A model generated the notes under the pieces. The model ran no database searches. It saw only the letters and a list, made by a program, of their open reading frames with translations, and was not told where the DNA came from. DNA of 64,000 nt, from positions 3,091,389 to 3,155,388 of the forward strand of contig NC_015577.1 in the NCBI RefSeq assembly GCF_000214355.1, given 5' to 3'. The position numbers and the translations under genes are program-made. Positions 1 to 64,000 of the stretch are shown here, one piece after another. Source of the stretch: Leadbettera azotonutricia ZAS-9. GTDB lineage: Bacteria; Spirochaetota; Spirochaetia; Treponematales; Breznakiellaceae. Numbering within the stretch: position 1 is the stretch's first letter; every line of letters starts with the position of its first letter.

Positions 1-1
1 T

Positions 2-1561
2 TCTTCCTATGAAGCGCGGGATAGGGCAGAAAAGACCATTGTTTATGAGGAGCTTTTCTACCTTGAAATGATAGTCGGGAAGCGGGCTATGGAAAGGCGG
101 GCTGCGCCTGCTTCGGGCAAAAGGGCAATTACAACTGGCAGCGGCTTCTCCCCTCTACAGAAACGCCTTATCGAAAGGCTGCCGTTTTCCCTCACTCCGG
201 GGCAGATCGAAACCGCAGGGGAAATAAACCGCGATATGGACGGACCCTACCCCATGGCACGCCTTCTTCAGGGCGATGTGGGATCGGGTAAGACCCTCGT
301 CTCATTTCTTGCCTGCCTCAGGGCAGTGGAAGAGGCGGAAGGGCAAAGGGGCCAGGCAGCGCTCATGGCGCCAACAGAATTACTGGCAAGGCAGCATGCG
401 GAAAACGCAGCAAAACTGTTGGAGCCTTTAGGCTTGCGCATCGCTTTCCTCACGGGGAATATAAAAGCTGCGGGGCGCGCACAGCTTCTAAAAGCCCTGG
501 CGGCAGGGGAAATAGACATTGTTGCAGGAACACATGCGCTCTTTTCGCGGGACACTATCTACAGCAATCTGCGTCTTGTGGTGATAGATGAGCAGCATCG
601 TTTCGGCGTGACCCAGCGCCAGGCTGTCATGGCAAAGGGGCAGTCTTCCCTAAAGGCTCAGGGTACTCCCGATCTTCTCATGATGAGCGCCACTCCCATA
701 CCCCGCACCCTGGCCCTGACAGTATTTGGCGACCTGGATGTATCGGTGATTCGGGACATGCCCCCGGGGCGCAAACCTATCAAGACCCATCTGGTAAAGG
801 AATCGAATGAGAACAAGGTGTACGATTTTGCAAGGAAGGAACTTGCAGCGGGACATCAGGCGTATTTTGTCTATCCCCTCATCGGCGAAGGCGAGCCGGG
901 CAGCAGGGCTGAAAACTTAAAAGATGTTACCACCATGGCAGAAAAACTGGCAAAAACCATCTTCCCCAAATACCCTGTTGCATTGATACACTCCAGGCTT
1001 GATGAAGAAGAAAAACAGAAGGCTATGGAGGCATTCCGCCGGGGAGAAGTCAAAGTGCTGGCGGCCACCAGCGTAGTGGAAGTGGGTGTGGATGTCCCCA
1101 ATGCTACCTGCATGGTCATAGAGCACGCAGAACGCTTCGGCCTTTCAGCCCTGCATCAGCTTCGGGGCAGGGTCGGCAGAGGCGAAGCCCAGTCCTACTG
1201 CATCCTAATTTATTCGGATCAGGAGATCCCGCCTGAACTTGTAGGGGTAAATCCTGAAATCTTAAGCGAGGATGAGCGCAGCAAGGAAGGGAAGCGCCTT
1301 ATGGTGATGCTTAAAAGCAGCGACGGCTTTGAAATTGCCGAAAAAGACCTCATCCTCAGGGGGCCGGGCCAGATCGCGGGCATTGAGCAGTCCGGCTACC
1401 TCGCCCTGGGCCTGGCAGATCCGGTGAGGGACGCAGACAAGCTTGCCAGGGCAAGGGCCGATGCCTTCGCCATACTGGAAAAAGATCCGGGCCTCCTTCA
1501 GCCGGAGAACCGCCGTATGGCAGCCGTACTGGAAAGAGCGCCGCCTTTCGGTTTAGTATAA
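2..1561 (+). CDS. recG: ATP-dependent DNA helicase RecG, 3' part (5' end outside window)
   Basis: The reading frame is open from the first bases of the window, so this is the C-terminal ~519 residues of RecG (about 690 in full). RecG is a superfamily 2 helicase that remodels stalled forks and Holliday junctions. Visible motifs are the family stretch YEELFYLEM just before the helicase core, Walker A GDVGSGKT (motif I), DEQHRFG (motif II), SATPIPRT (motif III) and the distal RGRVGRG box (motif VI). The C-terminal wedge-partner sequence LRGPG is also present. The first internal ATG (68) is not the true start, because conserved RecG sequence continues upstream of it. The stop lies 5 nt before the next gene. 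Confidence 0.95.
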   Translation, partial: SSYEARDRAEKTIVYEELFYLEMIVGKRAMERRAAPASGKRAITTGSGFSPLQKRLIERLPFSLTPGQIETAGEINRDMDGPYPMARLLQGDVGSGKTLVSFLACLRAVEEAEGQRGQAALMAPTELLARQHAENAAKLLEPLGLRIAFLTGNIKAAGRAQLLKALAAGEIDIVAGTHALFSRDTIYSNLRLVVIDEQHRFGVTQRQAVMAKGQSSLKAQGTPDLLMMSATPIPRTLALTVFGDLDVSVIRDMPPGRKPIKTHLVKESNENKVYDFARKELAAGHQAYFVYPLIGEGEPGSRAENLKDVTTMAEKLAKTIFPKYPVALIHSRLDEEEKQKAMEAFRRGEVKVLAATSVVEVGVDVPNATCMVIEHAERFGLSALHQLRGRVGRGEAQSYCILIYSDQEIPPELVGVNPEILSEDERSKEGKRLMVMLKSSDGFEIAEKDLILRGPGQIAGIEQSGYLALGLADPVRDADKLARARADAFAILEKDPGLLQPENRRMAAVLERAPPFGLV

Positions 1562-1566
1562 TAGCA

Positions 1567-4380
1567 ATGTTGTCCATGAGAATAAAAATAATGCTTATCA
1601 TCAGTTCCATAGTGCTGGTGATCACCGCCTCCAGCCTGGTGTTAAGCCTCTCATTCAGCCAGGGCCGTTTCTGGGAAACAGTGCGCAACGATTTAACCGT
1701 AAGCGCCGAATTGGCTTCCCGCATGGTTTCGCGCGAACTGGAAGTCCTTAAACGGGATGTGCAGATTATAGGAACCCAACTGGCATTCACCGGGGAAGCC
1801 GAGACAACCGAAAGGCTGCGTTACCACACAAGCCATGGCCCATACCTCTCCCTGGCGGTCTTTGATTCCCAGGGCTGGGTGGATTTCTACGGCAGGGCAG
1901 CCCCGTCGAATTCGTATCTCGAAAACGAGTATATGAAGCGCGCCTTCTCAGGCGAAACCTGCATCTCCCCTCCCGAATGGGAAAGCGGGGGCGATCTGGT
2001 ATTGAGAATTTGGGCGCCCCTTGAAGGCAACAGGGTCCTCGTCGCCACCATGGACGGGCTGAGCATAAGCCGCATGGTTTCTGATATCAGGATATGGGAA
2101 ACAGGCAATATCTTCATTGTAGACCGCGAAGGCTATGTCATTGCCAACATGAGGGAGAATTGGGTAACCGAAAAGTATAACTATATACACATGGGGGAAA
2201 TTGACGACAAATACCGCACACCAAAGGAAATGGTGTCCCGCATGATCAAGGGCGAAACAGGGATAGCCTATTTTGACATTGCGGACATTGATCGCATCGC
2301 ATCATTCATACCTGTCAGTGACACTGACGGCTGGTCGCTGGGAGTGGTAGTACCCATTGCCGAAACCCCTGTGTCTCAAATACGCCAGGTGCTGCTCAGC
2401 TCGTCTTTTGTATTCCTGAGCTTTGGCATTATTGCCGCTTTTTTTGCTGCCAACAGTATTGCGATTCCTTATAAAAAAGCCGCGGATGCCAACGAAGCAA
2501 AGAGCCGTTTCCTGGCAAACATGAGCCACGAAATGAGGACGCCCCTCAACGCCATCATAGGCCTTTCGGAACTGGAGCTGGGCGATGGCGATCTGTCAGG
2601 CGAAATTTACGACAACACAGAAAAGATCTACAATTCGGGCATTACCCTTCTTGGCATTATCAATGATCTCCTGGATATTTCCAAAATTGAATCCGGCAAA
2701 TTTGAACTTGTCCCTGTGGAATACGATATTCCCAGCCTTATCAATGATACGGTGAATCTCAATATAGTGCGCATAGGCAGCAAACCTATCAAGTTCCGCC
2801 TTCATGTGGAAGAAAACATACCCGCAAAATTCTTGGGCGACGAGCTCCGCATCAAACAGGTTTTCAACAATCTCCTCTCCAATGCGTTTAAATACACCAG
2901 GGAGGGGTCCGTGGACTGGTATCTTTCCGCACAAAGGGAAGGAGACAAGGTTTGGCTTCAAAGCAGGATCCAGGACACGGGGATCGGCATTAAAGGAGAA
3001 GACCTTCCCAAGCTCTTCTCCGAGTATGGCCAGGTTGACACTAAAAGCAACCGCAAAATAGAAGGCACAGGTCTAGGCTTAGCCATAAGCAGAGGCATGG
3101 CCCGGCTTATGGGTGGCGACATCACGGTGGAAAGCGAATATGGAAAAGGTTCGGTCTTTACGCTGAGGATACTTCAGGAACCCATAGGCACTGAAACAAT
3201 AGGAAAAAATACTGCGGAAAATTTAAACCTCTTTAACTATACCCTGCAGCGCAGAACCAGGAATCAGAAACTCATCAGGGCCTGGATTCCCTATGCATCA
3301 GTACTGGTAGTGGACGATGTAGCTATCAATCTTGATGTTGCCAGGGGTATGCTCAAGCCTTACGGTATGACCGTAGACTGCGTTGCGTCCGGGCCTGCAG
3401 CCATAGAGCGCATACGCGGAGGGAAACCAAAGTACAACGCCGTTTTTATGGATCATATGATGCCCGGCATGGATGGTATTGAAGCAACACGTATTATCAG
3501 GAAAGAAATTAACACCGATTATGCGAAGAATATCCCTGTTATAGCCCTGACCGCGGACGCCATCATTGGCAATGACAAGCTTTTTTTAAGCAAAGGTTTC
3601 CAGGCCTTTCTTACCAAACCTATTGATATAATGCAGCTGGACTCAGTAATAACCCATTGGGTGCGGAACAAGGATCTTGAAAAAGAGCTTAAAGAAAAAT
3701 CGCCTGAGCTGTTTGTCGGGAAGCCAAACCCCGATAATACCAGGTTCCAGGAAAAAAGGGACAGCAATACTGCGCTTCCAAATTCTGAAAGGTATGCATC
3801 GCTTATAGAAGCGTCAAAAAGCATTAGCGGTTTTGATATCACCATGGGCCTTGAGCTTGTGGATAACGATATTGAATCATGGCTTGAAGTGATGCACAGT
3901 TTTATTGTCCATACACCTGCACTGCTGGATTCCATACGCAGTATAGAAAAACTGACTGAATACACCATAACGGTTCATGGCATTAAAGGTTCATGCTATA
4001 GCCTTGGAGCCCAGACAGTAGGGAAGAAAGCCGAAGATCTTGAACACAAGAGCCGCGCGGGGGATATGGAATTTGTCAGAAATAATAATTCAGATTTTAT
4101 AGCCCAGGCAGAAAAACTCGTGGACGATTTCAGGGCTCTCGTAAAAACAGCAGAAAAAGAAAGCGACAAAGCCCTTAAGTCTGCCCCTGACAAGGATCTC
4201 TTGGCAAAAATTCTTGATGCTGCTGCAGGTTATGATATGGAAGGCCTTGAGGAATTCATTGGGAAGCTTGAGCAGTACCGTTATGAAAAGGATGACGATC
4301 TTGTGCCCTGGCTTAGAGAACAGGGTAACCGCTCCGAATTCCTTGCCATACAGGAACGATTGGCAAAGATGCTTAAATAG
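1567..4380 (+). CDS. Hybrid sensor histidine kinase (Cache-type sensor, HisKA, HATPase, REC, Hpt)
   Basis: A 937-residue membrane kinase of the unorthodox phosphorelay type. Residues ~6-29 and ~276-299 are membrane helices flanking a ~245-residue extracytoplasmic region that resembles a dCache sensor. Next comes the HisKA helix with phospho-acceptor His321 (MSHEMRTPLNA), the N box (FNNLLSNAFKYT), and G boxes DTGIGI and EGTGLGLA. A receiver domain follows with the acidic pair D583/D584 and phospho-acceptor Asp629 (FMDHMMPGMDG). A C-terminal Hpt domain carries His804 (TVHGIKGSC). The start could be 1567 or the ATG at 1576. Neither has a clear Shine-Dalgarno site, but a TATAAT overlaps the end of recG at 1557-1562. 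The next gene encodes a receiver/HD-GYP protein, its probable output partner. The sensed ligand is unknown. Confidence 0.92.
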   Translation: MLSMRIKIMLIISSIVLVITASSLVLSLSFSQGRFWETVRNDLTVSAELASRMVSRELEVLKRDVQIIGTQLAFTGEAETTERLRYHTSHGPYLSLAVFDSQGWVDFYGRAAPSNSYLENEYMKRAFSGETCISPPEWESGGDLVLRIWAPLEGNRVLVATMDGLSISRMVSDIRIWETGNIFIVDREGYVIANMRENWVTEKYNYIHMGEIDDKYRTPKEMVSRMIKGETGIAYFDIADIDRIASFIPVSDTDGWSLGVVVPIAETPVSQIRQVLLSSSFVFLSFGIIAAFFAANSIAIPYKKAADANEAKSRFLANMSHEMRTPLNAIIGLSELELGDGDLSGEIYDNTEKIYNSGITLLGIINDLLDISKIESGKFELVPVEYDIPSLINDTVNLNIVRIGSKPIKFRLHVEENIPAKFLGDELRIKQVFNNLLSNAFKYTREGSVDWYLSAQREGDKVWLQSRIQDTGIGIKGEDLPKLFSEYGQVDTKSNRKIEGTGLGLAISRGMARLMGGDITVESEYGKGSVFTLRILQEPIGTETIGKNTAENLNLFNYTLQRRTRNQKLIRAWIPYASVLVVDDVAINLDVARGMLKPYGMTVDCVASGPAAIERIRGGKPKYNAVFMDHMMPGMDGIEATRIIRKEINTDYAKNIPVIALTADAIIGNDKLFLSKGFQAFLTKPIDIMQLDSVITHWVRNKDLEKELKEKSPELFVGKPNPDNTRFQEKRDSNTALPNSERYASLIEASKSISGFDITMGLELVDNDIESWLEVMHSFIVHTPALLDSIRSIEKLTEYTITVHGIKGSCYSLGAQTVGKKAEDLEHKSRAGDMEFVRNNNSDFIAQAEKLVDDFRALVKTAEKESDKALKSAPDKDLLAKILDAAAGYDMEGLEEFIGKLEQYRYEKDDDLVPWLREQGNRSEFLAIQERLAKMLK

Positions 4381-4402
4381 GATACACAGGAAGGGGGATT
4401 TT

Positions 4403-5488
4403 ATGGGAAACGAACGGCAGATAATAATGCTGGTAGACGACAACATGGCAAGCCTCACCATGGGGAAAAACATCCTTAAGGACAAGTACAATGTTTTTCC
4501 CATTCCGTCGGGCGAAAAACTTTTTGAGGTTTTGCAAAAGGTCACCCCTGACCTCATACTCCTCGATATTGCAATGCCTGATATGGACGGCTATGAGGTC
4601 ATTAAAAAGCTCAAAGCCGATAGAAAAACCCAGGACATACCGGTAGTGTTCCTGACCTCCCGGGACGATCCGGGCAACGAGCTGGAAGGCCTCTCCCTTG
4701 GGGCTATAGACTATGTGTCCAAGCCCTTTTCCCCTGCCCTCCTTGCCCAGCGTATCGACAACCATCTCCTCCTTTCGTCCCAGAAAAAGGAACTTAAAAA
4801 ATACAACGACAACCTCAAGGAAATGGTCCTGGAACAGACCCAACAGATTGAAGATCTTCAGAATGCAGTGATGAGCACTGTGGCCGAAGTGGTTGAATTC
4901 CGGGATGACATCATTGGGGGCCATATCGAAAGAGTGCAAAGCTATCTCAAATTCATGCTTGATCAAATTATCGAAGAGGAAAAATACCCCAAAGAGATGG
5001 CCGAGTGGGATCTGGATTTTCTTATCCCCTCCGCCCAGCTCCATGATGTGGGAAAAATTCTGGTAAGCGAAAAAATACTCAGCAAACCCGGGAAGCTCAC
5101 TCCTGAAGAATTCGAGGAGATAAAAAAACACACCAGCTACGGCATAAAGGTCATTGATCGTATTTCCGGCATAACCCGGGAGCATGCCTTCCTGGATCAC
5201 GCCAAGATCATTGCAGGAGCCCACCATGAACGCTGGGATGGCAAGGGCTATCCCAATGGCCTGGCAGGAGAAAACATCCCCCTTCAGGGTCGCCTCATGG
5301 CTATAGCGGATGTGTACGATGCCCTCATTGCGGTACGGCCCTACAAACAGCCGGTGAGCACTGCGGAAGCGGCGAAGATTATCACCGAGGGGAAGGGAAC
5401 CCAATTTGATCCGGTACTGGTGGATATCTTCCAGACTGTTGCGTCTAAATTCGCCAAAATCGCGGAACGGGAAAGCCCCTTAATATGA
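4403..5488 (+). CDS. Response regulator with HD-GYP domain (cyclic-di-GMP phosphodiesterase type)
   Basis: A 361-residue two-domain regulator. The N-terminal receiver has phospho-acceptor Asp55 (LLDIAMPDMDG). After a short coiled linker (~120-150) comes an HD-GYP domain with the HD pair His214/Asp215 (QLHDVGK), the HHE triad at 274-276 and GYP at 282-284. HD-GYP proteins hydrolyse cyclic-di-GMP, usually to GMP. I chose the ATG at 4403, preceded by GGAAGGGGG, over an upstream in-frame ATG at 4214, because sequence before 4403 lies inside the kinase gene and is not receiver-like. It starts 22 nt after the hybrid kinase, so the two form an operon and probably a phosphorelay ending in c-di-GMP turnover. 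Its stop overlaps the metN start (ATGA). Confidence 0.93.
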   Translation: MGNERQIIMLVDDNMASLTMGKNILKDKYNVFPIPSGEKLFEVLQKVTPDLILLDIAMPDMDGYEVIKKLKADRKTQDIPVVFLTSRDDPGNELEGLSLGAIDYVSKPFSPALLAQRIDNHLLLSSQKKELKKYNDNLKEMVLEQTQQIEDLQNAVMSTVAEVVEFRDDIIGGHIERVQSYLKFMLDQIIEEEKYPKEMAEWDLDFLIPSAQLHDVGKILVSEKILSKPGKLTPEEFEEIKKHTSYGIKVIDRISGITREHAFLDHAKIIAGAHHERWDGKGYPNGLAGENIPLQGRLMAIADVYDALIAVRPYKQPVSTAEAAKIITEGKGTQFDPVLVDIFQTVASKFAKIAERESPLI

Positions 5489-6204
5489 TTGAACTGAAAA
5501 ATATTTCCAAGAGCTACGGGGCCGTCCATGCGGTCCGCAAGGTGGATCTGTCCGTTCCTCCCGGCTCCATCTATGGAATCATAGGGAAAAGCGGGGCCGG
5601 GAAATCCACCCTCTTGAGGGTCATGAGCCTCCTGGAAGCCCCGGACGGAGGCGAAGTGTATTACCGCCAGGAAAGAGTGGATATACTCACAGGCAAGGCC
5701 CTTCTGGAACGCCGCCGCAAAATGGGCATGATCTTCCAGAATTTCAACCTCCTTTCTTCGCGGGACGCTGCGGGGAATATCGCCTATCCCCTTGAGATTG
5801 GAGGGCTCCACAAGAAGCAAATTGAAAAACGGGTGGACGAACTTTTGGAAATGGTGAACATCACCGACAAGCGCCATGCCCGGCTCAGGGAACTTTCGGG
5901 CGGGCAGAAACAGCGGGTAGCCATTGCCCGTGCTTTAGCCGTGAACCCCGAGGTGCTTTTCTGCGACGAGGCAACCAGCGCCCTTGATCCCCAGACCACA
6001 AGGTCGATACTCACCCTGATACGGGAACTCCACGACAGCCTCAAAATAACAGTGGTACTCATCACCCACCAGATGTCGGTGATACAGTCCGTGTGCAGCG
6101 AAGTGGCGGTCCTGGACGAAGGCATCATCGCCGAAGAGGGGGTTGTGGACGCAGTCTTCAAAGCGCCCAAAACCGAGGCCGCAAAGGAACTCATCTATGC
6201 CTGA
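5485..6204 (+). CDS. metN: Methionine ABC transporter ATP-binding protein MetN
   Basis: The ATPase subunit of a D/L-methionine importer. Walker A is at residues 34-41 (GKSGAGKS), the ABC signature at 137-144 (LSGGQKQR), and Walker B plus D-loop are in LFCDEATSALD. At 239 residues it ends right after the nucleotide-binding domain. Typical MetN (~340 residues) has an extra C-terminal NIL domain that binds methionine and inhibits transport, and that domain is absent here. The start overlaps the stop of the HD-GYP gene (ATGA), and metI begins 8 nt before this gene's stop, so the genes are translationally coupled. Substrate assignment rests mainly on the metN-metI-metQ order. Confidence 0.9.
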   Translation: MIELKNISKSYGAVHAVRKVDLSVPPGSIYGIIGKSGAGKSTLLRVMSLLEAPDGGEVYYRQERVDILTGKALLERRRKMGMIFQNFNLLSSRDAAGNIAYPLEIGGLHKKQIEKRVDELLEMVNITDKRHARLRELSGGQKQRVAIARALAVNPEVLFCDEATSALDPQTTRSILTLIRELHDSLKITVVLITHQMSVIQSVCSEVAVLDEGIIAEEGVVDAVFKAPKTEAAKELIYA

Positions 6205-6862
6205 AAAATTCATGGCGGTCCTGGTGCTGCTCCCTGCCTCAACCCTGGAAACCCTCTATATGACTTTGGTTTCTACCTTGCTCGCCTGCGTTCTGGGTTT
6301 CCCTCTGGGAGCCTTCCTCTACAGCGCCTCCCCCGCAGGGCTCCATTCCCGGCCCATCATCTACAACGCCCTCTCAAGGGTGGTGAACATTTTGCGCTCC
6401 CTTCCCTTCATTATATTGATGATACTTCTCATACCTCTTTCGCGCTTCATCATAGGAACGAGCATTGGGCCTACGGCGGTGATCATTCCCCTTTCCATTG
6501 CAGCAGCCCCCTTTGTGGCCCGCATTTCCGAGTCCGCCCTGTCCGAGGTGGATAACGGGGTCATCACCGCAGCAAAGGCCATGGGCTCATCCAACATGCA
6601 GATCATACGCAAAGTGCTGATACCCGAAGCCCTGCCGGCCCTGGTCTCAGGCCTTGCCCTAACCATCATCAACCTCATCGGGTATTCGGCAATGGCAGGA
6701 GCCATAGGCGGAGGGGGTCTTGGGAGCCTTGCCATCAACTACGGGTATTACCGCTTCAGAATGGAAGTAACGATTGCGGCGGTTATCATCATATTGATCA
6801 TTGTGGAACTGGTTCAGTTTGTGGGTACCGCGATAAGCCGCAGACTGCTTTCCAAACGGTGA
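6197..6862 (+). CDS. metI: Methionine ABC transporter permease MetI
   Basis: A 221-residue integral membrane permease with about five hydrophobic helices, the usual MetI size. The EAA-type coupling loop is visible as AKAMGSSNMQIIRKVLIPEALP. The C-terminal part contains the family-typical NLIGYSAMAGAIGGGGLG. The ATG at 6197 overlaps the metN stop. An upstream in-frame ATG (6143) lies deep in metN and gives a non-permease leader, so it is rejected. The permease forms the channel that receives methionine from MetQ and is driven by MetN. Confidence 0.93.
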   Translation: MPEKFMAVLVLLPASTLETLYMTLVSTLLACVLGFPLGAFLYSASPAGLHSRPIIYNALSRVVNILRSLPFIILMILLIPLSRFIIGTSIGPTAVIIPLSIAAAPFVARISESALSEVDNGVITAAKAMGSSNMQIIRKVLIPEALPALVSGLALTIINLIGYSAMAGAIGGGGLGSLAINYGYYRFRMEVTIAAVIIILIIVELVQFVGTAISRRLLSKR

Positions 6863-6884
6863 TTTCAAAAAACTGGAAAACGGC

Positions 6885-6911
6885 TTGACAAATTTTCCCA
6901 TATTATATAAA
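6885..6911 (+). promoter_or_regulatory. Candidate sigma70 promoter for metQ
   Basis: A TTGACA at 6885-6890 is followed after 15 nt by TATAAA at 6906-6911, about 50 nt before the metQ ATG. The spacing is a little short but both hexamers are good. It would let the binding protein be transcribed more strongly than the metN-metI pair. I see no SAM riboswitch in the ~100 nt gap. Confidence 0.5.
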
Positions 6912-6961
6912 TTCTAGGTAAATACTAGGCATTAGTATTACATCATTTTTGGAGGATTAGA

Positions 6962-7756
6962 ATGAAAAAGCTTGTACTGTTTTCTCTTATCGCGCTTCTG
7001 GCAGTGTCAGGGGCATTTGCAAAAGGCGGCGGGGACAAATCGGGGACCCTCACTGTGGGGGCCACGCCGGTTCCCCATGCGGAACTTCTCAACCTGGTCA
7101 AGGCCGATCTTGCCAGCCAGGGCATCACCCTGGTAGTGCGGGAATTCAACGACTATGTGCAGCCCAACGAGGCTCTCATAGCGGGCGATTTGGACGCCAA
7201 CTTCTTCCAGCACATCCCCTACCTCGAGTCCAATGACAACTGGAAAGCCAAGCTGTCTTCGGCTTTCGGCGTCCATGTGGAACCCCTGGGTCTCTATTCC
7301 CAGAAATACAAAACCGTGAACGATCTCCCCAACGGGGCCAGCATTGCCATTCCCAACGATCCCACCAACGGCGGAAGGGCCCTGCTCCTGCTGCAGGCAA
7401 AGGGCCTTATCACCCTCAAAGCCAACGCCGGCCTCACCGCAACCCCCCAGGACGTTTCGGGCAACCCCAAAAACTACCGCTTCACCGAGCTTGAAGCTGC
7501 CCAGCTTCCCCGCGCCCTGGGCGATGTGGACGCTGCGATTATCAACGGCAACTATGCCCTGGAAGCCGGCCTCAATCCTGTGCGGGACTCCCTCATCATC
7601 GAAGGGGCTGATTCACCCTATGTGAATATCGTGACAGTCCAGAAGGGCAAGGAAAAAGACGCCCGCATTGTGGCTCTGGAAAAAGCCCTCAAATCCCAGA
7701 AGGTAAAGGATTACATCCAGGCCACCTATGACGGCGGAGTGGTAGCGGTTTTTTAA
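6962..7756 (+). CDS. metQ: Methionine-binding protein MetQ (NlpA family)
   Basis: A 264-residue periplasmic substrate-binding protein of the NlpA/MetQ family. It has a signal peptide with a Lys-Lys start, a hydrophobic core to ~17 and an AFA-type cleavage site near residue 20. There is no lipobox cysteine, unlike many MetQ lipoproteins. Family sequence is clear: VGATPVPHAELL near the mature N-terminus, the NDYVQPNEAL motif, DANFFQHIPYL, and SIAIPNDPTNGGRALLLLQ. A strong Shine-Dalgarno (GGAGG) precedes the ATG. It lies 99 nt after metI and probably has its own promoter; a terminator hairpin follows. Confidence 0.94.
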   Translation: MKKLVLFSLIALLAVSGAFAKGGGDKSGTLTVGATPVPHAELLNLVKADLASQGITLVVREFNDYVQPNEALIAGDLDANFFQHIPYLESNDNWKAKLSSAFGVHVEPLGLYSQKYKTVNDLPNGASIAIPNDPTNGGRALLLLQAKGLITLKANAGLTATPQDVSGNPKNYRFTELEAAQLPRALGDVDAAIINGNYALEAGLNPVRDSLIIEGADSPYVNIVTVQKGKEKDARIVALEKALKSQKVKDYIQATYDGGVVAVF

Positions 7757-7808
7757 GCTGGTTCGATAAGTGCTGTCAAAACAGCGCTACTAAAAGCTTC
7801 TAACACAA

Positions 7809-7844
7809 GGGGCTGTCCGGGATTTCCGGGCAGCCCCATTTTTT
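7809..7844 (+). terminator. Intrinsic terminator after metQ
   Basis: GGGGCTG at 7809-7815 pairs with CAGCCCC at 7831-7837. The inner TCCGGGATTTCCGGG part adds stem pairs, and ATTTTTT follows at 7838-7844. The U tract lies on the + strand, so it serves the met operon. The TTA complement of the stop codon of the small leftward gene sits at its edge. Confidence 0.85.
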
Positions 7845-7962
7845 AGTCGGGCAGATTCGAGCCGGAGGACTTCTTCTTGTTTTTCTTCTCCTCACGCTTC
7901 TCTTTCAGGGTCTTCTGCGGAGCCTTCTTTGACTCCTTTTTATGCAGCACATGCTCAGCCAT
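7843..7962 (-). CDS. 39-residue lysine-rich protein of unknown function
   Basis: A short gene on the minus strand: ATG at 7962, TAA at 7845-7843. An excellent Shine-Dalgarno (AAGGGAGG) lies 6 nt before the ATG, the main reason to call it. The product starts MAEHVLHKKESKK and is highly charged, with about 14 lysines, several in KEKREEKKNKKK-like runs, and no membrane segment. It is likely to bind nucleic acid or act as a short unstructured basic protein, but this is inference from composition. It lies between the metQ terminator and a divergent DRTGG gene, apparently as a single-gene unit. Confidence 0.7.
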   Translation of the reverse strand: MAEHVLHKKESKKAPQKTLKEKREEKKNKKKSSGSNLPD

Positions 7963-8095
7963 GATAAACCTCCCTTGGTCATTTTCCCCAAGCATAGCAT
8001 ATTATTACGGTTCGGAAAAGCGGGTTTCCCCTAATCCTGGCTTATTGAATAAAAAAGCTTTCTGTGATAAACTTATAACAGAATGGGGGTCAAGA

Positions 8096-8452
8096 ATGAC
8101 CGTAGCTGAAGCGGTAAAGGTACTGGATGGACAATTTTTTTCCGGCGAAAACAAGGCGGAACTCGAAATCGCCTCTGCCTGCGGCGCCGATCTCATGAGC
8201 GATGTAATGGCTTTCGTCAAAGACAGGGTTCTGCTCTTGACCGGCCTTGTAAACCCCCAGGTTATCAGAACTGCGGAACTCTTGGACATCCACGCTATAA
8301 TCTTTGTTAGGGGCAAAAGCCCCAGCCGCGACATGATCGAAATGGCTGAAGAATCGGACATCATCCTTGGCGCCACCAAGCTCCCCATGTTCCTCGCCTG
8401 TGGCAAACTCTACGAAGCAGGACTCAAGGCCGGCGGTACCCGCAAAATATAA
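8096..8452 (+). CDS. Stand-alone DRTGG-domain protein
   Basis: A 118-residue soluble protein. The central stretch VLLLTGLVNPQVIRTAEL followed by AIIFVRGKSPS and MAEESDIILGATKLPMF fits the DRTGG domain, a ~100-residue module also found in phosphotransacetylases and CBS proteins and of unclear role, possibly ligand sensing. The ATG at 8096 is used because GGGGGT lies 6 nt upstream. An upstream in-frame extension runs through the promoter and the opposite small gene and is not credible. The cyclo-ligase gene begins just after its stop, so the two are probably cotranscribed. Confidence 0.75.
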   Translation: MTVAEAVKVLDGQFFSGENKAELEIASACGADLMSDVMAFVKDRVLLLTGLVNPQVIRTAELLDIHAIIFVRGKSPSRDMIEMAEESDIILGATKLPMFLACGKLYEAGLKAGGTRKI

Positions 8453-8453
8453 G

Positions 8454-9041
8454 GTGGACAAGCAGAGGCTGCGCAGGGAGATTAAAGAGAGATTAAAGCT
8501 TCTGCCCCTTGCTTCTTTTCATGACGAAGGACTGAATGCCGCCGCTGTTTTGCAAAATCAATCCCTTTTTGAACAATACTCGACAGTGCTTATTTTCCTC
8601 TCCACGAATAACGAGGTTGATACTTTGCCTCTGATTAAAGCCGCTTTGGCTGAGGGCAAGAAAGTGTTTGCCCCCAGGGTGGAGGGAGAGAAAATTCAAT
8701 TTTACCGGATTTTGTCCACAGACGGCCCCTGGCAGGGAGGACCTTTCGGCATTAGGGAGCCTGTGCCGGGTAAAGGCGGGGAGACGGGTAGGCCATTGCA
8801 GGCTGTGGATTTTCCTGCACTGGTTATTGTGCCGGGGCTTGCTTTTACAAGGCAGGGGAAGAGGCTGGGGTACGGAGGTGGGTATTACGATAAGTTTTTT
8901 GCCCACCTGGATGAAGCCGGACTCCCTTTCACCAGCCTGGGGTTCTGCATGGCGGAACAGGTGATTGAGGACCTGCCCACAGAGACCTGGGACAGGGAGA
9001 TGGACGGGGTTCTGACGGGGCGAGGTTTGGCGACATTATAG
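8454..9041 (+). CDS. 5-formyltetrahydrofolate cyclo-ligase
   Basis: A 195-residue enzyme that converts 5-formyl-THF to 5,10-methenyl-THF with ATP, returning stored folate to the active pool. The family signature is present as PGLAFTRQGKRLGYGGGYYD near residues 133-152. An N-terminal KQRLRREIKERL helix and a YSTVLIFLSTNNEVDT strand are also typical. I prefer the GTG at 8454, immediately after the DRTGG stop, because it gives the normal family length. An ATG at 8367 would overlap the previous gene by 86 nt and add residues not seen in the family. Confidence 0.9.
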   Translation: MDKQRLRREIKERLKLLPLASFHDEGLNAAAVLQNQSLFEQYSTVLIFLSTNNEVDTLPLIKAALAEGKKVFAPRVEGEKIQFYRILSTDGPWQGGPFGIREPVPGKGGETGRPLQAVDFPALVIVPGLAFTRQGKRLGYGGGYYDKFFAHLDEAGLPFTSLGFCMAEQVIEDLPTETWDREMDGVLTGRGLATL

Positions 9042-9093
9042 TTTTATCCAAAATATAGGATATTAACTGAATGTTTTTGCTTTCATTCAAAAA

Positions 9094-10404
9094 TTATTGT
9101 GTTATTTCCCGAAACATCCCCACAAGATAAAGGGGAATTTCATGCAAGGGGCCATTGCGGTTGTAATCGGCAAGGGAACTGCGGATAGCGATGGATGGCT
9201 TCCAGGAGTCCATGTAAGCTTTAAGGCTTTTTGATTGGAGATTAACAGAGGCCTTTACTTCCAGTGGAATAATCTTATCTTCCCATTGAAGAAGAAAATC
9301 GACGCTGGAGGTGTTTTTGGCGTTGGCCCAAAAATATATTGGCAGCATTTCACCCGATGCTTTAAGTTCCTGCAAAACAAATTGTTCGGTCAGCGCCCCC
9401 TTAAAATGATCAAAGATGGCGTGGTTCGGATCCGTCAGGGTTTGCATGGACAAGGCAGATTGGGCCGCAAGCAGACCCACGTCAAGGCTGTAGAGCTTAA
9501 AGACCTCCGCCTCAGAATATGAAATGAGGGGAAGATGGGGCAGAGAAACTCTGTTGATTTTGTATACCAGACCGCAGGCAGTAAGCCAGAGCAGGGCATC
9601 CTCATACTGGCTGGATCGGGCGCCGGGTTTCATATCCTTATAAATAAAACGCTTCTTTTCTTTTCCGAGTTGTTCAGGGATAGAATCCCAGATCAGGGCC
9701 AGCTTGGGGATAGAAGACGGGGCAATGTGCTTGGAAAAATCCCGGTAAAAATCCTTCAGGATTATCTCCTGCTCCTGCCTTACCTCGCCAAGATCCCTTT
9801 TATTGATAAAATTCTGAACAACCCCGGGCATACCGCCTATAAAAAAGTACTGTTTGAGATACCGGATTATCTCTTCTTTAAGAACCTGGATGAGCCTGAA
9901 ATTTTTTTCCTCGAATATTTTTAGCAGCCCTTCTTCCCCCAGGGCTGCAAGGAATTCCATAAAAGTAAGGGGATACAAGGTCAGCGTATCGGTCTTGCCC
10001 ACGGGGTAGGTAGTGCCCTTGTGGAGAGCTACCCCCAAAAGGCTCCCTGCGGCGATGATATGATATTCCGGGGCTTCTTCGCAAAAGTACTTGAGAGATA
10101 CCAGGGCGCGGTTACATTCCTGAATCTCGTCAAGCATGATAAGGGTTTCCCCGGGAATTACCTTCCTGCCGGACTTCGCTTCGAGTTCTTCTATAATACG
10201 GTAAGGATTGAGATCAGGTTCAAAAATAGCGTCCAGGGCCTTATTCCGGTCAAAGTTGAAATAAACCGCTTCCCGATATTCCAGGCGGCCGAATTCCTGC
10301 ATAAGCCAGGTTTTGCCCACCTGCCGGGCCCCCTGGATGACCAAAGGCTTTCGCCCCTGTTTGTTCTTCCAACCGACAAGGTCCTTTATAAGTTTCCGGT
10401 ACAT
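9094..10404 (-). CDS. AAA ATPase with C-terminal DUF4143 domain
   Basis: A 436-residue cytoplasmic ATPase. The N-terminal AAA_14 domain has Walker A GARQVGKT near residues 25-32 and Walker B LIMLDEIQ near 88-95, followed by the sensor-like IIAAGSLLG. The C-terminal third carries the DUF4143 pattern with an end resembling a nuclease-like fold (VDFLLQWEDKIIPLEVKAS). The function of these widespread proteins is not established; they vary between strains and are often scattered with accessory genes. No Shine-Dalgarno precedes the ATG. A -10-like TATATT lies exactly 6 nt upstream, so the mRNA may be leaderless. A second member is at 55791-57026. Confidence 0.9.
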   Translation of the reverse strand: MYRKLIKDLVGWKNKQGRKPLVIQGARQVGKTWLMQEFGRLEYREAVYFNFDRNKALDAIFEPDLNPYRIIEELEAKSGRKVIPGETLIMLDEIQECNRALVSLKYFCEEAPEYHIIAAGSLLGVALHKGTTYPVGKTDTLTLYPLTFMEFLAALGEEGLLKIFEEKNFRLIQVLKEEIIRYLKQYFFIGGMPGVVQNFINKRDLGEVRQEQEIILKDFYRDFSKHIAPSSIPKLALIWDSIPEQLGKEKKRFIYKDMKPGARSSQYEDALLWLTACGLVYKINRVSLPHLPLISYSEAEVFKLYSLDVGLLAAQSALSMQTLTDPNHAIFDHFKGALTEQFVLQELKASGEMLPIYFWANAKNTSSVDFLLQWEDKIIPLEVKASVNLQSKSLKAYMDSWKPSIAIRSSLADYNRNGPLHEIPLYLVGMFREITQ

Positions 10405-10410
10405 ATTTTA

Positions 10411-10446
10411 AATATAGCACAAAATGTCATAAACTTCAAGGAAGTT
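10411..10446 (-). promoter_or_regulatory. Promoter with overlapping palindrome for the DUF4143 ATPase
   Basis: Read on the minus strand: TTGAAG (10439-10434), 17 nt, TATATT (10416-10411), 6 nt, then the ATG at 10404. A perfect palindrome with 6-bp arms (AACTTC, 3-nt centre, GAAGTT; 10432-10446) covers the -35 hexamer, as an operator for a repressor would. Confidence 0.6.
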
Positions 10447-10467
10447 ATAGCGCGTTTTGACGCTATT

Positions 10468-10509
10468 TTCCCGGAACTTAGCGTAATAAAATACGCTAAG
10501 TTCCGGGAA
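10468..10509. repeat. 18-bp perfect inverted repeat upstream of the ATPase promoter
   Basis: Arms TTCCCGGAACTTAGCGTA (10468-10485) and its exact complement (10492-10509) flank a 6-nt AT centre. The motif TAGCG/CGCTA is repeated in a second, smaller inverted repeat at 10447-10466. It lies between the putP stop (10522) and the ATPase promoter. There is no U tract after the stem on the minus strand, so it is not a classical terminator for putP. It may still end transcription or bind a regulator. Confidence 0.7.
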
Positions 10510-10521
10510 GTTTGCGTAGTA

Positions 10522-12093
10522 TCAGAACTCCGCAGTTCTCGCCTTTTCAAACTCGGCCTCAATGCTGGCGTCGGGCTTTTGGGTAAGGAGGCTCACGATC
10601 CAGATCACAAGGCAGGAGAGTACAAAGGCCGGGAGCAATTCGTACACGTTAAAGACCCCGCCGAGTTTGGCGATGAAGTTCTTCCAAATCAGCACCATGG
10701 CGCCGCCTGTTACCATGCCGGCGACCGCGGCGGGGAAGGTGGTACGCTTCCAGAAGAGGGAGAACAGCACAAGGGGCCCGAAGGCTGCGCCGAAACCTGC
10801 CCATGCGTAAGAGACCACCCGGAATATGGACTGGTTCCCCGACAGGGCAAGGACTACACCGAAGACCGTTACGGCGAGCATGGTAATGCGGGCGACCCAC
10901 ATGACAAAGGCTTCGCTGGCGTCTTTCTTGATGAGGCCCTTCACGAGGTCATTGGCTACTGCCGAAGAAGCGATGAGCATATAGGAGTCCGAAGAGCTCA
11001 TGGACGCCGCGAGGATGCCTGAAATCACAAGGCCCGCGACGAGGGGCGGGAAGAAGTTCTGGGACAGGTGGAGAAAAATATTCTCTGCGGAACTGGCGGT
11101 AGTGAGGAGGCCGGGAAGGTAAGCGCGGCCCATGATTCCGATGAGGACTGCAGCAGCCTGGGCGATAAAGCACCAGATAACCGCCATAGCCCGTGACTGC
11201 CTGATCATCGATGTTTTCTTGATGGCCATAAAGCGTACCAGTACATGGGGCATGCCGAAATAACCAAGACCCCAAGCCAGGGTGCTGATAATGGTCAGAA
11301 AGCCGTAGTTGGCGCCGGGGCCGAACTGGGGAACACCGTTAATCACTTTCTGAACACCGTTTTCAACAGCAGGGGTGGCGATGCCGAAAATATCGGTGAA
11401 GCGGGGGAAACTCTTTAAGTTTTCAGCCACAGCGCTAAAACCGCCTGCATAGGCGAAACCGAAAATCAATACCAGCAACAGGGCGCCAATCATCATAAAA
11501 CTCTGAATAAGGTCGGTCATGCTTTCCGCAAGGAAGCCGCCCAGGAGGGTATAGATCATGACCAGGGCAGCCCCGAGGATCACCATGGCGGTGTACAGGT
11601 TGTCAGTCCCAAAGACATAGCCAAAGAGCTTGCCAAAGGTAACAAATTGGGCGCTGGCGTAAATCGAGAAGAATACAATGATGATAATTGCGGCAATCGA
11701 CATAAGAATACGTTTTTTATCGTGATAGCGGTTGCTGAAAAAGTCAGGGAGGGTGATGGAATTATTGGCTATCTGGGAATAGCCCCGGAGCCGCTTGGCG
11801 ACTACGGCCCAGTTGATCCAGGTTCCGATAAAAAGGCCCAGGGCGGTCCAAAAGGCTTCGCCCATACCGGTAAAGTAGGCCACACCCGGAAGCCCCATGA
11901 GGAGCCAACCGGACATATCCGAGGCCTCGGCGCTCATGGCCGCTACCCAGGGCCCAAGGCCCCGTTTGCCCAGGAAGTATTCCTCGGGGTTGCTGTTGCT
12001 CCGCCGCGCGTACCAGAGGCCGATGACAATCATCACCACCAGGTAACCGCCCATTCCGATCAAAGTCTGTACATTGCCTGTGTTCATGTCCAC
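10522..12093 (-). CDS. putP: Sodium/proline symporter PutP (SSS family)
   Basis: A 523-residue inner-membrane symporter with about 13 hydrophobic helices, the normal SSS family length. Typical elements are GMGGYLVVMIVIGLWYARRS at the first helix, the EEYFLGKRGLGPWVAAMSAEASDMSGWLL segment that lines the sodium site, and GYFGMPHVLVRFMAI. It imports proline with sodium. A good Shine-Dalgarno (AAGGAG) precedes the ATG. The gene is divergent from the helical protein at 12161, with 67 nt between them. No proline catabolic gene is next to it, so proline specificity rests on sequence resemblance alone. Confidence 0.9.
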   Translation of the reverse strand: MDMNTGNVQTLIGMGGYLVVMIVIGLWYARRSNSNPEEYFLGKRGLGPWVAAMSAEASDMSGWLLMGLPGVAYFTGMGEAFWTALGLFIGTWINWAVVAKRLRGYSQIANNSITLPDFFSNRYHDKKRILMSIAAIIIIVFFSIYASAQFVTFGKLFGYVFGTDNLYTAMVILGAALVMIYTLLGGFLAESMTDLIQSFMMIGALLLVLIFGFAYAGGFSAVAENLKSFPRFTDIFGIATPAVENGVQKVINGVPQFGPGANYGFLTIISTLAWGLGYFGMPHVLVRFMAIKKTSMIRQSRAMAVIWCFIAQAAAVLIGIMGRAYLPGLLTTASSAENIFLHLSQNFFPPLVAGLVISGILAASMSSSDSYMLIASSAVANDLVKGLIKKDASEAFVMWVARITMLAVTVFGVVLALSGNQSIFRVVSYAWAGFGAAFGPLVLFSLFWKRTTFPAAVAGMVTGGAMVLIWKNFIAKLGGVFNVYELLPAFVLSCLVIWIVSLLTQKPDASIEAEFEKARTAEF

Positions 12094-12160
12094 TCCTTTT
12101 ACGTAAGCTTGAAAAAACAGGATATTATGGTTATCTTATAAAAAGGGGAGAATTTACTCA

Positions 12161-12748
12161 ATGGGAAGAATCAAGAGCGCGCTGGAAATAGCCCTGGAAA
12201 AGACTGAATCAGTCAAAAGCGATAAGGGCAGCATAAGCCAATTTGAAGCAAAACAGAAGGGAAAACGCCTGGGCAATTCCTTTCTCTCCGGGGAAGTAAA
12301 GTCCCTTGAAGACGAGTTTAAAAAAGCTCCAAAAGATGAACAGGCAAGCCTCAAGCAGGGCGCTTTCGAAGTGCTGCTGGCCCAGCTAACTCTCCCTGCT
12401 TCGGAAGAGGATTTACCCCGCATCGAAACCGTGGGCAAGGGACTTGAAGCGGTGCTGAAAGACAACAAATTCAGCGCTTTCTTCAAGCAGCTTTCCCAGG
12501 CCTTGAAACAGTTCCTGGACGAAACCGCCCAATACGAAGAGGCCATCAAAAGGCAGTACGCCCCAAAACTGAAACAAAAAGAAGAAGAGCTTTCCCGCCG
12601 CATGGGGAGGCAGATTCAGCTTGATCCTTTCCAGGATCCTGAATTCGTCGCCTTCTACAACCAGAACATGAACCAGCTCAAGGCCAACTACCAGGCGGCA
12701 GTGGATCAGGTAAGGGAAGAAGCGTCCCGTTTGTTCGAGAAAAAATAG
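12161..12748 (+). CDS. Helical, charged protein of unknown function
   Basis: A 195-residue protein that I do not recognise. It starts MGRIKSALEIALEKTE, is rich in Lys, Glu and Gln, has no signal peptide or membrane helix, and is probably mostly alpha-helical. Coiled-coil-like stretches occur around residues 95-150 and 165-195. GGGGAG lies 11 nt before the ATG. Its last 43 nt overlap the end of the convergent aminotransferase gene. Composition suggests a structural or partner-binding cytoplasmic protein. Confidence 0.8.
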   Translation: MGRIKSALEIALEKTESVKSDKGSISQFEAKQKGKRLGNSFLSGEVKSLEDEFKKAPKDEQASLKQGAFEVLLAQLTLPASEEDLPRIETVGKGLEAVLKDNKFSAFFKQLSQALKQFLDETAQYEEAIKRQYAPKLKQKEEELSRRMGRQIQLDPFQDPEFVAFYNQNMNQLKANYQAAVDQVREEASRLFEKK

Positions 12749-13932
12749 GCCATACGGTCAAGGCCCTTTTCGAGCTGCGAACGGGGACAGGCGGCATTGA
12801 TTCTGATAAAACCCCTGCCTTCGCTGCCGAAGATACTGCCGGGGGTTGCCTTGACGCGGCCTGAAATTTCAAGATGCTTGACCAGTTCAACATCATCCTT
12901 GAGATTCAGCTTTGCGATATGTTCAGATGCATTTGCCCAGACAAGGTAGGTACCTTCGGGTTTATAAGCCTTAAGCCCCGGACATTCCGCAGCAATACGC
13001 TTAACGGTTATTTCAATGTTGCGCAGTATATATGCCTTTAATGCGAAGATCCATTCGGCCCCATGCTTATAGGCAGCTTCGGCGGCGGCAAACGAAAATA
13101 TATCAGGCGCCCCGGACCATTCGGCTTCCAGGGATCTCTTTAATTGAACCTTGAGCGCATTATCCCGAACCACGAAATGGGAAGCGTGAAGGCCCCCAAG
13201 GTTGAAGGTTTTGTTGGCGCTGGATATTACCACAACACGGGATGCATGATCAGGGAAAGCCGCAAGGGAGCAAAAACTCCTCGGAGTATAGACAAAGTCG
13301 GCATGGATCTCGTCGGCCGCCACAACAATGCCATGCTTTTGGGCGAAGGCCAAAATGCTTTCAAGTTCTGCCCTGTGCCAAACAGCGCCGCCGGGATTAT
13401 GGGGGGAACAAAAAAGCATGAGGGATACATGAATGCCCCTGTTTTCAGCATTTGCAAGGGCTTTTTCCAAATCCGCACTATCAAAGCTATAGCGCCCTGT
13501 ATCGTTCAGCTTCATGGGCGCTTCGACAGCAACCCTGCCGCTCCTGCGTATCACTTCAAAAAAAGGGGGATATATCGGGGTGAGGATGAGCACCCCCTCG
13601 CCGGCCTTGCTCCAGGTGTTGACCGCTGTTCCCAGGGCGGGGACAACGCCCCGGCTCAAAATAAAATCGTGCCGGGAGAGCTCTGTCTGGTACTGGGTTT
13701 TATACCAGGCTACCAGGGTTTCATAATAAGAGACGGGGATCATGGAATAGCCGTAAACCGGATGGCCGGCCCGGTTAAGCAGGGCCTGGGTAACCTCGGG
13801 AGGCGAAGGAAAATCCATATCCGCCACCCAAAGGGGGATGGGTTCAGCCTTGTCATGGCCCCTGTCCAGATCGTCCCACTTGGTCGCGAGAGTCCCGTGC
13901 CGGTCTATGATGCGATCAAAATCAAAATTCAT
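12706..13932 (-). CDS. PLP-dependent aminotransferase of the MalY/PatB (C-S lyase) type
   Basis: A 408-residue fold-type I PLP enzyme. It has the MalY/PatB hallmarks: an early PLWVADMDFPSPPEV motif, LMLFCSPHNPGGAVW, DEIHADFVY, and the PLP lysine K241 in SSANKTFNLGGLHASH. Members split cystathionine or cysteine conjugates, releasing a thiol, pyruvate and ammonia; some act as aminotransferases. The start at 13932 has GGAGACGAAGA upstream and overlaps the stop of the CapA-like gene (ATGA), so the two are cotranscribed. Its 3' end overlaps the opposing gene by 43 nt. Confidence 0.9.
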   Translation of the reverse strand: MNFDFDRIIDRHGTLATKWDDLDRGHDKAEPIPLWVADMDFPSPPEVTQALLNRAGHPVYGYSMIPVSYYETLVAWYKTQYQTELSRHDFILSRGVVPALGTAVNTWSKAGEGVLILTPIYPPFFEVIRRSGRVAVEAPMKLNDTGRYSFDSADLEKALANAENRGIHVSLMLFCSPHNPGGAVWHRAELESILAFAQKHGIVVAADEIHADFVYTPRSFCSLAAFPDHASRVVVISSANKTFNLGGLHASHFVVRDNALKVQLKRSLEAEWSGAPDIFSFAAAEAAYKHGAEWIFALKAYILRNIEITVKRIAAECPGLKAYKPEGTYLVWANASEHIAKLNLKDDVELVKHLEISGRVKATPGSIFGSEGRGFIRINAACPRSQLEKGLDRMAYFFSNKRDASSLT

Positions 13933-15470
13933 TCTTCGTCTCCTGTTTCCATATTAGCATATTCACCGGAACGGTACAGCTCACGGGAACGCTCATAAAA
14001 AACTGCCAGGCCTTCCTCCCCTGCGATTTCAGTTTTCGGCCCCGACAGGGCAAGGGCATGGGGTTCAAGGTAAACCAGGCGGGAACCCCAATAGCCCAGG
14101 GAGACAAGGAGCCCTCTATCCCCTCCCCCGGTATTTTCCATGCCGGCAAAAACAAAATTCCCCAAAGACCAAAAAACAGGCTTTCCCTCAATCCATTCAA
14201 AACCCTGGACAATATGGGGGTGCGATCCAATGACAAGATCCGCACCGCTGTTTACAAGATCGGAAAAAAGAAGCCTCGTCTTCCTGTCAGGGCCAGCGGA
14301 CCATTCATCCCCGCCATGGACAAGGACTATATCCAGCCCATCATCCTGTGAAAAGCGAGGCTTTATAAGCTCCCCTCCCCCTCTCGAAGCATGAAGAAAG
14401 CCTGCCCGCTCCTGGCCTGCAACCGCATCCATGCCGTCCCAGCCGGAAACTTCCTTATAGAAGGAAGCGAGGCCAAAGACTCTTGCCGTAAAATTACCCT
14501 TGCGAAAAACCCATGGCTCCGCTGCGGCAGCCTGATTGCGTCCTGCGCCGAGGGATACAATGCCGGCATTCTCTAAATGGGAGAGGGTCTCCAAAAAACC
14601 TTCCCTGCCGAAATCAAAGGCATGGTTATTGGCAAAAAGCACAGCGTCAATGCCGGCATCTTTAAGCGCCACTGCTATTTTGGGATTAAAACTAAACGTA
14701 AAAGTTTTTTCCGCCTTGTTATTGCGGCTTGTCAGAGTGCCTTCAAAATTCACAAGCCTTATATCGGATTTTGCAAGGATTTCTCCAGTCTTTCCAAAAA
14801 CACCCCGGGCCCCTTCTCTAAACAAAATATCCTGGGCACCCCGCCCCAGCATCATATCCCCTGCAGCAGCTATCCAAACCAGATCGGGCTTCTCCCCCAG
14901 GGGTTTGATTTTTTCGCGGAGAAGATTTTCAAGGCCGGGGATCTTCTCCAGCCGTCTTTGGGCAACCTTCCCGCTGCCGACTTCTTTAATGGCGATCCCC
15001 ACAGTTTTTACCAGGGGGTAGTTTTCGTCCCCTATGGCCAGCCCCCCCACCTTCAAGGCAATGCAAGGGGGCTCAAGCCCTTCCAGGGGGATAAGCGTTT
15101 CCCTGCCCTCAATGCAAGCTTCTAAACTCGTATCGCGCCTGCCCGCAAGGCAATGTTCCCTGGGGGTATACCAGCTGCGGGAAAGGAGCAGATCGCCCCA
15201 GGCTTTTTCAAATTCCCAGGAAGAGTGAAAACTGATAATAATGCCGGGCTCATTTTTCTTTTTGCCCTGCCCGGTGGTCTCCGGGTCAAAAAGGCGCAGG
15301 CCCAGGCTTTCGAGCGCGGACGCATCCTTAAGCGCTTCCTCAACAAGAGCCCGCTCAGGCTCAAAATCCGCGCCCCCCTCCAATGCCAAAAAATCCAAAA
15401 CCGGCCGGGCCTTGCAGGACAAGAGGATAAAAGGAAAGATGACGCAAATACGGATGATCCCGGCCCGCAT
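13929..15470 (-). CDS. CapA-family lipoprotein (metallophosphoesterase-like)
   Basis: A 513-residue exported lipoprotein. The signal peptide ends in FILLSC, a lipobox with Cys19. An N-terminal region (~20-200) is not recognised. From ~205 there is a CapA (PGA_cap) domain: AAAGDMMLGRG, VNFEGTLT, FANNHAFDFG, LVHGGDEW and SHPHIVQGFEW. These are metal-ligand motifs of calcineurin-like phosphoesterases. CapA homologues function in poly-gamma-glutamate capsule synthesis, but many lone copies have unknown roles. No Shine-Dalgarno is seen; TATAGT lies 7 nt before the ATG, so translation may start at the mRNA end. It is the first gene of a pair with the PatB-like enzyme. Confidence 0.85.
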   Translation of the reverse strand: MRAGIIRICVIFPFILLSCKARPVLDFLALEGGADFEPERALVEEALKDASALESLGLRLFDPETTGQGKKKNEPGIIISFHSSWEFEKAWGDLLLSRSWYTPREHCLAGRRDTSLEACIEGRETLIPLEGLEPPCIALKVGGLAIGDENYPLVKTVGIAIKEVGSGKVAQRRLEKIPGLENLLREKIKPLGEKPDLVWIAAAGDMMLGRGAQDILFREGARGVFGKTGEILAKSDIRLVNFEGTLTSRNNKAEKTFTFSFNPKIAVALKDAGIDAVLFANNHAFDFGREGFLETLSHLENAGIVSLGAGRNQAAAAEPWVFRKGNFTARVFGLASFYKEVSGWDGMDAVAGQERAGFLHASRGGGELIKPRFSQDDGLDIVLVHGGDEWSAGPDRKTRLLFSDLVNSGADLVIGSHPHIVQGFEWIEGKPVFWSLGNFVFAGMENTGGGDRGLLVSLGYWGSRLVYLEPHALALSGPKTEIAGEEGLAVFYERSRELYRSGEYANMETGDEE

Positions 15471-15538
15471 ACGCCATACTATACAGGTAGATTGACAAAA
15501 TTTCCATCAAGATTGATCATTACAAGAATACTTTTAAA

Positions 15539-15557
15539 GAACCCTGTCAGAGGGTTC
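15539..15557 (+). promoter_or_regulatory. Hairpin directly before the fucU ribosome binding site
   Basis: GAACCCT and AGGGTTC form a perfect 7-bp inverted repeat around a 5-nt loop, ending 1-2 nt before the AGGGGAG of fucU. A TTGACA lies upstream at 15492-15497 but without a convincing -10. The repeat could be an operator for the fucose genes or a leader structure that affects initiation. Confidence 0.45.
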
Positions 15558-15569
15558 AGGGGAGATTAT

Positions 15570-16004
15570 ATGCTAATTGGTATATCTCCGGTTATCAGTC
15601 CGGAGCTTTTGGATGCCCTGTTCCGCATGGGCCATGGGGACGAACTAGTCCTGGCGGATGCTTTTTTCCCTGGCGATTCCTGCAATTCCCGGGTGATCCG
15701 CGCCGATGGCATCAGGGTACCCGCTCTTTTGGAGGGAATCCTCAAACTCATCAACCTGGATTATGCTGTTGACTATCCAGTGATAATGATGGCTGCCCAT
15801 GGTTCCGATAGCCTTGACCCGGCTGTAGAAATTTCTTACCGGAGGGTTGTTGACAAAATATGGCCCGGAACCCCTGCAACAGAACGCATTGAACGCTTTG
15901 CCTTCTATGAAAGAACCAAGAAAGCCTATGCGGTAGTTATGACCGGTGAAACCGTAAAATATGGAAACATCATCCTGAAAAAGGGTGTTATTCCCGTAAA
16001 ATAA
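15570..16004 (+). CDS. fucU: L-fucose mutarotase (RbsD/FucU family)
   Basis: A 144-residue cytoplasmic mutarotase that interconverts alpha and beta anomers of L-fucose so that FucI receives its substrate. Typical features are the N-terminal [23 protein letters not shown], with the conserved His-Gly-Asp, and the C-terminal [16 protein letters not shown] followed by [11 protein letters not shown]. The ATG at 15570 has AGGGGAG upstream. Earlier in-frame ATGs lie opposite the CapA-like gene and are rejected. It is 28 nt before fucI. Confidence 0.93.
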
Positions 16005-16032
16005 TCCACAACAAAATTTCCAGGAGGAAAAA

Positions 16033-17847
16033 ATGGCTGATCTTTCCAGTCTCAAAGTGACCGCTCCGGTAAATCGCTATCGGGGGGCTCTGCCCAAAAT
16101 CGGGATTCGTCCCACCATTGACGGACGCCGCCGGGGGGTCCGCGAATCCCTTGAAGAGCCGACCATGAATATGGCCAAGGCCGCCGCCAAGCTCATCAGC
16201 GAAAACCTGCGCCACCCGAACGGCCAGCCTATTGAATGTGTAATCGCCGATTCCTGTATAGGCGGAGTGGCCGAAGCCGCTGCCTGTCAGGACAAATTCT
16301 CCCGCGAGAACGTGGGCGTTACCCTCACGGTTACCCCCTGCTGGTGTTATGGTTCAGAAACCATGGACATGGACCCCGCTACCATCAAGGCTGTGTGGGG
16401 CTTCAACGGGACCGACAGGCCCGGCGCGGTTTACCTCGCCGCAGTTCTGGCCGCCCATTCCCAGAAGGGCCTCCCCGCCTTCGGCATCTACGGCCGCGAT
16501 GTTATGGATATGGCGGACATCACCAAGGTGCCCCAGGATGTGCAGGACAAGATCCTCCGCTTTGCCAAGGCCGCCCTGGCCGCCGTGTGGATGAGGGGCA
16601 AGAGCTACCTTTCCATCGGTTCAGTCGCCATGGGTATTGCCGGTTCCATCTCCAACGCCGACTTCTTCCAGGAATACCTGGGGATGAGGAACGAATACGT
16701 GGATATGTCCGAACTGGTACGCCGCTTCGATGAAAAGATCTATTCCGATGCCGAATACAAGCGGGCCCTGGAATGGGTCAAAAAGAACTGCAAGGAAGGC
16801 CCGGACAACAATCCGCCCAAAGAACAGCACAGCCGCCGCCGCAAGGACGAAGTCTGGAAGACGGTGGTCAAAATGGCCATCATAGTCAGGGATCTCATGA
16901 TCGGCAATCCCGACCTCAAGAGGAAGGGCCTGATCGAAGAATCCCTGGGCCACAACGCCATACTTGCAGGCTTCCAGGGCCAGCGCCAATGGACCGATCA
17001 CTTCCCCAACGGCGACTTTATGGAAGTGATACTCAATTCTTCCTTTGACTGGAACGGCATACGTTCCCCCTACGTCGTGGCTACCGAAAACGACGGCCTC
17101 AACGGCGTCTCCATGCTCTTCGGCTACCTCCTCACGGGCTGCGCCCAGGTCTTTGCCGATGTGCGCACCTACTGGAGCCCCGACGCCATACAGCGGGTCA
17201 CCGGCTGGAAGCCCGAAGGCCTTGCCGCCAACGGCCTTATCCACCTTATCAATTCAGGTTCTGCCGCTCTGGACGGCATAGGCAAGCAGAAAATCAACGG
17301 CAAACCCGCCTGGAAGCCCTTCTGGGAAATCACCCCCGAAGAAGCCGGCGCCTGCCTTGACTCGGTAAGCTGGCGCTACGGCAGCCTCGGCTACTTCAGA
17401 GGCGGCGGCTACTCCTCCGACTTCCTCTCCGAAGGCGGAATGCCCGTCACCATGACCCGCCTCAATCTGGTCAAGGGCCTCGGCCCCGTCCTCCAGATCG
17501 CCGAAGGCCACACCGCCTCGGTCCCCGAAAATGTCCACGACAAGCTCGACGCCCGCACCGATCCCACCTGGCCCACCACCTGGTTTGCCCCGAGGATCAC
17601 CGGCGAAGGCCCCTTCAAGGATGTGTACACGGTCATGGCAAAATGGGGCGCCAACCACGGCGCAGTCTCCTACGGCCACATAGGCGCCGACCTCATCACC
17701 CTGGCGAGCATACTCCGCATCCCGGTCTGCATGCACAACGTCGAGCTTGATAAGATCTACCGCCCCAGCTACTGGAACAGCTTCGGCATGGACGCTGAAA
17801 GCGCCGACTACCGCGCCTGTGACGCTCTGGGTCCCCTGTTTAAGTAA
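16033..17847 (+). CDS. fucI: L-fucose isomerase
   Basis: A 604-residue isomerase that converts L-fucose to L-fuculose, the first committed step of fucose catabolism. Length and sequence match FucI throughout: [21 protein letters not shown] at the N-terminus, [24 protein letters not shown], the [17 protein letters not shown] region and [25 protein letters not shown] near the end. Metal ligands in the E. coli enzyme are Glu, Asp and His; matching conserved segments are present. A strong AGGAGG precedes the ATG. It forms an operon with fucU. Codon use is strongly biased to C-ending codons, suggesting high expression. No fuculokinase or aldolase gene is nearby. Confidence 0.96.
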
Positions 17848-17862
17848 CATCTTTCGCATACG

Positions 17863-17895
17863 TCCCCCGGATTTAAAACCCCGGGGGATTATTTT
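17863..17895 (+). terminator. Terminator after fucI
   Basis: TCCCCCGG (17863-17870) pairs with CCGGGGGA (17881-17888), followed by TTATTTT. It lies 16 nt after the fucI stop and before the end of the convergent oxidase gene. Confidence 0.75.
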
Positions 17896-17906
17896 AAATT
17901 AAGGCC

Positions 17907-18797
17907 TTATTTCCCCCAAAGTACACTGGAATCAATATGGCTGATATCCGCTGAACAGGTGGCGGCCATAGCGCCGGCAAGTTCGGCGGTCATTTCTTCG
18001 ATTTTTTTCTGAACCCCTGCGGCGCCCTCGTCTTTCAGGGCCGGCATAATGGCCCGGCCTACGGACGCCGCTGTCGCCCCCAGGGCCAGGGCCTTAAACA
18101 CGTCCATGCCCCGGTCTATGCTGCAATCCACAAAGATGGGGATCTGTTTATTCACGATTTTTGCGATCCTGGGGAGTATGCGCAGGGGCGGCAGGGAATA
18201 GTCGATATGCCCATGGTGGTGGCTGACCACGATGCCCCGGACCCCGGCGTTAAGGCACTTGTAGGCGTCCTGTTCGCTCAAAACGCCCTTGATGATAAAG
18301 GGCAGTTTTGTTGCCTTCACGAATTCACGAATCTCCTCCAGGGACTTGGGCCTCATGGGCAGATCGTGAACCACGTCATACCGGCCCTTTTTGTCAAAGG
18401 CATGATCTGTGTCTATGCCCACCGCCAGGCAGCCGCACTTTTCCGCCTGTTCGATTTTCTTAAAGATGTCCTTGTTATCGGCGTAGGGTTTTATGATTTT
18501 GATGGTCCGCGCGCCCGTAGCCGTGATGGCTTCAAGTTCCGCTTCGCTCCCCATACCGGCCCACATGACCGCCCCGGCGGCCTTTATTCCCTTGGCGGAT
18601 TCCACCATCCCGTTAGGCCGGGTACTGTCCAGATGGGACAGGGCTGCAAACATTACGGGGGTGCTAAAAGTTTCCCCGTACAATTCCAGTTTTGTGGAAG
18701 GCAATACCCCGTCGATATGGCGCATCTCCACCAGAATAGAATCCAGATAATCCCGAGTTATTTTCGCCGAATCCCCAGCATTAAACACATCGCCCAT
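17907..18797 (-). CDS. FMN-dependent alpha-hydroxy-acid oxidase/dehydrogenase family protein (divergent)
   Basis: A 296-residue TIM-barrel flavoprotein related to lactate and glycolate oxidases. Family features are PVMFAALSHL near the N-terminus, PFIIKGVLSEQDAYKCLNAG with the FMN-contacting Lys, the active-site His segment VSHHHGHIDYSLPPL, and FVDCSIDRGMDVFKALALGA. In classical members the active-site motif is SNHGxRQLD, whose Arg binds the substrate carboxylate. Here no Arg follows the His, so the substrate or reaction may differ. I chose the ATG at 18797, with AAGGAG 6 nt upstream, over 18815. The protein is shorter than typical family members (~350-380). Confidence 0.82.
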   Translation of the reverse strand: MGDVFNAGDSAKITRDYLDSILVEMRHIDGVLPSTKLELYGETFSTPVMFAALSHLDSTRPNGMVESAKGIKAAGAVMWAGMGSEAELEAITATGARTIKIIKPYADNKDIFKKIEQAEKCGCLAVGIDTDHAFDKKGRYDVVHDLPMRPKSLEEIREFVKATKLPFIIKGVLSEQDAYKCLNAGVRGIVVSHHHGHIDYSLPPLRILPRIAKIVNKQIPIFVDCSIDRGMDVFKALALGATAASVGRAIMPALKDEGAAGVQKKIEEMTAELAGAMAATCSADISHIDSSVLWGK

Positions 18798-18910
18798 ATT
18801 AAACTCCTTTTTCATACCATGATACGGTTATACCACCATTTTAAGCACGCCGGGAAGGCTCCAAAACCGCTTGTTTTGGATAAATTTTTTTCACGAGCCA
18901 ATATAAGTTA

Positions 18911-18938
18911 TTGACAAAAACCTAACGTTAGGTATAAT
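18911..18938 (+). promoter_or_regulatory. tRNA-Asn promoter with palindromic spacer
   Basis: TTGACA (18911-18916), 16 nt, TATAAT (18933-18938), 11 nt before the tRNA. The spacer contains the perfect 14-bp palindrome ACCTAACGTTAGGT (18920-18933), whose last T is the first base of the -10. The same geometry is seen at the 55.8-kb ATPase promoter. Confidence 0.8.
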
Positions 18939-18949
18939 ATTCCTCATAT

Positions 18950-19022
18950 TCCCCTGTAGCTCAGTTGGCAGAGCAGCTGGCTGTTAACCAGCTTGTCCGT
19001 GGTTCGAACCCGCGCGGGGGAG
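18950..19022 (+). tRNA. tRNA-Asn (anticodon GTT)
   Basis: A full cloverleaf can be drawn. The acceptor stem is TCCCCTG with CGGGGGA and the D-arm is GCTC...GAGC. The anticodon stem is GCTGG/CCAGC with loop CTGTTAA (anticodon GTT), and the T-arm loop is TTCGAAC. The discriminator is G. The CCA end is not encoded (CAA follows) and must be added by the tRNA nucleotidyltransferase. Confidence 0.96.
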
Positions 19023-19033
19023 CAAAAAAATGT

Positions 19034-19069
19034 AAGCAGGTTAGCCGAATAAAGCTACCTGCTTTTTTT
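19034..19069 (+). terminator. Terminator after tRNA-Asn
   Basis: AAGCAGGT (19034-19041) pairs with ACCTGCTT (19057-19064); inner TAGC/GCT bases can extend the stem. The T run (19063-19069) follows directly. Confidence 0.85.
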
Positions 19070-19138
19070 ATGCGCGACTGGAGGGCGAACCCGCAGCAAA
19101 CCGCGAAGTGTAGTTCTCGTAAGGAATTGGACTCGGGC

Positions 19139-19561
19139 TTAATGCGGTACACCCTTGGTAAACCCATTCCCATGCATCTCGGCGATAAGATTGCCCAGAT
19201 CGTCCCTGATGGTAATCCGGTACACGCAGATATTCCTGCCCCGGGAAAGGCAGGCGGATTCTGCGATAAGCTTTTTGCCCTTCACCGCTTTAAGGAAGGA
19301 AATGCTGCACGACTGCCCCACAGTGATTCCTGTGTCGGCCCCGCAGGCCAGCTCCCAGTTTGAATGAACCGCAAAGGCCAGATCAGCCAGGGTAAAGATG
19401 GCGCCGCCCTGCACGCCCCCGCCTGCGTTTTTGTGGGATTCATTAATTTCCATGCTGCATTCCACCCTGTCGGGGCTTACAGAATCTATGGCGATGCCTG
19501 CGCCCATGGCAAAACGGTCGGCTTTGAAAAAGGCGCGGATTTTTTCAATATCAATTTCCAT
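19139..19561 (-). CDS. PaaI-type hotdog thioesterase
   Basis: A 140-residue single-domain hotdog protein that probably hydrolyses acyl-CoA thioesters. The family signature is HKNAGGGVQGGAIFTLADLAFAV, in which the NxxGxxHGG-type loop aligns and Asp acts as catalytic acid; the usual His of HGG is Gln here. The ATG at 19561 is preferred over the one 21 nt upstream because the family begins near residue 1 of this form. There is no Shine-Dalgarno. TATAAA lies exactly 6 nt before this ATG, so the transcript may be leaderless. The gene diverges from the TolB-like gene. Confidence 0.82.
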   Translation of the reverse strand: MEIDIEKIRAFFKADRFAMGAGIAIDSVSPDRVECSMEINESHKNAGGGVQGGAIFTLADLAFAVHSNWELACGADTGITVGQSCSISFLKAVKGKKLIAESACLSRGRNICVYRITIRDDLGNLIAEMHGNGFTKGVPH

Positions 19562-19633
19562 ATAGTATTTATACCATATCAAGGCATTTCAAAAAAAGCC
19601 TAAAACGGATATACTATTGGTATAGGAGCATAG

Positions 19634-20515
19634 ATGCAGGTACTTAAGCAGTCCCGCCCCAGGGAAGACAGGGGCGTATTCAGCATACTCGAAACCCTGG
19701 ATGTGGATACAGGCAAAAGAACGGTTTTGAAGGAATTTGACGATACCATGGAAGCCCCCAACTGGGCAAAAGACGGCAAATATCTCATTTATAACCGCAA
19801 CGGCAAAATCTACCGTTACGAGCTTGCTGCCGGGAATATCACCGAAATTTATACAGGGGCTATTACGGACTGCAACAACGACCACGTGCTTTCACCCGAC
19901 GGCAAGTCCATTGCGGTAAGCCACGGCACTTTCGAAGACGGCCTTTCGCGCATCTACACCCTGCCCCTTTCGGGCGGGGAGCCCGCGCTCATCACCCCTA
20001 TTGCCCCAAGCTACCTCCACGGCTGGTCGCCCGATGGCAAGACCCTTGCCTACTGCGCCGAAAGGAACGGCCAATACGACATTTACACCATCCCGGTTTG
20101 GGGAGGCAGGGAAAGACAGATCACCAACGAAAAAAGCCTCGATGATGGACCTGAATACAGCCCCGATGGCAAGCATATTTGGTTCAATTCCACCCGCACA
20201 GGGCTCATGCAGCTTTGGCGCATGGAAGCGGACGGCTCAAACCCCGTCCAGATGACCCACGACGAAAATGCCAATTCCTGGTTTGGCCATGTATCCCCCG
20301 ACGGGAAACGCATAGCCTACATCTCCTACCGCAAGGGCGATGTTGAACCCGACAAGCATCCGCCCAACAAAGACGTGGAACTACGGCTCATGAACGCATC
20401 GGGCGGGGACTATAAAACCATTGCAAAGTTTTTCGGAGGGCAGGGGACTATCAATGTCAACTCCTGGTCCCCTGACAATAAAACCATAGCATTTGTATCC
20501 TATCGTTTAAAATAA
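19634..20515 (+). CDS. TolB-like beta-propeller protein
   Basis: A 293-residue protein made of PD40/WD40-like repeats. The motif SPDGKxIxx recurs around residues 90, 130, 175, 220 and 275, which fits a six-bladed TolB-type propeller. No signal peptide is visible, so it should be cytoplasmic, unlike TolB. TAGGAG lies shortly before the ATG. The lipoprotein protease begins 18 nt downstream and is probably cotranscribed. Related bacterial proteins may bind peptides or transporter parts; the ligand here is unknown. Confidence 0.82.
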   Translation: MQVLKQSRPREDRGVFSILETLDVDTGKRTVLKEFDDTMEAPNWAKDGKYLIYNRNGKIYRYELAAGNITEIYTGAITDCNNDHVLSPDGKSIAVSHGTFEDGLSRIYTLPLSGGEPALITPIAPSYLHGWSPDGKTLAYCAERNGQYDIYTIPVWGGRERQITNEKSLDDGPEYSPDGKHIWFNSTRTGLMQLWRMEADGSNPVQMTHDENANSWFGHVSPDGKRIAYISYRKGDVEPDKHPPNKDVELRLMNASGGDYKTIAKFFGGQGTINVNSWSPDNKTIAFVSYRLK

Positions 20516-20533
20516 GCTATCAAAGGAGTGAAG

Positions 20534-22522
20534 ATGAAAAAAAACTTATCGCGCCTTGCCATCATTGCTGCGGCCATTGCCCTGGCAATTTCCTGCGCCA
20601 GCTCCCCGGGGGGTCAATCGGGTTCGGGGCTTCCTTCAAAAACCCTGGCACTGGTGCAGAATGCCGTGTTCGAAGTAGTGCTGGAAAAGCCTGCCGATGA
20701 CCCGGTGACATACGATAAAGAGCTTGACTGGGAAAAAGTCCCCTATGCCATAAGGACAGACAAGTATTATTCCATAGGCACAGCCTTTGCCATTTCCAGG
20801 ACTGAGCTTATTACCGCTTTCCATGTGATTAACCTGGGCTACGAGAGCCTGACCTACACAAAATATTTTGTCCGCGATTCGCAGGGGCAGGTTTACGAAG
20901 TTGACACTGTCAATGGCGGTTCCAACGAAAGGGATTACCTCATTTTTACTGTGAAGGATAAAACCTTTGATCAATTTTTCCAGTTTGAAAGGAATTATAA
21001 AACCGGCGATCCGGTCTACAGCATTGGCAACGCCCTGGGCGAAGGCATAGTGGTGAGGAACGGCCTCGTGCTGGGCACAATCCCCGAGGAGGAATCGGGC
21101 CGGTGGAACCTGCTCAAGTCTTCCGCCGATGGCAACCCGGGAAATTCAGGCGGCCCCCTGGTGACCCCTGCGGGCAAGGTGATAGCCCTGGTAACTGCCC
21201 TGCGGGACAATATACTCTACTCGACACCTGCGGAGGTGATATTGGATGACAGCAAGGACAGCCTTGCCTATCGTCATAAAAACCGCTTTGGCCACCTTAT
21301 CCTGGCCAATAAACTGAACAATACTTTTGAGACCCAGGCAGCCCTGCCGAGCCAGTATCTTGATGTCAGGGCAAATATCCGCAGCGCCTATGAAAAGAAC
21401 TACGATGCCTCCATGTCAAAGCTTTTTGCTGAAGCCCCGGAATACCTCACCGGCCCGAATAATTCCTACATCTTAAGCTCATCGCTCTCATCGACTTTCC
21501 CGGAGCTTGCCTTTGTTGACAGCAATGATGACAACTGGAAACTTTCGGGTTTGGAGAAGAAAAGCTATAACCTTCCGGACAACGGACGCCTCACGCACGC
21601 CCAGGTCGGGGGGTACGATTTTTACAAGATCAAAAAGCCCCTCTCGGTTTCCATTGAAAAAGCCTGCACAGATCCCAAATACATTCAGGATTTAATCCTG
21701 CAGACCATACGCACCGAACGCACCCTCTGGGGGAATGACAAATACCGCATACTTTCGTATGGGGCGCCTGCTGCTGTGGGGGAATACAAAGACGCCCTGG
21801 GCCGAACATGGATCACTGCCAATTGGCACGTGGATTTTGACGATGAAGTGCAAATTGTGTTCATACTTCCCCTGCCCAATGGCCCTGTGGTTGTTTCATG
21901 CTTAAAGGACAGCGCCTTTCTCATGGATTATGAATGGGACATGAAAAAGACCTGCGACCATGCTTTTGCCGCCTACGATGCAAACTTTACCGAATGGGAT
22001 GATTTTTTAACCCTTAAAAAATATATTCCCGATTTCCTTAAAAGCCTGACCTTTAATTGGAGCGCACCGAACAAGAATTTTGTTTTCAAGTGCGGGCCTG
22101 TGTCCATCAATGCGGACGCGAATGTTTTTGAATGGGCCTATGATTCAGAGATATTCCTTGCCCCCACATGGTATAAAAAGGGCGGCAAGCTCGAATACGG
22201 CGTCCGGAAAATCATCATAGACCGGGATGTCAGGGGCAATGACTTCCTGGTGCTGTACCGGAATATCAAGCCCGATCCCATTCTGGGCACATCGGCTTTG
22301 GAGAACTGGAACGATCTGCTGCAGGAAAAGTTCCCCTTTGACGAAAAACCCGCGATTTCAGTAAAGGACAATACCGGATCGGTGGGCGCCATAGTCAAGG
22401 CCCAAAACGTTGACCCTGATGTCCGCTTCTCCCTCTACTTTTCCATGGAGAACCCCCAGGGCGAGGGAAACCTAAGCCAGCGTCTCACTGCCCTTAAATC
22501 GGGGTTGACCATCACAGATTAG
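20534..22522 (+). CDS. Trypsin-like serine protease lipoprotein
   Basis: A 662-residue exported lipoprotein. The signal peptide ends at the lipobox LAISC with Cys near residue 21. A trypsin-fold domain (~60-235) carries a full triad: His97 (ITAFHVIN), Asp134 (RDYLIF) and Ser205 ([10 protein letters not shown]). The remaining ~420 residues are not recognised and have no PDZ domain, so it is not a standard DegP/HtrA protein. The ATG at 20534 is used; a GTG at 20528 overlaps the AAAGGAG ribosome site itself. The 3' end overlaps the clpB stop by 4 nt. It is likely a surface or periplasmic protease. Confidence 0.85.
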
Positions 22523-25128
22523 GACTTGGGGGCGCTCTTTTTAAATGAGAGGGCGTCCCCATTTTTCGCAGTATTACTGTCAACAGTAATACTGTCGCCT
22601 TCTTTTATCTTTCCTGCGATAATAGCCCTGGCAAGGGGATTTTCCAGGTCTGCCTGGATAGTCCTCTTGAGGGGCCTTGCGCCGAAAAGGGGATCATAGC
22701 CCCGCTCCGCAATCAATTCCTTTGCCTGTTTGGTGAGCTTCAATTCCACCTTGCGCTCCGCAAGGCGGGCCTGCAGGCGGACAAGCTGTATATCTACTAT
22801 CTTGCCGATTTCGTCTTTGCCAAGCCTGTTGAAGATTACCGTCTCGTCAATGCGGTTCAGGAATTCCGGCCTAAAGCTCACCTTGAGGAGTTCCATGAGC
22901 GCGTCTTTTACCGCTTCCGGCTTCTTTGCTTCCAGAATAAGATCAGAACCCAGGTTGCTGGTCATGATGATAATGACATTCTTAAAGTCCACCACCCTGC
23001 CCTGCCCGTCTGTAAGGCGTCCATCATCCAGGATTTGAAGGAACACATTGAAAACTTCCTGATGGGCTTTTTCGATCTCGTCAAAGAGGATAACACTGTA
23101 GGGCCTGCGCCGCACCGCTTCTGTCAATTGGCCGCCTTGCTCATACCCCACATAGCCCGGAGGCGCGCCGATAAGGCGGCTCACGGTGTGCTTCTCACCA
23201 TACTCGCTCATGTCGATGCGGGTAAGTGCCTTTTCATCATTAAAGAGAAAATCTGCCAGGGTCTTTGCAAGCTCTGTCTTGCCAACCCCTGTGGGGCCGA
23301 GAAAGAGGAAAGACCCAAGAGGCCGGCTTGCATCCGAGAGGCCGGCCTTGTTGCGCCTTATTGCGTCAGACACCGCTATTACTGCGGCAGTCTGCCCGAC
23401 GACCCGCTTTTCGAGCACACTTTCAAGTTCCAGATACTTTTGCAGTTCCCCGCTTAACATTTTAGAAACCGGGATGCCTGTCCATGTTGCCACAACCTGC
23501 GCGATATCTTCTTCGCTCACTTCCTCCCGGAGCAGGGCAGCGGTTCCTCCGTTTTCTTTTTTGTTCTCCATCTGGTCAGTAAGGGTCTTTAATTTTTTCT
23601 GGGCCTCCGGGATTCTGCCGTGCTTGACTTCCGCAGCTTTGGATAAATTGCCGTCACGCTCGTAACGGGATTCTTCAATTTTGAGCTCTTCTATCTGCTG
23701 CTTGATTTCGCGGATCTTCTGAATTTCTTTCTTTTCTTTTTCCCAGCGGGCTTTCATGGCATCCCGCTCGGATGCAAGATCTGCGATTTCTTTTTCGAGC
23801 TTGGTGAGCCGTAACTTGGAAGCTTTATCCTCCTCCCGGGAAAGGGCCTGCTTCTCGATGGAGAGCTGCAGCAACTTCCGCTCCAGCTTGTCCAGTTCCG
23901 TGGGGCGGGAGTCCAGCTCCATTTTAAGGCGGCTCGCAGCCTCGTCCACAAGGTCGATGGCCTTGTCGGGCAAAAAGCGGCTGGTGATATAGCGGTTCGA
24001 AAGGGTGGCAGCAGCCACCAGGGCTTCGTCCTTGATGCGTACCCCATGGTGAACCTCGTAGCGTTCCTGCAAACCCCGGAGTATGGCAATGGTATCTTCC
24101 ACAGAAGGCTCGGCCGTGTAGATCTGCTGGAAGCGCCGTTCCAGGGCAGCGTCCTTTTCGATGTGCTTGCGGTATTCGTCCAGGGTAGTGGCGCCTATGC
24201 AGCGGAGTTCACCCCGGGCAAGGGCAGGCTTCAGTAAATTGGAAGCGTCAGTGCCGCCCTCGGCAGCACCTGCCCCGACAAGGGTATGAAGCTCGTCAAT
24301 AAAGAGGATGATCTTGCCTTCCGCAGCCTGTACCTCATGGATCACCGCCTTAAGGCGCTCTTCAAATTCGCCGCGGAATTTCGCCCCCGCCACAAGGGCG
24401 CCTACATCAAGGGCCAGGAGCTTCTTGCCCTTAAGGCCCTCGGGGACATCCCCTGCGACAATGCGCCGGGCAAGGCCCTCTACAACAGCGGTCTTCCCCA
24501 CGCCAGGCTCGCCTATAAGCACCGGGTTGTTTTTGGTGCGCCGCGAAAGCACCTGCATGGTGCGGCGGATTTCCTCGTCCCGCCCTATGACAGGATCGAG
24601 CTTCTCCTGGCGCGCAAGGGCCGTAAGGTCCCGGCAGTACTTGTCCAGCACCTGGTACTTTTCTTCCGGGTTCTGGTCGGTAACCCGCTGGTTGCCCCGG
24701 ACCTGCTTGAGTGCCCCCAAAATGGCGTTCTTGGTAACACCCGCTTTCTTGAGGAGGTCGGCGGCCTTCCCCTCCCCTGCGGCAATGGCGATGAGTATAT
24801 GCTCTGCGGAGACAAATTCATCCTTAAGGGAAGAAGCCTCCCCCTCGGCCTTGGCCAGCACCTTGGAGGCGCCCGAAGAAAAGTAAACCTGGGCCGCGTC
24901 GCCATAAATTTTGGGCTGGGCCTGGAGCAGGCCTTCCACGGACTTGGCGATCTTTGCCGGGTCCGTCCCAATTTTCTCCAGGATAGGCGGAACTATTCCG
25001 TCTTCCTGCCTGAGCAGTGCCAAAAGTATATGCTCAGTCTCGATTTGCGAATGATCCTGCTTTTGCGCAATCCCGGAAGCCTCATTCAGGGCTTCCTGGG
25101 CTTTGATTGTTAATTTTTCGTAATCCAT
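22519..25128 (-). CDS. clpB: Chaperone ClpB (Hsp100 disaggregase)
   Basis: An 869-residue AAA+ disaggregase that works with DnaK to rescue aggregated proteins. Order of domains: N-terminal Clp_N repeats (1-~145), AAA-1 with Walker A GEPGVGKT at 206-213 and Walker B LFIDELH, the long coiled-coil M domain (~405-530, [22 protein letters not shown]), AAA-2 with Walker A GPTGVGKT at 611-618 and Walker [10 protein letters not shown], then the C-terminal domain. The ATG at 25128 is chosen over one 21 nt upstream by family alignment. A TTGCCG-17-TATCTT pair lies 6 nt before it. No CIRCE element is seen. Confidence 0.97.
22569..22594. repeat. 12-bp perfect inverted repeat inside the clpB 3' end
   Basis: CAGTATTACTGT and ACAGTAATACTG are separated by two bases. 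The same stretch is also a near-exact tandem of two 15-nt units coding for D-S-I-T-V / D-S-N-T-A. It lies 47 nt past the stop of the convergent protease gene and could act as an RNA hairpin for that transcript. Confidence 0.7.
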
Positions 25129-25239
25129 ACCTATAAGATAATTAAGCAAAGGGGATTCGGCAAGTACAATCGCTCAATTCTCTTCTATAATTTGCCGAAA
25201 ATCAAGGATATAGCTATAAATTGGTTCAAAGGAGCGTCT

Positions 25240-26250
25240 ATGTCCATAAAGTATCTCGTTTTTATAAGTTCAACCATCGAGGATCTGAAAAGCGAACGCC
25301 GGGAACTGGTAAAGCTCGTCACAAGGCTTGGGGCCCTTCCCGTCACTATGGACGCATTCGATATCAACAACACGGATGATCAGAAGCTCATCAAAAAAGC
25401 CATTGGGGAATGCGACTATTTCCTCAACCTCACCGCCTACAAGGCAGGCGCCCCTGTAGGCAAGTCTTTTGCCCTGGAAACCGAATTTTCCTGGGCCGAG
25501 CGTTTTGAACTCCCGGTGCTGTCCCTCATGGTCGACGAAAAAGCCCGTTGGAAGGCCGCCAAAAAAGAAAAAGAGCCCGCCGCGATTAAGGCTTTGGAAA
25601 ACCTCAAAAAGCGGCTAAGGCTCTTTGCTCATGAAACCTGGACTAGCCAGGCTGATCTTGTAGAAAAAGCTCAGAATCTTCTTATAAAAGAGATGAACCT
25701 CAACCCCAGGCAGGGCTGGGTTCCAGCTACCGAGGCCATCAAGCCCTCGATTGCCAACGAACTTGCGCGGCTCATTCAGGAAAACGAAACCCTCAAAAGC
25801 AAGCTCAGGATGGAAGGCAGCGACATCATGGTCAAGGTAAGGGAGCAGATGAGGCACGCCCTCAAAGTGCTGGCGGTGAACCGCATTTCCCTGGCCTTCT
25901 GGTATGCCCCAGGGGATAATTGGGAGAACACCACCAAGTTCCGCTACTTGAGGCTCTTCAAGCTCCTGGCCCCGGAACTATCGACCACCAAGACCACCTC
26001 GGACATTTCACGCTTCCTGGGGAACATCCTCAATCCGGACCTCGAAAAGACCGTGCGCAAAGACTACCCCACGCCGACCAATACCATCAAAAAAATAATG
26101 GCCGACCTGGCCCTGCTCAAACTGGTAAAGTGCTCCGGCTCCGACGAAGACGAAGCCTGGGAGATAACCGAATATGGAAAGGAAACTTATGCAGCTTACC
26201 GGATGCACCAGCTGGAGCGGATCCTTGAGAAGACAGGCAAGAAAGACTAA
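25240..26250 (+). CDS. DUF4062-domain protein with C-terminal winged-helix-like region
   Basis: A 336-residue cytoplasmic protein. The N-terminus (YLVFISSTIEDLKSERRELVK, ~5-110) is the DUF4062 domain, which is TIR- or deoxyribosyltransferase-like in fold. It is often the sensor or effector head of large NTPase proteins. The usual NTPase is missing. Instead there is a coiled middle part (~180-215, ELARLIQENETLKSKL) and a C-terminal region (~260-330) reading like a helix-turn-helix (IKKIMADLALLKLVKCSG...WEITEYGKETYAAY). AAAGGAG lies 7 nt before the ATG. It diverges from clpB, and its end overlaps the next gene by 4 nt. Function is unknown; a regulatory or defence role is speculation. Confidence 0.78.
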   Translation: MSIKYLVFISSTIEDLKSERRELVKLVTRLGALPVTMDAFDINNTDDQKLIKKAIGECDYFLNLTAYKAGAPVGKSFALETEFSWAERFELPVLSLMVDEKARWKAAKKEKEPAAIKALENLKKRLRLFAHETWTSQADLVEKAQNLLIKEMNLNPRQGWVPATEAIKPSIANELARLIQENETLKSKLRMEGSDIMVKVREQMRHALKVLAVNRISLAFWYAPGDNWENTTKFRYLRLFKLLAPELSTTKTTSDISRFLGNILNPDLEKTVRKDYPTPTNTIKKIMADLALLKLVKCSGSDEDEAWEITEYGKETYAAYRMHQLERILEKTGKKD

Positions 26251-27335
26251 CCTTTATTGAGAGGCTGTTTTACGACAGTTTTTCGGTTCACAAAGTGGAT
26301 GACCACAAAGAAACAGATCGCAGATACATAGGCCGCCCCCAGCAGGATCAGGGACGCAGCCCCCTTGCTCCTGACCGAAAACAGCACCAGAAGCCCCAGG
26401 ATTATCTGCATCCCGTAAAAAAATCCATCAACCCCCCGGGCCTTTAAGCCTAAATTCATGAGTTTATGATGGGTATGGGATTTGTCGGGAAGGTATATAG
26501 CCCGTCCATCCCGAACCCTGCGCCAGATGGCCGCAACTGTATCCAAAATGGGGAGAAGCAGGAGGGCCGCCGCATAAAACAGGGGAAGGGTATGGGCAGG
26601 CGCGGTCCTTTCCCAGTTGAGCAGGGGAAACAGAGCAAGAATAAAACCCAGGAACTGGCTCCCCCCATCGCCCATAAAAATCTTCGCAGCAGGCAGGGGC
26701 AGGTTAAAGACAAGAAAGCCCAATAGCACCGCCATAAGACAGAAACAGTAGAGGGCAACAGGGCTGCTCTCGGAAAGGGACATAAAAATCGCCGCATACG
26801 CAAGGACAGCCAGGAAAGAAACACCCCCTGCAAGGCCGTCTACCCCATCTATAAAGTTCATTGCATTGGTCAAACCCACTATCCAGATAAAAGAAAGGAT
26901 ATTGAGTACCCATTCAAACCCGGGAGCAAGCTCGGCAGTAAAGAAAAACCGTTTAAAGGTATAGCCCGGGATGACTATGCACAGGGCAGCAACAACCTGA
27001 ATGAGCAGTTTTACCAAGGGCCTAAGGGGCTTAAAATCGTCCATAATACCCGAAACCAGGACAAGGACCAGGGCCAGGATGGGGAAAAAGAAACGTATCC
27101 TGAATGAAGATTCAGGATCCCTCAGGGTTATGAATAAAGCAATGGCGATGAAAACAGTAGCGAAACCCGCCCCCCCAAGGCGCGGAATATCGCCCGCATG
27201 TATCTTCCGTTCATTCTGCTCATCGTACCACGCCTTTTTGGTGGACACGCGGAGCATCAACGCAACAGCAATAAGCGAAAATACAAACGAAAGAATGGTA
27301 AGGATTATAGAATCTCTCATATCATTTGAAACCAT
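26247..27335 (-). CDS. Undecaprenyl-phosphate sugar-1-phosphate transferase (MraY/WecA family)
   Basis: A 362-residue polytopic enzyme (about 10-11 helices) that starts lipid-linked polysaccharide assembly by moving a HexNAc-1-phosphate onto undecaprenyl phosphate. Visible motifs are the early RKIHAGDIPRLGG (the WecA/TagO loop), SGIMDDF (Mg-binding), NAMNFIDGVDGLAGG, MGDGGSQFLGF and the late DKSHTHHKLMNLG. WecA (GlcNAc) is the likely type, but sugar specificity cannot be read from sequence. The ATG at 27335 has no Shine-Dalgarno, but TATAAT lies exactly 6 nt upstream. It ends the leftward polysaccharide operon, 15 nt after the Wza-like gene. Confidence 0.9.
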   Translation of the reverse strand: MVSNDMRDSIILTILSFVFSLIAVALMLRVSTKKAWYDEQNERKIHAGDIPRLGGAGFATVFIAIALFITLRDPESSFRIRFFFPILALVLVLVSGIMDDFKPLRPLVKLLIQVVAALCIVIPGYTFKRFFFTAELAPGFEWVLNILSFIWIVGLTNAMNFIDGVDGLAGGVSFLAVLAYAAIFMSLSESSPVALYCFCLMAVLLGFLVFNLPLPAAKIFMGDGGSQFLGFILALFPLLNWERTAPAHTLPLFYAAALLLLPILDTVAAIWRRVRDGRAIYLPDKSHTHHKLMNLGLKARGVDGFFYGMQIILGLLVLFSVRSKGAASLILLGAAYVSAICFFVVIHFVNRKTVVKQPLNKG

Positions 27336-27350
27336 TTTGCCATTATATTG

Positions 27351-28838
27351 CTATCGTGTCAAATACATCTGGATAGTGATAAAGGTAGTTATGATGGTGA
27401 GGGTAGTGGTGAGTATCGGGGCGTATTGGTTAAAGTGATAGAGGAAACTGTTGGCCTTGGCGGTGATGGTAGTCTCAGGGCCTATAACGCTGGTTTTTGC
27501 AAGTTTTTTGCCAGAAATATCCAGTATCTCCACAGACTCGCGGGAATTCTGGACAGGGTTAAAACCGCCGGCCAGGGCAACATAGTAATCCCAGTTGCGG
27601 TCGGGGATATACGGGTAACGGCCCGGAAGGGCAACCGAACCGGCAACCGTAACAAAGTACTGCCTAAAGGGAATAACCAGGACATCGTTTTCTTCCACAA
27701 AATAACGGCTGTAAAAGGAAGCATCGTAGAGCATCATATTGAGGTTGATGGGGATATGCTCGTTATTGCGGATAATATAGGCGTTCCGGGTATCGGACTC
27801 GGCAGTGAACTGGTTTATAAAACGGCGCGCCAGGGGGGCATAATTTTCGCCATTGTTGAAGTTGACCGTGACCCTCGACGAAATTGATGCACCGTTGCCC
27901 CCGGCAGTGAGCGGATTATCGGCGCTGCGTATAGCCCCCTCGATAAACATCACCGGCGCAAGCTGGGTTATTGTGGGAACCATGATGGCATCATAATTTT
28001 CGAGCTGGATATTTTTGCCGATATCATCATTATTCAAAAATACTTTTTCTCCTCCAAGAACAGTACTGTTAACCCGCCGCACAAGCTCTATGCGGGTAGC
28101 ATCCGCCAAAGGCGTAAAACCGCTTGAATACACATTGATAAGCTCCTTAAGGTTTTCCCCTTCAAGAAGCTGATAGACCCCGGGCCGTTCCACTGCCCCC
28201 GAAATGGAAACTGAACGGGCAACACGGTTAAACGTAATTATATCGCCGGGCCTCAGGTACGGATCCTGGGAGAGGTCGCCATAACGGAAAGCCTTAAAAA
28301 AGTCATACACCCTTGGCTGCCCCCCGGGGGCTTGAATCGTTATATCCCGCATGGAAGTAAAAGGAGTAATATTATCCGAAGCATATAATGACGAAAGCCT
28401 CATAAGCCCCCAGGTTGTTACATCCGTAGCCTGCCTTACTTCGCCTTTGACATACACCTTAAAAACCGCCGGCTGGGTCAGCACAAACTGCACCCCGCTT
28501 AGGGGATAGTTATTGGAAACAATCTGTTCTACCTGGGCTTTAAGCTGGGGGAAGGTCTTCCCCGAGGCGTCAATAATACCCATGTTGGCGACCCGGATGC
28601 GGTAAGTACTGTCTACAGGGATAATATACTGAACCGCCTGACTGCCTGCCGCATAAGAAAGGGTATAGATATCGCCTGCAGTAACGCGGTAATCGGGGGT
28701 AGAAAGGACAAGCTGGGCCGAAGGGTTCAAAGCTGCTGATAGGGAGTCGCCGGCTTGTGAAGGTGCAACGGAAGAATTCTGCGCATAAAGGCAAAGGGGG
28801 AGGGAAAGGAGCGCTAGTATAATTATATGGCTTTTCAT
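27351..28838 (-). CDS. Polysaccharide export protein, Wza-type with SLBB domains
   Basis: A 495-residue exported protein. The signal peptide covers ~1-21 (MKSHIIILALLSLPLCLYAQ). A Poly_export domain follows (residues ~55-130, DYRVTAGDIYTLSYAAG). Repeated SLBB segments come next (VYVKGEVRQA, VSISGAVERPGVYQL, VTVAGSVALPGRYPYIP), and there is a C-terminal hydrophobic helix (~475-493). Such proteins form the outer-membrane or periplasmic channel for polysaccharide export. The ATG at 28838 has AAGGAA upstream. Longer in-frame forms run into the Fic gene. Confidence 0.9.
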   Translation of the reverse strand: MKSHIIILALLSLPLCLYAQNSSVAPSQAGDSLSAALNPSAQLVLSTPDYRVTAGDIYTLSYAAGSQAVQYIIPVDSTYRIRVANMGIIDASGKTFPQLKAQVEQIVSNNYPLSGVQFVLTQPAVFKVYVKGEVRQATDVTTWGLMRLSSLYASDNITPFTSMRDITIQAPGGQPRVYDFFKAFRYGDLSQDPYLRPGDIITFNRVARSVSISGAVERPGVYQLLEGENLKELINVYSSGFTPLADATRIELVRRVNSTVLGGEKVFLNNDDIGKNIQLENYDAIMVPTITQLAPVMFIEGAIRSADNPLTAGGNGASISSRVTVNFNNGENYAPLARRFINQFTAESDTRNAYIIRNNEHIPINLNMMLYDASFYSRYFVEENDVLVIPFRQYFVTVAGSVALPGRYPYIPDRNWDYYVALAGGFNPVQNSRESVEILDISGKKLAKTSVIGPETTITAKANSFLYHFNQYAPILTTTLTIITTFITIQMYLTR

Positions 28839-28849
28839 TATTGTATTCC

Positions 28850-29968
28850 TTATTTGGGTGCTTTCACTGCTAACACATAATGCGTACTTCTTCCTGCACC
28901 TTCCTGCACAAGAATACCTTTGCCTGCCAAATCCTTTAATAAACGACCGGCAGTATCCTGGGAACACTTGACAATTTTTTCAAACTTTGACGATGTAAGG
29001 TGTCCGTCAAAACCATCAAACAGCATATTGATTATTTTTCGCTGACGTTCATCCCTTACCAGCAGGGCATTTTCGCGCCAGAATACCGCCTTCCGTGCTA
29101 TACGGTCTATCACCAGCCCTGCGCTTTCTATCGAGTGGGCAAGACAGATCAAAAACCAGTTAAGCCAGCCGGTAATGTCAGACGTTCCTTTTTGGCTATG
29201 TTCCAAAATATCATAGTACCCTTTTTTTTCTTTTTGAATCTGCGATGACATGCTGTAAAAACGAAGCGAGGTATCATCAGCGCGGGCAAGCAGCATATCG
29301 GTCACCGCGCGTGCAATACGACCGTTCCCATCATCAAACGGATGGATAGTCACAAACCACAGATGGCTTATTGCTGCTTTGATAAGCGGATGCGTATTCG
29401 TGCTATGATTCACCCAGTCTAAAAACCCGCTCATCATGCCGGGCACCTGTGGCGCGTCAGGAGCACGATAATGAACCACCGTATCCCGCGCTTTTTGCGA
29501 CACTACCTGCATTGGCCCGTCCGCGTCATCCCGGTACCGCGCTACCGCAATTTTAAAATAGCCGCTATGGCCGGTGGGAAACAGCGCCGCATGCCAGCCG
29601 AACAGCCGTTCTTCCGTCAGATCAGAAGCAAAATTATGCATTACGTCAAGCATCATTTGCACTACACCGTCAATGTGATGCGAAGGATGCACACCGTTTT
29701 CAAAATTAATACCCAGATGGCGTGCAATGGATGAACGAACCTGTTCAGCATTCAAGATTTCGCCTTCAATCTCGCTGGAACGGATAATCTCCTCCGTTAA
29801 TTGATGAAACTCCGTATCCTGCCGGACATCAAAGCCAAACTGTTCCATCCTGCCCAATAATTTCCCCTGCAAGGCAACCGCACGGGTAAGCGGCTCAAGT
29901 ATCGCCCCATTATCCCAGGTAAAATGTGTCCAATTGGGGTATTCATACAGATACGTTGGCTCCACCAT
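28850..29968 (-). CDS. Fic-domain protein (AMPylase type) with N-terminal inhibitory helix and C-terminal winged helix
   Basis: A 372-residue protein with the intact Fic motif HPFDDGNGRIAR (209-220), which supports transfer of AMP from ATP to a hydroxyl of a target protein. The inhibitory motif (S/T)xxxE(G/N) is Ser64-Glu68-Gly69 on the N-terminal side, so it is a class II, self-inhibited Fic protein. The C-terminal ~70 residues form a winged-helix DNA-binding domain (SSKFEKIVKCSQDTAGRLLKDLAGKGIL). I use the ATG at 29968, with AGGAG 6 nt upstream; an ATG at 29983 is possible. It sits between the Wzz-like and Wza-like genes with its own promoter and operator, and so looks inserted into the polysaccharide operon. 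Confidence 0.9.
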   Translation of the reverse strand: MVEPTYLYEYPNWTHFTWDNGAILEPLTRAVALQGKLLGRMEQFGFDVRQDTEFHQLTEEIIRSSEIEGEILNAEQVRSSIARHLGINFENGVHPSHHIDGVVQMMLDVMHNFASDLTEERLFGWHAALFPTGHSGYFKIAVARYRDDADGPMQVVSQKARDTVVHYRAPDAPQVPGMMSGFLDWVNHSTNTHPLIKAAISHLWFVTIHPFDDGNGRIARAVTDMLLARADDTSLRFYSMSSQIQKEKKGYYDILEHSQKGTSDITGWLNWFLICLAHSIESAGLVIDRIARKAVFWRENALLVRDERQRKIINMLFDGFDGHLTSSKFEKIVKCSQDTAGRLLKDLAGKGILVQEGAGRSTHYVLAVKAPK

Positions 29969-30011
29969 CCCGGTCTCCTGCATCAGGTTATGCTTTGCGG
30001 AGATTCCCTTG

Positions 30012-30065
30012 TATAATCTCCGCAAATTATGCGGAGATTATAACGTGCTTGATCCATACCGTCAA
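30012..30065 (-). promoter_or_regulatory. Fic promoter with 13-bp inverted-repeat operator
   Basis: On the minus strand TTGACG (30065-30060), 17 nt, TATAAT (30042-30037). A perfect inverted repeat, arms TATAATCTCCGCA (30012-30024) and its complement (30030-30042), starts at the -10 and covers the expected start site. A third half-site (TGCGGAGATT-like) lies at 29994-30003. The C-terminal winged helix of Fic is a likely binder. Confidence 0.75.
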
Positions 30066-30074
30066 TAGTATGGC

Positions 30075-31112
30075 CTAGTCTTCTCTGTAAATGCGGACGT
30101 TTTCCTTTTTGGCCCGAAGTTTCGCCATGGCTTCAGGGTCTTTTTTTATATTCTCTACTGCATTCAGGACAAAAGCCAGGAAAACGGAGAAAAAGAAAGC
30201 CCCGAAAGTAACAATGATACAGAGCATACCCCGGCTGGGTTTTGATTTTTGATCCGGAACTTCCGCCTTTTCCAGAACCTGGAATATCGGGGACTCGCTG
30301 GCTATAGAGACATTTATCATTTCCAGTTGCACCTTCAACTGTTTATATACTTCCTGCTGGGCGCTTAGTTCCAGGGCGATACGCTGGGTTTCCAGCATTA
30401 TGGAAACCCCGCCACCGCTGCCATACGCCATGGAGACGGATTGTTCCAGGCGGTGGCTTTCTTCTTCCAGGCGGCGGATTTCGTTAAAGGTATTTTGGAT
30501 ATTCTGTTCCAGATTGGCCTTTTGCATGACATTTTTATCGAGACCCAAGTCTTTGAACCAATTGCCTAAATAATCTACGCAATAGTTTACCACTTGCTGC
30601 GCAAAGACAGGATCGTAATCGGTAAAGCCGATGGTAAAAACACCACTATCTTTGTCATAAGAGGCGGTCAAATTCTTTTTTAGGGCCTTCCGGCTTGATG
30701 CCCGAGGGGATATTTTTATTTTATATCGCTTTATAAAATCAAATTTATCCACTACCGAATCAAGCAGGGTATTGGTGCCCACAAGGTATTGCGCCAAATC
30801 ACTGTAAGTTTGCCCACCCCCAACATTGACCCCGGCAAGGCTTGCAAGACTGCCAAGGCCACTGGCACCAATGGCCGCTGAAAGACCGCCGCCTGAAGAA
30901 CTAGCATTATTAATTAACATAAGGGCTCGGGGAGTATAGACGTTGGGAAGTGGTGAAATTTCTGGATCCAAAACAAGTGAAAAAATTGAAAATACAACAA
31001 TACAAATAATGGCAACAAGCGATATAATGATTATCATTGTCTTGCGATGCCAAAGGACTGCAAAGAGGTCGAGAAGGCTAATTTCATCATCTTGTTTAGT
31101 TTCTTCACTCAT
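30075..31112 (-). CDS. Wzz-type polysaccharide chain-length determinant
   Basis: A 345-residue inner-membrane polysaccharide co-polymerase. It has a cytoplasmic N-terminus (EISLLDLFAVLWHRK, the typical lead-in), a first helix (~25-50), a large periplasmic part with coiled-coil segments (~190-270) and a second helix near 300-325. There is no C-terminal tyrosine kinase domain. It sets the modal length of chains made by Wzy. The ATG at 31112 is preferred, with GGAG 10 nt upstream. It is the first intact gene of the downstream set Wzz, Fic, Wza, WecA-like. Confidence 0.85.
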   Translation of the reverse strand: MSEETKQDDEISLLDLFAVLWHRKTMIIIISLVAIICIVVFSIFSLVLDPEISPLPNVYTPRALMLINNASSSGGGLSAAIGASGLGSLASLAGVNVGGGQTYSDLAQYLVGTNTLLDSVVDKFDFIKRYKIKISPRASSRKALKKNLTASYDKDSGVFTIGFTDYDPVFAQQVVNYCVDYLGNWFKDLGLDKNVMQKANLEQNIQNTFNEIRRLEEESHRLEQSVSMAYGSGGGVSIMLETQRIALELSAQQEVYKQLKVQLEMINVSIASESPIFQVLEKAEVPDQKSKPSRGMLCIIVTFGAFFFSVFLAFVLNAVENIKKDPEAMAKLRAKKENVRIYRED

Positions 31113-31193
31113 GAATATTTTACTCCAACAAATTATTGATAACCGTATCAAGCCATGCTATTTTTTAGGCAAGCCCTGAGGTATCTTTAACCT

Positions 31194-31440
31194 TCATGCT
31201 TTATCCTGGTATGGAAACAGCTCAAGTTGTTTCAGTCCATGTATTTTCGACAGTTCGTTTTTCACCTCTGGACATGCCCCAAATATTTCCCTCGTCGTTA
31301 TACTCTTTATCGTCCGTATTATCTGTTCCGGACTCTGGTCTGCATGCCAGCACCGATTGTACTAGAAAATATTGTTCCTATTCTTTGCTTATTATTCGGC
31401 AGCATTTGGCCGGACATACTATATAATAGAGCAAATGATG
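31194..31440 (-). pseudogene. Decayed IS200/IS605-type TnpA transposase
   Basis: The ~370-nt gap between the Wzz-like gene and gmd holds pieces of an IS200 transposase in different frames. In order on the minus strand they are HHLLYYIVCPAKCCR and then a stop (N-terminal), EQYFLVQSV, then after a frameshift SPEQIIRTIKSITTREIFG with ACPEVKNEL, and lastly QLELFPYQDKA before a stop at 31194. These match, in order, the N-terminus, the loop before the Y1 helix, the helix and the usual QLELF-type end. The His-hydrophobe-His and catalytic Tyr parts are deleted. Terminal hairpins are not recognisable. It marks past mobile-element activity at the edge of the AT-rich block. Confidence 0.7.
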
Positions 31441-31482
31441 GTTTTCTTACGGCGATATATATTTAGGTTTATTTTTGTTCAG

Positions 31483-32519
31483 TTATGTTATACTCCGTAG
31501 GATATCCGCATCCATCATCATTTGACATAATGATTTAAAATCTGTCCTTGGCTGCCAACCTAAAACCTGCCGAGCTTTTTCAGAACTACCTAAAAGTAAT
31601 TCAACTTCGGCAGGACGGTAATATTTGGGATTCACTCTTACCAGTATTTTACCGGTATTAGAGTCAACACCAACTTCATTTTCGGTATTGCCTTCCCACC
31701 GTATGGCAAAACCGCAAATTCTTCCTGCTTCTTCTACAAAATCGCGTATTGTATGTGTTTCTCCCGATGAAATTACATAAGTATCCGGTAAATTATATTG
31801 GAGCATTTTCCACATCATCTCGACATAATCACCGGCAAAACCCCAATCCCGTTTGGAATTAAGGTTCCCTAGTTCTAATAGTTCAACGGTTTTACCGGTA
31901 AACAATTTAGCAAAATGAGAAGTAATTTTTCGTGTCACAAATTCCTCGCCTCGCATAGGACTTTCATGGTTAAACAGAATGCCGGAACAGGCAAATACAT
32001 TAAAACTTTCACGATAATTAACGCACATCCAATGGGCCATCAATTTTGCAACATCATAAGGTGAGCGCGGATAAAATGGAGTATCCTCAGTTTGTGGTAT
32101 TACCTGCACTTTTCCAAACATTTCAGAAGTAGATGCCTAATAGAATCGTGTCTTAGGTGAAAATTCTCGAATCGCCTCAAGCAAATAGAGTACACCCATA
32201 CCATCCGCTTGAGCAGTATAAATAGGTTCATCCCAAGAAGCTGCCACAAAACTTTGGGCCGCAAGATTATAAAACTCATCCGGCTGATACTTTCTTAATA
32301 CGCGACATATATTTGAAAATTCGAGTAAATCAAAATCAATTAACTCAAATATATCAAATATACCATGTTCTTTAAGTTTTGTAAACGTATCTGTAGCACC
32401 ACGACGGTACAACCCGATGACACGGTAATTTTTTTGCAGAAGGAATTTTGCAAGATAACCGCCATCTTGTCCGGTTATACCGGAAATCATGGCGGTTTTT
32501 TTGAAGATAGGTTGTCCAT
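31483..32519 (-). pseudogene. gmd: GDP-mannose 4,6-dehydratase, broken
   Basis: Intact Gmd (~345 residues) makes GDP-4-keto-6-deoxymannose from GDP-mannose. The sequence matches along its length ([43 protein letters not shown] with the YxxxK). There are two lesions. The ATG at 32519, which has GAGGAG upstream, is in a different frame from the body, and an A7 run (8 needed) explains this. At 32139-32137 a TAG replaces the Gln of [12 protein letters not shown], the CAG-to-TAG change splitting the gene into 32137-32490 and 31483-32121. It is probably inactive unless the stop is suppressed. The downstream reductase for a GDP-sugar is not present. Confidence 0.8.
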
Positions 32520-32728
32520 ATAAATTTTACTCCTCAAACACATATATACTTTCAAAAAATCGATATATTTATCTATAACCAGTATACCATCCCTATTTAC
32601 TTCTAAAGCACCAGAACGAGAACTTTTTATGGAAATTAACTGGCTTACCATAGCAAAACACTTCTGTCTAAGGATAGGTATAAAATATTAGAAAATATTT
32701 CCCTTCAAATTTTTGGAAAGAATAATTT

Positions 32729-33832
32729 TTACATAACATGCATGTAAATATCTATCATTTTTTCAAGAGCCTCATCAATAGAAAATCTTTGTATATCAAT
32801 AATATTGTTTATTGATATAATTTCTCGTAATTTCTTATCTTCATATAACCTAATTATTGAATTTATCATTCCTTGAGGTTCATTTAATTCAAACAAAAAG
32901 CCATTCTTTCCATTGATTATAATATCTCGGTGTCCTCTTATATTTGAACAAACAATAGGTAAACCTGAAGCCATGGATTCCACAATGTTTATGGCGCATC
33001 CTTCACGTGAACTAGCAGAAAACCCGACATTACTTATAGCCAGCAGCTTATCTATATCTTTCCTATAACCTAAAAATTCTACCATAGACTGCAATCCCAT
33101 ATTATCAACTAACTTTCTAACAGTCTTATAATTATCATTTCCAATTAATAATACCTTAACTGTTGGAATGTAATTTTTTAATACAGGTAAATTTTTTATA
33201 AGCATTATTTGATTTTTACTTCTACTTATTTCCGCAACATTAGTGATTATAAAATCATCAGTTGCATAACCTAATTCCTGACGAATACTCTGTTTTTCAA
33301 GAATAGTCCGACTAAAAAAAACTTTTTTAAGTCAATACCTACTCCATTGATTTTATAAACCTGTTTGCAACTCATTAAATTTTTTTTTAGCAACATTAAA
33401 ATCTTCCTCATTAATTGTAATTATTATATCAGAATATCTCGCAAGATATTTTTCTACTGGATAGAAAACCAACCAATTTAGTAATGGTGAACCTTTATAA
33501 AAATGGAAACCATGTGCAGTATAAATAACTTTTATTGACCTTTTCCGTGCCGCCAAGCGGGCTAAAAAACCGCCCATCGGAGTATGGCAATGAATAATAT
33601 TATAATCATTGGCAGCTAATATATTTTTTAATTCTTTATAAGCCTTGATATTTCTTAATTTTAATGGCTTGCGTGCGATGCTAATAGCATATTGATTATC
33701 ACAATCAAGCACAGTTTCTTCACCTGCAGAAACATAATCAACTTGCCAGCCCTCCTGTTTAAACCAACACATATAAGGTCGATTAAATTTAGAAAAATTA
33801 GCAGTATTAGAAATAAATAAAATTTTATACAA
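32729..33832 (-). pseudogene. GT4-family glycosyltransferase, frameshifted
   Basis: Two segments of one EpsF-like GT4 enzyme. The N-terminal part (33353-33832) has MYKILFISNTANFSKFNRP and HCHTPMGGFLARLAA; the C-terminal part (32729-33205) has SREGCAINIVESMASGLPIV, the donor-sugar Glu motif. Both are in the same frame, but two opposite single-base changes break the middle. An A9 run near 33380-33388 should be A8, and a T8 run near 33315-33322 should be T9. Correcting both restores the missing VYKINGVGIDLKKF and RQELGYATDDFIITNVAEI. It might be phase-variable, decayed or a base-call error. Confidence 0.78.
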
Positions 33833-33943
33833 TATTTACTCAATTCAAATAAATTTTAATATTTTATAAAAAGAAATAATAAAATTTTAATTGGCACTAA
33901 TCTCATCAAACAAAATAGTAAAAAACGACGATGATCACCCTTA

Positions 33944-34822
33944 TTATTTTTTAAATAAAAAAACTTTATTTTCAATAAATAATTTATTTATATGTTTATC
34001 CACTACATTTGAGCGCAAATAAAAAAAAAGATTTGCCATATACAAATTTGCAATAAAAAAATTAGACTGTCGCTCCAAACCAGAATATAAATCACTTATA
34101 TTTCTTAAACAGTCTGTGATTAGAGCAATAACTTTAAATTGTTCAACATTATAGCTTCTATAACCTTGACTTACTGAATCAGTACGAATTTGATATATAA
34201 AGTAAGTTTCAGAAGTATAATAAACGGTTTTAGCAGAGACTAGCATTTTTATAACAAATTCAATATCTTCTCCAATCCTTACCCCAGGAGTAAAAGCAAC
34301 ACCCTGCTGTATAAGCACTTCACGTTTTATTAAAAACGTACAAATACTGAAACTAATTTTCTTTTCCAAGTACAAGGATAGCATGTCAATATTAAAAAAT
34401 ATTTTTCTATTAAATTTCGGGCAGGAATATTTTTTAATTATCTTTCCATCGGTCTTAAATTTACAACCAAAGGAATAAACGTCAGCAGCACCGTTTCCCC
34501 TAATCAAATACCTAAATGCATTCAAGGCGTTCTGTTCCAACGTATCGTCAGAATCAAAGAAATATATATAATCCCCTATTGCATTTAATATTCCTATATT
34601 CCGGGCCACCGATACACCAGAATGTAAAATTGTTATAAACTTAACGTTCTTATATTTTTTAGTATATTTTTCACATATTTCCGCTATTCTATCCAACGAA
34701 CCATCATTGACTACAATAACCTCACAGCCATCTAACCCCTGCGATATAATCATATCAAGAGTATTGCCTATAAATCGTTCTGAATTATAGGCCGGTATAA
34801 TAATCGATAATATTGTCTTCAT
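33944..34822 (-). CDS. GT2-family glycosyltransferase
   Basis: A 292-residue GT-A enzyme for the surface polysaccharide. It starts LSIIIPAYNSERFIGNTLDMI, has VVNDGSLD and the metal-binding FFDSDDTLE, and VRIGEDIEFVIKM further on. It ends at a stop right after a run of six A. With five A the frame continues for about 30 more residues (NKGDHRRFLLFCLMRLVPIK...), a normal GT2 tail, to a stop at 33856. So the C-terminus is probably truncated by one inserted A. The catalytic domain is complete. The acceptor and sugar cannot be predicted. Confidence 0.85.
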   Translation of the reverse strand: MKTILSIIIPAYNSERFIGNTLDMIISQGLDGCEVIVVNDGSLDRIAEICEKYTKKYKNVKFITILHSGVSVARNIGILNAIGDYIYFFDSDDTLEQNALNAFRYLIRGNGAADVYSFGCKFKTDGKIIKKYSCPKFNRKIFFNIDMLSLYLEKKISFSICTFLIKREVLIQQGVAFTPGVRIGEDIEFVIKMLVSAKTVYYTSETYFIYQIRTDSVSQGYRSYNVEQFKVIALITDCLRNISDLYSGLERQSNFFIANLYMANLFFYLRSNVVDKHINKLFIENKVFLFKK

Positions 34823-34877
34823 TTATGATAATTTTTATTAGGACCTGTCTTTAAAAAATCTTAATATCTATAACAAA

Positions 34878-35798
34878 TTAACCAAGATAATTTCTTCGCA
34901 TTAAAAGTTTTATTACTAATAGATATCTTTTACTTTTTCCCAAACTAAAATCTGAAAATAAAATACAAAAAAATCTCTTAAATCTATTCATCATAGGATA
35001 TGTCATAAATTTTTCAAATATTTTTTTATCATGGGATAACATTTTTTTTTCAAATAATCTATAAAATTCTTGTACATCCCTAAATGAAGGCACATAAACA
35101 ACCGGCATTTTATAATTTGTAAATAATCTTGTTGTTAATGATCGAATAGCAGTTTCTGGCAATAATGGAGTTACATTAGCAGAATGCTGACGGTATAAAA
35201 TCAAATACGAGTTAATATATATTACTCTACCAAAGGTTAAAGCAATCAATGCCATTATATGATCGTGCATCCAAATTAATGAGAATCCTGACAACAAATA
35301 TTCCCTCATCCTTGTATTAAAAATGGCTACACAACCTTGAAGTCCGCCATTTTTAAAGAGAAATTCACTTAATTTTTTTGAACAATCCGATCTAGAAAAA
35401 TTAGATATTTTATTTTCCGGAAATTTCCATGGCAACATCCGCCCGATAATTGTAACAGGAATATTTGTTTCAACATCCTTTATTGCCTGATATTGAATAT
35501 TGAGTTTGTTTTCGAACCAATAATCATCCTGATCACAAAAACATACATATTCAGAATGACTATATTGTAACAGGTGGATAAAATTATTACCGCAACCTAA
35601 ATTTTTTTTATTGTCTTCTATTAATGTGATCCGATCGTCATATCTCGTATATTTTCTAATAATATCTAACGTGCCATCTATAGAACCGTCATCATGTATC
35701 AATAAACGCCATTCCTTATAAGTTTGGTTAATGATACTACTTAATTGCGTTTCAATATATTTATCACCATTATAAGTTGCCAATAAGATATCAATCAT
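34878..35798 (-). CDS. GT2-family glycosyltransferase, rhamnosyltransferase-like
   Basis: A 306-residue GT-A enzyme: IDILLATYNGDKYIETQLSSI, IHDDGSIDGT, and the metal-binding FCDQDDYWFENKL. This DQDDxW pattern is common in rhamnosyltransferases, and dTDP-L-rhamnose genes lie at 58.7-62 kb, so rhamnose is a plausible donor (inference). It is 8 nt downstream of the polymerase gene and in the same operon. Strong AT bias. Confidence 0.87.
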   Translation of the reverse strand: MIDILLATYNGDKYIETQLSSIINQTYKEWRLLIHDDGSIDGTLDIIRKYTRYDDRITLIEDNKKNLGCGNNFIHLLQYSHSEYVCFCDQDDYWFENKLNIQYQAIKDVETNIPVTIIGRMLPWKFPENKISNFSRSDCSKKLSEFLFKNGGLQGCVAIFNTRMREYLLSGFSLIWMHDHIMALIALTFGRVIYINSYLILYRQHSANVTPLLPETAIRSLTTRLFTNYKMPVVYVPSFRDVQEFYRLFEKKMLSHDKKIFEKFMTYPMMNRFKRFFCILFSDFSLGKSKRYLLVIKLLMRRNYLG

Positions 35799-35806
35799 GA
35801 TTAATC

Positions 35807-37012
35807 CTAATGAATTTTGAACTTAATATTTACCAAGCATAAGAATAAAAAAGTCTGAATAGTTATTGAAAAAAATCCAAAAAACCATTCTCCAAAAAAT
35901 TGGAATATCAAATTATAAACATATAATCCATAAAAGATACAAAAAAAACGACTTTTATTTTTTAATGCAAAATTATAAATAAAGCTAAATATAGAAGCGG
36001 AGACAAATCCATTTATAAATATACCAATAATACCAAAATCAATATAAAAACTTGCCAGCGATGTATAAACATTAGTAGGATAAGGAACGCTAGTCCAATT
36101 ATGTGAACGCCATAATATGACAGGCATCGACTTTATTAAATTAAATTTATAAAACAACCTATATAAAAAGGCAAATGAATTTCCTCCAATCATATTCATT
36201 TTTAACTGTAATTTATTATTTATCAGTTCATCAAAAGCCGGCAAAGGCGATAAAAAATATATATATATTAATTCAGATATATTAAATTTATTTGAATTAG
36301 ACGAACGTACATATTGTAATAATAATATAAGGAAAACACCAATCATTATGATAAAAAATATTTTTTTAGCATTCAATTTATGATCAATATATAAAAGAAA
36401 CATTATACAACAAATAAATTGTAAAATACTTCCTTTGGTTGACATGAATAGACTGGACATCAATAATAGAAAAAATAGAATCACATAAAATAATTTATCA
36501 ATCCCGTTCTTTCTATAATTATAGAAAGCAAATATGAATATAGCTGCTAAGGGCATAGCATACATGCAAATTTTAATACTAAAAGAAAAACCCTCATCTT
36601 CACTTACTGCTATTTTTCTTACATTATAAATAATATTTAACGGATTTGAAGCATTAGCTAATTTAATAAATTCAAAAATAAGTAATATTAGAATAAGAGT
36701 ACATATTGTTACTAGAAATTTATTTTTTTTATTAATCTCAAATTTTGATAAATAAATTCTTGATAATTTCCATGATTTTTGACTAATTGAAATAGACGTT
36801 ATTGTAAATGTTATAATATATAGTAATACTATTATATAAAATTTATCAGAAAGACTAATCCAAATGTTAGTTCTTTTAATATAAAAATAATAAGATGCAA
36901 CGGATAAAAACCAAACAAAGGCAGTGATAAATGCTGGATGAAACAGGTTATGAGATATTTTATAAGTGAAATACAAAATTAAAAATAATATTAATGAAAA
37001 AAGTCCAAACAT
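35807..37012 (-). CDS. O-antigen/oligosaccharide polymerase (Wzy-like)
   Basis: A 401-residue membrane protein with about 10-12 hydrophobic segments and a larger periplasmic loop near residues 235-305, the usual plan of Wzy polymerases. Sequence identity in this family is low, so the call rests on topology, length and its place between glycosyltransferases and the flippase gene. It would join flipped repeat units at the outer face of the inner membrane. Confidence 0.75.
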   Translation of the reverse strand: MFGLFSLILFLILYFTYKISHNLFHPAFITAFVWFLSVASYYFYIKRTNIWISLSDKFYIIVLLYIITFTITSISISQKSWKLSRIYLSKFEINKKNKFLVTICTLILILLIFEFIKLANASNPLNIIYNVRKIAVSEDEGFSFSIKICMYAMPLAAIFIFAFYNYRKNGIDKLFYVILFFLLLMSSLFMSTKGSILQFICCIMFLLYIDHKLNAKKIFFIIMIGVFLILLLQYVRSSNSNKFNISELIYIYFLSPLPAFDELINNKLQLKMNMIGGNSFAFLYRLFYKFNLIKSMPVILWRSHNWTSVPYPTNVYTSLASFYIDFGIIGIFINGFVSASIFSFIYNFALKNKSRFFCIFYGLYVYNLIFQFFGEWFFGFFSITIQTFLFLCLVNIKFKIH

Positions 37013-37102
37013 TTCTCAAATACTTCTTCCAGTTTGTTTGCTATTTCTTCCAGAATTGGTTAAGCCATTCATTTTTGCCCTCATATATCTTTTTTCACAA
37101 TA

Positions 37103-37173
37103 ATTTAGCTAAATAGCCGCTTCCTGTCCGGTTATATCAGAAATTAATGCCATCTTTTCTTAAAACTATTCAT
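37103..37173 (-). pseudogene. Relic of a second gmd 5' end
   Basis: Read leftward from 37173, an ATG with AAGGAG upstream opens a short stretch. Across two frame changes it spells K-K, MALISDITGQ and GYLAKLL before stops. This is the Gmd N-terminus (compare MISGITGQDGGYLAKFLL in the gene at 32490). Only ~70 nt survive. It lies in the 280-nt gap between the polymerase and a GT4 gene; I see nothing else there. Confidence 0.6.
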
Positions 37174-37292
37174 TGTACGTTTATCTCCTTACTTATTACG
37201 ATCATGAACAAAATATGCTGAGCATTAATTTCTTTAATTAGTACAAACAGATACAAAACATAATTTTGGAGTATTAGTTAGATACAATATTT

Positions 37293-38489
37293 TTAAGTAA
37301 GAATTATTTTTTTAAATATTTTATTCGAATCTTCATAATTAAAATTTCTTTTTATGAAACTACGCGCATTTGATCTAATATAATAACATAATTCAGAATC
37401 TATTGATAATTTTATAATCATATTCTCAAACTCTTCAGGTGTATTACAATAAAGATATTCCTTTTTATCATTAACTGGTATGCCTTCAATTGCTACATTA
37501 TTTGCTAATACTGGTATCCCTGCAGATAAAGCTTCAAGGACTTTAATTTTAATACCTGCCCCGAAAAGTAACGGGGCAACCATACACAAGCAGTCACTAA
37601 AATGTTCTTCTACATTTTTTACAAATCCAGTAATATGTATATTTTTGTTTGTATAATCATCAAGAGATTTATGTGGATTTGCACCTATTATATAAAGATG
37701 GTAACTTTCATCTAATTCTGACATAACATTTTTTATAAACCATATAACACTTAGATAATTTTCCGAACGATTCATTGCCCCCCAAAATATTATCTTTTTA
37801 TTATTATAATTTTTACGGTTAACATAAGAATAGCAATCATAATAAGGAACTATAATAATTATTTTTGATGGGTCAACTAGCTTATCCGTCAGTATTTTTT
37901 TATCTTTTTCAGAAAGAACTATTATAGAACTACACCTATTTAGAAAAAACAGCTCAGCTCTTTGTAGTTTACTATACTTAATATACCATATTATTTTTAA
38001 AAAATTCCTTTTTAATTCATATTGTCGATAATAACTCTGAAATGAAATATCATGCTCCAAGCATAAATATTTAATATCGGGAAATATTTTTTCTATATCA
38101 GATATTAACAATAATGCCTGTGTCCATTCTAGATATATTTTATCCGGATAATACCCCTGTGTTTTCAATATTTTCAATTGCTTCAATATTTTCAATTTAA
38201 AGAGAGGCATATAAAATCCTCCCGTCTTATTAAAAAAGGCAAAATATTTTAAAAATGTACTCATTTTTCTTAATAAGGATGTTATGATATTATCATCAGC
38301 CAACAAGATAACATTATCAATATTATATCTACTGAAGTCAGAATATTTCGTTTCTGCTTTTCTTGCAAATGTTACAACTTTCACATCACATTCTTTTGCC
38401 AAAGATTTAATATTATAATTATGAACCTTGCCACCTGCATGGTTTACTGTATCATAAGTTAAAAAGGGTGAAATAACCAAAACCTTCAT
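37293..38489 (-). CDS. GT4-family glycosyltransferase
   Basis: A 398-residue GT-B enzyme. The N-terminal half begins MKVLVISPFLTYDTVNHAGGKV, with the Gly-Gly-Lys loop that contacts the acceptor or donor phosphate. The C-terminal half has IIFWGAMNRSENYLSVIWFI, HITGFVKNVEEHFSDCLCMVAPLLFGAGIKIKVLEALSAG, the typical Glu-containing donor site. It overlaps the flippase stop by 4 nt. Sugar specificity is unknown. Confidence 0.88.
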   Translation of the reverse strand: MKVLVISPFLTYDTVNHAGGKVHNYNIKSLAKECDVKVVTFARKAETKYSDFSRYNIDNVILLADDNIITSLLRKMSTFLKYFAFFNKTGGFYMPLFKLKILKQLKILKTQGYYPDKIYLEWTQALLLISDIEKIFPDIKYLCLEHDISFQSYYRQYELKRNFLKIIWYIKYSKLQRAELFFLNRCSSIIVLSEKDKKILTDKLVDPSKIIIIVPYYDCYSYVNRKNYNNKKIIFWGAMNRSENYLSVIWFIKNVMSELDESYHLYIIGANPHKSLDDYTNKNIHITGFVKNVEEHFSDCLCMVAPLLFGAGIKIKVLEALSAGIPVLANNVAIEGIPVNDKKEYLYCNTPEEFENMIIKLSIDSELCYYIRSNARSFIKRNFNYEDSNKIFKKIILT

Positions 38490-40015
38490 TTAGCATTTCT
38501 CTTTTTTAATAAAAAGGATATACTATTTCTACAATTAGGGTCTTTTATAAATATAATATAGTATAATATATTAGGAATCAGCACACTAATTAAAATCTTA
38601 ATTAAGAATTCAATAATACCTTTACCATCAATAGCATTGCACAAATAAAATAATAATATACCTAAAATAAAAGAGATAGTAATATATTTTATATAATACA
38701 TTATTTGCTGTTTCAACTTATTTATTTCTTTAAAATAATATTTAAATAACACAAAAGCGTAACCGGGCAAAAGAATAAACATCACGCTTGCTATCGTAGA
38801 TATAATCACGCCGGGCAAACCAATAATATTAACTAGAATAATATTCATTACTAGATTAAATGCGGCTGCGATTAAAGGAACAAATTTTCCTTCAAAAAAC
38901 AGCCCTGAGGCTTCTTGATATATACGCAATAGATGACAACATGATTGAGAATAAAAACTCACCACCAACAAAAAAACAATGCTGTTAGGTAATAGATAGC
39001 TATTCCCCAACCACAATTCAATAAAGTTTTGATATAAGCATAAGCAGCACACCGAAAATGAAAATGATATCCACATATATAGAAAATTAAATTTGTTAAA
39101 ATCAGAATAGTTTTTTCCTATACTTTCCATAGCTATGCAACTACTAATAATTGGTCTTATTGAATTTTGAATAACGGCCTGAATAGCAAATAAAGAATAA
39201 ACAATAATGTAATAATTATTAAATTTACCCAAAATTTCTAATCCAAGAAAGATTGAAATAACAATACTGTCAACGGAGAATAAAACTGTACTGCCAATTT
39301 TATAACAAAAAACACCTTTAACTTTTTTTACTATATCACTAATGGAAACATCATCTAATTTCCCAAAACAAAAGTACTGAGGAAATAATTTTTTTACAAG
39401 AAATGCACTGACGATATTATTAAATATTGTCATTGCAGGTAATATCAAAATAAAATAATAATAGTTTCGAAATAGCATCAAAATGACTAACTGTAAAATG
39501 CTTTGTATAAATAAAACCAATGTTGATATTTTTACTTCAATATCGTATCTCTGATGTACTATTAATAAAATCTTTTTATATGCAAACAGGAAATAGCTTA
39601 TAGATGTATTTGATAAATATATTAAAAATAAAATATATACGTTAATATTATCGGGACAATCACCAGATATTAATGTTTTTAAAAAGGGTAATAATAATAT
39701 TCCACAAAAAAATATTATAACACCTATAATTCGATAGCTTTTTTTAAGAAAATTTAATAAAGCATTAATTTTATTGGTATCATTATCGGCAATAGGTTTA
39801 TAAAAACAAAAACTAATTGCACTGCCAAATCCGAGTTCCGCTAAACTTAAAACACCTAACAACCCGGCAAATAAGCTTCCCAAGCCAATATATTTAATTC
39901 CAATTGTGCCAATTATAACCGTTCGTATAACAAAAGGCAATATAATTGAGACAAAATTATGGATTAGTCCCCAAAATATACCACGGAACGCATTCTTTTT
40001 TTTATTAAATAACAT
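38486..40015 (-). CDS. Wzx-type polysaccharide flippase (MOP superfamily)
   Basis: A 509-residue protein with about 12-14 hydrophobic helices, the size of O-unit flippases. The start MLFNKKKNAFRGIFWGLIHNFVSIILPFV and the ELGFGSAISFCFYKP segment are typical. It would move undecaprenyl-linked repeat units across the inner membrane. I chose the ATG at 40015; an earlier in-frame ATG (40060) lies further inside the upstream GT4 gene. It overlaps that gene by 11 nt and the next by 4 nt. Confidence 0.85.
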   Translation of the reverse strand: MLFNKKKNAFRGIFWGLIHNFVSIILPFVIRTVIIGTIGIKYIGLGSLFAGLLGVLSLAELGFGSAISFCFYKPIADNDTNKINALLNFLKKSYRIIGVIIFFCGILLLPFLKTLISGDCPDNINVYILFLIYLSNTSISYFLFAYKKILLIVHQRYDIEVKISTLVLFIQSILQLVILMLFRNYYYFILILPAMTIFNNIVSAFLVKKLFPQYFCFGKLDDVSISDIVKKVKGVFCYKIGSTVLFSVDSIVISIFLGLEILGKFNNYYIIVYSLFAIQAVIQNSIRPIISSCIAMESIGKNYSDFNKFNFLYMWISFSFSVCCLCLYQNFIELWLGNSYLLPNSIVFLLVVSFYSQSCCHLLRIYQEASGLFFEGKFVPLIAAAFNLVMNIILVNIIGLPGVIISTIASVMFILLPGYAFVLFKYYFKEINKLKQQIMYYIKYITISFILGILLFYLCNAIDGKGIIEFLIKILISVLIPNILYYIIFIKDPNCRNSISFLLKKRNAK

Positions 40016-41193
40016 TACAAATATCAACTTCTGAATATATTTGACTAAGACGTTGAGCATAAACTTCTGGTGAATGATATTTTTTTATTCTTCTAATACA
40101 TAGAGGAACCTTAGGCATAATAACATCAGGGTTTATTAATATTTCTTCAAGTATTAAATTTAATTTTGTTAAAATAATGTTTTCCATACAATTATACGAC
40201 TTTTCATCATAGTCACAGAAAGACCATTCGTCTTGCTCCTTTAATGAAGCAATATCCAGTATCCAACCGACATCGCTATTGTTTATTTCTGATAAAGCCT
40301 CTCTATTAGTTGTTATACAAGGGATACCAGCCGCCTGCATCTCCAAAACTGAAAATCCAAAGGTATCGCCAAATGTTGGTAATAAACCAACATGACAAGT
40401 TTTTAAAATATTTATTACCTCCTTGTTACTAATACCAGAATACCACGTGATCCAACCTTCGTTATTTTTAATATATTTTTTTAGCGCAATTATATCTTTT
40501 TTTGTTATACAACAATTTTTTAATGCACCTCCAATACTTAAATCACTTACAAGTATTAGTCTTACAGGATACTTGTCTTTGAGATTAGCTAAAGCCTTTA
40601 TTGCTACTATACCGCCTTTTCTCCAAATATCATTACCTATAAATACAAAATTAATTTCTCTAGTAATGGTTTTGAATATCAATTCTTCATCAATTAAAAT
40701 TTCCTGGGGCGGGTATAAAATTTCTGTTTTTTCTAAGATGGCTTTTAATTCCATATCCGAAACATCATACTTTTTTAGTAATTGTAATTCTCTATTATAA
40801 GCCCATTGGGATATAGGAAGCAATTTCTTGCAATTATTATCGATAATATATTTGATAGCTCTTTTTACAAAAACTGAAAACAGTTTATTTTCAAAATATC
40901 CGGGACATGTATGCTCAAAGGTTACAACCCATGGCTTATTCGTACAACAAACGCTATTAAAAGAATGCAGAATATCTATATTGCTTGGCATTCTTTTTTT
41001 TATAGAATAAAAAACAGCAATATCCATATAAATCTGTCCATTGTATTTTTTCATAAAATTTACTGATTATCCGGAAAAATTTTGCTATTATTTGAATAAT
41101 AATATTCCTAGGCTCTCTCAGATAGGATGCACTAGTTTTATTTATTATTATTCTTTTTTCAGGATATGAAGAACTAATAAATGCGATATTCAT
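40005..41193 (-). pseudogene. GT4-family glycosyltransferase with N-terminal frameshift
   Basis: The gene starts at 41193 (TAGGAAAAA upstream) with MNIAFISSSYPEKR, a normal GT4 N-terminus. It then leaves frame at an A6 run near 41045-41050. With five A the sequence continues as FYEKYNGQIYMDIAVFYSI into the body (349 codons from an internal ATG at 41054, to 40005). The body has the GT4 core: FVFIGNDIWRKGGIVAIKAL, and GLLPTFGDTFGFSVLEMQAAGIP with the donor-site Glu. Translation could restart at 41054, giving a product short of ~46 residues. The function would be in surface polysaccharide assembly. Confidence 0.72.
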
Positions 41194-41199
41194 TTTTTC

Positions 41200-42207
41200 C
41201 TACATTTTATTTATCGTTCCAAGATAAATATCATATACTCTAAACGTTATTTTGTATAATAATGATTTTCTGCAATCTCTATTATAGAAGCGCTTCATAA
41301 TAACTGAATTGATATCAGCTTGAAATATACTTATAATAACCCTATATAATACATTGATTTCCTTTATAGACTGAATAAAAAATTCTCGTAAAAGCCTTAT
41401 TTTTTCTTTTGTTTCCGGTCGTTCAGATTCATTTACCATAAATCTATATATACTGAGTATTTTTTTATATTTATAAGTATTATAATTCCTTGAAAAATAA
41501 AGAAAAAACGCACCATCTGCCGATGGAAAATAATCTGCATTAAAGCCGCCACTTTCAATAAAGGCATTACGTTCAAATAGTATTCCACATGTTGGAGTTC
41601 CTAGTTCATAAAAAATATTAGCAGAAAATGGAATTTTTACAAGTTTTTTAATTGATTTGACTCGGGCATATACCTTTTTTATATAAAACTTGATATTTTT
41701 TGATTCTTTATCTAAGGATGATAGATATATATTATCTGTACAGCTTATAAGCAAACATTTAATTTTTTTCTTAACCTTTGTTATTATTGTCGCAACATGT
41801 TCTAAATAATCTTCTAACAGCAGATCATCATCATGTAAAAAAGCAAAATATTTTGTTCTTGCCAAAACGGCGCAACGATTTAGGTTGCCAAATAATTGCA
41901 AGTTCTCTTTATTTTTATAATATATTATTTTCGAATCATTAAACGACTGAACAATCTCAGCCACCTCGGTATTATTGAAATCAGAATCATTATCGACAAC
42001 GATAATCTGATAGCCAATGTTAGTATTCTGATTAACAGCACTTTCAATTGCATCTCTTAATAAATTAGGGCGTTTATACGTTGGTATACAAATTGTAATC
42101 TCAGCATCGAGAATGTTATCAGGATTCCCATAAAGCAGAATTGACTCAATATCCATCTGCTTTGAAATACTATCTTTATTTTTTGAGAAATCAATTAATT
42201 CCATCAT
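41200..42207 (-). CDS. GT2-family glycosyltransferase
   Basis: A 335-residue GT-A enzyme with an extra ~35-residue N-terminal lead. The core is ITICIPTYKRPNLLRDAIESAV, IVVDNDSDFNN and FAFLHDDDLLLEDYLE (the DDD metal site). AGAGGA lies just before a double ATG at 42207/42204; the second ATG has the better spacing. Donor and acceptor are unknown. It is followed 6 nt later by the frameshifted GT4 gene. Confidence 0.86.
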   Translation of the reverse strand: MMELIDFSKNKDSISKQMDIESILLYGNPDNILDAEITICIPTYKRPNLLRDAIESAVNQNTNIGYQIIVVDNDSDFNNTEVAEIVQSFNDSKIIYYKNKENLQLFGNLNRCAVLARTKYFAFLHDDDLLLEDYLEHVATIITKVKKKIKCLLISCTDNIYLSSLDKESKNIKFYIKKVYARVKSIKKLVKIPFSANIFYELGTPTCGILFERNAFIESGGFNADYFPSADGAFFLYFSRNYNTYKYKKILSIYRFMVNESERPETKEKIRLLREFFIQSIKEINVLYRVIISIFQADINSVIMKRFYNRDCRKSLLYKITFRVYDIYLGTINKM

Positions 42208-42231
42208 TCCTCTAACATTAGTTTATTTTTA

Positions 42232-43497
42232 TTATTTTATGACTTTATTCTTTCCACTCAAATAGCTTTGATCGCTCCATAAATAATCCCACTCACCGAA
42301 ACGACCGATAAGGTCAATCCGTTGATTAGCAAGATATTCTTTAATCTTATCCCTATCTTTTTCCATATCCTGCAAAAATATTACATTTCCACGAGGCAAT
42401 ATTCGATAATCCACAAATTGAATATCATCTTCATTGCAAATCTTCATTTTCTTTAGTGCATATAGTGTATTTTCAATTACTTTTTCTTTATCAACAATAT
42501 CATCAGGATGATGATATATCTCAAATTGCAAGGAGCTACTACCCATTGGGGCGTTATCATTTGATTTAATGCTAGGGCTATTTACCCGAGCTGACATAAT
42601 ATCTTCATCATAAATATAAAACCAAAGATGTTTTGGAATATTAGGCTTATTAAAGCCAATGGATACCAAACTAATTTTACTAGCTTTTAGCTTTTCTGCC
42701 TTATATTGTATTTCAGAAGGTGCATTTTCTATAATTTCAATTAATTCAGGTAATGGTATTGAACTGACCAATTTATCATATCCATATATTGTCCTATCAG
42801 AAAATTGGACTACTTTCCCTTTTAAATCAATCTTAACCGCTTTTTTGTTATATTCAATAGCTGCACCAGTGATTAGAGGCTTTAAAAAACTTTCATACCC
42901 TCCATTACCAGAAGGATAGCGCATCTCTTTGGCATAATAATCATTACCTGTATTCGGCGAGAAAGCGCCAAATAATATTTTCTCAATATCCGGAACATTT
43001 AAACGGGATCCTATCCATGTTGTAGACAGGTCCTTGGGCTCAACAGTCCAATATTTTTTTGTATACACATAGTAAAACCGCTTAGCAATTTCCTCCCCAT
43101 AGGAAGCTTCAAGCCAATCTTTATAATCCTGTATGTACTCGAATTTCTTACGCTCTATAAATGACTTGATATATGCAGTTTTATCAGAAGCATCTAATGG
43201 ATACATATTATTTATTAAAGGGTGTTTCACCCAATAACCATTGTAAAAATTAAAGGCTAATGGTTCATGTCTATTATAGACGGTTTTATCAAAAAATATT
43301 CTAGCATCATTATTCGTAGTAAACGACAGATGAACCGCTGAATCAAAAGTAAGTCCTTGTATCTTAAAACTATGGCATAATCCGCCAGGAAATGATTCTG
43401 CCTCAAAAATCACGGTTTTTTCGTTCTTATTGCGTTTTTCATTGGCATAAGCCAACCCCGCAATCCCAGCACCTAAAATCAAATTATCAATTTGCAT
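42232..43497 (-). CDS. FAD-dependent amine-oxidase-like/UDP-galactopyranose mutase-like protein
   Basis: A 421-residue flavoprotein. The N-terminal FAD motif is NLILGAGIAGLAYA, followed by VIFEAESFPGGLCHSF. The conserved late part includes PRGNVIFLQDMEKDR and LIGRFGEWDYLWSDQSY. Proteins like this in polysaccharide clusters are Glf-like or protoporphyrinogen-oxidase-like and may remodel a nucleotide sugar ring; the exact reaction is not clear. AAAGGGAA lies 7 nt before the ATG. It follows the CDP-sugar genes in the same operon. Confidence 0.8.
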   Translation of the reverse strand: MQIDNLILGAGIAGLAYANEKRNKNEKTVIFEAESFPGGLCHSFKIQGLTFDSAVHLSFTTNNDARIFFDKTVYNRHEPLAFNFYNGYWVKHPLINNMYPLDASDKTAYIKSFIERKKFEYIQDYKDWLEASYGEEIAKRFYYVYTKKYWTVEPKDLSTTWIGSRLNVPDIEKILFGAFSPNTGNDYYAKEMRYPSGNGGYESFLKPLITGAAIEYNKKAVKIDLKGKVVQFSDRTIYGYDKLVSSIPLPELIEIIENAPSEIQYKAEKLKASKISLVSIGFNKPNIPKHLWFYIYDEDIMSARVNSPSIKSNDNAPMGSSSLQFEIYHHPDDIVDKEKVIENTLYALKKMKICNEDDIQFVDYRILPRGNVIFLQDMEKDRDKIKEYLANQRIDLIGRFGEWDYLWSDQSYLSGKNKVIK

Positions 43498-43520
43498 TTA
43501 CATTCCCTTTACTCATATAT

Positions 43521-44384
43521 CTAGCTAAATTGTTTTCGCAACCCTTGCTCCAGATTTAAACTTGGACTCCAATCTAATTTTTTCAAACTATCCATCGGCG
43601 CAATCGATTTCATTATATCTAGATCGCGATATTGTTTTGCACCCCATAATATATTTGCTTTTTTCCCATTAATGTGTTCAATTAATACTGCAAGCTCTCG
43701 AATACTAGTACCTATACCAGTTCCCAGGTGATAATCGGTCGAATCTGTTAATTTATTTAAATTTTCTATGCAGTAAACATAAAAATTGACAACATCATAA
43801 ATATGAATAAAATCAAGAATCTGCTCTCCTTTTGTCATTTCAATAGGAACAATGCTATCTAAAGAATCAATAATATAATCAATAACTTTCTTTGTTTTGG
43901 ACACTCCACCATAAATTGTATACGGTATTATATTTATTGTTTTAAACCCTATTAAATTTTTGAAATATTTTATTATATATCTTGTAGCACATTTACTTGC
44001 CGAATAATAGTAAGCCGGATTTAAATCTCCGTCATTCAAATAATATTCCGCAAATGTTCCAGTATTAATAAAATATCTTAGTGATGTATTCTTTAAGCTT
44101 TCGAGTAATATTGATGTGAATAAAATATTACTATCTATAATATTTTTTATTGAATAAACGTCATCATTTTTAATCATACTTGATGCAAGATGGACAACAA
44201 TTTCAGGGGCAAATAGTTCTATCTCTCTCTTGAATCTATCAAAATTATCATCTGCCAAGATTTGAATATTTCTACCAATATCATCTGAAACATTTCTAAC
44301 AGCAACCTTAATGTTGTGCTTTGATAATTTGGGCAGAAGGGTTGAACCAACGAATCCAGTTGCTCCGGTTATGAGTATTCTCAT
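43521..44384 (-). CDS. NAD(P)-dependent sugar epimerase/reductase (extended SDR)
   Basis: A 287-residue short-chain dehydrogenase with the N-terminal GATGFVGS dinucleotide motif and a catalytic Y-x3-K (YYSASKCATRY). Its position after rfbF, rfbG and an RmlC-like epimerase suggests it reduces the 4-keto group of a CDP-4-keto-6-deoxyhexose, as in CDP-6-deoxyhexose pathways. Start overlaps the epimerase stop (ATGA). GC content drops sharply from here leftward. Confidence 0.82.
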   Translation of the reverse strand: MRILITGATGFVGSTLLPKLSKHNIKVAVRNVSDDIGRNIQILADDNFDRFKREIELFAPEIVVHLASSMIKNDDVYSIKNIIDSNILFTSILLESLKNTSLRYFINTGTFAEYYLNDGDLNPAYYYSASKCATRYIIKYFKNLIGFKTINIIPYTIYGGVSKTKKVIDYIIDSLDSIVPIEMTKGEQILDFIHIYDVVNFYVYCIENLNKLTDSTDYHLGTGIGTSIRELAVLIEHINGKKANILWGAKQYRDLDIMKSIAPMDSLKKLDWSPSLNLEQGLRKQFS

Positions 44385-44935
44385 GATAGCTTGACACCTT
44401 GAAATTCGTTGCCTATAAAAAATTGGGCTTTATCTTTGTCTGATACTATGGTAATAGGTATTGGCCATTCTATATTAATCTTTGGATCGTCAAACCTGAC
44501 CGCATCTTCATTGCTCTTGGAATAAAATGCTGTTGACATATACACCATTTCGATATTATCGTCAAGCGATTGAAAACCATGTGCACATCCCTCTGGGATG
44601 ACTAGGGCTTTCATGTTGTCGGCTGATAAAGTTTCCCCATGCCATTGCAAAAATGTAAAAGAATCTTTCCTAAGATCAACTGCAACATCAAAAATGCTAC
44701 CCTTTACACAACGTACAATTTTCATCTCTGCATGAGGGGGATACTGAAAATGCATACCGCGTATAGTACCTTTTGTCTTTGTCATGGAGTGATTGAGTTG
44801 TTTTATAATAATATTAGTACGAACGGATTCTAGTTCTTTTTGGCAAAAAATACGATTAAAAAAACCTCTTTCGTCTCGAAATGGTTCCGATATGATGATT
44901 TTTACACCATCAATCTTGGTATTTTCAAAAATCAT
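44381..44935 (-). CDS. RmlC-like nucleotide-4-keto-6-deoxysugar epimerase
   Basis: A 184-residue cupin epimerase related to dTDP-4-dehydrorhamnose 3,5-epimerase. Features are EPFRDERGFFNRIFCQKEL, IRGMHFQYPPHAEMKIVRC with the catalytic His, VAVDLRKDSFTF and VIPEGCAHGFQSL. A genuine rfbC lies at 60637-61173, so this copy most likely works on the CDP-glucose-derived intermediate made by RfbG. The start shares a base with the rfbG stop. Confidence 0.88.
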   Translation of the reverse strand: MIFENTKIDGVKIIISEPFRDERGFFNRIFCQKELESVRTNIIIKQLNHSMTKTKGTIRGMHFQYPPHAEMKIVRCVKGSIFDVAVDLRKDSFTFLQWHGETLSADNMKALVIPEGCAHGFQSLDDNIEMVYMSTAFYSKSNEDAVRFDDPKINIEWPIPITIVSDKDKAQFFIGNEFQGVKLS

Positions 44936-45990
44936 TACTCTTCTCCAAAATAATTCTGTATCTGCCCATTAACACACGCGAGCCGTGCCGAATCCGTATC
45001 TGCCCAGGCAAATACAACTACTTTCTCTATCGCTGTTTTGATATCCCACGATTGCCTCCACCCCAATACGGTCTTTGCCTTTGAGCAGTCAAGCTTCAAG
45101 AAGTTTGCCTCATGGGGGCCGTTGTCATGTTGCTCAACCCAGGAAGCTCCCTGCCCCCATACATCGCAGAACAATGCCGCTAGTTCCCCGGTGGTGACAC
45201 AGCTTACATCATCGGGTCCAAAGTTATATGAACCTTCAAGGGATTTGTCCTGATACTGTTGTTCCGCCAGCAGAAGATATCCTGAAAGGCACTCCAACAC
45301 ATGTTGATATGGCCTGATTGAATATGGATTCCGTAATACGATTTCTTTCCCCGCTTGGACTGCCCGGATACAATCAGGGATGATTCGGTCCTCAGCATAA
45401 TCCCCACCGCCGATCACATTCCCCGAACGGGCTGTAGATACCGCCGGGGCATCTTCATAGTGGAAAAAGGCATTACGATAACTATGCGTTACTAATTCGC
45501 TACAGGATTTACTGTTTGAATAAGGATCATACCCACAAAGATTTTCGTTTTCCCGGTATCCCCAAAACCATTCTTTGTTCTCGTAGACTTTGTCGGTGGT
45601 TATGTTGACAAGCGAACGAATTCCCGGCGTTAGCCGCAGTGCCTCAAGGATATTCACCGTCCCCATCACATTGGTTTCGTACGTTGCCGCCGGTTCACGA
45701 TAGGACAGCCGCACCAGCGGTTGAGCTGCAAGATGAAAAACAATATCAGGCTTTGCATCCTGAACCGCCTTTATCAGAGTGTTTCGGTTACGGATATCGC
45801 TAATAATTGAACGAATATTGCTAGCTATTTTTGCTTGAACAAAAAGGGACGGCTCTGTCGGCGGCTCCAACGCGTAACCGGTTACTTCCGCTCCCGTCTG
45901 GAGTAAAATACGGCATAGCCAAGCTCCCTTAAATCCTGTATGCCCAGTGATAAAGACTTTCTTTCCTTTATAGAATGAAAGCCTATTCAC
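44935..45990 (-). CDS. rfbG: CDP-glucose 4,6-dehydratase
   Basis: About 351 residues, an SDR enzyme that makes CDP-4-keto-6-deoxyglucose. It shows FITGHTGFKGAWL (NAD motif), HLAAQPLVRLSYREP, NITTDKVYENKEW and YDPYSNSKSCSELVT with the Y-x3-K. The GTG at 45990 has GGAAGG 6 nt upstream and overlaps rfbF by 8 nt. An ATG at 46011 would add seven residues and is also possible. It works directly after RfbF. Confidence 0.92.
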   Translation of the reverse strand: MNRLSFYKGKKVFITGHTGFKGAWLCRILLQTGAEVTGYALEPPTEPSLFVQAKIASNIRSIISDIRNRNTLIKAVQDAKPDIVFHLAAQPLVRLSYREPAATYETNVMGTVNILEALRLTPGIRSLVNITTDKVYENKEWFWGYRENENLCGYDPYSNSKSCSELVTHSYRNAFFHYEDAPAVSTARSGNVIGGGDYAEDRIIPDCIRAVQAGKEIVLRNPYSIRPYQHVLECLSGYLLLAEQQYQDKSLEGSYNFGPDDVSCVTTGELAALFCDVWGQGASWVEQHDNGPHEANFLKLDCSKAKTVLGWRQSWDIKTAIEKVVVFAWADTDSARLACVNGQIQNYFGEE

Positions 45991-46762
45991 GCCAAACCTT
46001 CCAAGGAGCATTCCCAGTTTCCCATAAGGCTTGTAATTCTATTTTATCCCGAAGGGTATCCATCGGTTTCCAGAAGCCACTGTGTTTATAGGATTGAAGT
46101 TGACCTTCCCGCGCCAGATTTTCCAGCGGTTTTCGTTCAAAGACAGTCGCATCTTCTTCGGTGATATACTCAAATACTTCCGGTTGAAGCACGAAGAATC
46201 CACCGTTTACCCAGGAGCCGTCCCCATGGGGTTTCTCAATAAAAGACAGTATCCGGTCATCTTCGGCTATTTCTAGTGCGCCGAATTTCCCCGTCGGCAA
46301 TACCGCCGTTAAAGTCGCAAGCCTGCGATTTTTTTTGTGATATTCCAGCAGTTCAGCAATGTTGATATTCGCCACTCCATCGCCATAAGTCAGCATGAAT
46401 GGCTCACTGCCTATGTATTTCTGAATTCGTTTGATCCGTCCGCCGGTCATCGTTTCATAGCCCGTATCAACCAAAGTAATCTTCCAGGGTTCTGACATGG
46501 AATTATGATATTCGATTTTGTTATCCGCTAAATCTATGGTAATATCCGCTGAATGCATATAATAATGATAAAAATAATCCTTGATGTAGTACGATTTATA
46601 CCCGCAGCATACGATAAACTCATTAAAACCATAATGGGAATAGATTTTCATGATATGCCAGAGGATAGGTTTTCCGCCGATTTCGACCATGGGTTTGGGA
46701 CGGAGTTCTGTTTCTTCGGAAAGCCGGGTTCCATATCCACCGGCCAAGATGACTACTTTCAT
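45983..46762 (-). CDS. rfbF: Glucose-1-phosphate cytidylyltransferase
   Basis: A 259-residue nucleotidyltransferase that makes CDP-glucose from glucose-1-phosphate and CTP. It has the signature start VVILAGGYGTRLSEETELRPKPMVEIGGKPILWHIMK, then LTYGDGVANI (metal-binding Asp) and NGGFFVLQPEVF. It is the first gene of the CDP-deoxyhexose set and of the AT-rich leftward operon. GC is intermediate between the core and the AT-rich block. AGGAA precedes the ATG. Confidence 0.94.
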   Translation of the reverse strand: MKVVILAGGYGTRLSEETELRPKPMVEIGGKPILWHIMKIYSHYGFNEFIVCCGYKSYYIKDYFYHYYMHSADITIDLADNKIEYHNSMSEPWKITLVDTGYETMTGGRIKRIQKYIGSEPFMLTYGDGVANINIAELLEYHKKNRRLATLTAVLPTGKFGALEIAEDDRILSFIEKPHGDGSWVNGGFFVLQPEVFEYITEEDATVFERKPLENLAREGQLQSYKHSGFWKPMDTLRDKIELQALWETGNAPWKVWRE

Positions 46763-46868
46763 GTTTTGAATCGTTCCTATTATTTTTCTGAAAAAGGGTA
46801 TCTTTTTTCCCTATTGCTTGTTTTTAAATAAAGTTGACATTACACGCTATCCGGGTATCCGACTGCCG

Positions 46869-49535
46869 TCATAGGCCATTGATAGCCATATCAAGCCAGG
46901 TTGTTCTCTGGGCAAGCCATGTCTTTAAGTAATCTATCTCTCCTCGATAGCTTCCAGTAACAACAACATTAGGATACACATTCATACCTAAAATATCCCA
47001 TTTTTTAAAATTTTGATCTTGGGCTCTCTCTAAGAATCTTACAGACTCATCTATGTGTTGTTGTAATGTAACAATTTCACTTTTTTTGGCATTCCAATGT
47101 TCCTTAACCCGGGAAACAAAATAAGGATCCTCAAATAACCTTGAAACCCATATCGAATACTGTATATAAAACCCTACTGCATACTCACCTGGTTCTCCGA
47201 CAAAGTTGCCTAATGCGACATCAAAATCCCATATGGGTCCCATACAATATTTTTCCCTATCAGAATCGTAATACATAAAAGTACTAAGCCAAAAAGTTGC
47301 ATCGTTATTTTTAGTAATCTCATTAACAAGATACCAATCTACAAATGAATCAATATCTAAATACTTTCTATACCCTTCGTCAGGATCTCTAAAATTATTA
47401 GAATAAAGTATATCCTCAACGTGCTGCACATCTGTCCGTATTTTCTCAAATATCGTTCGTGTATCCCCATTAATTAATTCTTTTAGATTTTCGTCAGGGT
47501 CTGAACAAGTAAACATTACGCCTTTTGTTGTAGTAAAATTAAAAACCTCCCCCAGCCTTGCATCAATTTCTAATATATATCCCCTTTCGGGATTTTCTTT
47601 CGTTATTTCGCTTACATTAACTCTGTTGGCATCTATCTTTATGGCCTCAACAAGTTGATACAGCCCCTGATACTCATCGTTCACATACAACTGAATATGT
47701 CGAAACCGGGGAGTCCAGCGCAATCCATCTTCAAAAATTTTTCCCATTGTTAATGCCACATCGTTGCGAAGTAAAGTTTTGTCCACATAATTAGCCAGTA
47801 AATTCCACCGTTTGTGTTCTGGCATTCCTAATAGCGTCGTTTTTTTTGAGCATTTTAATGCATATGCTTTCTTCGGCCAATCTAGCCACGTTGAATTTCC
47901 CCGTCCCTTAATATCCGTATTGCCTGCCATCATTCCGTTATTATCAAACAATTCATACGACGCCCCTTCAACCCAAATATCTCTTGAGTCTATCGGCCTA
48001 CCACTCGTATCAATTGACATCACCGGAATATCGCTGACAATAAGTTTAAGATTATAAGTCTTTACCGCTTCCGTACCGGTCTTTTCATCTACAGCAATTA
48101 CCGTTATCGCCATAGTGTTTTCTCCAAAGTTCAGGACAAACCTATTGTCTGAATAGGGAACAATGTTATACACCGCGTCCTCGGCATATAACGAGGAACC
48201 GGTTATTGTAACACGGGGGGATTGATCTACCACAAATACGGTATAGTCCGTTATAGCGGCGTCAAAACCGCTCAGAACTTCTGTTCCTTTGCTGTTACGG
48301 ATACTTAAGCTTTTTAGATCCGCGCTGATGGGTATAAATTCTACATTTACCGCTATATTTCCCGCTGGCATGGTAAGAGTATAAATGTTACGATTTTCAC
48401 TGTCGCGGGTAATGTCGGCTTCTTTCCCGTTCCCATAGGTAGCTTTGGGAGAATCAATTTTAAGCCGGTACCCCGCAGCCGCGTCAACGGTCAGGGTCAC
48501 CGGGGTTGCTTCGACTGCTTCGGCCATATTGGCGCTAACCGTTCCATGACTGTCAATACTACTTATTGTGGTAATCGTGAATACTTTAGCTGCCAAGGCA
48601 ATTTGTTCATCCCCGGTAATCCTTAAAACACGTTTTTCCGCTTTACTGATAAGCCTTGTATTATCTTTCCACAGGGTTATCTGAAAATAAACGATTTCGT
48701 AGGAAGCGGGGATTCTCATACTCCACTTGTTATCACTCCCGGTAGTTTCACTTCCTTCTATCAGATTAAGGCAAGCTGCATCACTATACGCTAATACTGT
48801 TTCTGCATGGTATCCATTGGGACTGCTTATATTCACCGTTCCGGCAAGATAGATACCCGCAGCAAAATCACTTTCAGTAAATACTGCATCCAGAGGGGTT
48901 TCCATATTTGAGTAAATATGGGCGATTTCAGTCCTGCCCGCATTTATGCGGCCATTGTCTAACAGAATAGTGACCAGATAATACCCGGCAGGATAGTCAA
49001 GACTACCGGAATTTTCTGCAAGAAGATTGATACTGCGGGGAAGCGCGCTCCCCATGATCGCGGTAATTTTCAGAATCGCCTCTGTAGTTTCACCGGGAAA
49101 CTGTACAGAATAACGGAATGTTCCTTTAGCCGACCCCATTGGGTTATCCAGGATAATGACCACCTCATATTCATTGCCTGCTTCTACGGTTAGACGCCGA
49201 CTACCCTGCGCCGTTTCATAGTCCTCGCCGTTCACCGTTACGAAGCCCTTGGCACTTATGATCCAGTCCCCCGGTTCAAGCGAAACAGTTTCACTGGGGC
49301 CTGATAGATCCGGCAGGGTGATGGCTTCACCGTTCCGGGTAAAGGTATACTCGTATTTTGAAAATGCAGTTTGAGGGAGCAAAGTCCGTTCCCCACTGCC
49401 GGCAACAGTTACACTAACCATGCCCTTCCCGAGCACTTGCGGCACTTCGGGTGACGAAAGCAGGGACCCAGAACAGGCTGCGAAGAGTATGCACAGAGTC
49501 AGGGTAAAAAATATTTGCCGGGCTGCTTTCTTCAT
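46869..49535 (-). CDS. CotH-kinase lipoprotein with N-terminal treponemal lipoprotein module
   Basis: An 888-residue surface or periplasmic lipoprotein. The lipobox is LFAAC (Cys~20). Residues ~25-310 form a module shared with the LTD protein at 51330-53564 (LLPQ..FSKYE, LEPG.W.I.AKGFV, YLAGTV, SDAACL.LI..SETTGSDN). An InlB-like repeat follows (~325-410), then a cadherin-like beta-sandwich (~415-510) and a CotH domain (~515-880). The CotH domain has KGRGNSTWLDWPKKAYALK, FRHIQLYVNDEYQGLYQLVE and MGPIWDFDVALGN. CotH proteins are atypical protein kinases of spore coats and surfaces. The ATG at 49535 lies 1 nt after the DUF4276 stop, so the two are coupled. Confidence 0.88.
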   Translation of the reverse strand: MKKAARQIFFTLTLCILFAACSGSLLSSPEVPQVLGKGMVSVTVAGSGERTLLPQTAFSKYEYTFTRNGEAITLPDLSGPSETVSLEPGDWIISAKGFVTVNGEDYETAQGSRRLTVEAGNEYEVVIILDNPMGSAKGTFRYSVQFPGETTEAILKITAIMGSALPRSINLLAENSGSLDYPAGYYLVTILLDNGRINAGRTEIAHIYSNMETPLDAVFTESDFAAGIYLAGTVNISSPNGYHAETVLAYSDAACLNLIEGSETTGSDNKWSMRIPASYEIVYFQITLWKDNTRLISKAEKRVLRITGDEQIALAAKVFTITTISSIDSHGTVSANMAEAVEATPVTLTVDAAAGYRLKIDSPKATYGNGKEADITRDSENRNIYTLTMPAGNIAVNVEFIPISADLKSLSIRNSKGTEVLSGFDAAITDYTVFVVDQSPRVTITGSSLYAEDAVYNIVPYSDNRFVLNFGENTMAITVIAVDEKTGTEAVKTYNLKLIVSDIPVMSIDTSGRPIDSRDIWVEGASYELFDNNGMMAGNTDIKGRGNSTWLDWPKKAYALKCSKKTTLLGMPEHKRWNLLANYVDKTLLRNDVALTMGKIFEDGLRWTPRFRHIQLYVNDEYQGLYQLVEAIKIDANRVNVSEITKENPERGYILEIDARLGEVFNFTTTKGVMFTCSDPDENLKELINGDTRTIFEKIRTDVQHVEDILYSNNFRDPDEGYRKYLDIDSFVDWYLVNEITKNNDATFWLSTFMYYDSDREKYCMGPIWDFDVALGNFVGEPGEYAVGFYIQYSIWVSRLFEDPYFVSRVKEHWNAKKSEIVTLQQHIDESVRFLERAQDQNFKKWDILGMNVYPNVVVTGSYRGEIDYLKTWLAQRTTWLDMAINGL

Positions 49536-49536
49536 T

Positions 49537-50151
49537 CTATAGGATGATCTTTCCACCACACAGCGAAATAATCGTATTAACAAATGCTTTGAGTTCCGGG
49601 CATTGACTTACCGCTAGGGTCAGATCGTTCTCCCGGAGAATCCGTCCTGCGTCACGCGGTTTGATATAACTGTCTCTGCACTTTCCCTTTTCAAATATCT
49701 CTTTTATGCGTTGAGCCGGCGGCTTGCCATGATTAACCTTCTCTGGTTCTCCACCAGGTGGGCCCATATTATGGCCTGCCAATTTCTGGATAGTCGGCCA
49801 ATATGGCAATAGCCAAGCCTCAAAATCATGCTGCGCGGCGTGGGGATGAAAACGCGGCTCAAGGCCTACCCAAGAATTCATTTTTTTCTTTGCGTCAGCC
49901 GCATCAAGAAAATCAGGTGGGGTACTCCCCGTATACACATCTGTCAGCGCCAACACATGATCAACAGCGGTTTTACCAGCAAGAAGATTTCCCACAACAC
50001 GCTTAAGTTTATCATTTGTCGGTATCCGTCCATCATAGGGAACGGTATCAAGTTTTGGCATTGAACCTGGAATATGAACTTCAAGAAATCTTCTTAAATG
50101 GGGTATAAAAACCTTTTCGGTTTTGCCCTCGACGATAATGGCAATTTTCAC
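49537..50151 (-). CDS. DUF4276 (TOPRIM-like) protein, partner of the adjacent AAA ATPase
   Basis: A 204-residue protein. KIAIIVEGKTEKVFIPHL gives the TOPRIM-type Glu, ALTDVYTG an acidic strand end, and HDFEAWLLP the family HxFEA motif. It matches DUF4276, a compact TOPRIM-like family often next to an OLD-type ATPase. By analogy with split OLD, AbiL and PARIS systems it may be a nuclease controlled by the ATPase; this is inference. The GTG at 50151 overlaps the ATPase stop (GTGA) and has GAGAGGG upstream. A longer form from 50181 lies in the ATPase gene. Confidence 0.82.
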   Translation of the reverse strand: MKIAIIVEGKTEKVFIPHLRRFLEVHIPGSMPKLDTVPYDGRIPTNDKLKRVVGNLLAGKTAVDHVLALTDVYTGSTPPDFLDAADAKKKMNSWVGLEPRFHPHAAQHDFEAWLLPYWPTIQKLAGHNMGPPGGEPEKVNHGKPPAQRIKEIFEKGKCRDSYIKPRDAGRILRENDLTLAVSQCPELKAFVNTIISLCGGKIIL

Positions 50152-51302
50152 GAACGCCCTCTCATCCGTCCCATGCTCCATATTTCATCCAAACTATAAT
50201 CGGCAAGCCATCTGTCCAAATCAAGCGAATCGGCCCGGGCAGCCGTGGTGCAGCCGGATTCATCAATATCCATCACAACCACTTCTTCGGGTTTCAAAAA
50301 CCGGATAAACCTGTCGGAATGGGTTGTGACTATTAACTGGGTCCGCTTTGATGCTTCCCTCATAAGTTCAGAAAGAATATTTAACAGTTCCGGGTGCAAA
50401 CTTACTTCAGGCTCATCAATCATAGTTACGGCTGATAAATCGGAACTTTGAAGCAGGGCTACCATCCAAATAAAACGAAGTGTGCCTTCAGATAATTCAT
50501 GCATATAAATGGGCTTGTTGAAATTCCTATCTTTCCAGGTGATCGTGAGCATCCCTGCAGCGGCCGGCGGAAAGTTTAAATCCTCAAAATCCGGAAACAC
50601 TGCTCTTATGGAATCGGTAATTATATCAAATTTGTCTCTTTCGCTCTCCCGCAGGTAATATAGATATGGCGCGAGATCTCCGCCGTCAGCACCCGGCCCT
50701 GTTGCCGGCTTCATGGACTGTGGAAGTTTTATCGGCGCACGGGGACCAACATCAAGAACATGGTATTGCGAAGCGGTCGCCAAAATTCGCCGCAGTTCTT
50801 CCGATTGCCGGAACATCTTCGGCACCTGTGAAAGTGAAGTTTCCAGGTAGTTATGCTCCCAATCAACAGATACAAGTCCCTTTTTCTCCACTTCATAGTA
50901 ACGGATATCGTTATCTCTTGAATCAATATACCTGAAAGGATCGGGATGATTTGGATGCTGCTGCGAAAGAATTTCTCTGTTTATTGAGTAACCTGTTCCT
51001 TTCGGGACAGTGTGAAACATATATTCCAGGGGATCGTAACCGGGTACATCCATAGCGAGTTGAAACGCTATTTCATCACTTTTGCCACGGGTTAACAGAT
51101 TTGCTATTCCGCCGAATTGTGACAGCGCATTATTTAATTTACCTGCGGCTGAAGCTGACAAGGTTGTAAAAGCGTCAAGAAAAGATGTTTTTCCTACACC
51201 ATTCGCGCCAATAAGTACCATAAAAGGCTGCATCTGCATTTCTAAATTATATAACCGGCGAAAACCGCTTATTTTAAAATGGTTAATTTTATGCAACTTC
51301 AC
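50148..51302 (-). CDS. OLD/AbiL-like AAA ATPase (ABC-type head)
   Basis: A 384-residue SMC/ABC-like ATPase. It has Walker A IGANGVGKTSFLDAF near residues 32-46, signature-like ELSEGTLRFIWMVALL, Walker B VTMIDEPEVSLHPELL and the His switch VTTHSDRFIRFLKPEEV. With the overlapping DUF4276 gene it resembles two-gene abortive-infection modules in which an OLD-type ATPase senses phage and releases a TOPRIM effector. The start is a GTG at 51302 immediately after GAGGAA; the TTG at 51296 has better ribosome-site spacing and is an alternative. It lies 27 nt after the LTD lipoprotein. Confidence 0.85.
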   Translation of the reverse strand: MKLHKINHFKISGFRRLYNLEMQMQPFMVLIGANGVGKTSFLDAFTTLSASAAGKLNNALSQFGGIANLLTRGKSDEIAFQLAMDVPGYDPLEYMFHTVPKGTGYSINREILSQQHPNHPDPFRYIDSRDNDIRYYEVEKKGLVSVDWEHNYLETSLSQVPKMFRQSEELRRILATASQYHVLDVGPRAPIKLPQSMKPATGPGADGGDLAPYLYYLRESERDKFDIITDSIRAVFPDFEDLNFPPAAAGMLTITWKDRNFNKPIYMHELSEGTLRFIWMVALLQSSDLSAVTMIDEPEVSLHPELLNILSELMREASKRTQLIVTTHSDRFIRFLKPEEVVVMDIDESGCTTAARADSLDLDRWLADYSLDEIWSMGRMRGRS

Positions 51303-51329
51303 TTCCTCAATGGTATTTTCATTCTTTAT

Positions 51330-53564
51330 TTATTCGTGTACCGGATTCCAAGGGCCATAAACAGTATTCTTCGGACGATACAAAACCAAATCAGCGTTGC
51401 TAATACCGCTTGCCCGGTAATCTATTGATACAAAGTCGAACGTATTATTATCGGTATCAGTCAAATTCTTCCGCCGCGCCGCCTTCTGTTTGGAGATAAT
51501 TCCAGGGGCAGCGGTTTCATAGCCGTCAATTACATCGCCGTCTGAGGCTGTATTTATCGCGCCAATCATATCGACATAGCCAGTTGCTTTATTACCACTG
51601 CCATCAATGTCAAAAGGATTTGCTACGGTTAGCAAGGAGGTACTCTGCACCAGGCAGACCTTGAAATTGTGGTTATCAATAACTAAATCTGTCAATTCCA
51701 GATCAGCGTCACCATTAGGTAAAACCAGCCGGGCGCCGGTGTTCTGCACTTTACCCAGAATCAGGAAAGAGGCTTTTGAGGGAATACTCCTTCCCGTCAA
51801 ATCAATTTTTGTCCAGTTTGTTCCACCATCGCTATATTGCAGGGAATATTCGGAAAGGTCTATCGCATTATCAGTATTATTATATAATTCGATAAACGAA
51901 CGTGAGACTGCACCGCTGCCATCGCCATACACCTGCAAAATCAGCAGCTTCCCTTCAGGTTCGGGCACTTGATAGACGGGGTTCCATGGGCCATATTCGG
52001 TATTTTTCGGGCTGTAGAATTCCGCTTCCACATTCAATGTACCGCTGGCTCGATAATCTATACCCTCAAAATCTGCCTTGTTGTCATTTGTATCGGTTAG
52101 ATTTTTCCGTCTCGCCGCCTTCTGCTTGGAAATTATTGAAGGAGCATTGGTTTCATAGCCGTCTATAGTATCGTCGTTACTATTTTTTACGCCCAATAAA
52201 TCAATATATCCGGGTACTTTGATCCCACCGCCTATATCAAAAGGATTTGCAACAGTCAGGGGCGCTGTGTTCCCTATAAGTGCAATCTTGAAATTCCGGT
52301 TATCAAAGGCCATACCTTCCCATTCAAGATCAGCCTTATCAGATAAATCCAGCCTGGCGCTCTTGTTTTTCTTCTCTCCTAAAACTAAAAATGATGCTTT
52401 TGCCTTTATGGTTCCGGCTAAGTCCAACACTTGCCAGGCTGTTGCTCCTTCGCCGTACTGCAGTGATGAACCGTCCAGGCTTATATCCGAATCGGTGGTA
52501 TTATACAATTCAACAAATGAGTGGGAGACCGCTCCATCAGTGGCGATACCGGTTCCATAGGCTTGCAGGATCAGTACTCTTCCTTCAAGGTCAATAAAGC
52601 TGAGGTTAATATCATCATTCCCTGCAATGGATACAGACCGGGACTCTGCCGCACTGTAAAGGATGGTCGTTCCGTCTGCATCCGCCAGTTCCACCCTAAA
52701 ATAAAGGGTATCGTAAAATGGATCGGCGGGGATTTTCATATTCCACCCATTATCACTCCCCGTAGTTTCACTATCATCTATAAGGGTAAGACACGCCGCA
52801 TCGCTGTACGCGCGTACATAAATTGAATCAAATGCGGCGGGAACATTGATATGTACCGTTCCGGCAAGATATATTTGCGCGGTAAAATCATCCACAGTAT
52901 ATGCTTCAACTATTTTGGTTTCCATTTTTGGGTAAATATGCACAACTTCGGTTTTGCCTGTGCACAAAACGCCCTTATCCAAGATGATTGTCATAAGATA
53001 ATACCCGGCAGCAAATTCGGTCGTTACCGGAATATTGTTCGCCGGAGTAAAGTTCCGTGGTGTACCGTCAGTATCGGTCAGCGATTTCATGGTGAGCTGC
53101 GCAGTAATGCCGGTTGGAAAGGTCAATTCATATGTAAACCGTCCATTACCGGTTCCTGCAGGGGTATTCAATATTATGGCGACCGGATACTCGACACCAG
53201 CCTCCACAGCTACTGTTTTACTTCCCTGGACCGCTTCATATTCAATACTATCAACCTTTACAAAACCCCTGGCGGTTATCGTCCAGGTCCCCGGCTCAAG
53301 GTCAATCCCCTGTCCGGCGCTATACGATTCTGTAAAAGCGCTTTTTCCTTCCGCTGTAAAAGTAAGTTCATATTTTGAAAACAACGGCTGCGGCAGCAGA
53401 GTCCGTGCCTCGCCATCCGCAGAAATCGTGGGCAGTACCCTGCCCTTTGCGGCTTCTACCGGTACGGAATTATCCAAAATGCCTGAACAACCAATCAACA
53501 TCCACAAATTCAGAATTATACTAACACCGATAAAACTGAAGGGTATTTTTCGATAATTTTTCAT
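51330..53564 (-). CDS. Lipoprotein with two tandem lamin-tail (LTD) domains
   Basis: A 744-residue exported lipoprotein; the signal peptide ends in MLIGC (Cys~26). Residues ~40-325 repeat the N-terminal module of the CotH protein at 46869-49535. Two ~190-residue repeats then follow (~325-545 and ~545-744). Each begins (L/V)LILQ.YG.G and SF(V/I)ELYN.TD, the LTD start, and ends in the near-identical IISKQKAARRKNLTDT and YRASG segments, then YGPWNPV. LTD domains are found on many secreted bacterial proteins, often with CotH. AGGGAG lies 8 nt before the ATG. It follows the DUF5018 lipoprotein by 11 nt. Confidence 0.88.
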   Translation of the reverse strand: MKNYRKIPFSFIGVSIILNLWMLIGCSGILDNSVPVEAAKGRVLPTISADGEARTLLPQPLFSKYELTFTAEGKSAFTESYSAGQGIDLEPGTWTITARGFVKVDSIEYEAVQGSKTVAVEAGVEYPVAIILNTPAGTGNGRFTYELTFPTGITAQLTMKSLTDTDGTPRNFTPANNIPVTTEFAAGYYLMTIILDKGVLCTGKTEVVHIYPKMETKIVEAYTVDDFTAQIYLAGTVHINVPAAFDSIYVRAYSDAACLTLIDDSETTGSDNGWNMKIPADPFYDTLYFRVELADADGTTILYSAAESRSVSIAGNDDINLSFIDLEGRVLILQAYGTGIATDGAVSHSFVELYNTTDSDISLDGSSLQYGEGATAWQVLDLAGTIKAKASFLVLGEKKNKSARLDLSDKADLEWEGMAFDNRNFKIALIGNTAPLTVANPFDIGGGIKVPGYIDLLGVKNSNDDTIDGYETNAPSIISKQKAARRKNLTDTNDNKADFEGIDYRASGTLNVEAEFYSPKNTEYGPWNPVYQVPEPEGKLLILQVYGDGSGAVSRSFIELYNNTDNAIDLSEYSLQYSDGGTNWTKIDLTGRSIPSKASFLILGKVQNTGARLVLPNGDADLELTDLVIDNHNFKVCLVQSTSLLTVANPFDIDGSGNKATGYVDMIGAINTASDGDVIDGYETAAPGIISKQKAARRKNLTDTDNNTFDFVSIDYRASGISNADLVLYRPKNTVYGPWNPVHE

Positions 53565-53575
53565 TTTATAGCTCC

Positions 53576-54235
53576 CTATTCCTGAACTTCAAAGGTAAAC
53601 AGCTTTGAATAAGGAACTATTCCCCGGTACACCACAACAGTTATGGTATGATCTTCCTTAAGAGGATACTCCGCCGACCGTATTGTTATACTATTGGCAG
53701 GATTGGCATTTTTCTTTATTCCGTTGATATACCACTCAACAATCGTATAATTTGCATCATCGACAAACAAGGTCAGGTCTTTGGGTATAGAATCCTTTCC
53801 GCTTCTGGACAATACCGGCTTTGTCCCAACAAACCCTGTAACAAGAATATCCTGATCCTGGGGGCCTGTTATGGTTATGCCAGCCTGTCCTTTAACAATA
53901 ACCGTGACGGTATAGTTTTGTGTCGTTCCATCTTCTGCGGTTAACGTATACTCAACGGGATTGGTAAAGTTTTGTTCGGTTCCCGATAAGGGCAGGAGCG
54001 AAGCCCCGGCAGAAATTGACACAATAGGCGTTAAATGAGCCGCGTCTATTCCGTATGAAACTATCACCCCTACGGTTTTGTCCACATCATTTATGACCCC
54101 ATCATTTTCACCGATTTTAAAAGCAGTCATTGCTTTTTCATTACTTTTGGGATTCACCGGATCTGTGCATCCTAACAGGCTAAAGACAATGCAAACAACC
54201 GCTAATGCAATTGTTAATTTAATGGAATGGTTCAT
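53576..54235 (-). CDS. DUF5018-like lipoprotein
   Basis: A 219-residue lipoprotein with lipobox SLLGC (Cys23). Residues ~35-115 (AMTAFKIGENDGVINDVDKT...VEYTLTAEDGTTQNYTVTV) match the DUF5018 Ig-like domain. The second half is another beta-rich domain (~120-219) without a name I recognise. CGGAGG precedes the ATG with good spacing. It is the first gene of the five-gene leftward set. The 210 nt upstream of it contains nothing I can identify. Confidence 0.85.
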   Translation of the reverse strand: MNHSIKLTIALAVVCIVFSLLGCTDPVNPKSNEKAMTAFKIGENDGVINDVDKTVGVIVSYGIDAAHLTPIVSISAGASLLPLSGTEQNFTNPVEYTLTAEDGTTQNYTVTVIVKGQAGITITGPQDQDILVTGFVGTKPVLSRSGKDSIPKDLTLFVDDANYTIVEWYINGIKKNANPANSITIRSAEYPLKEDHTITVVVYRGIVPYSKLFTFEVQE

Positions 54236-54445
54236 ATTACCTCCGTAAATTGTTCACAAACAGTGCCGATTCCTGCTTTGCCGCGATCCTGTTACTACCG
54301 TTACCGGAAATCAGCCACGCGTCTATCAGATAACTCAAATGGCATGCTATCCCCTGTACCAGTGAAGTGCTATTTTGCTATTCAGCGTACCTTGCACAAT
54401 ACGCAAGAACGTTTTGTGTAACTAAAAAAAGGCGGGGCGCTGCAT

Positions 54446-54751
54446 TCAAAACCAATGAAAAAACTTGGAAATATCTTCGGTTTCATATTCATGGACTATT
54501 TCATTCCGCAGCTCCTTTAGCTCTCTTAATTCAGAAACTGAACCGATAATTCCCCGCTTTTCGGGGGTATAGGTCACTGTGCTTATAAAGGACAGGGCCT
54601 TGGGGGGCATACTCCGTATCTTAAGGGCAATGTCCCTTAATCTGCCCATTGTCCAATACACGCTCAACAATATACGGAGCATACTTTCCATATCCAGGTC
54701 TGCGGGATCGATATCCCAAAAAAAGATAGCTTGAAAATGGGAGATTAATCA
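54446..54751 (-). pseudogene. Decayed small gene with DUF6922-like start and HEPN-like end
   Basis: Directly after the nucleotidyltransferase stop the minus strand reads HFQAIFFWDIDPADLDM. It then shifts frame to KYAPYIVERVLDNGQIKGH, then back to an open stretch ending in LKELRNEIVHEYE and FFHWF. The first two pieces resemble DUF6922 (FWD.D...LD..K....IVERVL). The last carries an R-x4-H motif like HEPN RNases. An 81-codon frame from 54691 is all that remains open. The order suggests a degraded toxin or partner gene of the nucleotidyltransferase system. Confidence 0.55.
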
Positions 54752-55432
54752 TTATTCCCCGCCGCTCATCATCTCATATACAACCCGATCTATATCAGCG
54801 CAAAATGTCTGCCAGGAAGGTTTGCTAATCCAATTAACTTGCTCAAATTCGCTTTCGGGCATGCCTTTAAGAATATCACAAATAACCGGTATTTCAAGAC
54901 CGCCTACTTTTTCCCTGGCTTCGCGAATTATTTCAATCCAATTGACTGATTCATGCAGTGCAATTTCACGTATATCTGCTATATCTTTAGCGGCGAAACG
55001 GAAAAGGGCACCCAACTTATTGGATAGCATATTACGAACGGAATCGATCCTGTCAAAAAGATCCATCTCAATTATATTCCCAAAGTGAGGGACTGTATCA
55101 TTAACAAAATCAAGTTTTAATTCAGCATCCGATTTTTTCCATCGTACCTTAAGGGTAGCAAATGCTTTGTCTTTTAAAAAACCTGTCTCAGTATCCCAGA
55201 AGAAACCATTCTCAGCGAGTCTGCCAAGAATAAGCTTATATTGCTCATCATATTCATCATCATTATTTACAAAAAAATCAAGATCATCCGAATATCGATG
55301 CTTATAGTAGGCTCTGCTGAGAGCCGTACCACCCGTAAGGAAAAATCGTGTTCCGCAGTTCCTTACAGTGTTCAGCACTCCATCCTGTAACGGATACAGG
55401 TTCTCTTCGTAATACTGCGATTGCGAAATCAT
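54752..55432 (-). CDS. AbiEii/AbiGii-like nucleotidyltransferase (toxin family)
   Basis: A 226-residue MNT-fold protein. FFLTGGTALSRAYYKHRYSDDLDFFVN contains the GG-x-DxD-like nucleotidyltransferase site, with Asp-Asp-Leu-Asp. AbiEii-type toxins transfer nucleotides, for example onto tRNA or GTP-dependent targets. The upstream gene overlaps it by 131 nt in another frame and may be its antitoxin or partner. The start ATG at 55432 fits family alignments (YYEENLYPLQDGVL is a conserved lead-in). Confidence 0.82.
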   Translation of the reverse strand: MISQSQYYEENLYPLQDGVLNTVRNCGTRFFLTGGTALSRAYYKHRYSDDLDFFVNNDDEYDEQYKLILGRLAENGFFWDTETGFLKDKAFATLKVRWKKSDAELKLDFVNDTVPHFGNIIEMDLFDRIDSVRNMLSNKLGALFRFAAKDIADIREIALHESVNWIEIIREAREKVGGLEIPVICDILKGMPESEFEQVNWISKPSWQTFCADIDRVVYEMMSGGE

Positions 55433-55694
55433 AACGCCACCTTATGCTTTGAGGCCAAATGCGCTTGGCCAAATCCGGGGTATACAGTTTCTTTATCCTG
55501 TCTACCCCCCATAATGCAACAATAATATGCCAGCTGGTTCTTTGAAGGCAGCGAAGAAACAGGAAATCCTGATCAAAGGGGCCAACTTTTTCTTTTTCCC
55601 CTGCAACCACCGCAAGCATATCCTCCGGGGAAACCTGATAATCCCAATTGAGAGAACGCATCAGCTTTATTTTTTCTTCATGGGTTAACTGCAC
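55302..55694 (-). CDS. Putative partner of the nucleotidyltransferase (unknown family)
   Basis: A 130-residue soluble protein that I do not recognise by name. It starts MQLTHEEKIKLMRSLNWDY and contains a Trp-rich middle (TSWHIIVALWGVDRIKKL). Its last 43 codons overlap the start of the nucleotidyltransferase in a different frame, and both frames read like real protein there. Its promoter region is shared with the divergent ATPase and contains two palindromes. An antitoxin or regulator role is inferred from position only. Confidence 0.65.
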   Translation of the reverse strand: MQLTHEEKIKLMRSLNWDYQVSPEDMLAVVAGEKEKVGPFDQDFLFLRCLQRTSWHIIVALWGVDRIKKLYTPDLAKRIWPQSIRWRYDFAIAVLRREPVSVTGWSAEHCKELRNTIFPYGWYGSQQSLL

Positions 55695-55712
55695 AGTTTA
55701 CAGAAGTCTTTT

Positions 55713-55750
55713 TATGTGTAATTACTCGACATATCGAGTAATTACACATA
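55713..55750. repeat. 17-bp perfect inverted repeat between divergent genes
   Basis: Arms TATGTGTAATTACTCGA (55713-55729) and its complement (55734-55750) flank CATA. The inner ACTCGA..TCGAGT recurs in the palindrome at 55764-55779. It lies 18 nt upstream of the leftward gene and before the -35 of the rightward ATPase, so one regulator could control both. Confidence 0.8.
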
Positions 55751-55756
55751 AGCAGC

Positions 55757-55784
55757 TTGACAAACTCGATATATCGAGTATAAT
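55757..55784 (+). promoter_or_regulatory. ATPase promoter with palindromic spacer
   Basis: TTGACA (55757-55762), 16 nt, TATAAT (55779-55784), 6 nt, then the ATG at 55791. The spacer is filled by the perfect palindrome ACTCGATATATCGAGT (55764-55779), which reaches into the -10. Both hexamers are consensus, so this promoter should be strong unless repressed. Confidence 0.85.
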
Positions 55785-55790
55785 TGTTTT

Positions 55791-57026
55791 ATGGACAATA
55801 CTTTTTGCATTAGCCGGGATGATTTCATCAAAAAAATTCGGCCTTTCATCGGAAAAAACATCGTCAAAATACTCTCCGGGATACGCAGATGCGGCAAATC
55901 CGTGATGCTCAGGCTTATTCAGCAGGAATTACTGGTCAATGGAGTCGAAAACGCCAATATCCTGGCCATGAACTTTGACACCTTCGAAGACAACACAAGC
56001 CAATCCCCGGAGGCCCTGTACGCAATCATTAAGCAAAAAGCTCAGGCGGCAAAAGGGAAGGTGTATGTCTTCCTGGATGAAATACAGGTGCTCCCGGGCT
56101 GGGAAAAACTGGTCAATTCCTGTTTTACCGAATTGAACGCCGATATATATGTGTCTGGCTCCAATTCGCAGATGCTCTCGCCTGAATACGCGACATACCT
56201 CGGCGGCAGATATGTCATGTTCACTGTTTATCCCTTTAGTTTTAAAGAAGCCGTCTCCGCATTCAAGCTCTATGGAAAAAACCTTGCCCCAAAGGAAGCT
56301 TTTGCCCATTACCTTGTTTATGGCGGTATGCCCTTTATCTATCAGTTGAATTTCGATGATTTTTCCATCAGGCAGTATCTGCGCGACATTGCAGATTCAA
56401 TACTGTTAAAGGACATCACAGCCCGCTACAACATCCGCGATGTTGAACTGCTAAAACGCATTATCCTTTTTTTGTTTTCCAATATTGGCAATATGTTTTC
56501 CACCGTTTCTATTCAAAATTATCTGAAGCGCGATAAAAGGAACCTATCCTGGGAAACAATCCACAACTACATTGATCACTGCAAAACTGCCTGTCTCCTG
56601 CTCCCTGTTAAGCAGGAAAGCATATCGGGGAAACAGCTGTTAAAAGCAGCCGAAAAGATATACATAACCGACCATGGCCTGCGGGAAGCGATTTACGGAA
56701 ACAACCGGAACGATATTAGCCAGGTACTGGAAAATATCGTTTATCTTGAGCTTTTGCGAAACGATTACAACGTTACCGTAGGAAAAGCCGGCCTTAACGA
56801 AATTGATTTTATCGCCCGCAAAAACAACGAAACGGTCTACATTCAGGTTGCGTACCTGCTGGCCTCTCCGGAAACAATTGAACGGGAATTTTCCGTCTAT
56901 GCCAGGGTCACGGACAATTTCCCAAAATATGTGCTTTCCCTGGACGAATTCGATATGAGCCGAAACGGCATTAAGCATATCAACATCGTAGATTTTTTAA
57001 CTTCTGGGCAGGGGGTGTATATCTGA
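55791..57026 (+). CDS. AAA ATPase with C-terminal DUF4143 domain (second copy)
   Basis: A 411-residue relative of the protein at 9094-10404. Walker A is GIRRCGKS near residues 30-37, Walker B VYVFLDEIQVLPGWE, and YVSGSNSQML the sensor. The C-terminal DUF4143 part ends with EIDFIARKNNETVYIQVAY, a PD-(D/E)xK-like strand set with Glu, Asp and Gln. Function is unknown. No Shine-Dalgarno exists; the consensus promoter places the transcript start at or next to the ATG. It diverges from the nucleotidyltransferase pair and converges on AbiE genes. Confidence 0.9.
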   Translation: MDNTFCISRDDFIKKIRPFIGKNIVKILSGIRRCGKSVMLRLIQQELLVNGVENANILAMNFDTFEDNTSQSPEALYAIIKQKAQAAKGKVYVFLDEIQVLPGWEKLVNSCFTELNADIYVSGSNSQMLSPEYATYLGGRYVMFTVYPFSFKEAVSAFKLYGKNLAPKEAFAHYLVYGGMPFIYQLNFDDFSIRQYLRDIADSILLKDITARYNIRDVELLKRIILFLFSNIGNMFSTVSIQNYLKRDKRNLSWETIHNYIDHCKTACLLLPVKQESISGKQLLKAAEKIYITDHGLREAIYGNNRNDISQVLENIVYLELLRNDYNVTVGKAGLNEIDFIARKNNETVYIQVAYLLASPETIEREFSVYARVTDNFPKYVLSLDEFDMSRNGIKHINIVDFLTSGQGVYI

Positions 57027-57027
57027 C

Positions 57028-57873
57028 CTACCGCCCTTCCAATGCCAATTCCCGCAATAACGACAAAAGGTGTTCCCACCAGAACGCGCCGGTTAATTCT
57101 TTGGTAAACGCCTGAGGGGCAAGAAAACGGCGCATCTCGGTTAAAAAGGCTTGCTGCCCGTCTTTTATTTCTTCCAAACGCTGGTTATATTTCAACAAAA
57201 ATACCGGAACCGATATTTTTCGGTCGGCAAGTTTTTTTTCGAGCAAATCCCCGGACAGCAAAATATTCCGGCTGGATAGCCAGAAAATATCCCATAAATC
57301 ACGGTTCTTTATCCTGTTCAGTCTTAAGGCAAGGGCGATTATTTTATCTGCCAATATTTCAGGGAGGCTTTCGGCATACAAAATCATGCCTGAAGTTCCC
57401 GAATCAATCTGATAGTGATTCCTGAGCATTGCCGGTTTGGGCTCATGACTGGGAAGCATGCATATATCAATATTGATTCTTTGGGCCGGAAAGTCAGGAC
57501 GTTCGGGCCGGGTAATTATTTTGATTTTCCAGGTATCGGTATTTCCGGTCTCCTTTTCCGGCTCAGAAACCGAGACCGGTAAATCATATTTTTTTTGCAA
57601 TGCTTCTTTTATAAGAAGCCCAAGCCCTGTCAAGTCCTGCTTTTTAAATCCAAAGCCACCTGAAAAATCCAGGTCTTCGCTTAAGCGTTCCGATCCATAA
57701 CAGCTCCGCAGGCAGGTGCCGCCCATAAAGGTTAATCCCTTAAGGTATCCGGCCTTGTTCATCTCCCGCAGTATATCGTGGTGAAGAATCTCCTTTTCTA
57801 CTACCGGACGCAGGGCAATATAGGAAGCGTCAGCTTCCAGAGCTGCCTCTATGGTTTTTTCAAACAGGTTCAT
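57028..57873 (-). CDS. AbiEii-type nucleotidyltransferase toxin
   Basis: A 281-residue AbiEii/COG2253-like protein. Its nucleotidyltransferase site is LTFMGGTCLRSCYGSERLSEDLDFSGG (Gly-Gly-Thr with Asp-Leu-Asp). INIDICMLPS gives the third acidic residue and ILADKIIALALR, NRDLWDIFWL the rest of the family pattern. AbiEii toxins of type IV systems bind GTP and act by nucleotide transfer, causing growth arrest or phage abortion. The ATG overlaps the AbiEi stop (ATGA), the normal order antitoxin then toxin. Confidence 0.9.
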   Translation of the reverse strand: MNLFEKTIEAALEADASYIALRPVVEKEILHHDILREMNKAGYLKGLTFMGGTCLRSCYGSERLSEDLDFSGGFGFKKQDLTGLGLLIKEALQKKYDLPVSVSEPEKETGNTDTWKIKIITRPERPDFPAQRINIDICMLPSHEPKPAMLRNHYQIDSGTSGMILYAESLPEILADKIIALALRLNRIKNRDLWDIFWLSSRNILLSGDLLEKKLADRKISVPVFLLKYNQRLEEIKDGQQAFLTEMRRFLAPQAFTKELTGAFWWEHLLSLLRELALEGR

Positions 57874-58412
57874 TCAGAAACAGCTCCCCAATCGACGAGG
57901 TCCAGGGATCGCTTCGCCGCCCTCATATCTTCCAGGGCCAGATCTGCCGACGCCCGCCACAACCGGTACCGGGGGTCATAAAAAAGACGGGAACTTACAC
58001 CGTCAAATGACTTTTTCGTATGAATAAACTCTATAGATCCCTGCTTTCCACAGTGAATAATACCGGATCGGCCGCCGGTCATCAGGGTAATCCAGCCCAA
58101 GGGTATTTGCGAAATTATCCCCGCTTCGCTCAGGACGCTTTCCAGGCTCAAATAGCAGAAGGTATCTTCCCGCAGCCGGGAAGCGGCATGGTATAGTTCA
58201 AAGCCCCTGGGATGCCCTGCCTTGGGGTAAACATACATTCCCCGGCAAATCCGCTGGAGAAGCTCTGCCTTTACCGCCCTCCCCAATAGTACCCGGAGAG
58301 CTTCCTCGCTCATGCCCGGAAACAAGGGATAAAAATCGCTCACCGAAAAAAGATAATGCTCCCCGTCCGCCAGGGTTTCCAGGGTTTTCCTTAATTTTTG
58401 TATAGCCTGCAT
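57870..58412 (-). CDS. AbiEi-type antitoxin/repressor
   Basis: A 180-residue protein: an N-terminal winged helix (FSVSDFYPLFPGMSEEALRVLLGRAVKAELLQRI, then GMYVYP) and a C-terminal AbiEi antitoxin domain. Known AbiEi proteins bind inverted repeats in their own promoter and repress it. I use the ATG at 58412; a TTG 12 nt earlier is possible. There is no Shine-Dalgarno and only ~12 nt lie between the -10 and the ATG. Confidence 0.87.
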   Translation of the reverse strand: MQAIQKLRKTLETLADGEHYLFSVSDFYPLFPGMSEEALRVLLGRAVKAELLQRICRGMYVYPKAGHPRGFELYHAASRLREDTFCYLSLESVLSEAGIISQIPLGWITLMTGGRSGIIHCGKQGSIEFIHTKKSFDGVSSRLFYDPRYRLWRASADLALEDMRAAKRSLDLVDWGAVSE

Positions 58413-58420
58413 ACTGGTAT

Positions 58421-58454
58421 ACAAAACATATCAAATACTGTTATGTTTTGTCAA
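58421..58454 (-). promoter_or_regulatory. abiE promoter with 10-bp inverted-repeat operator
   Basis: Minus strand: TTGACA (58454-58449), 18 nt, TATGTT (58430-58425). Arms ACAAAACATA (58421-58430) and its complement (58442-58451) form a perfect repeat with an 11-nt centre, covering both promoter hexamers. This fits autoregulation by AbiEi. Confidence 0.8.
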
Positions 58455-58675
58455 CCGCTTACCAGATTGGTTACTGAATTACCTTCCAAAAGCCGCTTCT
58501 TGTTGAACTGACACGCTCAATCAATCCCTTTCTTGGGGGTAGCGCAGTAGACCACAGCGAAGCCCGAAGGGCTGAGCGAGGACTACGGAGCGCAGGGGGG
58601 CCGGGCGATGGATGCGGCTATACCCCGGGCATGCCTGGAAAACAGGCCCCCTTATTTTGGTGCTATTGGAATACT

Positions 58676-59794
58676 CTACCGCCCCTCGTAGTTCTGCTTC
58701 ACCCAGTTCTTGTAGCCGCCGCTTAAAATGCCCTTGATCCATCCGTTGTTTGCAAGATACCAGTCCACGGTACGCTCAAGGCCCTGGCCAAAAGTGGCGG
58801 CTTGCTTCCAGCCGAGTTCGGCTTTGATTTTGGAACAGTCGATGGCGTAGCGGCGGTCGTGGCCGGGGCGGTCTTTTACGTAATTGATGGTTCCCCGGAT
58901 CTTGTTTTTGTCGAGGCCGGATTTGTCGGCGGTTATATCGATCAGCGCATCGAGGAGCTTGATGTTCTCCCACTCGTTTTCGCCGCCTATATTGTACTTT
59001 TCGCCGGCGCGGCCTTTCTGCATGATGGCCCAGACTGCGCGGTTGTGGTCCTCCACATACACCCAGTCCCGGATGTTCTTTCCGTCGCCGTAAACCGGCA
59101 GGGGCTTCCCGTCCAGCATATTGAGGATCATCAGGGGGATAAGTTTCTCGGGGAACTGGTAAGGGCCATAATTGTTGGAACAGTTGGAAAGGGTGACGGG
59201 CAGCCCGTAGGTATGGTGATAGGCCATTGCCAGATGATCGCTCGAAGCCTTGCTGGCCGAATAGGGCGACCGGGGGTCGTAGGGGGTGGTCTCGGTGAAA
59301 TACCCGGTTTCGCCCAGGGACCCGTAAACCTCGTCGGTGCTGATATGGTGGAACAGCGTGTCCTTCCGGGCTTGCCAAAAATTGCGGGCTATGTCCAGCA
59401 GGGTAAAAGTGCCCATCACGTTGGTTTTGACAAAAGCCTCGGGGCCCAGGATCGAACGATCCACATGGCTCTCGGCGGCAAAGTGCGCCACTGTGTCTAT
59501 ATCGTACTTTTTGAAAACCGATTCCACAAAGGAGCGGTCGCAGATATCGCCATGCTCAAAAACATAGCGGACACTGCCGGAGCCCGGCCCAAAGCGCGAT
59601 TCGATATCCGCAAGGCTCGCGGGGTTGCCTGCATAGGTCAGGACATCCAGGTTGACGATACGGCCGGAAAATTCGGGGGTCTTTTCCAGGAGGGTGCGGA
59701 TAAAATTGCACCCGATAAAGCCCATGCCGCCTGTGACAAGGATGTTCTTTAAGGTGCGCCCGATTTTAAGTACCTCTCCAGGCTGGTTTGCCAT
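58676..59794 (-). CDS. rfbB: dTDP-glucose 4,6-dehydratase
   Basis: A 372-residue SDR enzyme making dTDP-4-keto-6-deoxyglucose. It has ILVTGGMGFIGCNFIR, HFAAESHVDRSI, HISTDEVYGSLGE (the catalytic Asp-Glu) and SPYSASKASSDHL (Y-x3-K). The ATG at 59794 overlaps rfbD by 46 nt and gives ~15 extra residues. No better start codon follows the GGAGAGG inside that lead, so the exact start is unsure. It is last in the operon. The 235 nt after it, up to the AbiE promoter, holds no gene that I can see. Confidence 0.94.
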   Translation of the reverse strand: MANQPGEVLKIGRTLKNILVTGGMGFIGCNFIRTLLEKTPEFSGRIVNLDVLTYAGNPASLADIESRFGPGSGSVRYVFEHGDICDRSFVESVFKKYDIDTVAHFAAESHVDRSILGPEAFVKTNVMGTFTLLDIARNFWQARKDTLFHHISTDEVYGSLGETGYFTETTPYDPRSPYSASKASSDHLAMAYHHTYGLPVTLSNCSNNYGPYQFPEKLIPLMILNMLDGKPLPVYGDGKNIRDWVYVEDHNRAVWAIMQKGRAGEKYNIGGENEWENIKLLDALIDITADKSGLDKNKIRGTINYVKDRPGHDRRYAIDCSKIKAELGWKQAATFGQGLERTVDWYLANNGWIKGILSGGYKNWVKQNYEGR

Positions 59795-60624
59795 TCCGGT
59801 ATCTCAATGCCCAGGGCGGCCTTTATCTTGCCCTTGTCCAGCACCGAATAGGCAGGTCGGGTCACTTTGGCCGGGAATTCGGCGCTGGCGCAGGGTTTTA
59901 CTTCGCAGTCCTTGCGTATAAGCCCCAGCTTCCTGCCCTGTCCGTAAATCTCCTGTGCAAAATCGAACCAGGTAATGCTGCCTTCATTGGTGTAATGATA
60001 GATGCCATAGGGCAGCGTTTTGCCGATTATATCCACCGCTGTGCTTGCTAAGTCGTATGCCCAGGTGGGGCTGCCCCGCTGATCATTCACCACAGAAACG
60101 CTGTCCTTTTCGTTCATCAAACGGAGCATGGTATGGACAAAGTTATTGCCGTGCCTGCCGTAAAGCCATGCGGTACGGATTATATAGGATGCTTCGTTGT
60201 TGCTAAGAAGCTTTTCTTCCCCGTCCCGTTTGGTGATCCCGTACACCCCAATCGGGTCTGTGGGATCATCCTCTTTGTAAGGGCGCTCGCCCCTTCCGTC
60301 AAACACATAGTCGGTGGAAAAGTGAAGCACCCTGGCGCCGATATTATGGGATGCTTCGGCAATATTGGCAGGGCCGATGGCATTAAGGCGTCGGCAGGCG
60401 TCAAGATCGTCTTCGGCTTTATCCACTGCCGTATAGGCTGCGCAATTGATAATCCAGTCAATAGTCTGCCCTGCGGCAGCCTGCTTGCCAACGAACGCGG
60501 CAAGCGCATCGGGGTCGGTGATATCCACTTCCCGGTCTGTCCCGATACAGGCCAATCCCCGCTGCGCCAGTACCAGGGAGATCTCGGCGCCAAGCATGCC
60601 TTTATTTCCGATAAGCCAGACCAT
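59749..60624 (-). CDS. rfbD: dTDP-4-dehydrorhamnose reductase
   Basis: A 291-residue SDR reductase for the last step to dTDP-L-rhamnose. It has WLIGNKGMLGAEISLVL, NCAAYTAVDKAEDD, FSTDYVFDG and YGITKRDGEE with the Y-x3-K (GVYGITKRDGE), then RTAWLYGRHGNNFV. AAAGGGG precedes the ATG. It lies 12 nt after rfbC. The rhamnose would feed the surface polysaccharide. Confidence 0.93.
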   Translation of the reverse strand: MVWLIGNKGMLGAEISLVLAQRGLACIGTDREVDITDPDALAAFVGKQAAAGQTIDWIINCAAYTAVDKAEDDLDACRRLNAIGPANIAEASHNIGARVLHFSTDYVFDGRGERPYKEDDPTDPIGVYGITKRDGEEKLLSNNEASYIIRTAWLYGRHGNNFVHTMLRLMNEKDSVSVVNDQRGSPTWAYDLASTAVDIIGKTLPYGIYHYTNEGSITWFDFAQEIYGQGRKLGLIRKDCEVKPCASAEFPAKVTRPAYSVLDKGKIKAALGIEIPEWQTSLERYLKSGAP

Positions 60625-60636
60625 TATCCCCTTTCC

Positions 60637-61173
60637 TCAGCCCTTCCAGGCAGGAAGCTTCCTGTCTTTTTCAGAAAGCTGGTACTCTACCCCAAGTCGG
60701 GGCCAGGCAACGTTGATAGCCGCATCGTTCCAGATAATGCCGTCCTCGTCTTCGGGGTGATAAAAATCGGTGCATTTATAGGCAAAGACCGCAGTATCGC
60801 TTAAGACCAGGAAGCCGTGGGCAAAGCCGGGGGCTATGTAGAATTGGTTCTGCCTTTCGCCGCTCAGGATTACGCCGTGCCACTTGCCCCGGCTTGGGGA
60901 TGCAGGGCGCATGTCTACAGCAACATCGAATACTTCGCCTTCTATCGCGCGGACCAGCTTCCCCTGGGGATGGGTTTTTTGGAAGTGCAGGCCCCGGAGC
61001 ACCCCTTTTACGGAACGCGATTGGTTGTCCTGGACGAATTTTTCCGCAATCCCTGCGGCTGCAAAATCTTTTTCGGACCAGGCTTCGAAAAAATAACCCC
61101 TGCTGTCGCTGAATACTTTGGGCTGAATTTCGTACAGGCCATCGATGGGGCAGGGGCTGAACGCGAAGGGCAC
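60637..61173 (-). CDS. rfbC: dTDP-4-dehydrorhamnose 3,5-epimerase
   Basis: A 178-residue cupin epimerase: SDSRGYFFEAWSEKDF, LRGLHFQKTHPQGKLVRAIEG with the catalytic His, VAVDMRPASPSRGKW, and APGFAHGFLVLSD. It starts with GTG at 61173, whose G is also the last base of the rfbA stop, so it depends on translation of rfbA. Confidence 0.94.
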   Translation of the reverse strand: MPFAFSPCPIDGLYEIQPKVFSDSRGYFFEAWSEKDFAAAGIAEKFVQDNQSRSVKGVLRGLHFQKTHPQGKLVRAIEGEVFDVAVDMRPASPSRGKWHGVILSGERQNQFYIAPGFAHGFLVLSDTAVFAYKCTDFYHPEDEDGIIWNDAAINVAWPRLGVEYQLSEKDRKLPAWKG

Positions 61174-62048
61174 TACATGTTCTCCGCGATATACTTCAAG
61201 TAGACGCCGTACTCGGTTTTATAGGGAGCGGCCAAATGCAGAAGATCGTCCCGGCTTATCCATTTATTGGCATAGGCTATTTCTTCAATGCACGAAACAT
61301 ACATACCCTGGCGTTTCTGGACAGTCGCGATAAAGTTGCCTGCTTCCAGAAGGCCATCGTAGGTACCGGTATCCAGCCATGCCATGCCCCGCCCCAGGAT
61401 CTCCACCGAGAGGCGGCCTTGTTCAAGGTAGGCATTGTTCACTGCGGTAATTTCGATCTCGCCCCTGGCTGAAGGCTTAATATTTTTTGCAATGTTCACT
61501 ACATTGCTGTCATAAAAATAAAGGCCCGGCACTGCGTAATGGGATTTTGGCTGGGCAGGTTTTTCTTCTATAGAAAGGGCCTTGCCCTGGCCGTCAAATT
61601 CCACCACTCCGTAGGCGGCAGGATCTTTTACATAATAGCCAAAGATCGATCCGCCCCCCTGGCTTTCTATCTTTTGTTCCGTATTCCGCAAAGTCTGGCT
61701 AAAGCCCCTGCCATAGAACACATTGTCCCCCAGCACCAGGGCGCAGGAGCCGCCGCCTATAAAATCTGCCCCCACGATAAAAGCGTCAGCCAGCCCGCGG
61801 GGGCTTTCCTGAGCCTTGTATTCAAAATTCATCCCCAGCCATTTGCCATCGCCAAAAAGCTCTTCAAAGAGGGGCAGATCCCGGGGGGTGGAAATAATGA
61901 GCACTTCCCGAATCCCCGCCAGCATGAGCACCGACAGGGGGTAGTAGATCATGGGCTTGTCATAAAGGGGGAGTATCTGCTTGGAAACCGCCCTGGTTAT
62001 GGGGTAGAGCCTTGTGCCTGATCCCCCGGCGAGTATAATGCCTTTCAT
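61173..62048 (-). CDS. rfbA: Glucose-1-phosphate thymidylyltransferase
   Basis: A 291-residue nucleotidyltransferase: [51 protein letters not shown] (metal-binding Asp) and [16 protein letters not shown]. It makes dTDP-glucose, the first step of the rhamnose pathway. The ATG at 62048 overlaps the VanZ-like stop (ATGA). The longer frame upstream belongs to that gene's region. Confidence 0.95.
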
Positions 62049-62434
62049 GCGGTTTTCAGATTCCGTGCTGTCCACATCGCCGCCCCTGCCCCGATCAGGG
62101 CGCCCAGGGTGTCGGCCAGCCAGTCCCATACGCTGCTGTCGCGGCCGGGGACAAAGGACTGGTGGTATTCATCGATGCCCCCATAAATCGAAGCAATGGA
62201 AGCTATTGCAAGCATAATGAAGATGCCCCGGCGGCGGCAAAGCTCCAGGGGGAACCAGAGGGCGCCGGCAGCAGCCAGGACCGCAAAGGCCAGCATATGC
62301 TGGATTTTGTCTATGCCGAAAACACCCTTTATCTGGGGCAGGGTGCTTTGGGACGATAGAAACCAGATGGCAAGGATGACAAGAGGCGCAGGGAGTTTTA
62401 AAAGGATAGAGAAAAGCTTGTTTTGGTTCATCAT
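62045..62434 (-). CDS. VanZ-like membrane protein
   Basis: A 129-residue small membrane protein with about four helices. [23 protein letters not shown] and [31 protein letters not shown] are the VanZ pattern (Asp-x2-x-H; DE-x-HQ). VanZ gives low-level teicoplanin resistance in enterococci, but most homologues have no known role. It heads the rfb operon. Starts at 62434 or 62431 are equally possible, and there is no clear Shine-Dalgarno. Confidence 0.82.
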
Positions 62435-62653
62435 GGTTTTTCTGTTATTTTTGGGCAAACTAATCCCTTTTCCGGAAAACCCGGAAATTGGGGACTGAAC
62501 CCATTCAAAGAGATAAAAGAACCTGCCGCCGCCGAAACAGGCTGGCAGAATCTGCCCTAAGGCATTAATTATTCTATTATAATTACAAATTTAATACAAT
62601 ATTGGGAACAAGGGTAACACTTGATAAGCAATCACTATTCTCTACAATAAAGC

Positions 62654-62682
62654 TCGACAAAACCCGGAAATTCGGATATATT
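62654..62682 (+). promoter_or_regulatory. Candidate promoter of the acyl-CoA ligase gene
   Basis: TCGACA (62654-62659), 17 nt, TATATT (62677-62682), then 6 nt to the ATG at 62689. The ~250-nt gap before the ligase gene (62435-62688) otherwise shows only AT-rich sequence with no other recognisable element. Confidence 0.6.
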
Positions 62683-62688
62683 GCATAG

Positions 62689-64000
62689 ATGCTGGATTTT
62701 AAAGATTATGTAGCAGATTGGCCCGATTTCCCCTATCCTAATTTTTCCGCATGGCTTGACGGAATTGCCTCAAAGTACGGGGAAAAAATCGCCATCTATT
62801 ACCGTTTCGGCGGGCAGAAAGAATTCACCACCTGGTCCTTTACCAGGCTCGCGAGCGAAAGCCGCAGAATCGCCAGGGGCCTCCTGGCGGAAGGGCTTGC
62901 CAAGGGCGACAGGGTTGCCCTTTGGGCGGAAAACCGCCCCGAATGGATGGCGGTCTGGCTCGGTGCGGCCATTGCGGGTCTCGTCATAGTTCCCATAGAC
63001 TTTTTGGCTTCCGAAAACGAATGTGCCAACATCCTCAAAATCACCAGGGCAAAAGCCTTTTTTTACGCTGCCAAAAAGCAAAGCTTTATCGACGGTCTTC
63101 CTTCGAGGGACATCTCCATCAAGACCCTGGTAAGCATGGCCCGGGAAGGGAACGACATTTTTTCGTCCTTTGGGGCTTCCGCGGGCGAACAAGCCCTGCC
63201 CTCCTCTTCGGACATTGCAGAAAAAGACCCTGTTTCCATAGTCTTCACTTCCGGGACCACAGGTTTCGCAAAAGGCGTAACCCTCTGTCACAAAGGCATC
63301 ATTTCCAACGCAAGCTCCGCCATACTTTCGCTCAGGGCCTGCCCCCAGGATATATTCATCAATGTGCTCCCCCTGCACCATACCTACCCCACCACCTGTT
63401 CTTTCATTGCCCCCCTCACGGCCGGGGCAGGCACTATTATTGTAGAAAAGCTCGTGGGCTCCGTTGTGATAGACGACATACACGACGCGGGCGGCACCTT
63501 CCTCATCGCAGTCCCCCTGCTCTACGACAAGGTGATGGCGGCCATCGAAAAGGGCTACAAGGCCCTGCCCGGCATTGTGCAGGGCATACTCAACATTTTC
63601 AGGGCAATTTCTCTGGCCCAGGCAAAGCGGGGAAACTTCAATTTCGGCCAGAATTTTTTCAGGTTTATAAGGAAGAAGGCCCGGCTCTCGTCCATCAGGA
63701 TAATGGTTGCAGGCGGCGGCCCCCTAAGCCCCAAAACTGCGGACTTCTTCGATTCCTTCGGCTTCAACATGGTCCATGGCTATGGCATGAGCGAAAACAG
63801 CCCCCTCATCAGCGTGAACACCCCCTGGCACAAAAACAATGTCTCCGTGGGCCTCCCGGTAAAACACACTGAAGTGAAGATCCTCGATCCCGACAAGGAA
63901 GGGACCGGCGAAATCGCCGCCCGTTCCTCCTCGATCATGCTGGGCTACTACGACAACCCCGAGGCCACCGCCGAAGTCATCACCAGCGACGGCTGGCTCA
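62689..64000 (+). CDS. AMP-dependent long-chain acyl-CoA ligase, 5' part (continues past window)
   Basis: The frame opens at the ATG at 62689 and is still open at the window's last base, giving 437 residues. It is an ANL-superfamily adenylating enzyme. The P-loop is IVFTSGTTGFAKGVTL (~184-199) and further on come LPLHHTYP, VAGGGPLS, and the adenine-binding GYGMSENSPL. It activates fatty acids as acyl-AMP and then acyl-CoA. The C-terminal domain with the catalytic Lys lies outside. No Shine-Dalgarno precedes the ATG; the -10 is 6 nt upstream, so the mRNA may be leaderless. Confidence 0.92.
   Translation, partial: MLDFKDYVADWPDFPYPNFSAWLDGIASKYGEKIAIYYRFGGQKEFTTWSFTRLASESRRIARGLLAEGLAKGDRVALWAENRPEWMAVWLGAAIAGLVIVPIDFLASENECANILKITRAKAFFYAAKKQSFIDGLPSRDISIKTLVSMAREGNDIFSSFGASAGEQALPSSSDIAEKDPVSIVFTSGTTGFAKGVTLCHKGIISNASSAILSLRACPQDIFINVLPLHHTYPTTCSFIAPLTAGAGTIIVEKLVGSVVIDDIHDAGGTFLIAVPLLYDKVMAAIEKGYKALPGIVQGILNIFRAISLAQAKRGNFNFGQNFFRFIRKKARLSSIRIMVAGGGPLSPKTADFFDSFGFNMVHGYGMSENSPLISVNTPWHKNNVSVGLPVKHTEVKILDPDKEGTGEIAARSSSIMLGYYDNPEATAEVITSDGWL

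Follow-up and report, generated by a model that had tools for sequence, protein, structure and literature searches.

Which protein reads the palindromes that lie between a divergent gene pair and an ATPase gene in Leadbettera azotonutricia ZAS-9? The window, meaning the whole stretch of 64,000 nucleotides that was analysed, comes from a genome assembled as a single contig of 3.86 Mb. An earlier note on this DNA had proposed one regulator for both units, with the 130-residue partner of a nucleotidyltransferase as the obvious binder and the ATPase as a further candidate. What was established here by computation is that the operators come as a pair at a set distance, that they go with the ATPase, and that their sequence covaries with a helix of that protein. 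From the sequence comparisons, the ATPase is probably a sequence-specific DNA-binding autoregulator, which would bind its own operator pair and repress its own promoter. The locus contains the following features.

54752-55432, minus strand: nucleotidyltransferase gene (226 aa, AbiEii-like)
55302-55694, minus strand: gene of the 130-aa protein, partner of the nucleotidyltransferase
55712-55751: distal operator O1, the inverted repeat TTATGTGTAATTACTCGACATATCGAGTAATTACACATAA (40 nt, 18-bp perfect arms, 4-nt centre)
55757-55762, plus strand: -35 hexamer TTGACA
55764-55779: proximal operator O2, ACTCGATATATCGAGT (dyad at 55771.5), within the -35/-10 spacer
55779-55784, plus strand: -10 hexamer TATAAT, its first T common to O2
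55791-57026, plus strand: ATPase gene (411 aa, AAA_14 and DUF4143, PADLOC PDC-S01)

The ATPase promoter, TTGACA-16-TATAAT, has 12 of 12 consensus matches and a spacer of 16. Given these hexamer positions, O2 covers the spacer except for one base and also takes the first T of the -10 hexamer, which bears out the earlier description of a palindrome filling the spacer between consensus hexamers. The inverted repeat described there is also real, but it measures 40 nt with 18-bp arms and not 38 nt with 17-bp arms. O1 has the core ACTCGA(CATA)TCGAGT with its dyad at 55731.5; the same core is present in O2, and the two dyads are 40.0 bp apart. O1 flanks and O2 fills the promoter of the AAA_14-DUF4143 ATPase. 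With up to three mismatches the 16-mer ACTCGATATATCGAGT was found three times in the 64 kb (dinucleotide shuffles: mean 0.20, never 3). In the whole 3.86-Mb genome its two best matches, with 0 and 1 mismatch, are the O1 and O2 sites, and up to two mismatches added just one further match, which is isolated. A role of the operator as a regulon site was rejected, near-matches elsewhere in the genome being about as frequent as those of a reversed control pattern.

The operator was then followed into related loci. At an ATPase of 80% identity (L239, Spirochaetia bacterium MS495-2) the promoter carries TTGACATTCTCGATATATCGAGTATAAT and, 39 bp upstream of it, a second copy, and at one of 66% identity (L054) the operator is also kept; the ACTCGA core looked for near homologous genes is present at both. 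The genes of the 130-aa protein and of the nucleotidyltransferase are both absent from these two loci. No neighbour recurs beside the ATPase, and the upstream gene is co-directional with it in 48 of 75 cases; a conserved neighbour was therefore discarded as a candidate binder. The operator site belongs to the ATPase and not to the adjoining genes. An AbiEi-like frame was seen upstream of the 80%-identical ATPase.

The upstream regions of 77 same-order ATPase homologues were compared with 323 intergenic controls, genes that lie at the same loci. Palindromes and direct repeats were enriched above these controls and above dinucleotide shuffles (p about 1e-17 or less). The best repeat distance was 39-41 bp in 54/77 homologues against 22/323 control genes, and in 39 of the 42 same-order homologues with a repeat score of at least 9. 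Operator sequences vary by lineage and include TTTCGATATATCGAAA, TTATCAGTTATAACTGATAA, TTTACTCGGTTATAACCGAGTAAA, a TGCA type and more. Relatives from other phyla usually have a clear distal palindrome and often a degenerate proximal copy in the spacer; in 32 of 77 the best repeat is at 39-41 bp. Overall, a palindrome pair above the 95% control cut-off was present in 65% of 223 homologues, and about a third had no clear pair; relatives were collected by a genome-contig search with a single protein as query. The two-copy palindrome layout is a family trait of the ATPase, not a local one. Other DUF4143 subfamilies, including paralogues in the source genome, also carry upstream palindromes and inverted repeats, differently arranged (35 loci; p 9e-6 for palindromes, 2e-7 for inverted repeats). 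Distant relatives (L209-L224) have direct repeats on both sides of the promoter, as in L210, L218 and L224, and no single spacer copy, which is another operator layout.

The ATPase was assigned using Pfam (AAA_14, 113 bits; DUF4143, 54.8 bits; both above cut-off) and PADLOC, where it matches PDLC04787 (PDC-S01) over its full length (E=1.8e-148, residues 6-405). The source genome holds 13 DUF4143 matches. Walker A and B are intact, with G35, K36, D96 and E97 invariant across 76 homologues. The AlphaFold model (pLDDT 91.5) consists of the AAA domain, helices 238-247 and 254-266, two strands and a C-terminal domain, from which these features were placed on the gene.

56502-56666, plus strand: predicted winged helix, residues 238-292 (AlphaFold model, secondary structure; assigned by inspection)
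56550-56588, plus strand: predicted recognition helix, residues 254-266, in which residue 255 predicts operator sequence
56697-57023, plus strand: PD-(D/E)XK-like C-terminal domain, residues 303-411, usual lysine absent

The putative winged helix comprises helices 238-247 and 254-266 and strands 270-277 and 282-292 at pLDDT 85-95, its fold being read by inspection. Foldseek matches of the C-terminal domain were the nucleases Bax1, McrC, Hjc and Can2, all weak (E about 1e-3). In that domain E314, E337, D339 and Q352 are invariant, and the lysine position 354 is A, C, S or T in the 76 aligned homologues. A sequence search of solved structures gave no match. The best Foldseek match of the full model was the archaeal Walker-type ATPase PAB2304 (PDB 2QEN; TMq 0.51), which is 15% identical and for which no operator is reported in the literature found. 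Cdc6/Orc1 initiators on origin DNA (PDB 2QBY) were matched as well; these too are AAA+ ATPases on specific DNA, but they act at replication origins and not at their own promoter, and the similarity is weak (TMq about 0.3).

Covariation between operator and protein was scanned before the AlphaFold model was collected. With whole-protein identity removed, operator similarity peaked at residues 241-270 and best at 250-261, a segment that takes in the turn and the N-terminal end of the predicted recognition helix (254-266). The scan of all 181 again put this segment on top, above every one of 300 permutations, which ignore phylogeny; the held-out set alone gave no significant covariation window. 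Rules for residue 255 were fixed before the first new loci were looked at. Later a second batch, retrieved with D255 proteins as queries, was tested under the same rules, and it contributes nearly all of the supporting D cases. Among unseen relatives, D255 went with TCGA in 8/10 against 1/60 others (p=4e-8) and K255 with TCC in 5/8 against 1/62 others (p=3e-5), both by Fisher tests from which shared descent is not fully removed. A broad E255 rule failed there (3/22) and was dropped. When the discovery set is included in the counts, TCGA in strict register accompanies D255 in 17/25 against 1/156 sequences, TCC accompanies K255 in 9/18 against 2/163, and TGCA accompanies H255 in 7/12 against 1/169, with no H255 among the new operators. 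In a phylogeny from which the winged helix was left out, D255 changes 12 times, and TCGA stands in strict register in 7 of the 12 clades that are purely D. These counts suggest that residue 255 sets the operator half-site, as a partial code. Similar covariation could arise from a partner that is bound to the ATPase and evolves along with it.

The earlier suggestion that the ATPase might be a binder is favoured by the retention of the operator at the 80%- and 66%-identical relatives and by its covariation with the putative recognition helix. We infer physical binding, dimerisation, cooperativity and the sign of operator action (repression) from these patterns. The winged helix between the ATPase and nuclease-like domains would read the palindromic half-site, here TATCGAGT. 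Protomers on O2, between -35 and -10, would block RNA polymerase, and a second dimer on O1, 40 bp or about four turns upstream, could bind cooperatively on the same helix face. Occupancy of O2 together with cooperative binding at O1 would thus hold expression of the ATPase low and self-limiting. An operator between -35 and -10 suggests autorepression as its natural reading. TetR- and MarR-type autorepressors, and antitoxins such as AbiEi, have an operator that overlaps their own -35/-10 spacer and a helix-turn-helix that reads the palindrome. The operator of the ATPase likewise overlaps its own promoter, with O2 in the TTGACA-TATAAT spacer and the same layout in relatives. The ATPase would differ from these palindromic-operator autorepressors in that the reader is an AAA+ ATPase with a nuclease-like domain; its operators differ in coming as a pair of sites, spaced at a fixed 40 bp, with sequences private to a lineage. 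Family-wide, each ATPase would have its own operator, changing together with its recognition helix, so that co-resident paralogues need not cross-regulate.

It is very improbable that the operator is instead shared, with the 130-residue protein binding it and, as a toxin-antitoxin regulator, controlling the two divergent units. The start codon of the 130-aa gene has O1 18-57 bp upstream, and AbiE-type antitoxins are commonly autoregulators. The 226-aa protein does match PF08843 (AbiEii; 40.5 bits against a cut-off of 22.5), but the 130-aa protein has no AbiEi match and no Pfam, NCBIfam or PADLOC family match, so that no DNA-binding domain is recognised in it. About 20 other loci carry a homologue of the 130-aa protein, mostly beside a nucleotidyltransferase homologue, and at these loci neither an ATPase within 1.5 kb nor such an operator upstream was found; conversely, the same operator stands at the 80%- and 66%-identical ATPases that lack the pair. 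A search for a sigma-70-like promoter of the minus-strand pair gave none, and with neighbours not conserved the proposed link of the ATPase to a toxin-antitoxin unit is not supported. What survives of the single regulator for both units is one operator system, formed by the two palindromes, at the ATPase promoter. Through O1, incidental co-repression of the 130-aa gene may occur at the source locus only.

A reading in which the ATPase binds the palindromes as its working target (a nuclease landing or cleavage site, a partition-like site or the mark of a mobile unit) and not for gene control is unlikely, although less so. It would suit a C-terminal domain like PD-(D/E)XK nucleases, the varying gene neighbourhoods of the ATPase, and the precedent of AAA+ plus winged-helix proteins (Cdc6/Orc1) that bind specific sites without being repressors. 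It sits poorly with one copy placed exactly between the -35 and -10 boxes, with a pair whose position is tied, in different phyla, to the promoter of the ATPase itself, and with the absence of the usual catalytic lysine in 76/76 aligned homologues. It is hardly credible that the repeats are RNA hairpins, terminators or chance AT-rich palindromes read by no protein. O1 could fold as a long hairpin with weak Rfam hairpin matches, and O2 was flagged as terminator-like; against this, O1 lies upstream of the plus-strand promoter and bears no U-run on either strand, the families matched in Rfam are microRNAs that score far below gathering, the pattern is not recovered in controls or shuffles, and there is covariation of the sequence with a protein helix. 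A recognised RNA element was dismissed, as Rfam returned spurious hairpin matches only.

Autoregulation by the ATPase would bear on a very common defence candidate. PDC-S01 (Pfam AAA_14 and DUF4143; COG1373) is described as one gene in which an ATPase is joined to a PD-(D/E)XK-type domain, an arrangement that the protein here would share, with 9,986 archaeal and 29,494 bacterial systems; it is reported to rank fourth in frequency among prokaryotic defence entries, and, like most PDCs, which are without experimental validation, it has not had its antiviral activity validated (PMC12988326). In a rumen set it was the most frequent individual locus (PMC13356809). The ATPase is accordingly a predicted, very common candidate anti-phage protein. 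The PDC-S01 literature found gives no mechanism and describes no self-operator, DNA-binding helix or autoregulation, which are predicted here, and nothing on regulation was found in the literature on DUF4143, COG1373, PF13635 or PAB2304. A self-operator would give each member a defined candidate DNA ligand, and the partly readable helix code points to the reading domain and makes autoregulation testable. Self-operators would also help to locate true start sites and subfamilies, and would offer natural repressor-operator pairs that may be orthogonal. More tentatively, PDC-S01/DUF4143 ATPases might be a very large family in which every gene is a self-addressed unit: each ATPase would read, through a recognition-helix code, an operator pair that is private to it and lies at its promoter, and many could coexist per genome without cross-talk; in a defence response, release from the operator could then act as the sensing step.

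Further observations were made in the window. The 130-aa and nucleotidyltransferase genes share 131 nt, read in different frames, and by tblastn the same long overlap is present in many relatives (e.g. L136, L139), which makes them a conserved overlapping gene pair. A separate AbiE-type pair follows the ATPase at 57028-58424 on the minus strand (AbiEii, 281 aa; AbiEi, 184 aa, NCBIfam TAA_AbiEi). The 64 kb contain three inverted repeats with perfect arms of at least 13 bp and a loop of at most 6, O1 among them. The second of these three longest repeats (10468-10509, 18-bp arms) is unrelated in sequence to O1 and lies just upstream of a second DUF4143 ATPase (L009, 9094-10404, minus strand). The third, TATAATCTCCGCAAATTATGCGGAGATTATA at 30012-30042, overlaps the -10 of a TTGACG...TATAAT promoter belonging to a Fic-like protein (28850-30025, minus strand) whose C-terminus looks winged-helix-like; this gene is possibly another self-regulated single-gene unit.
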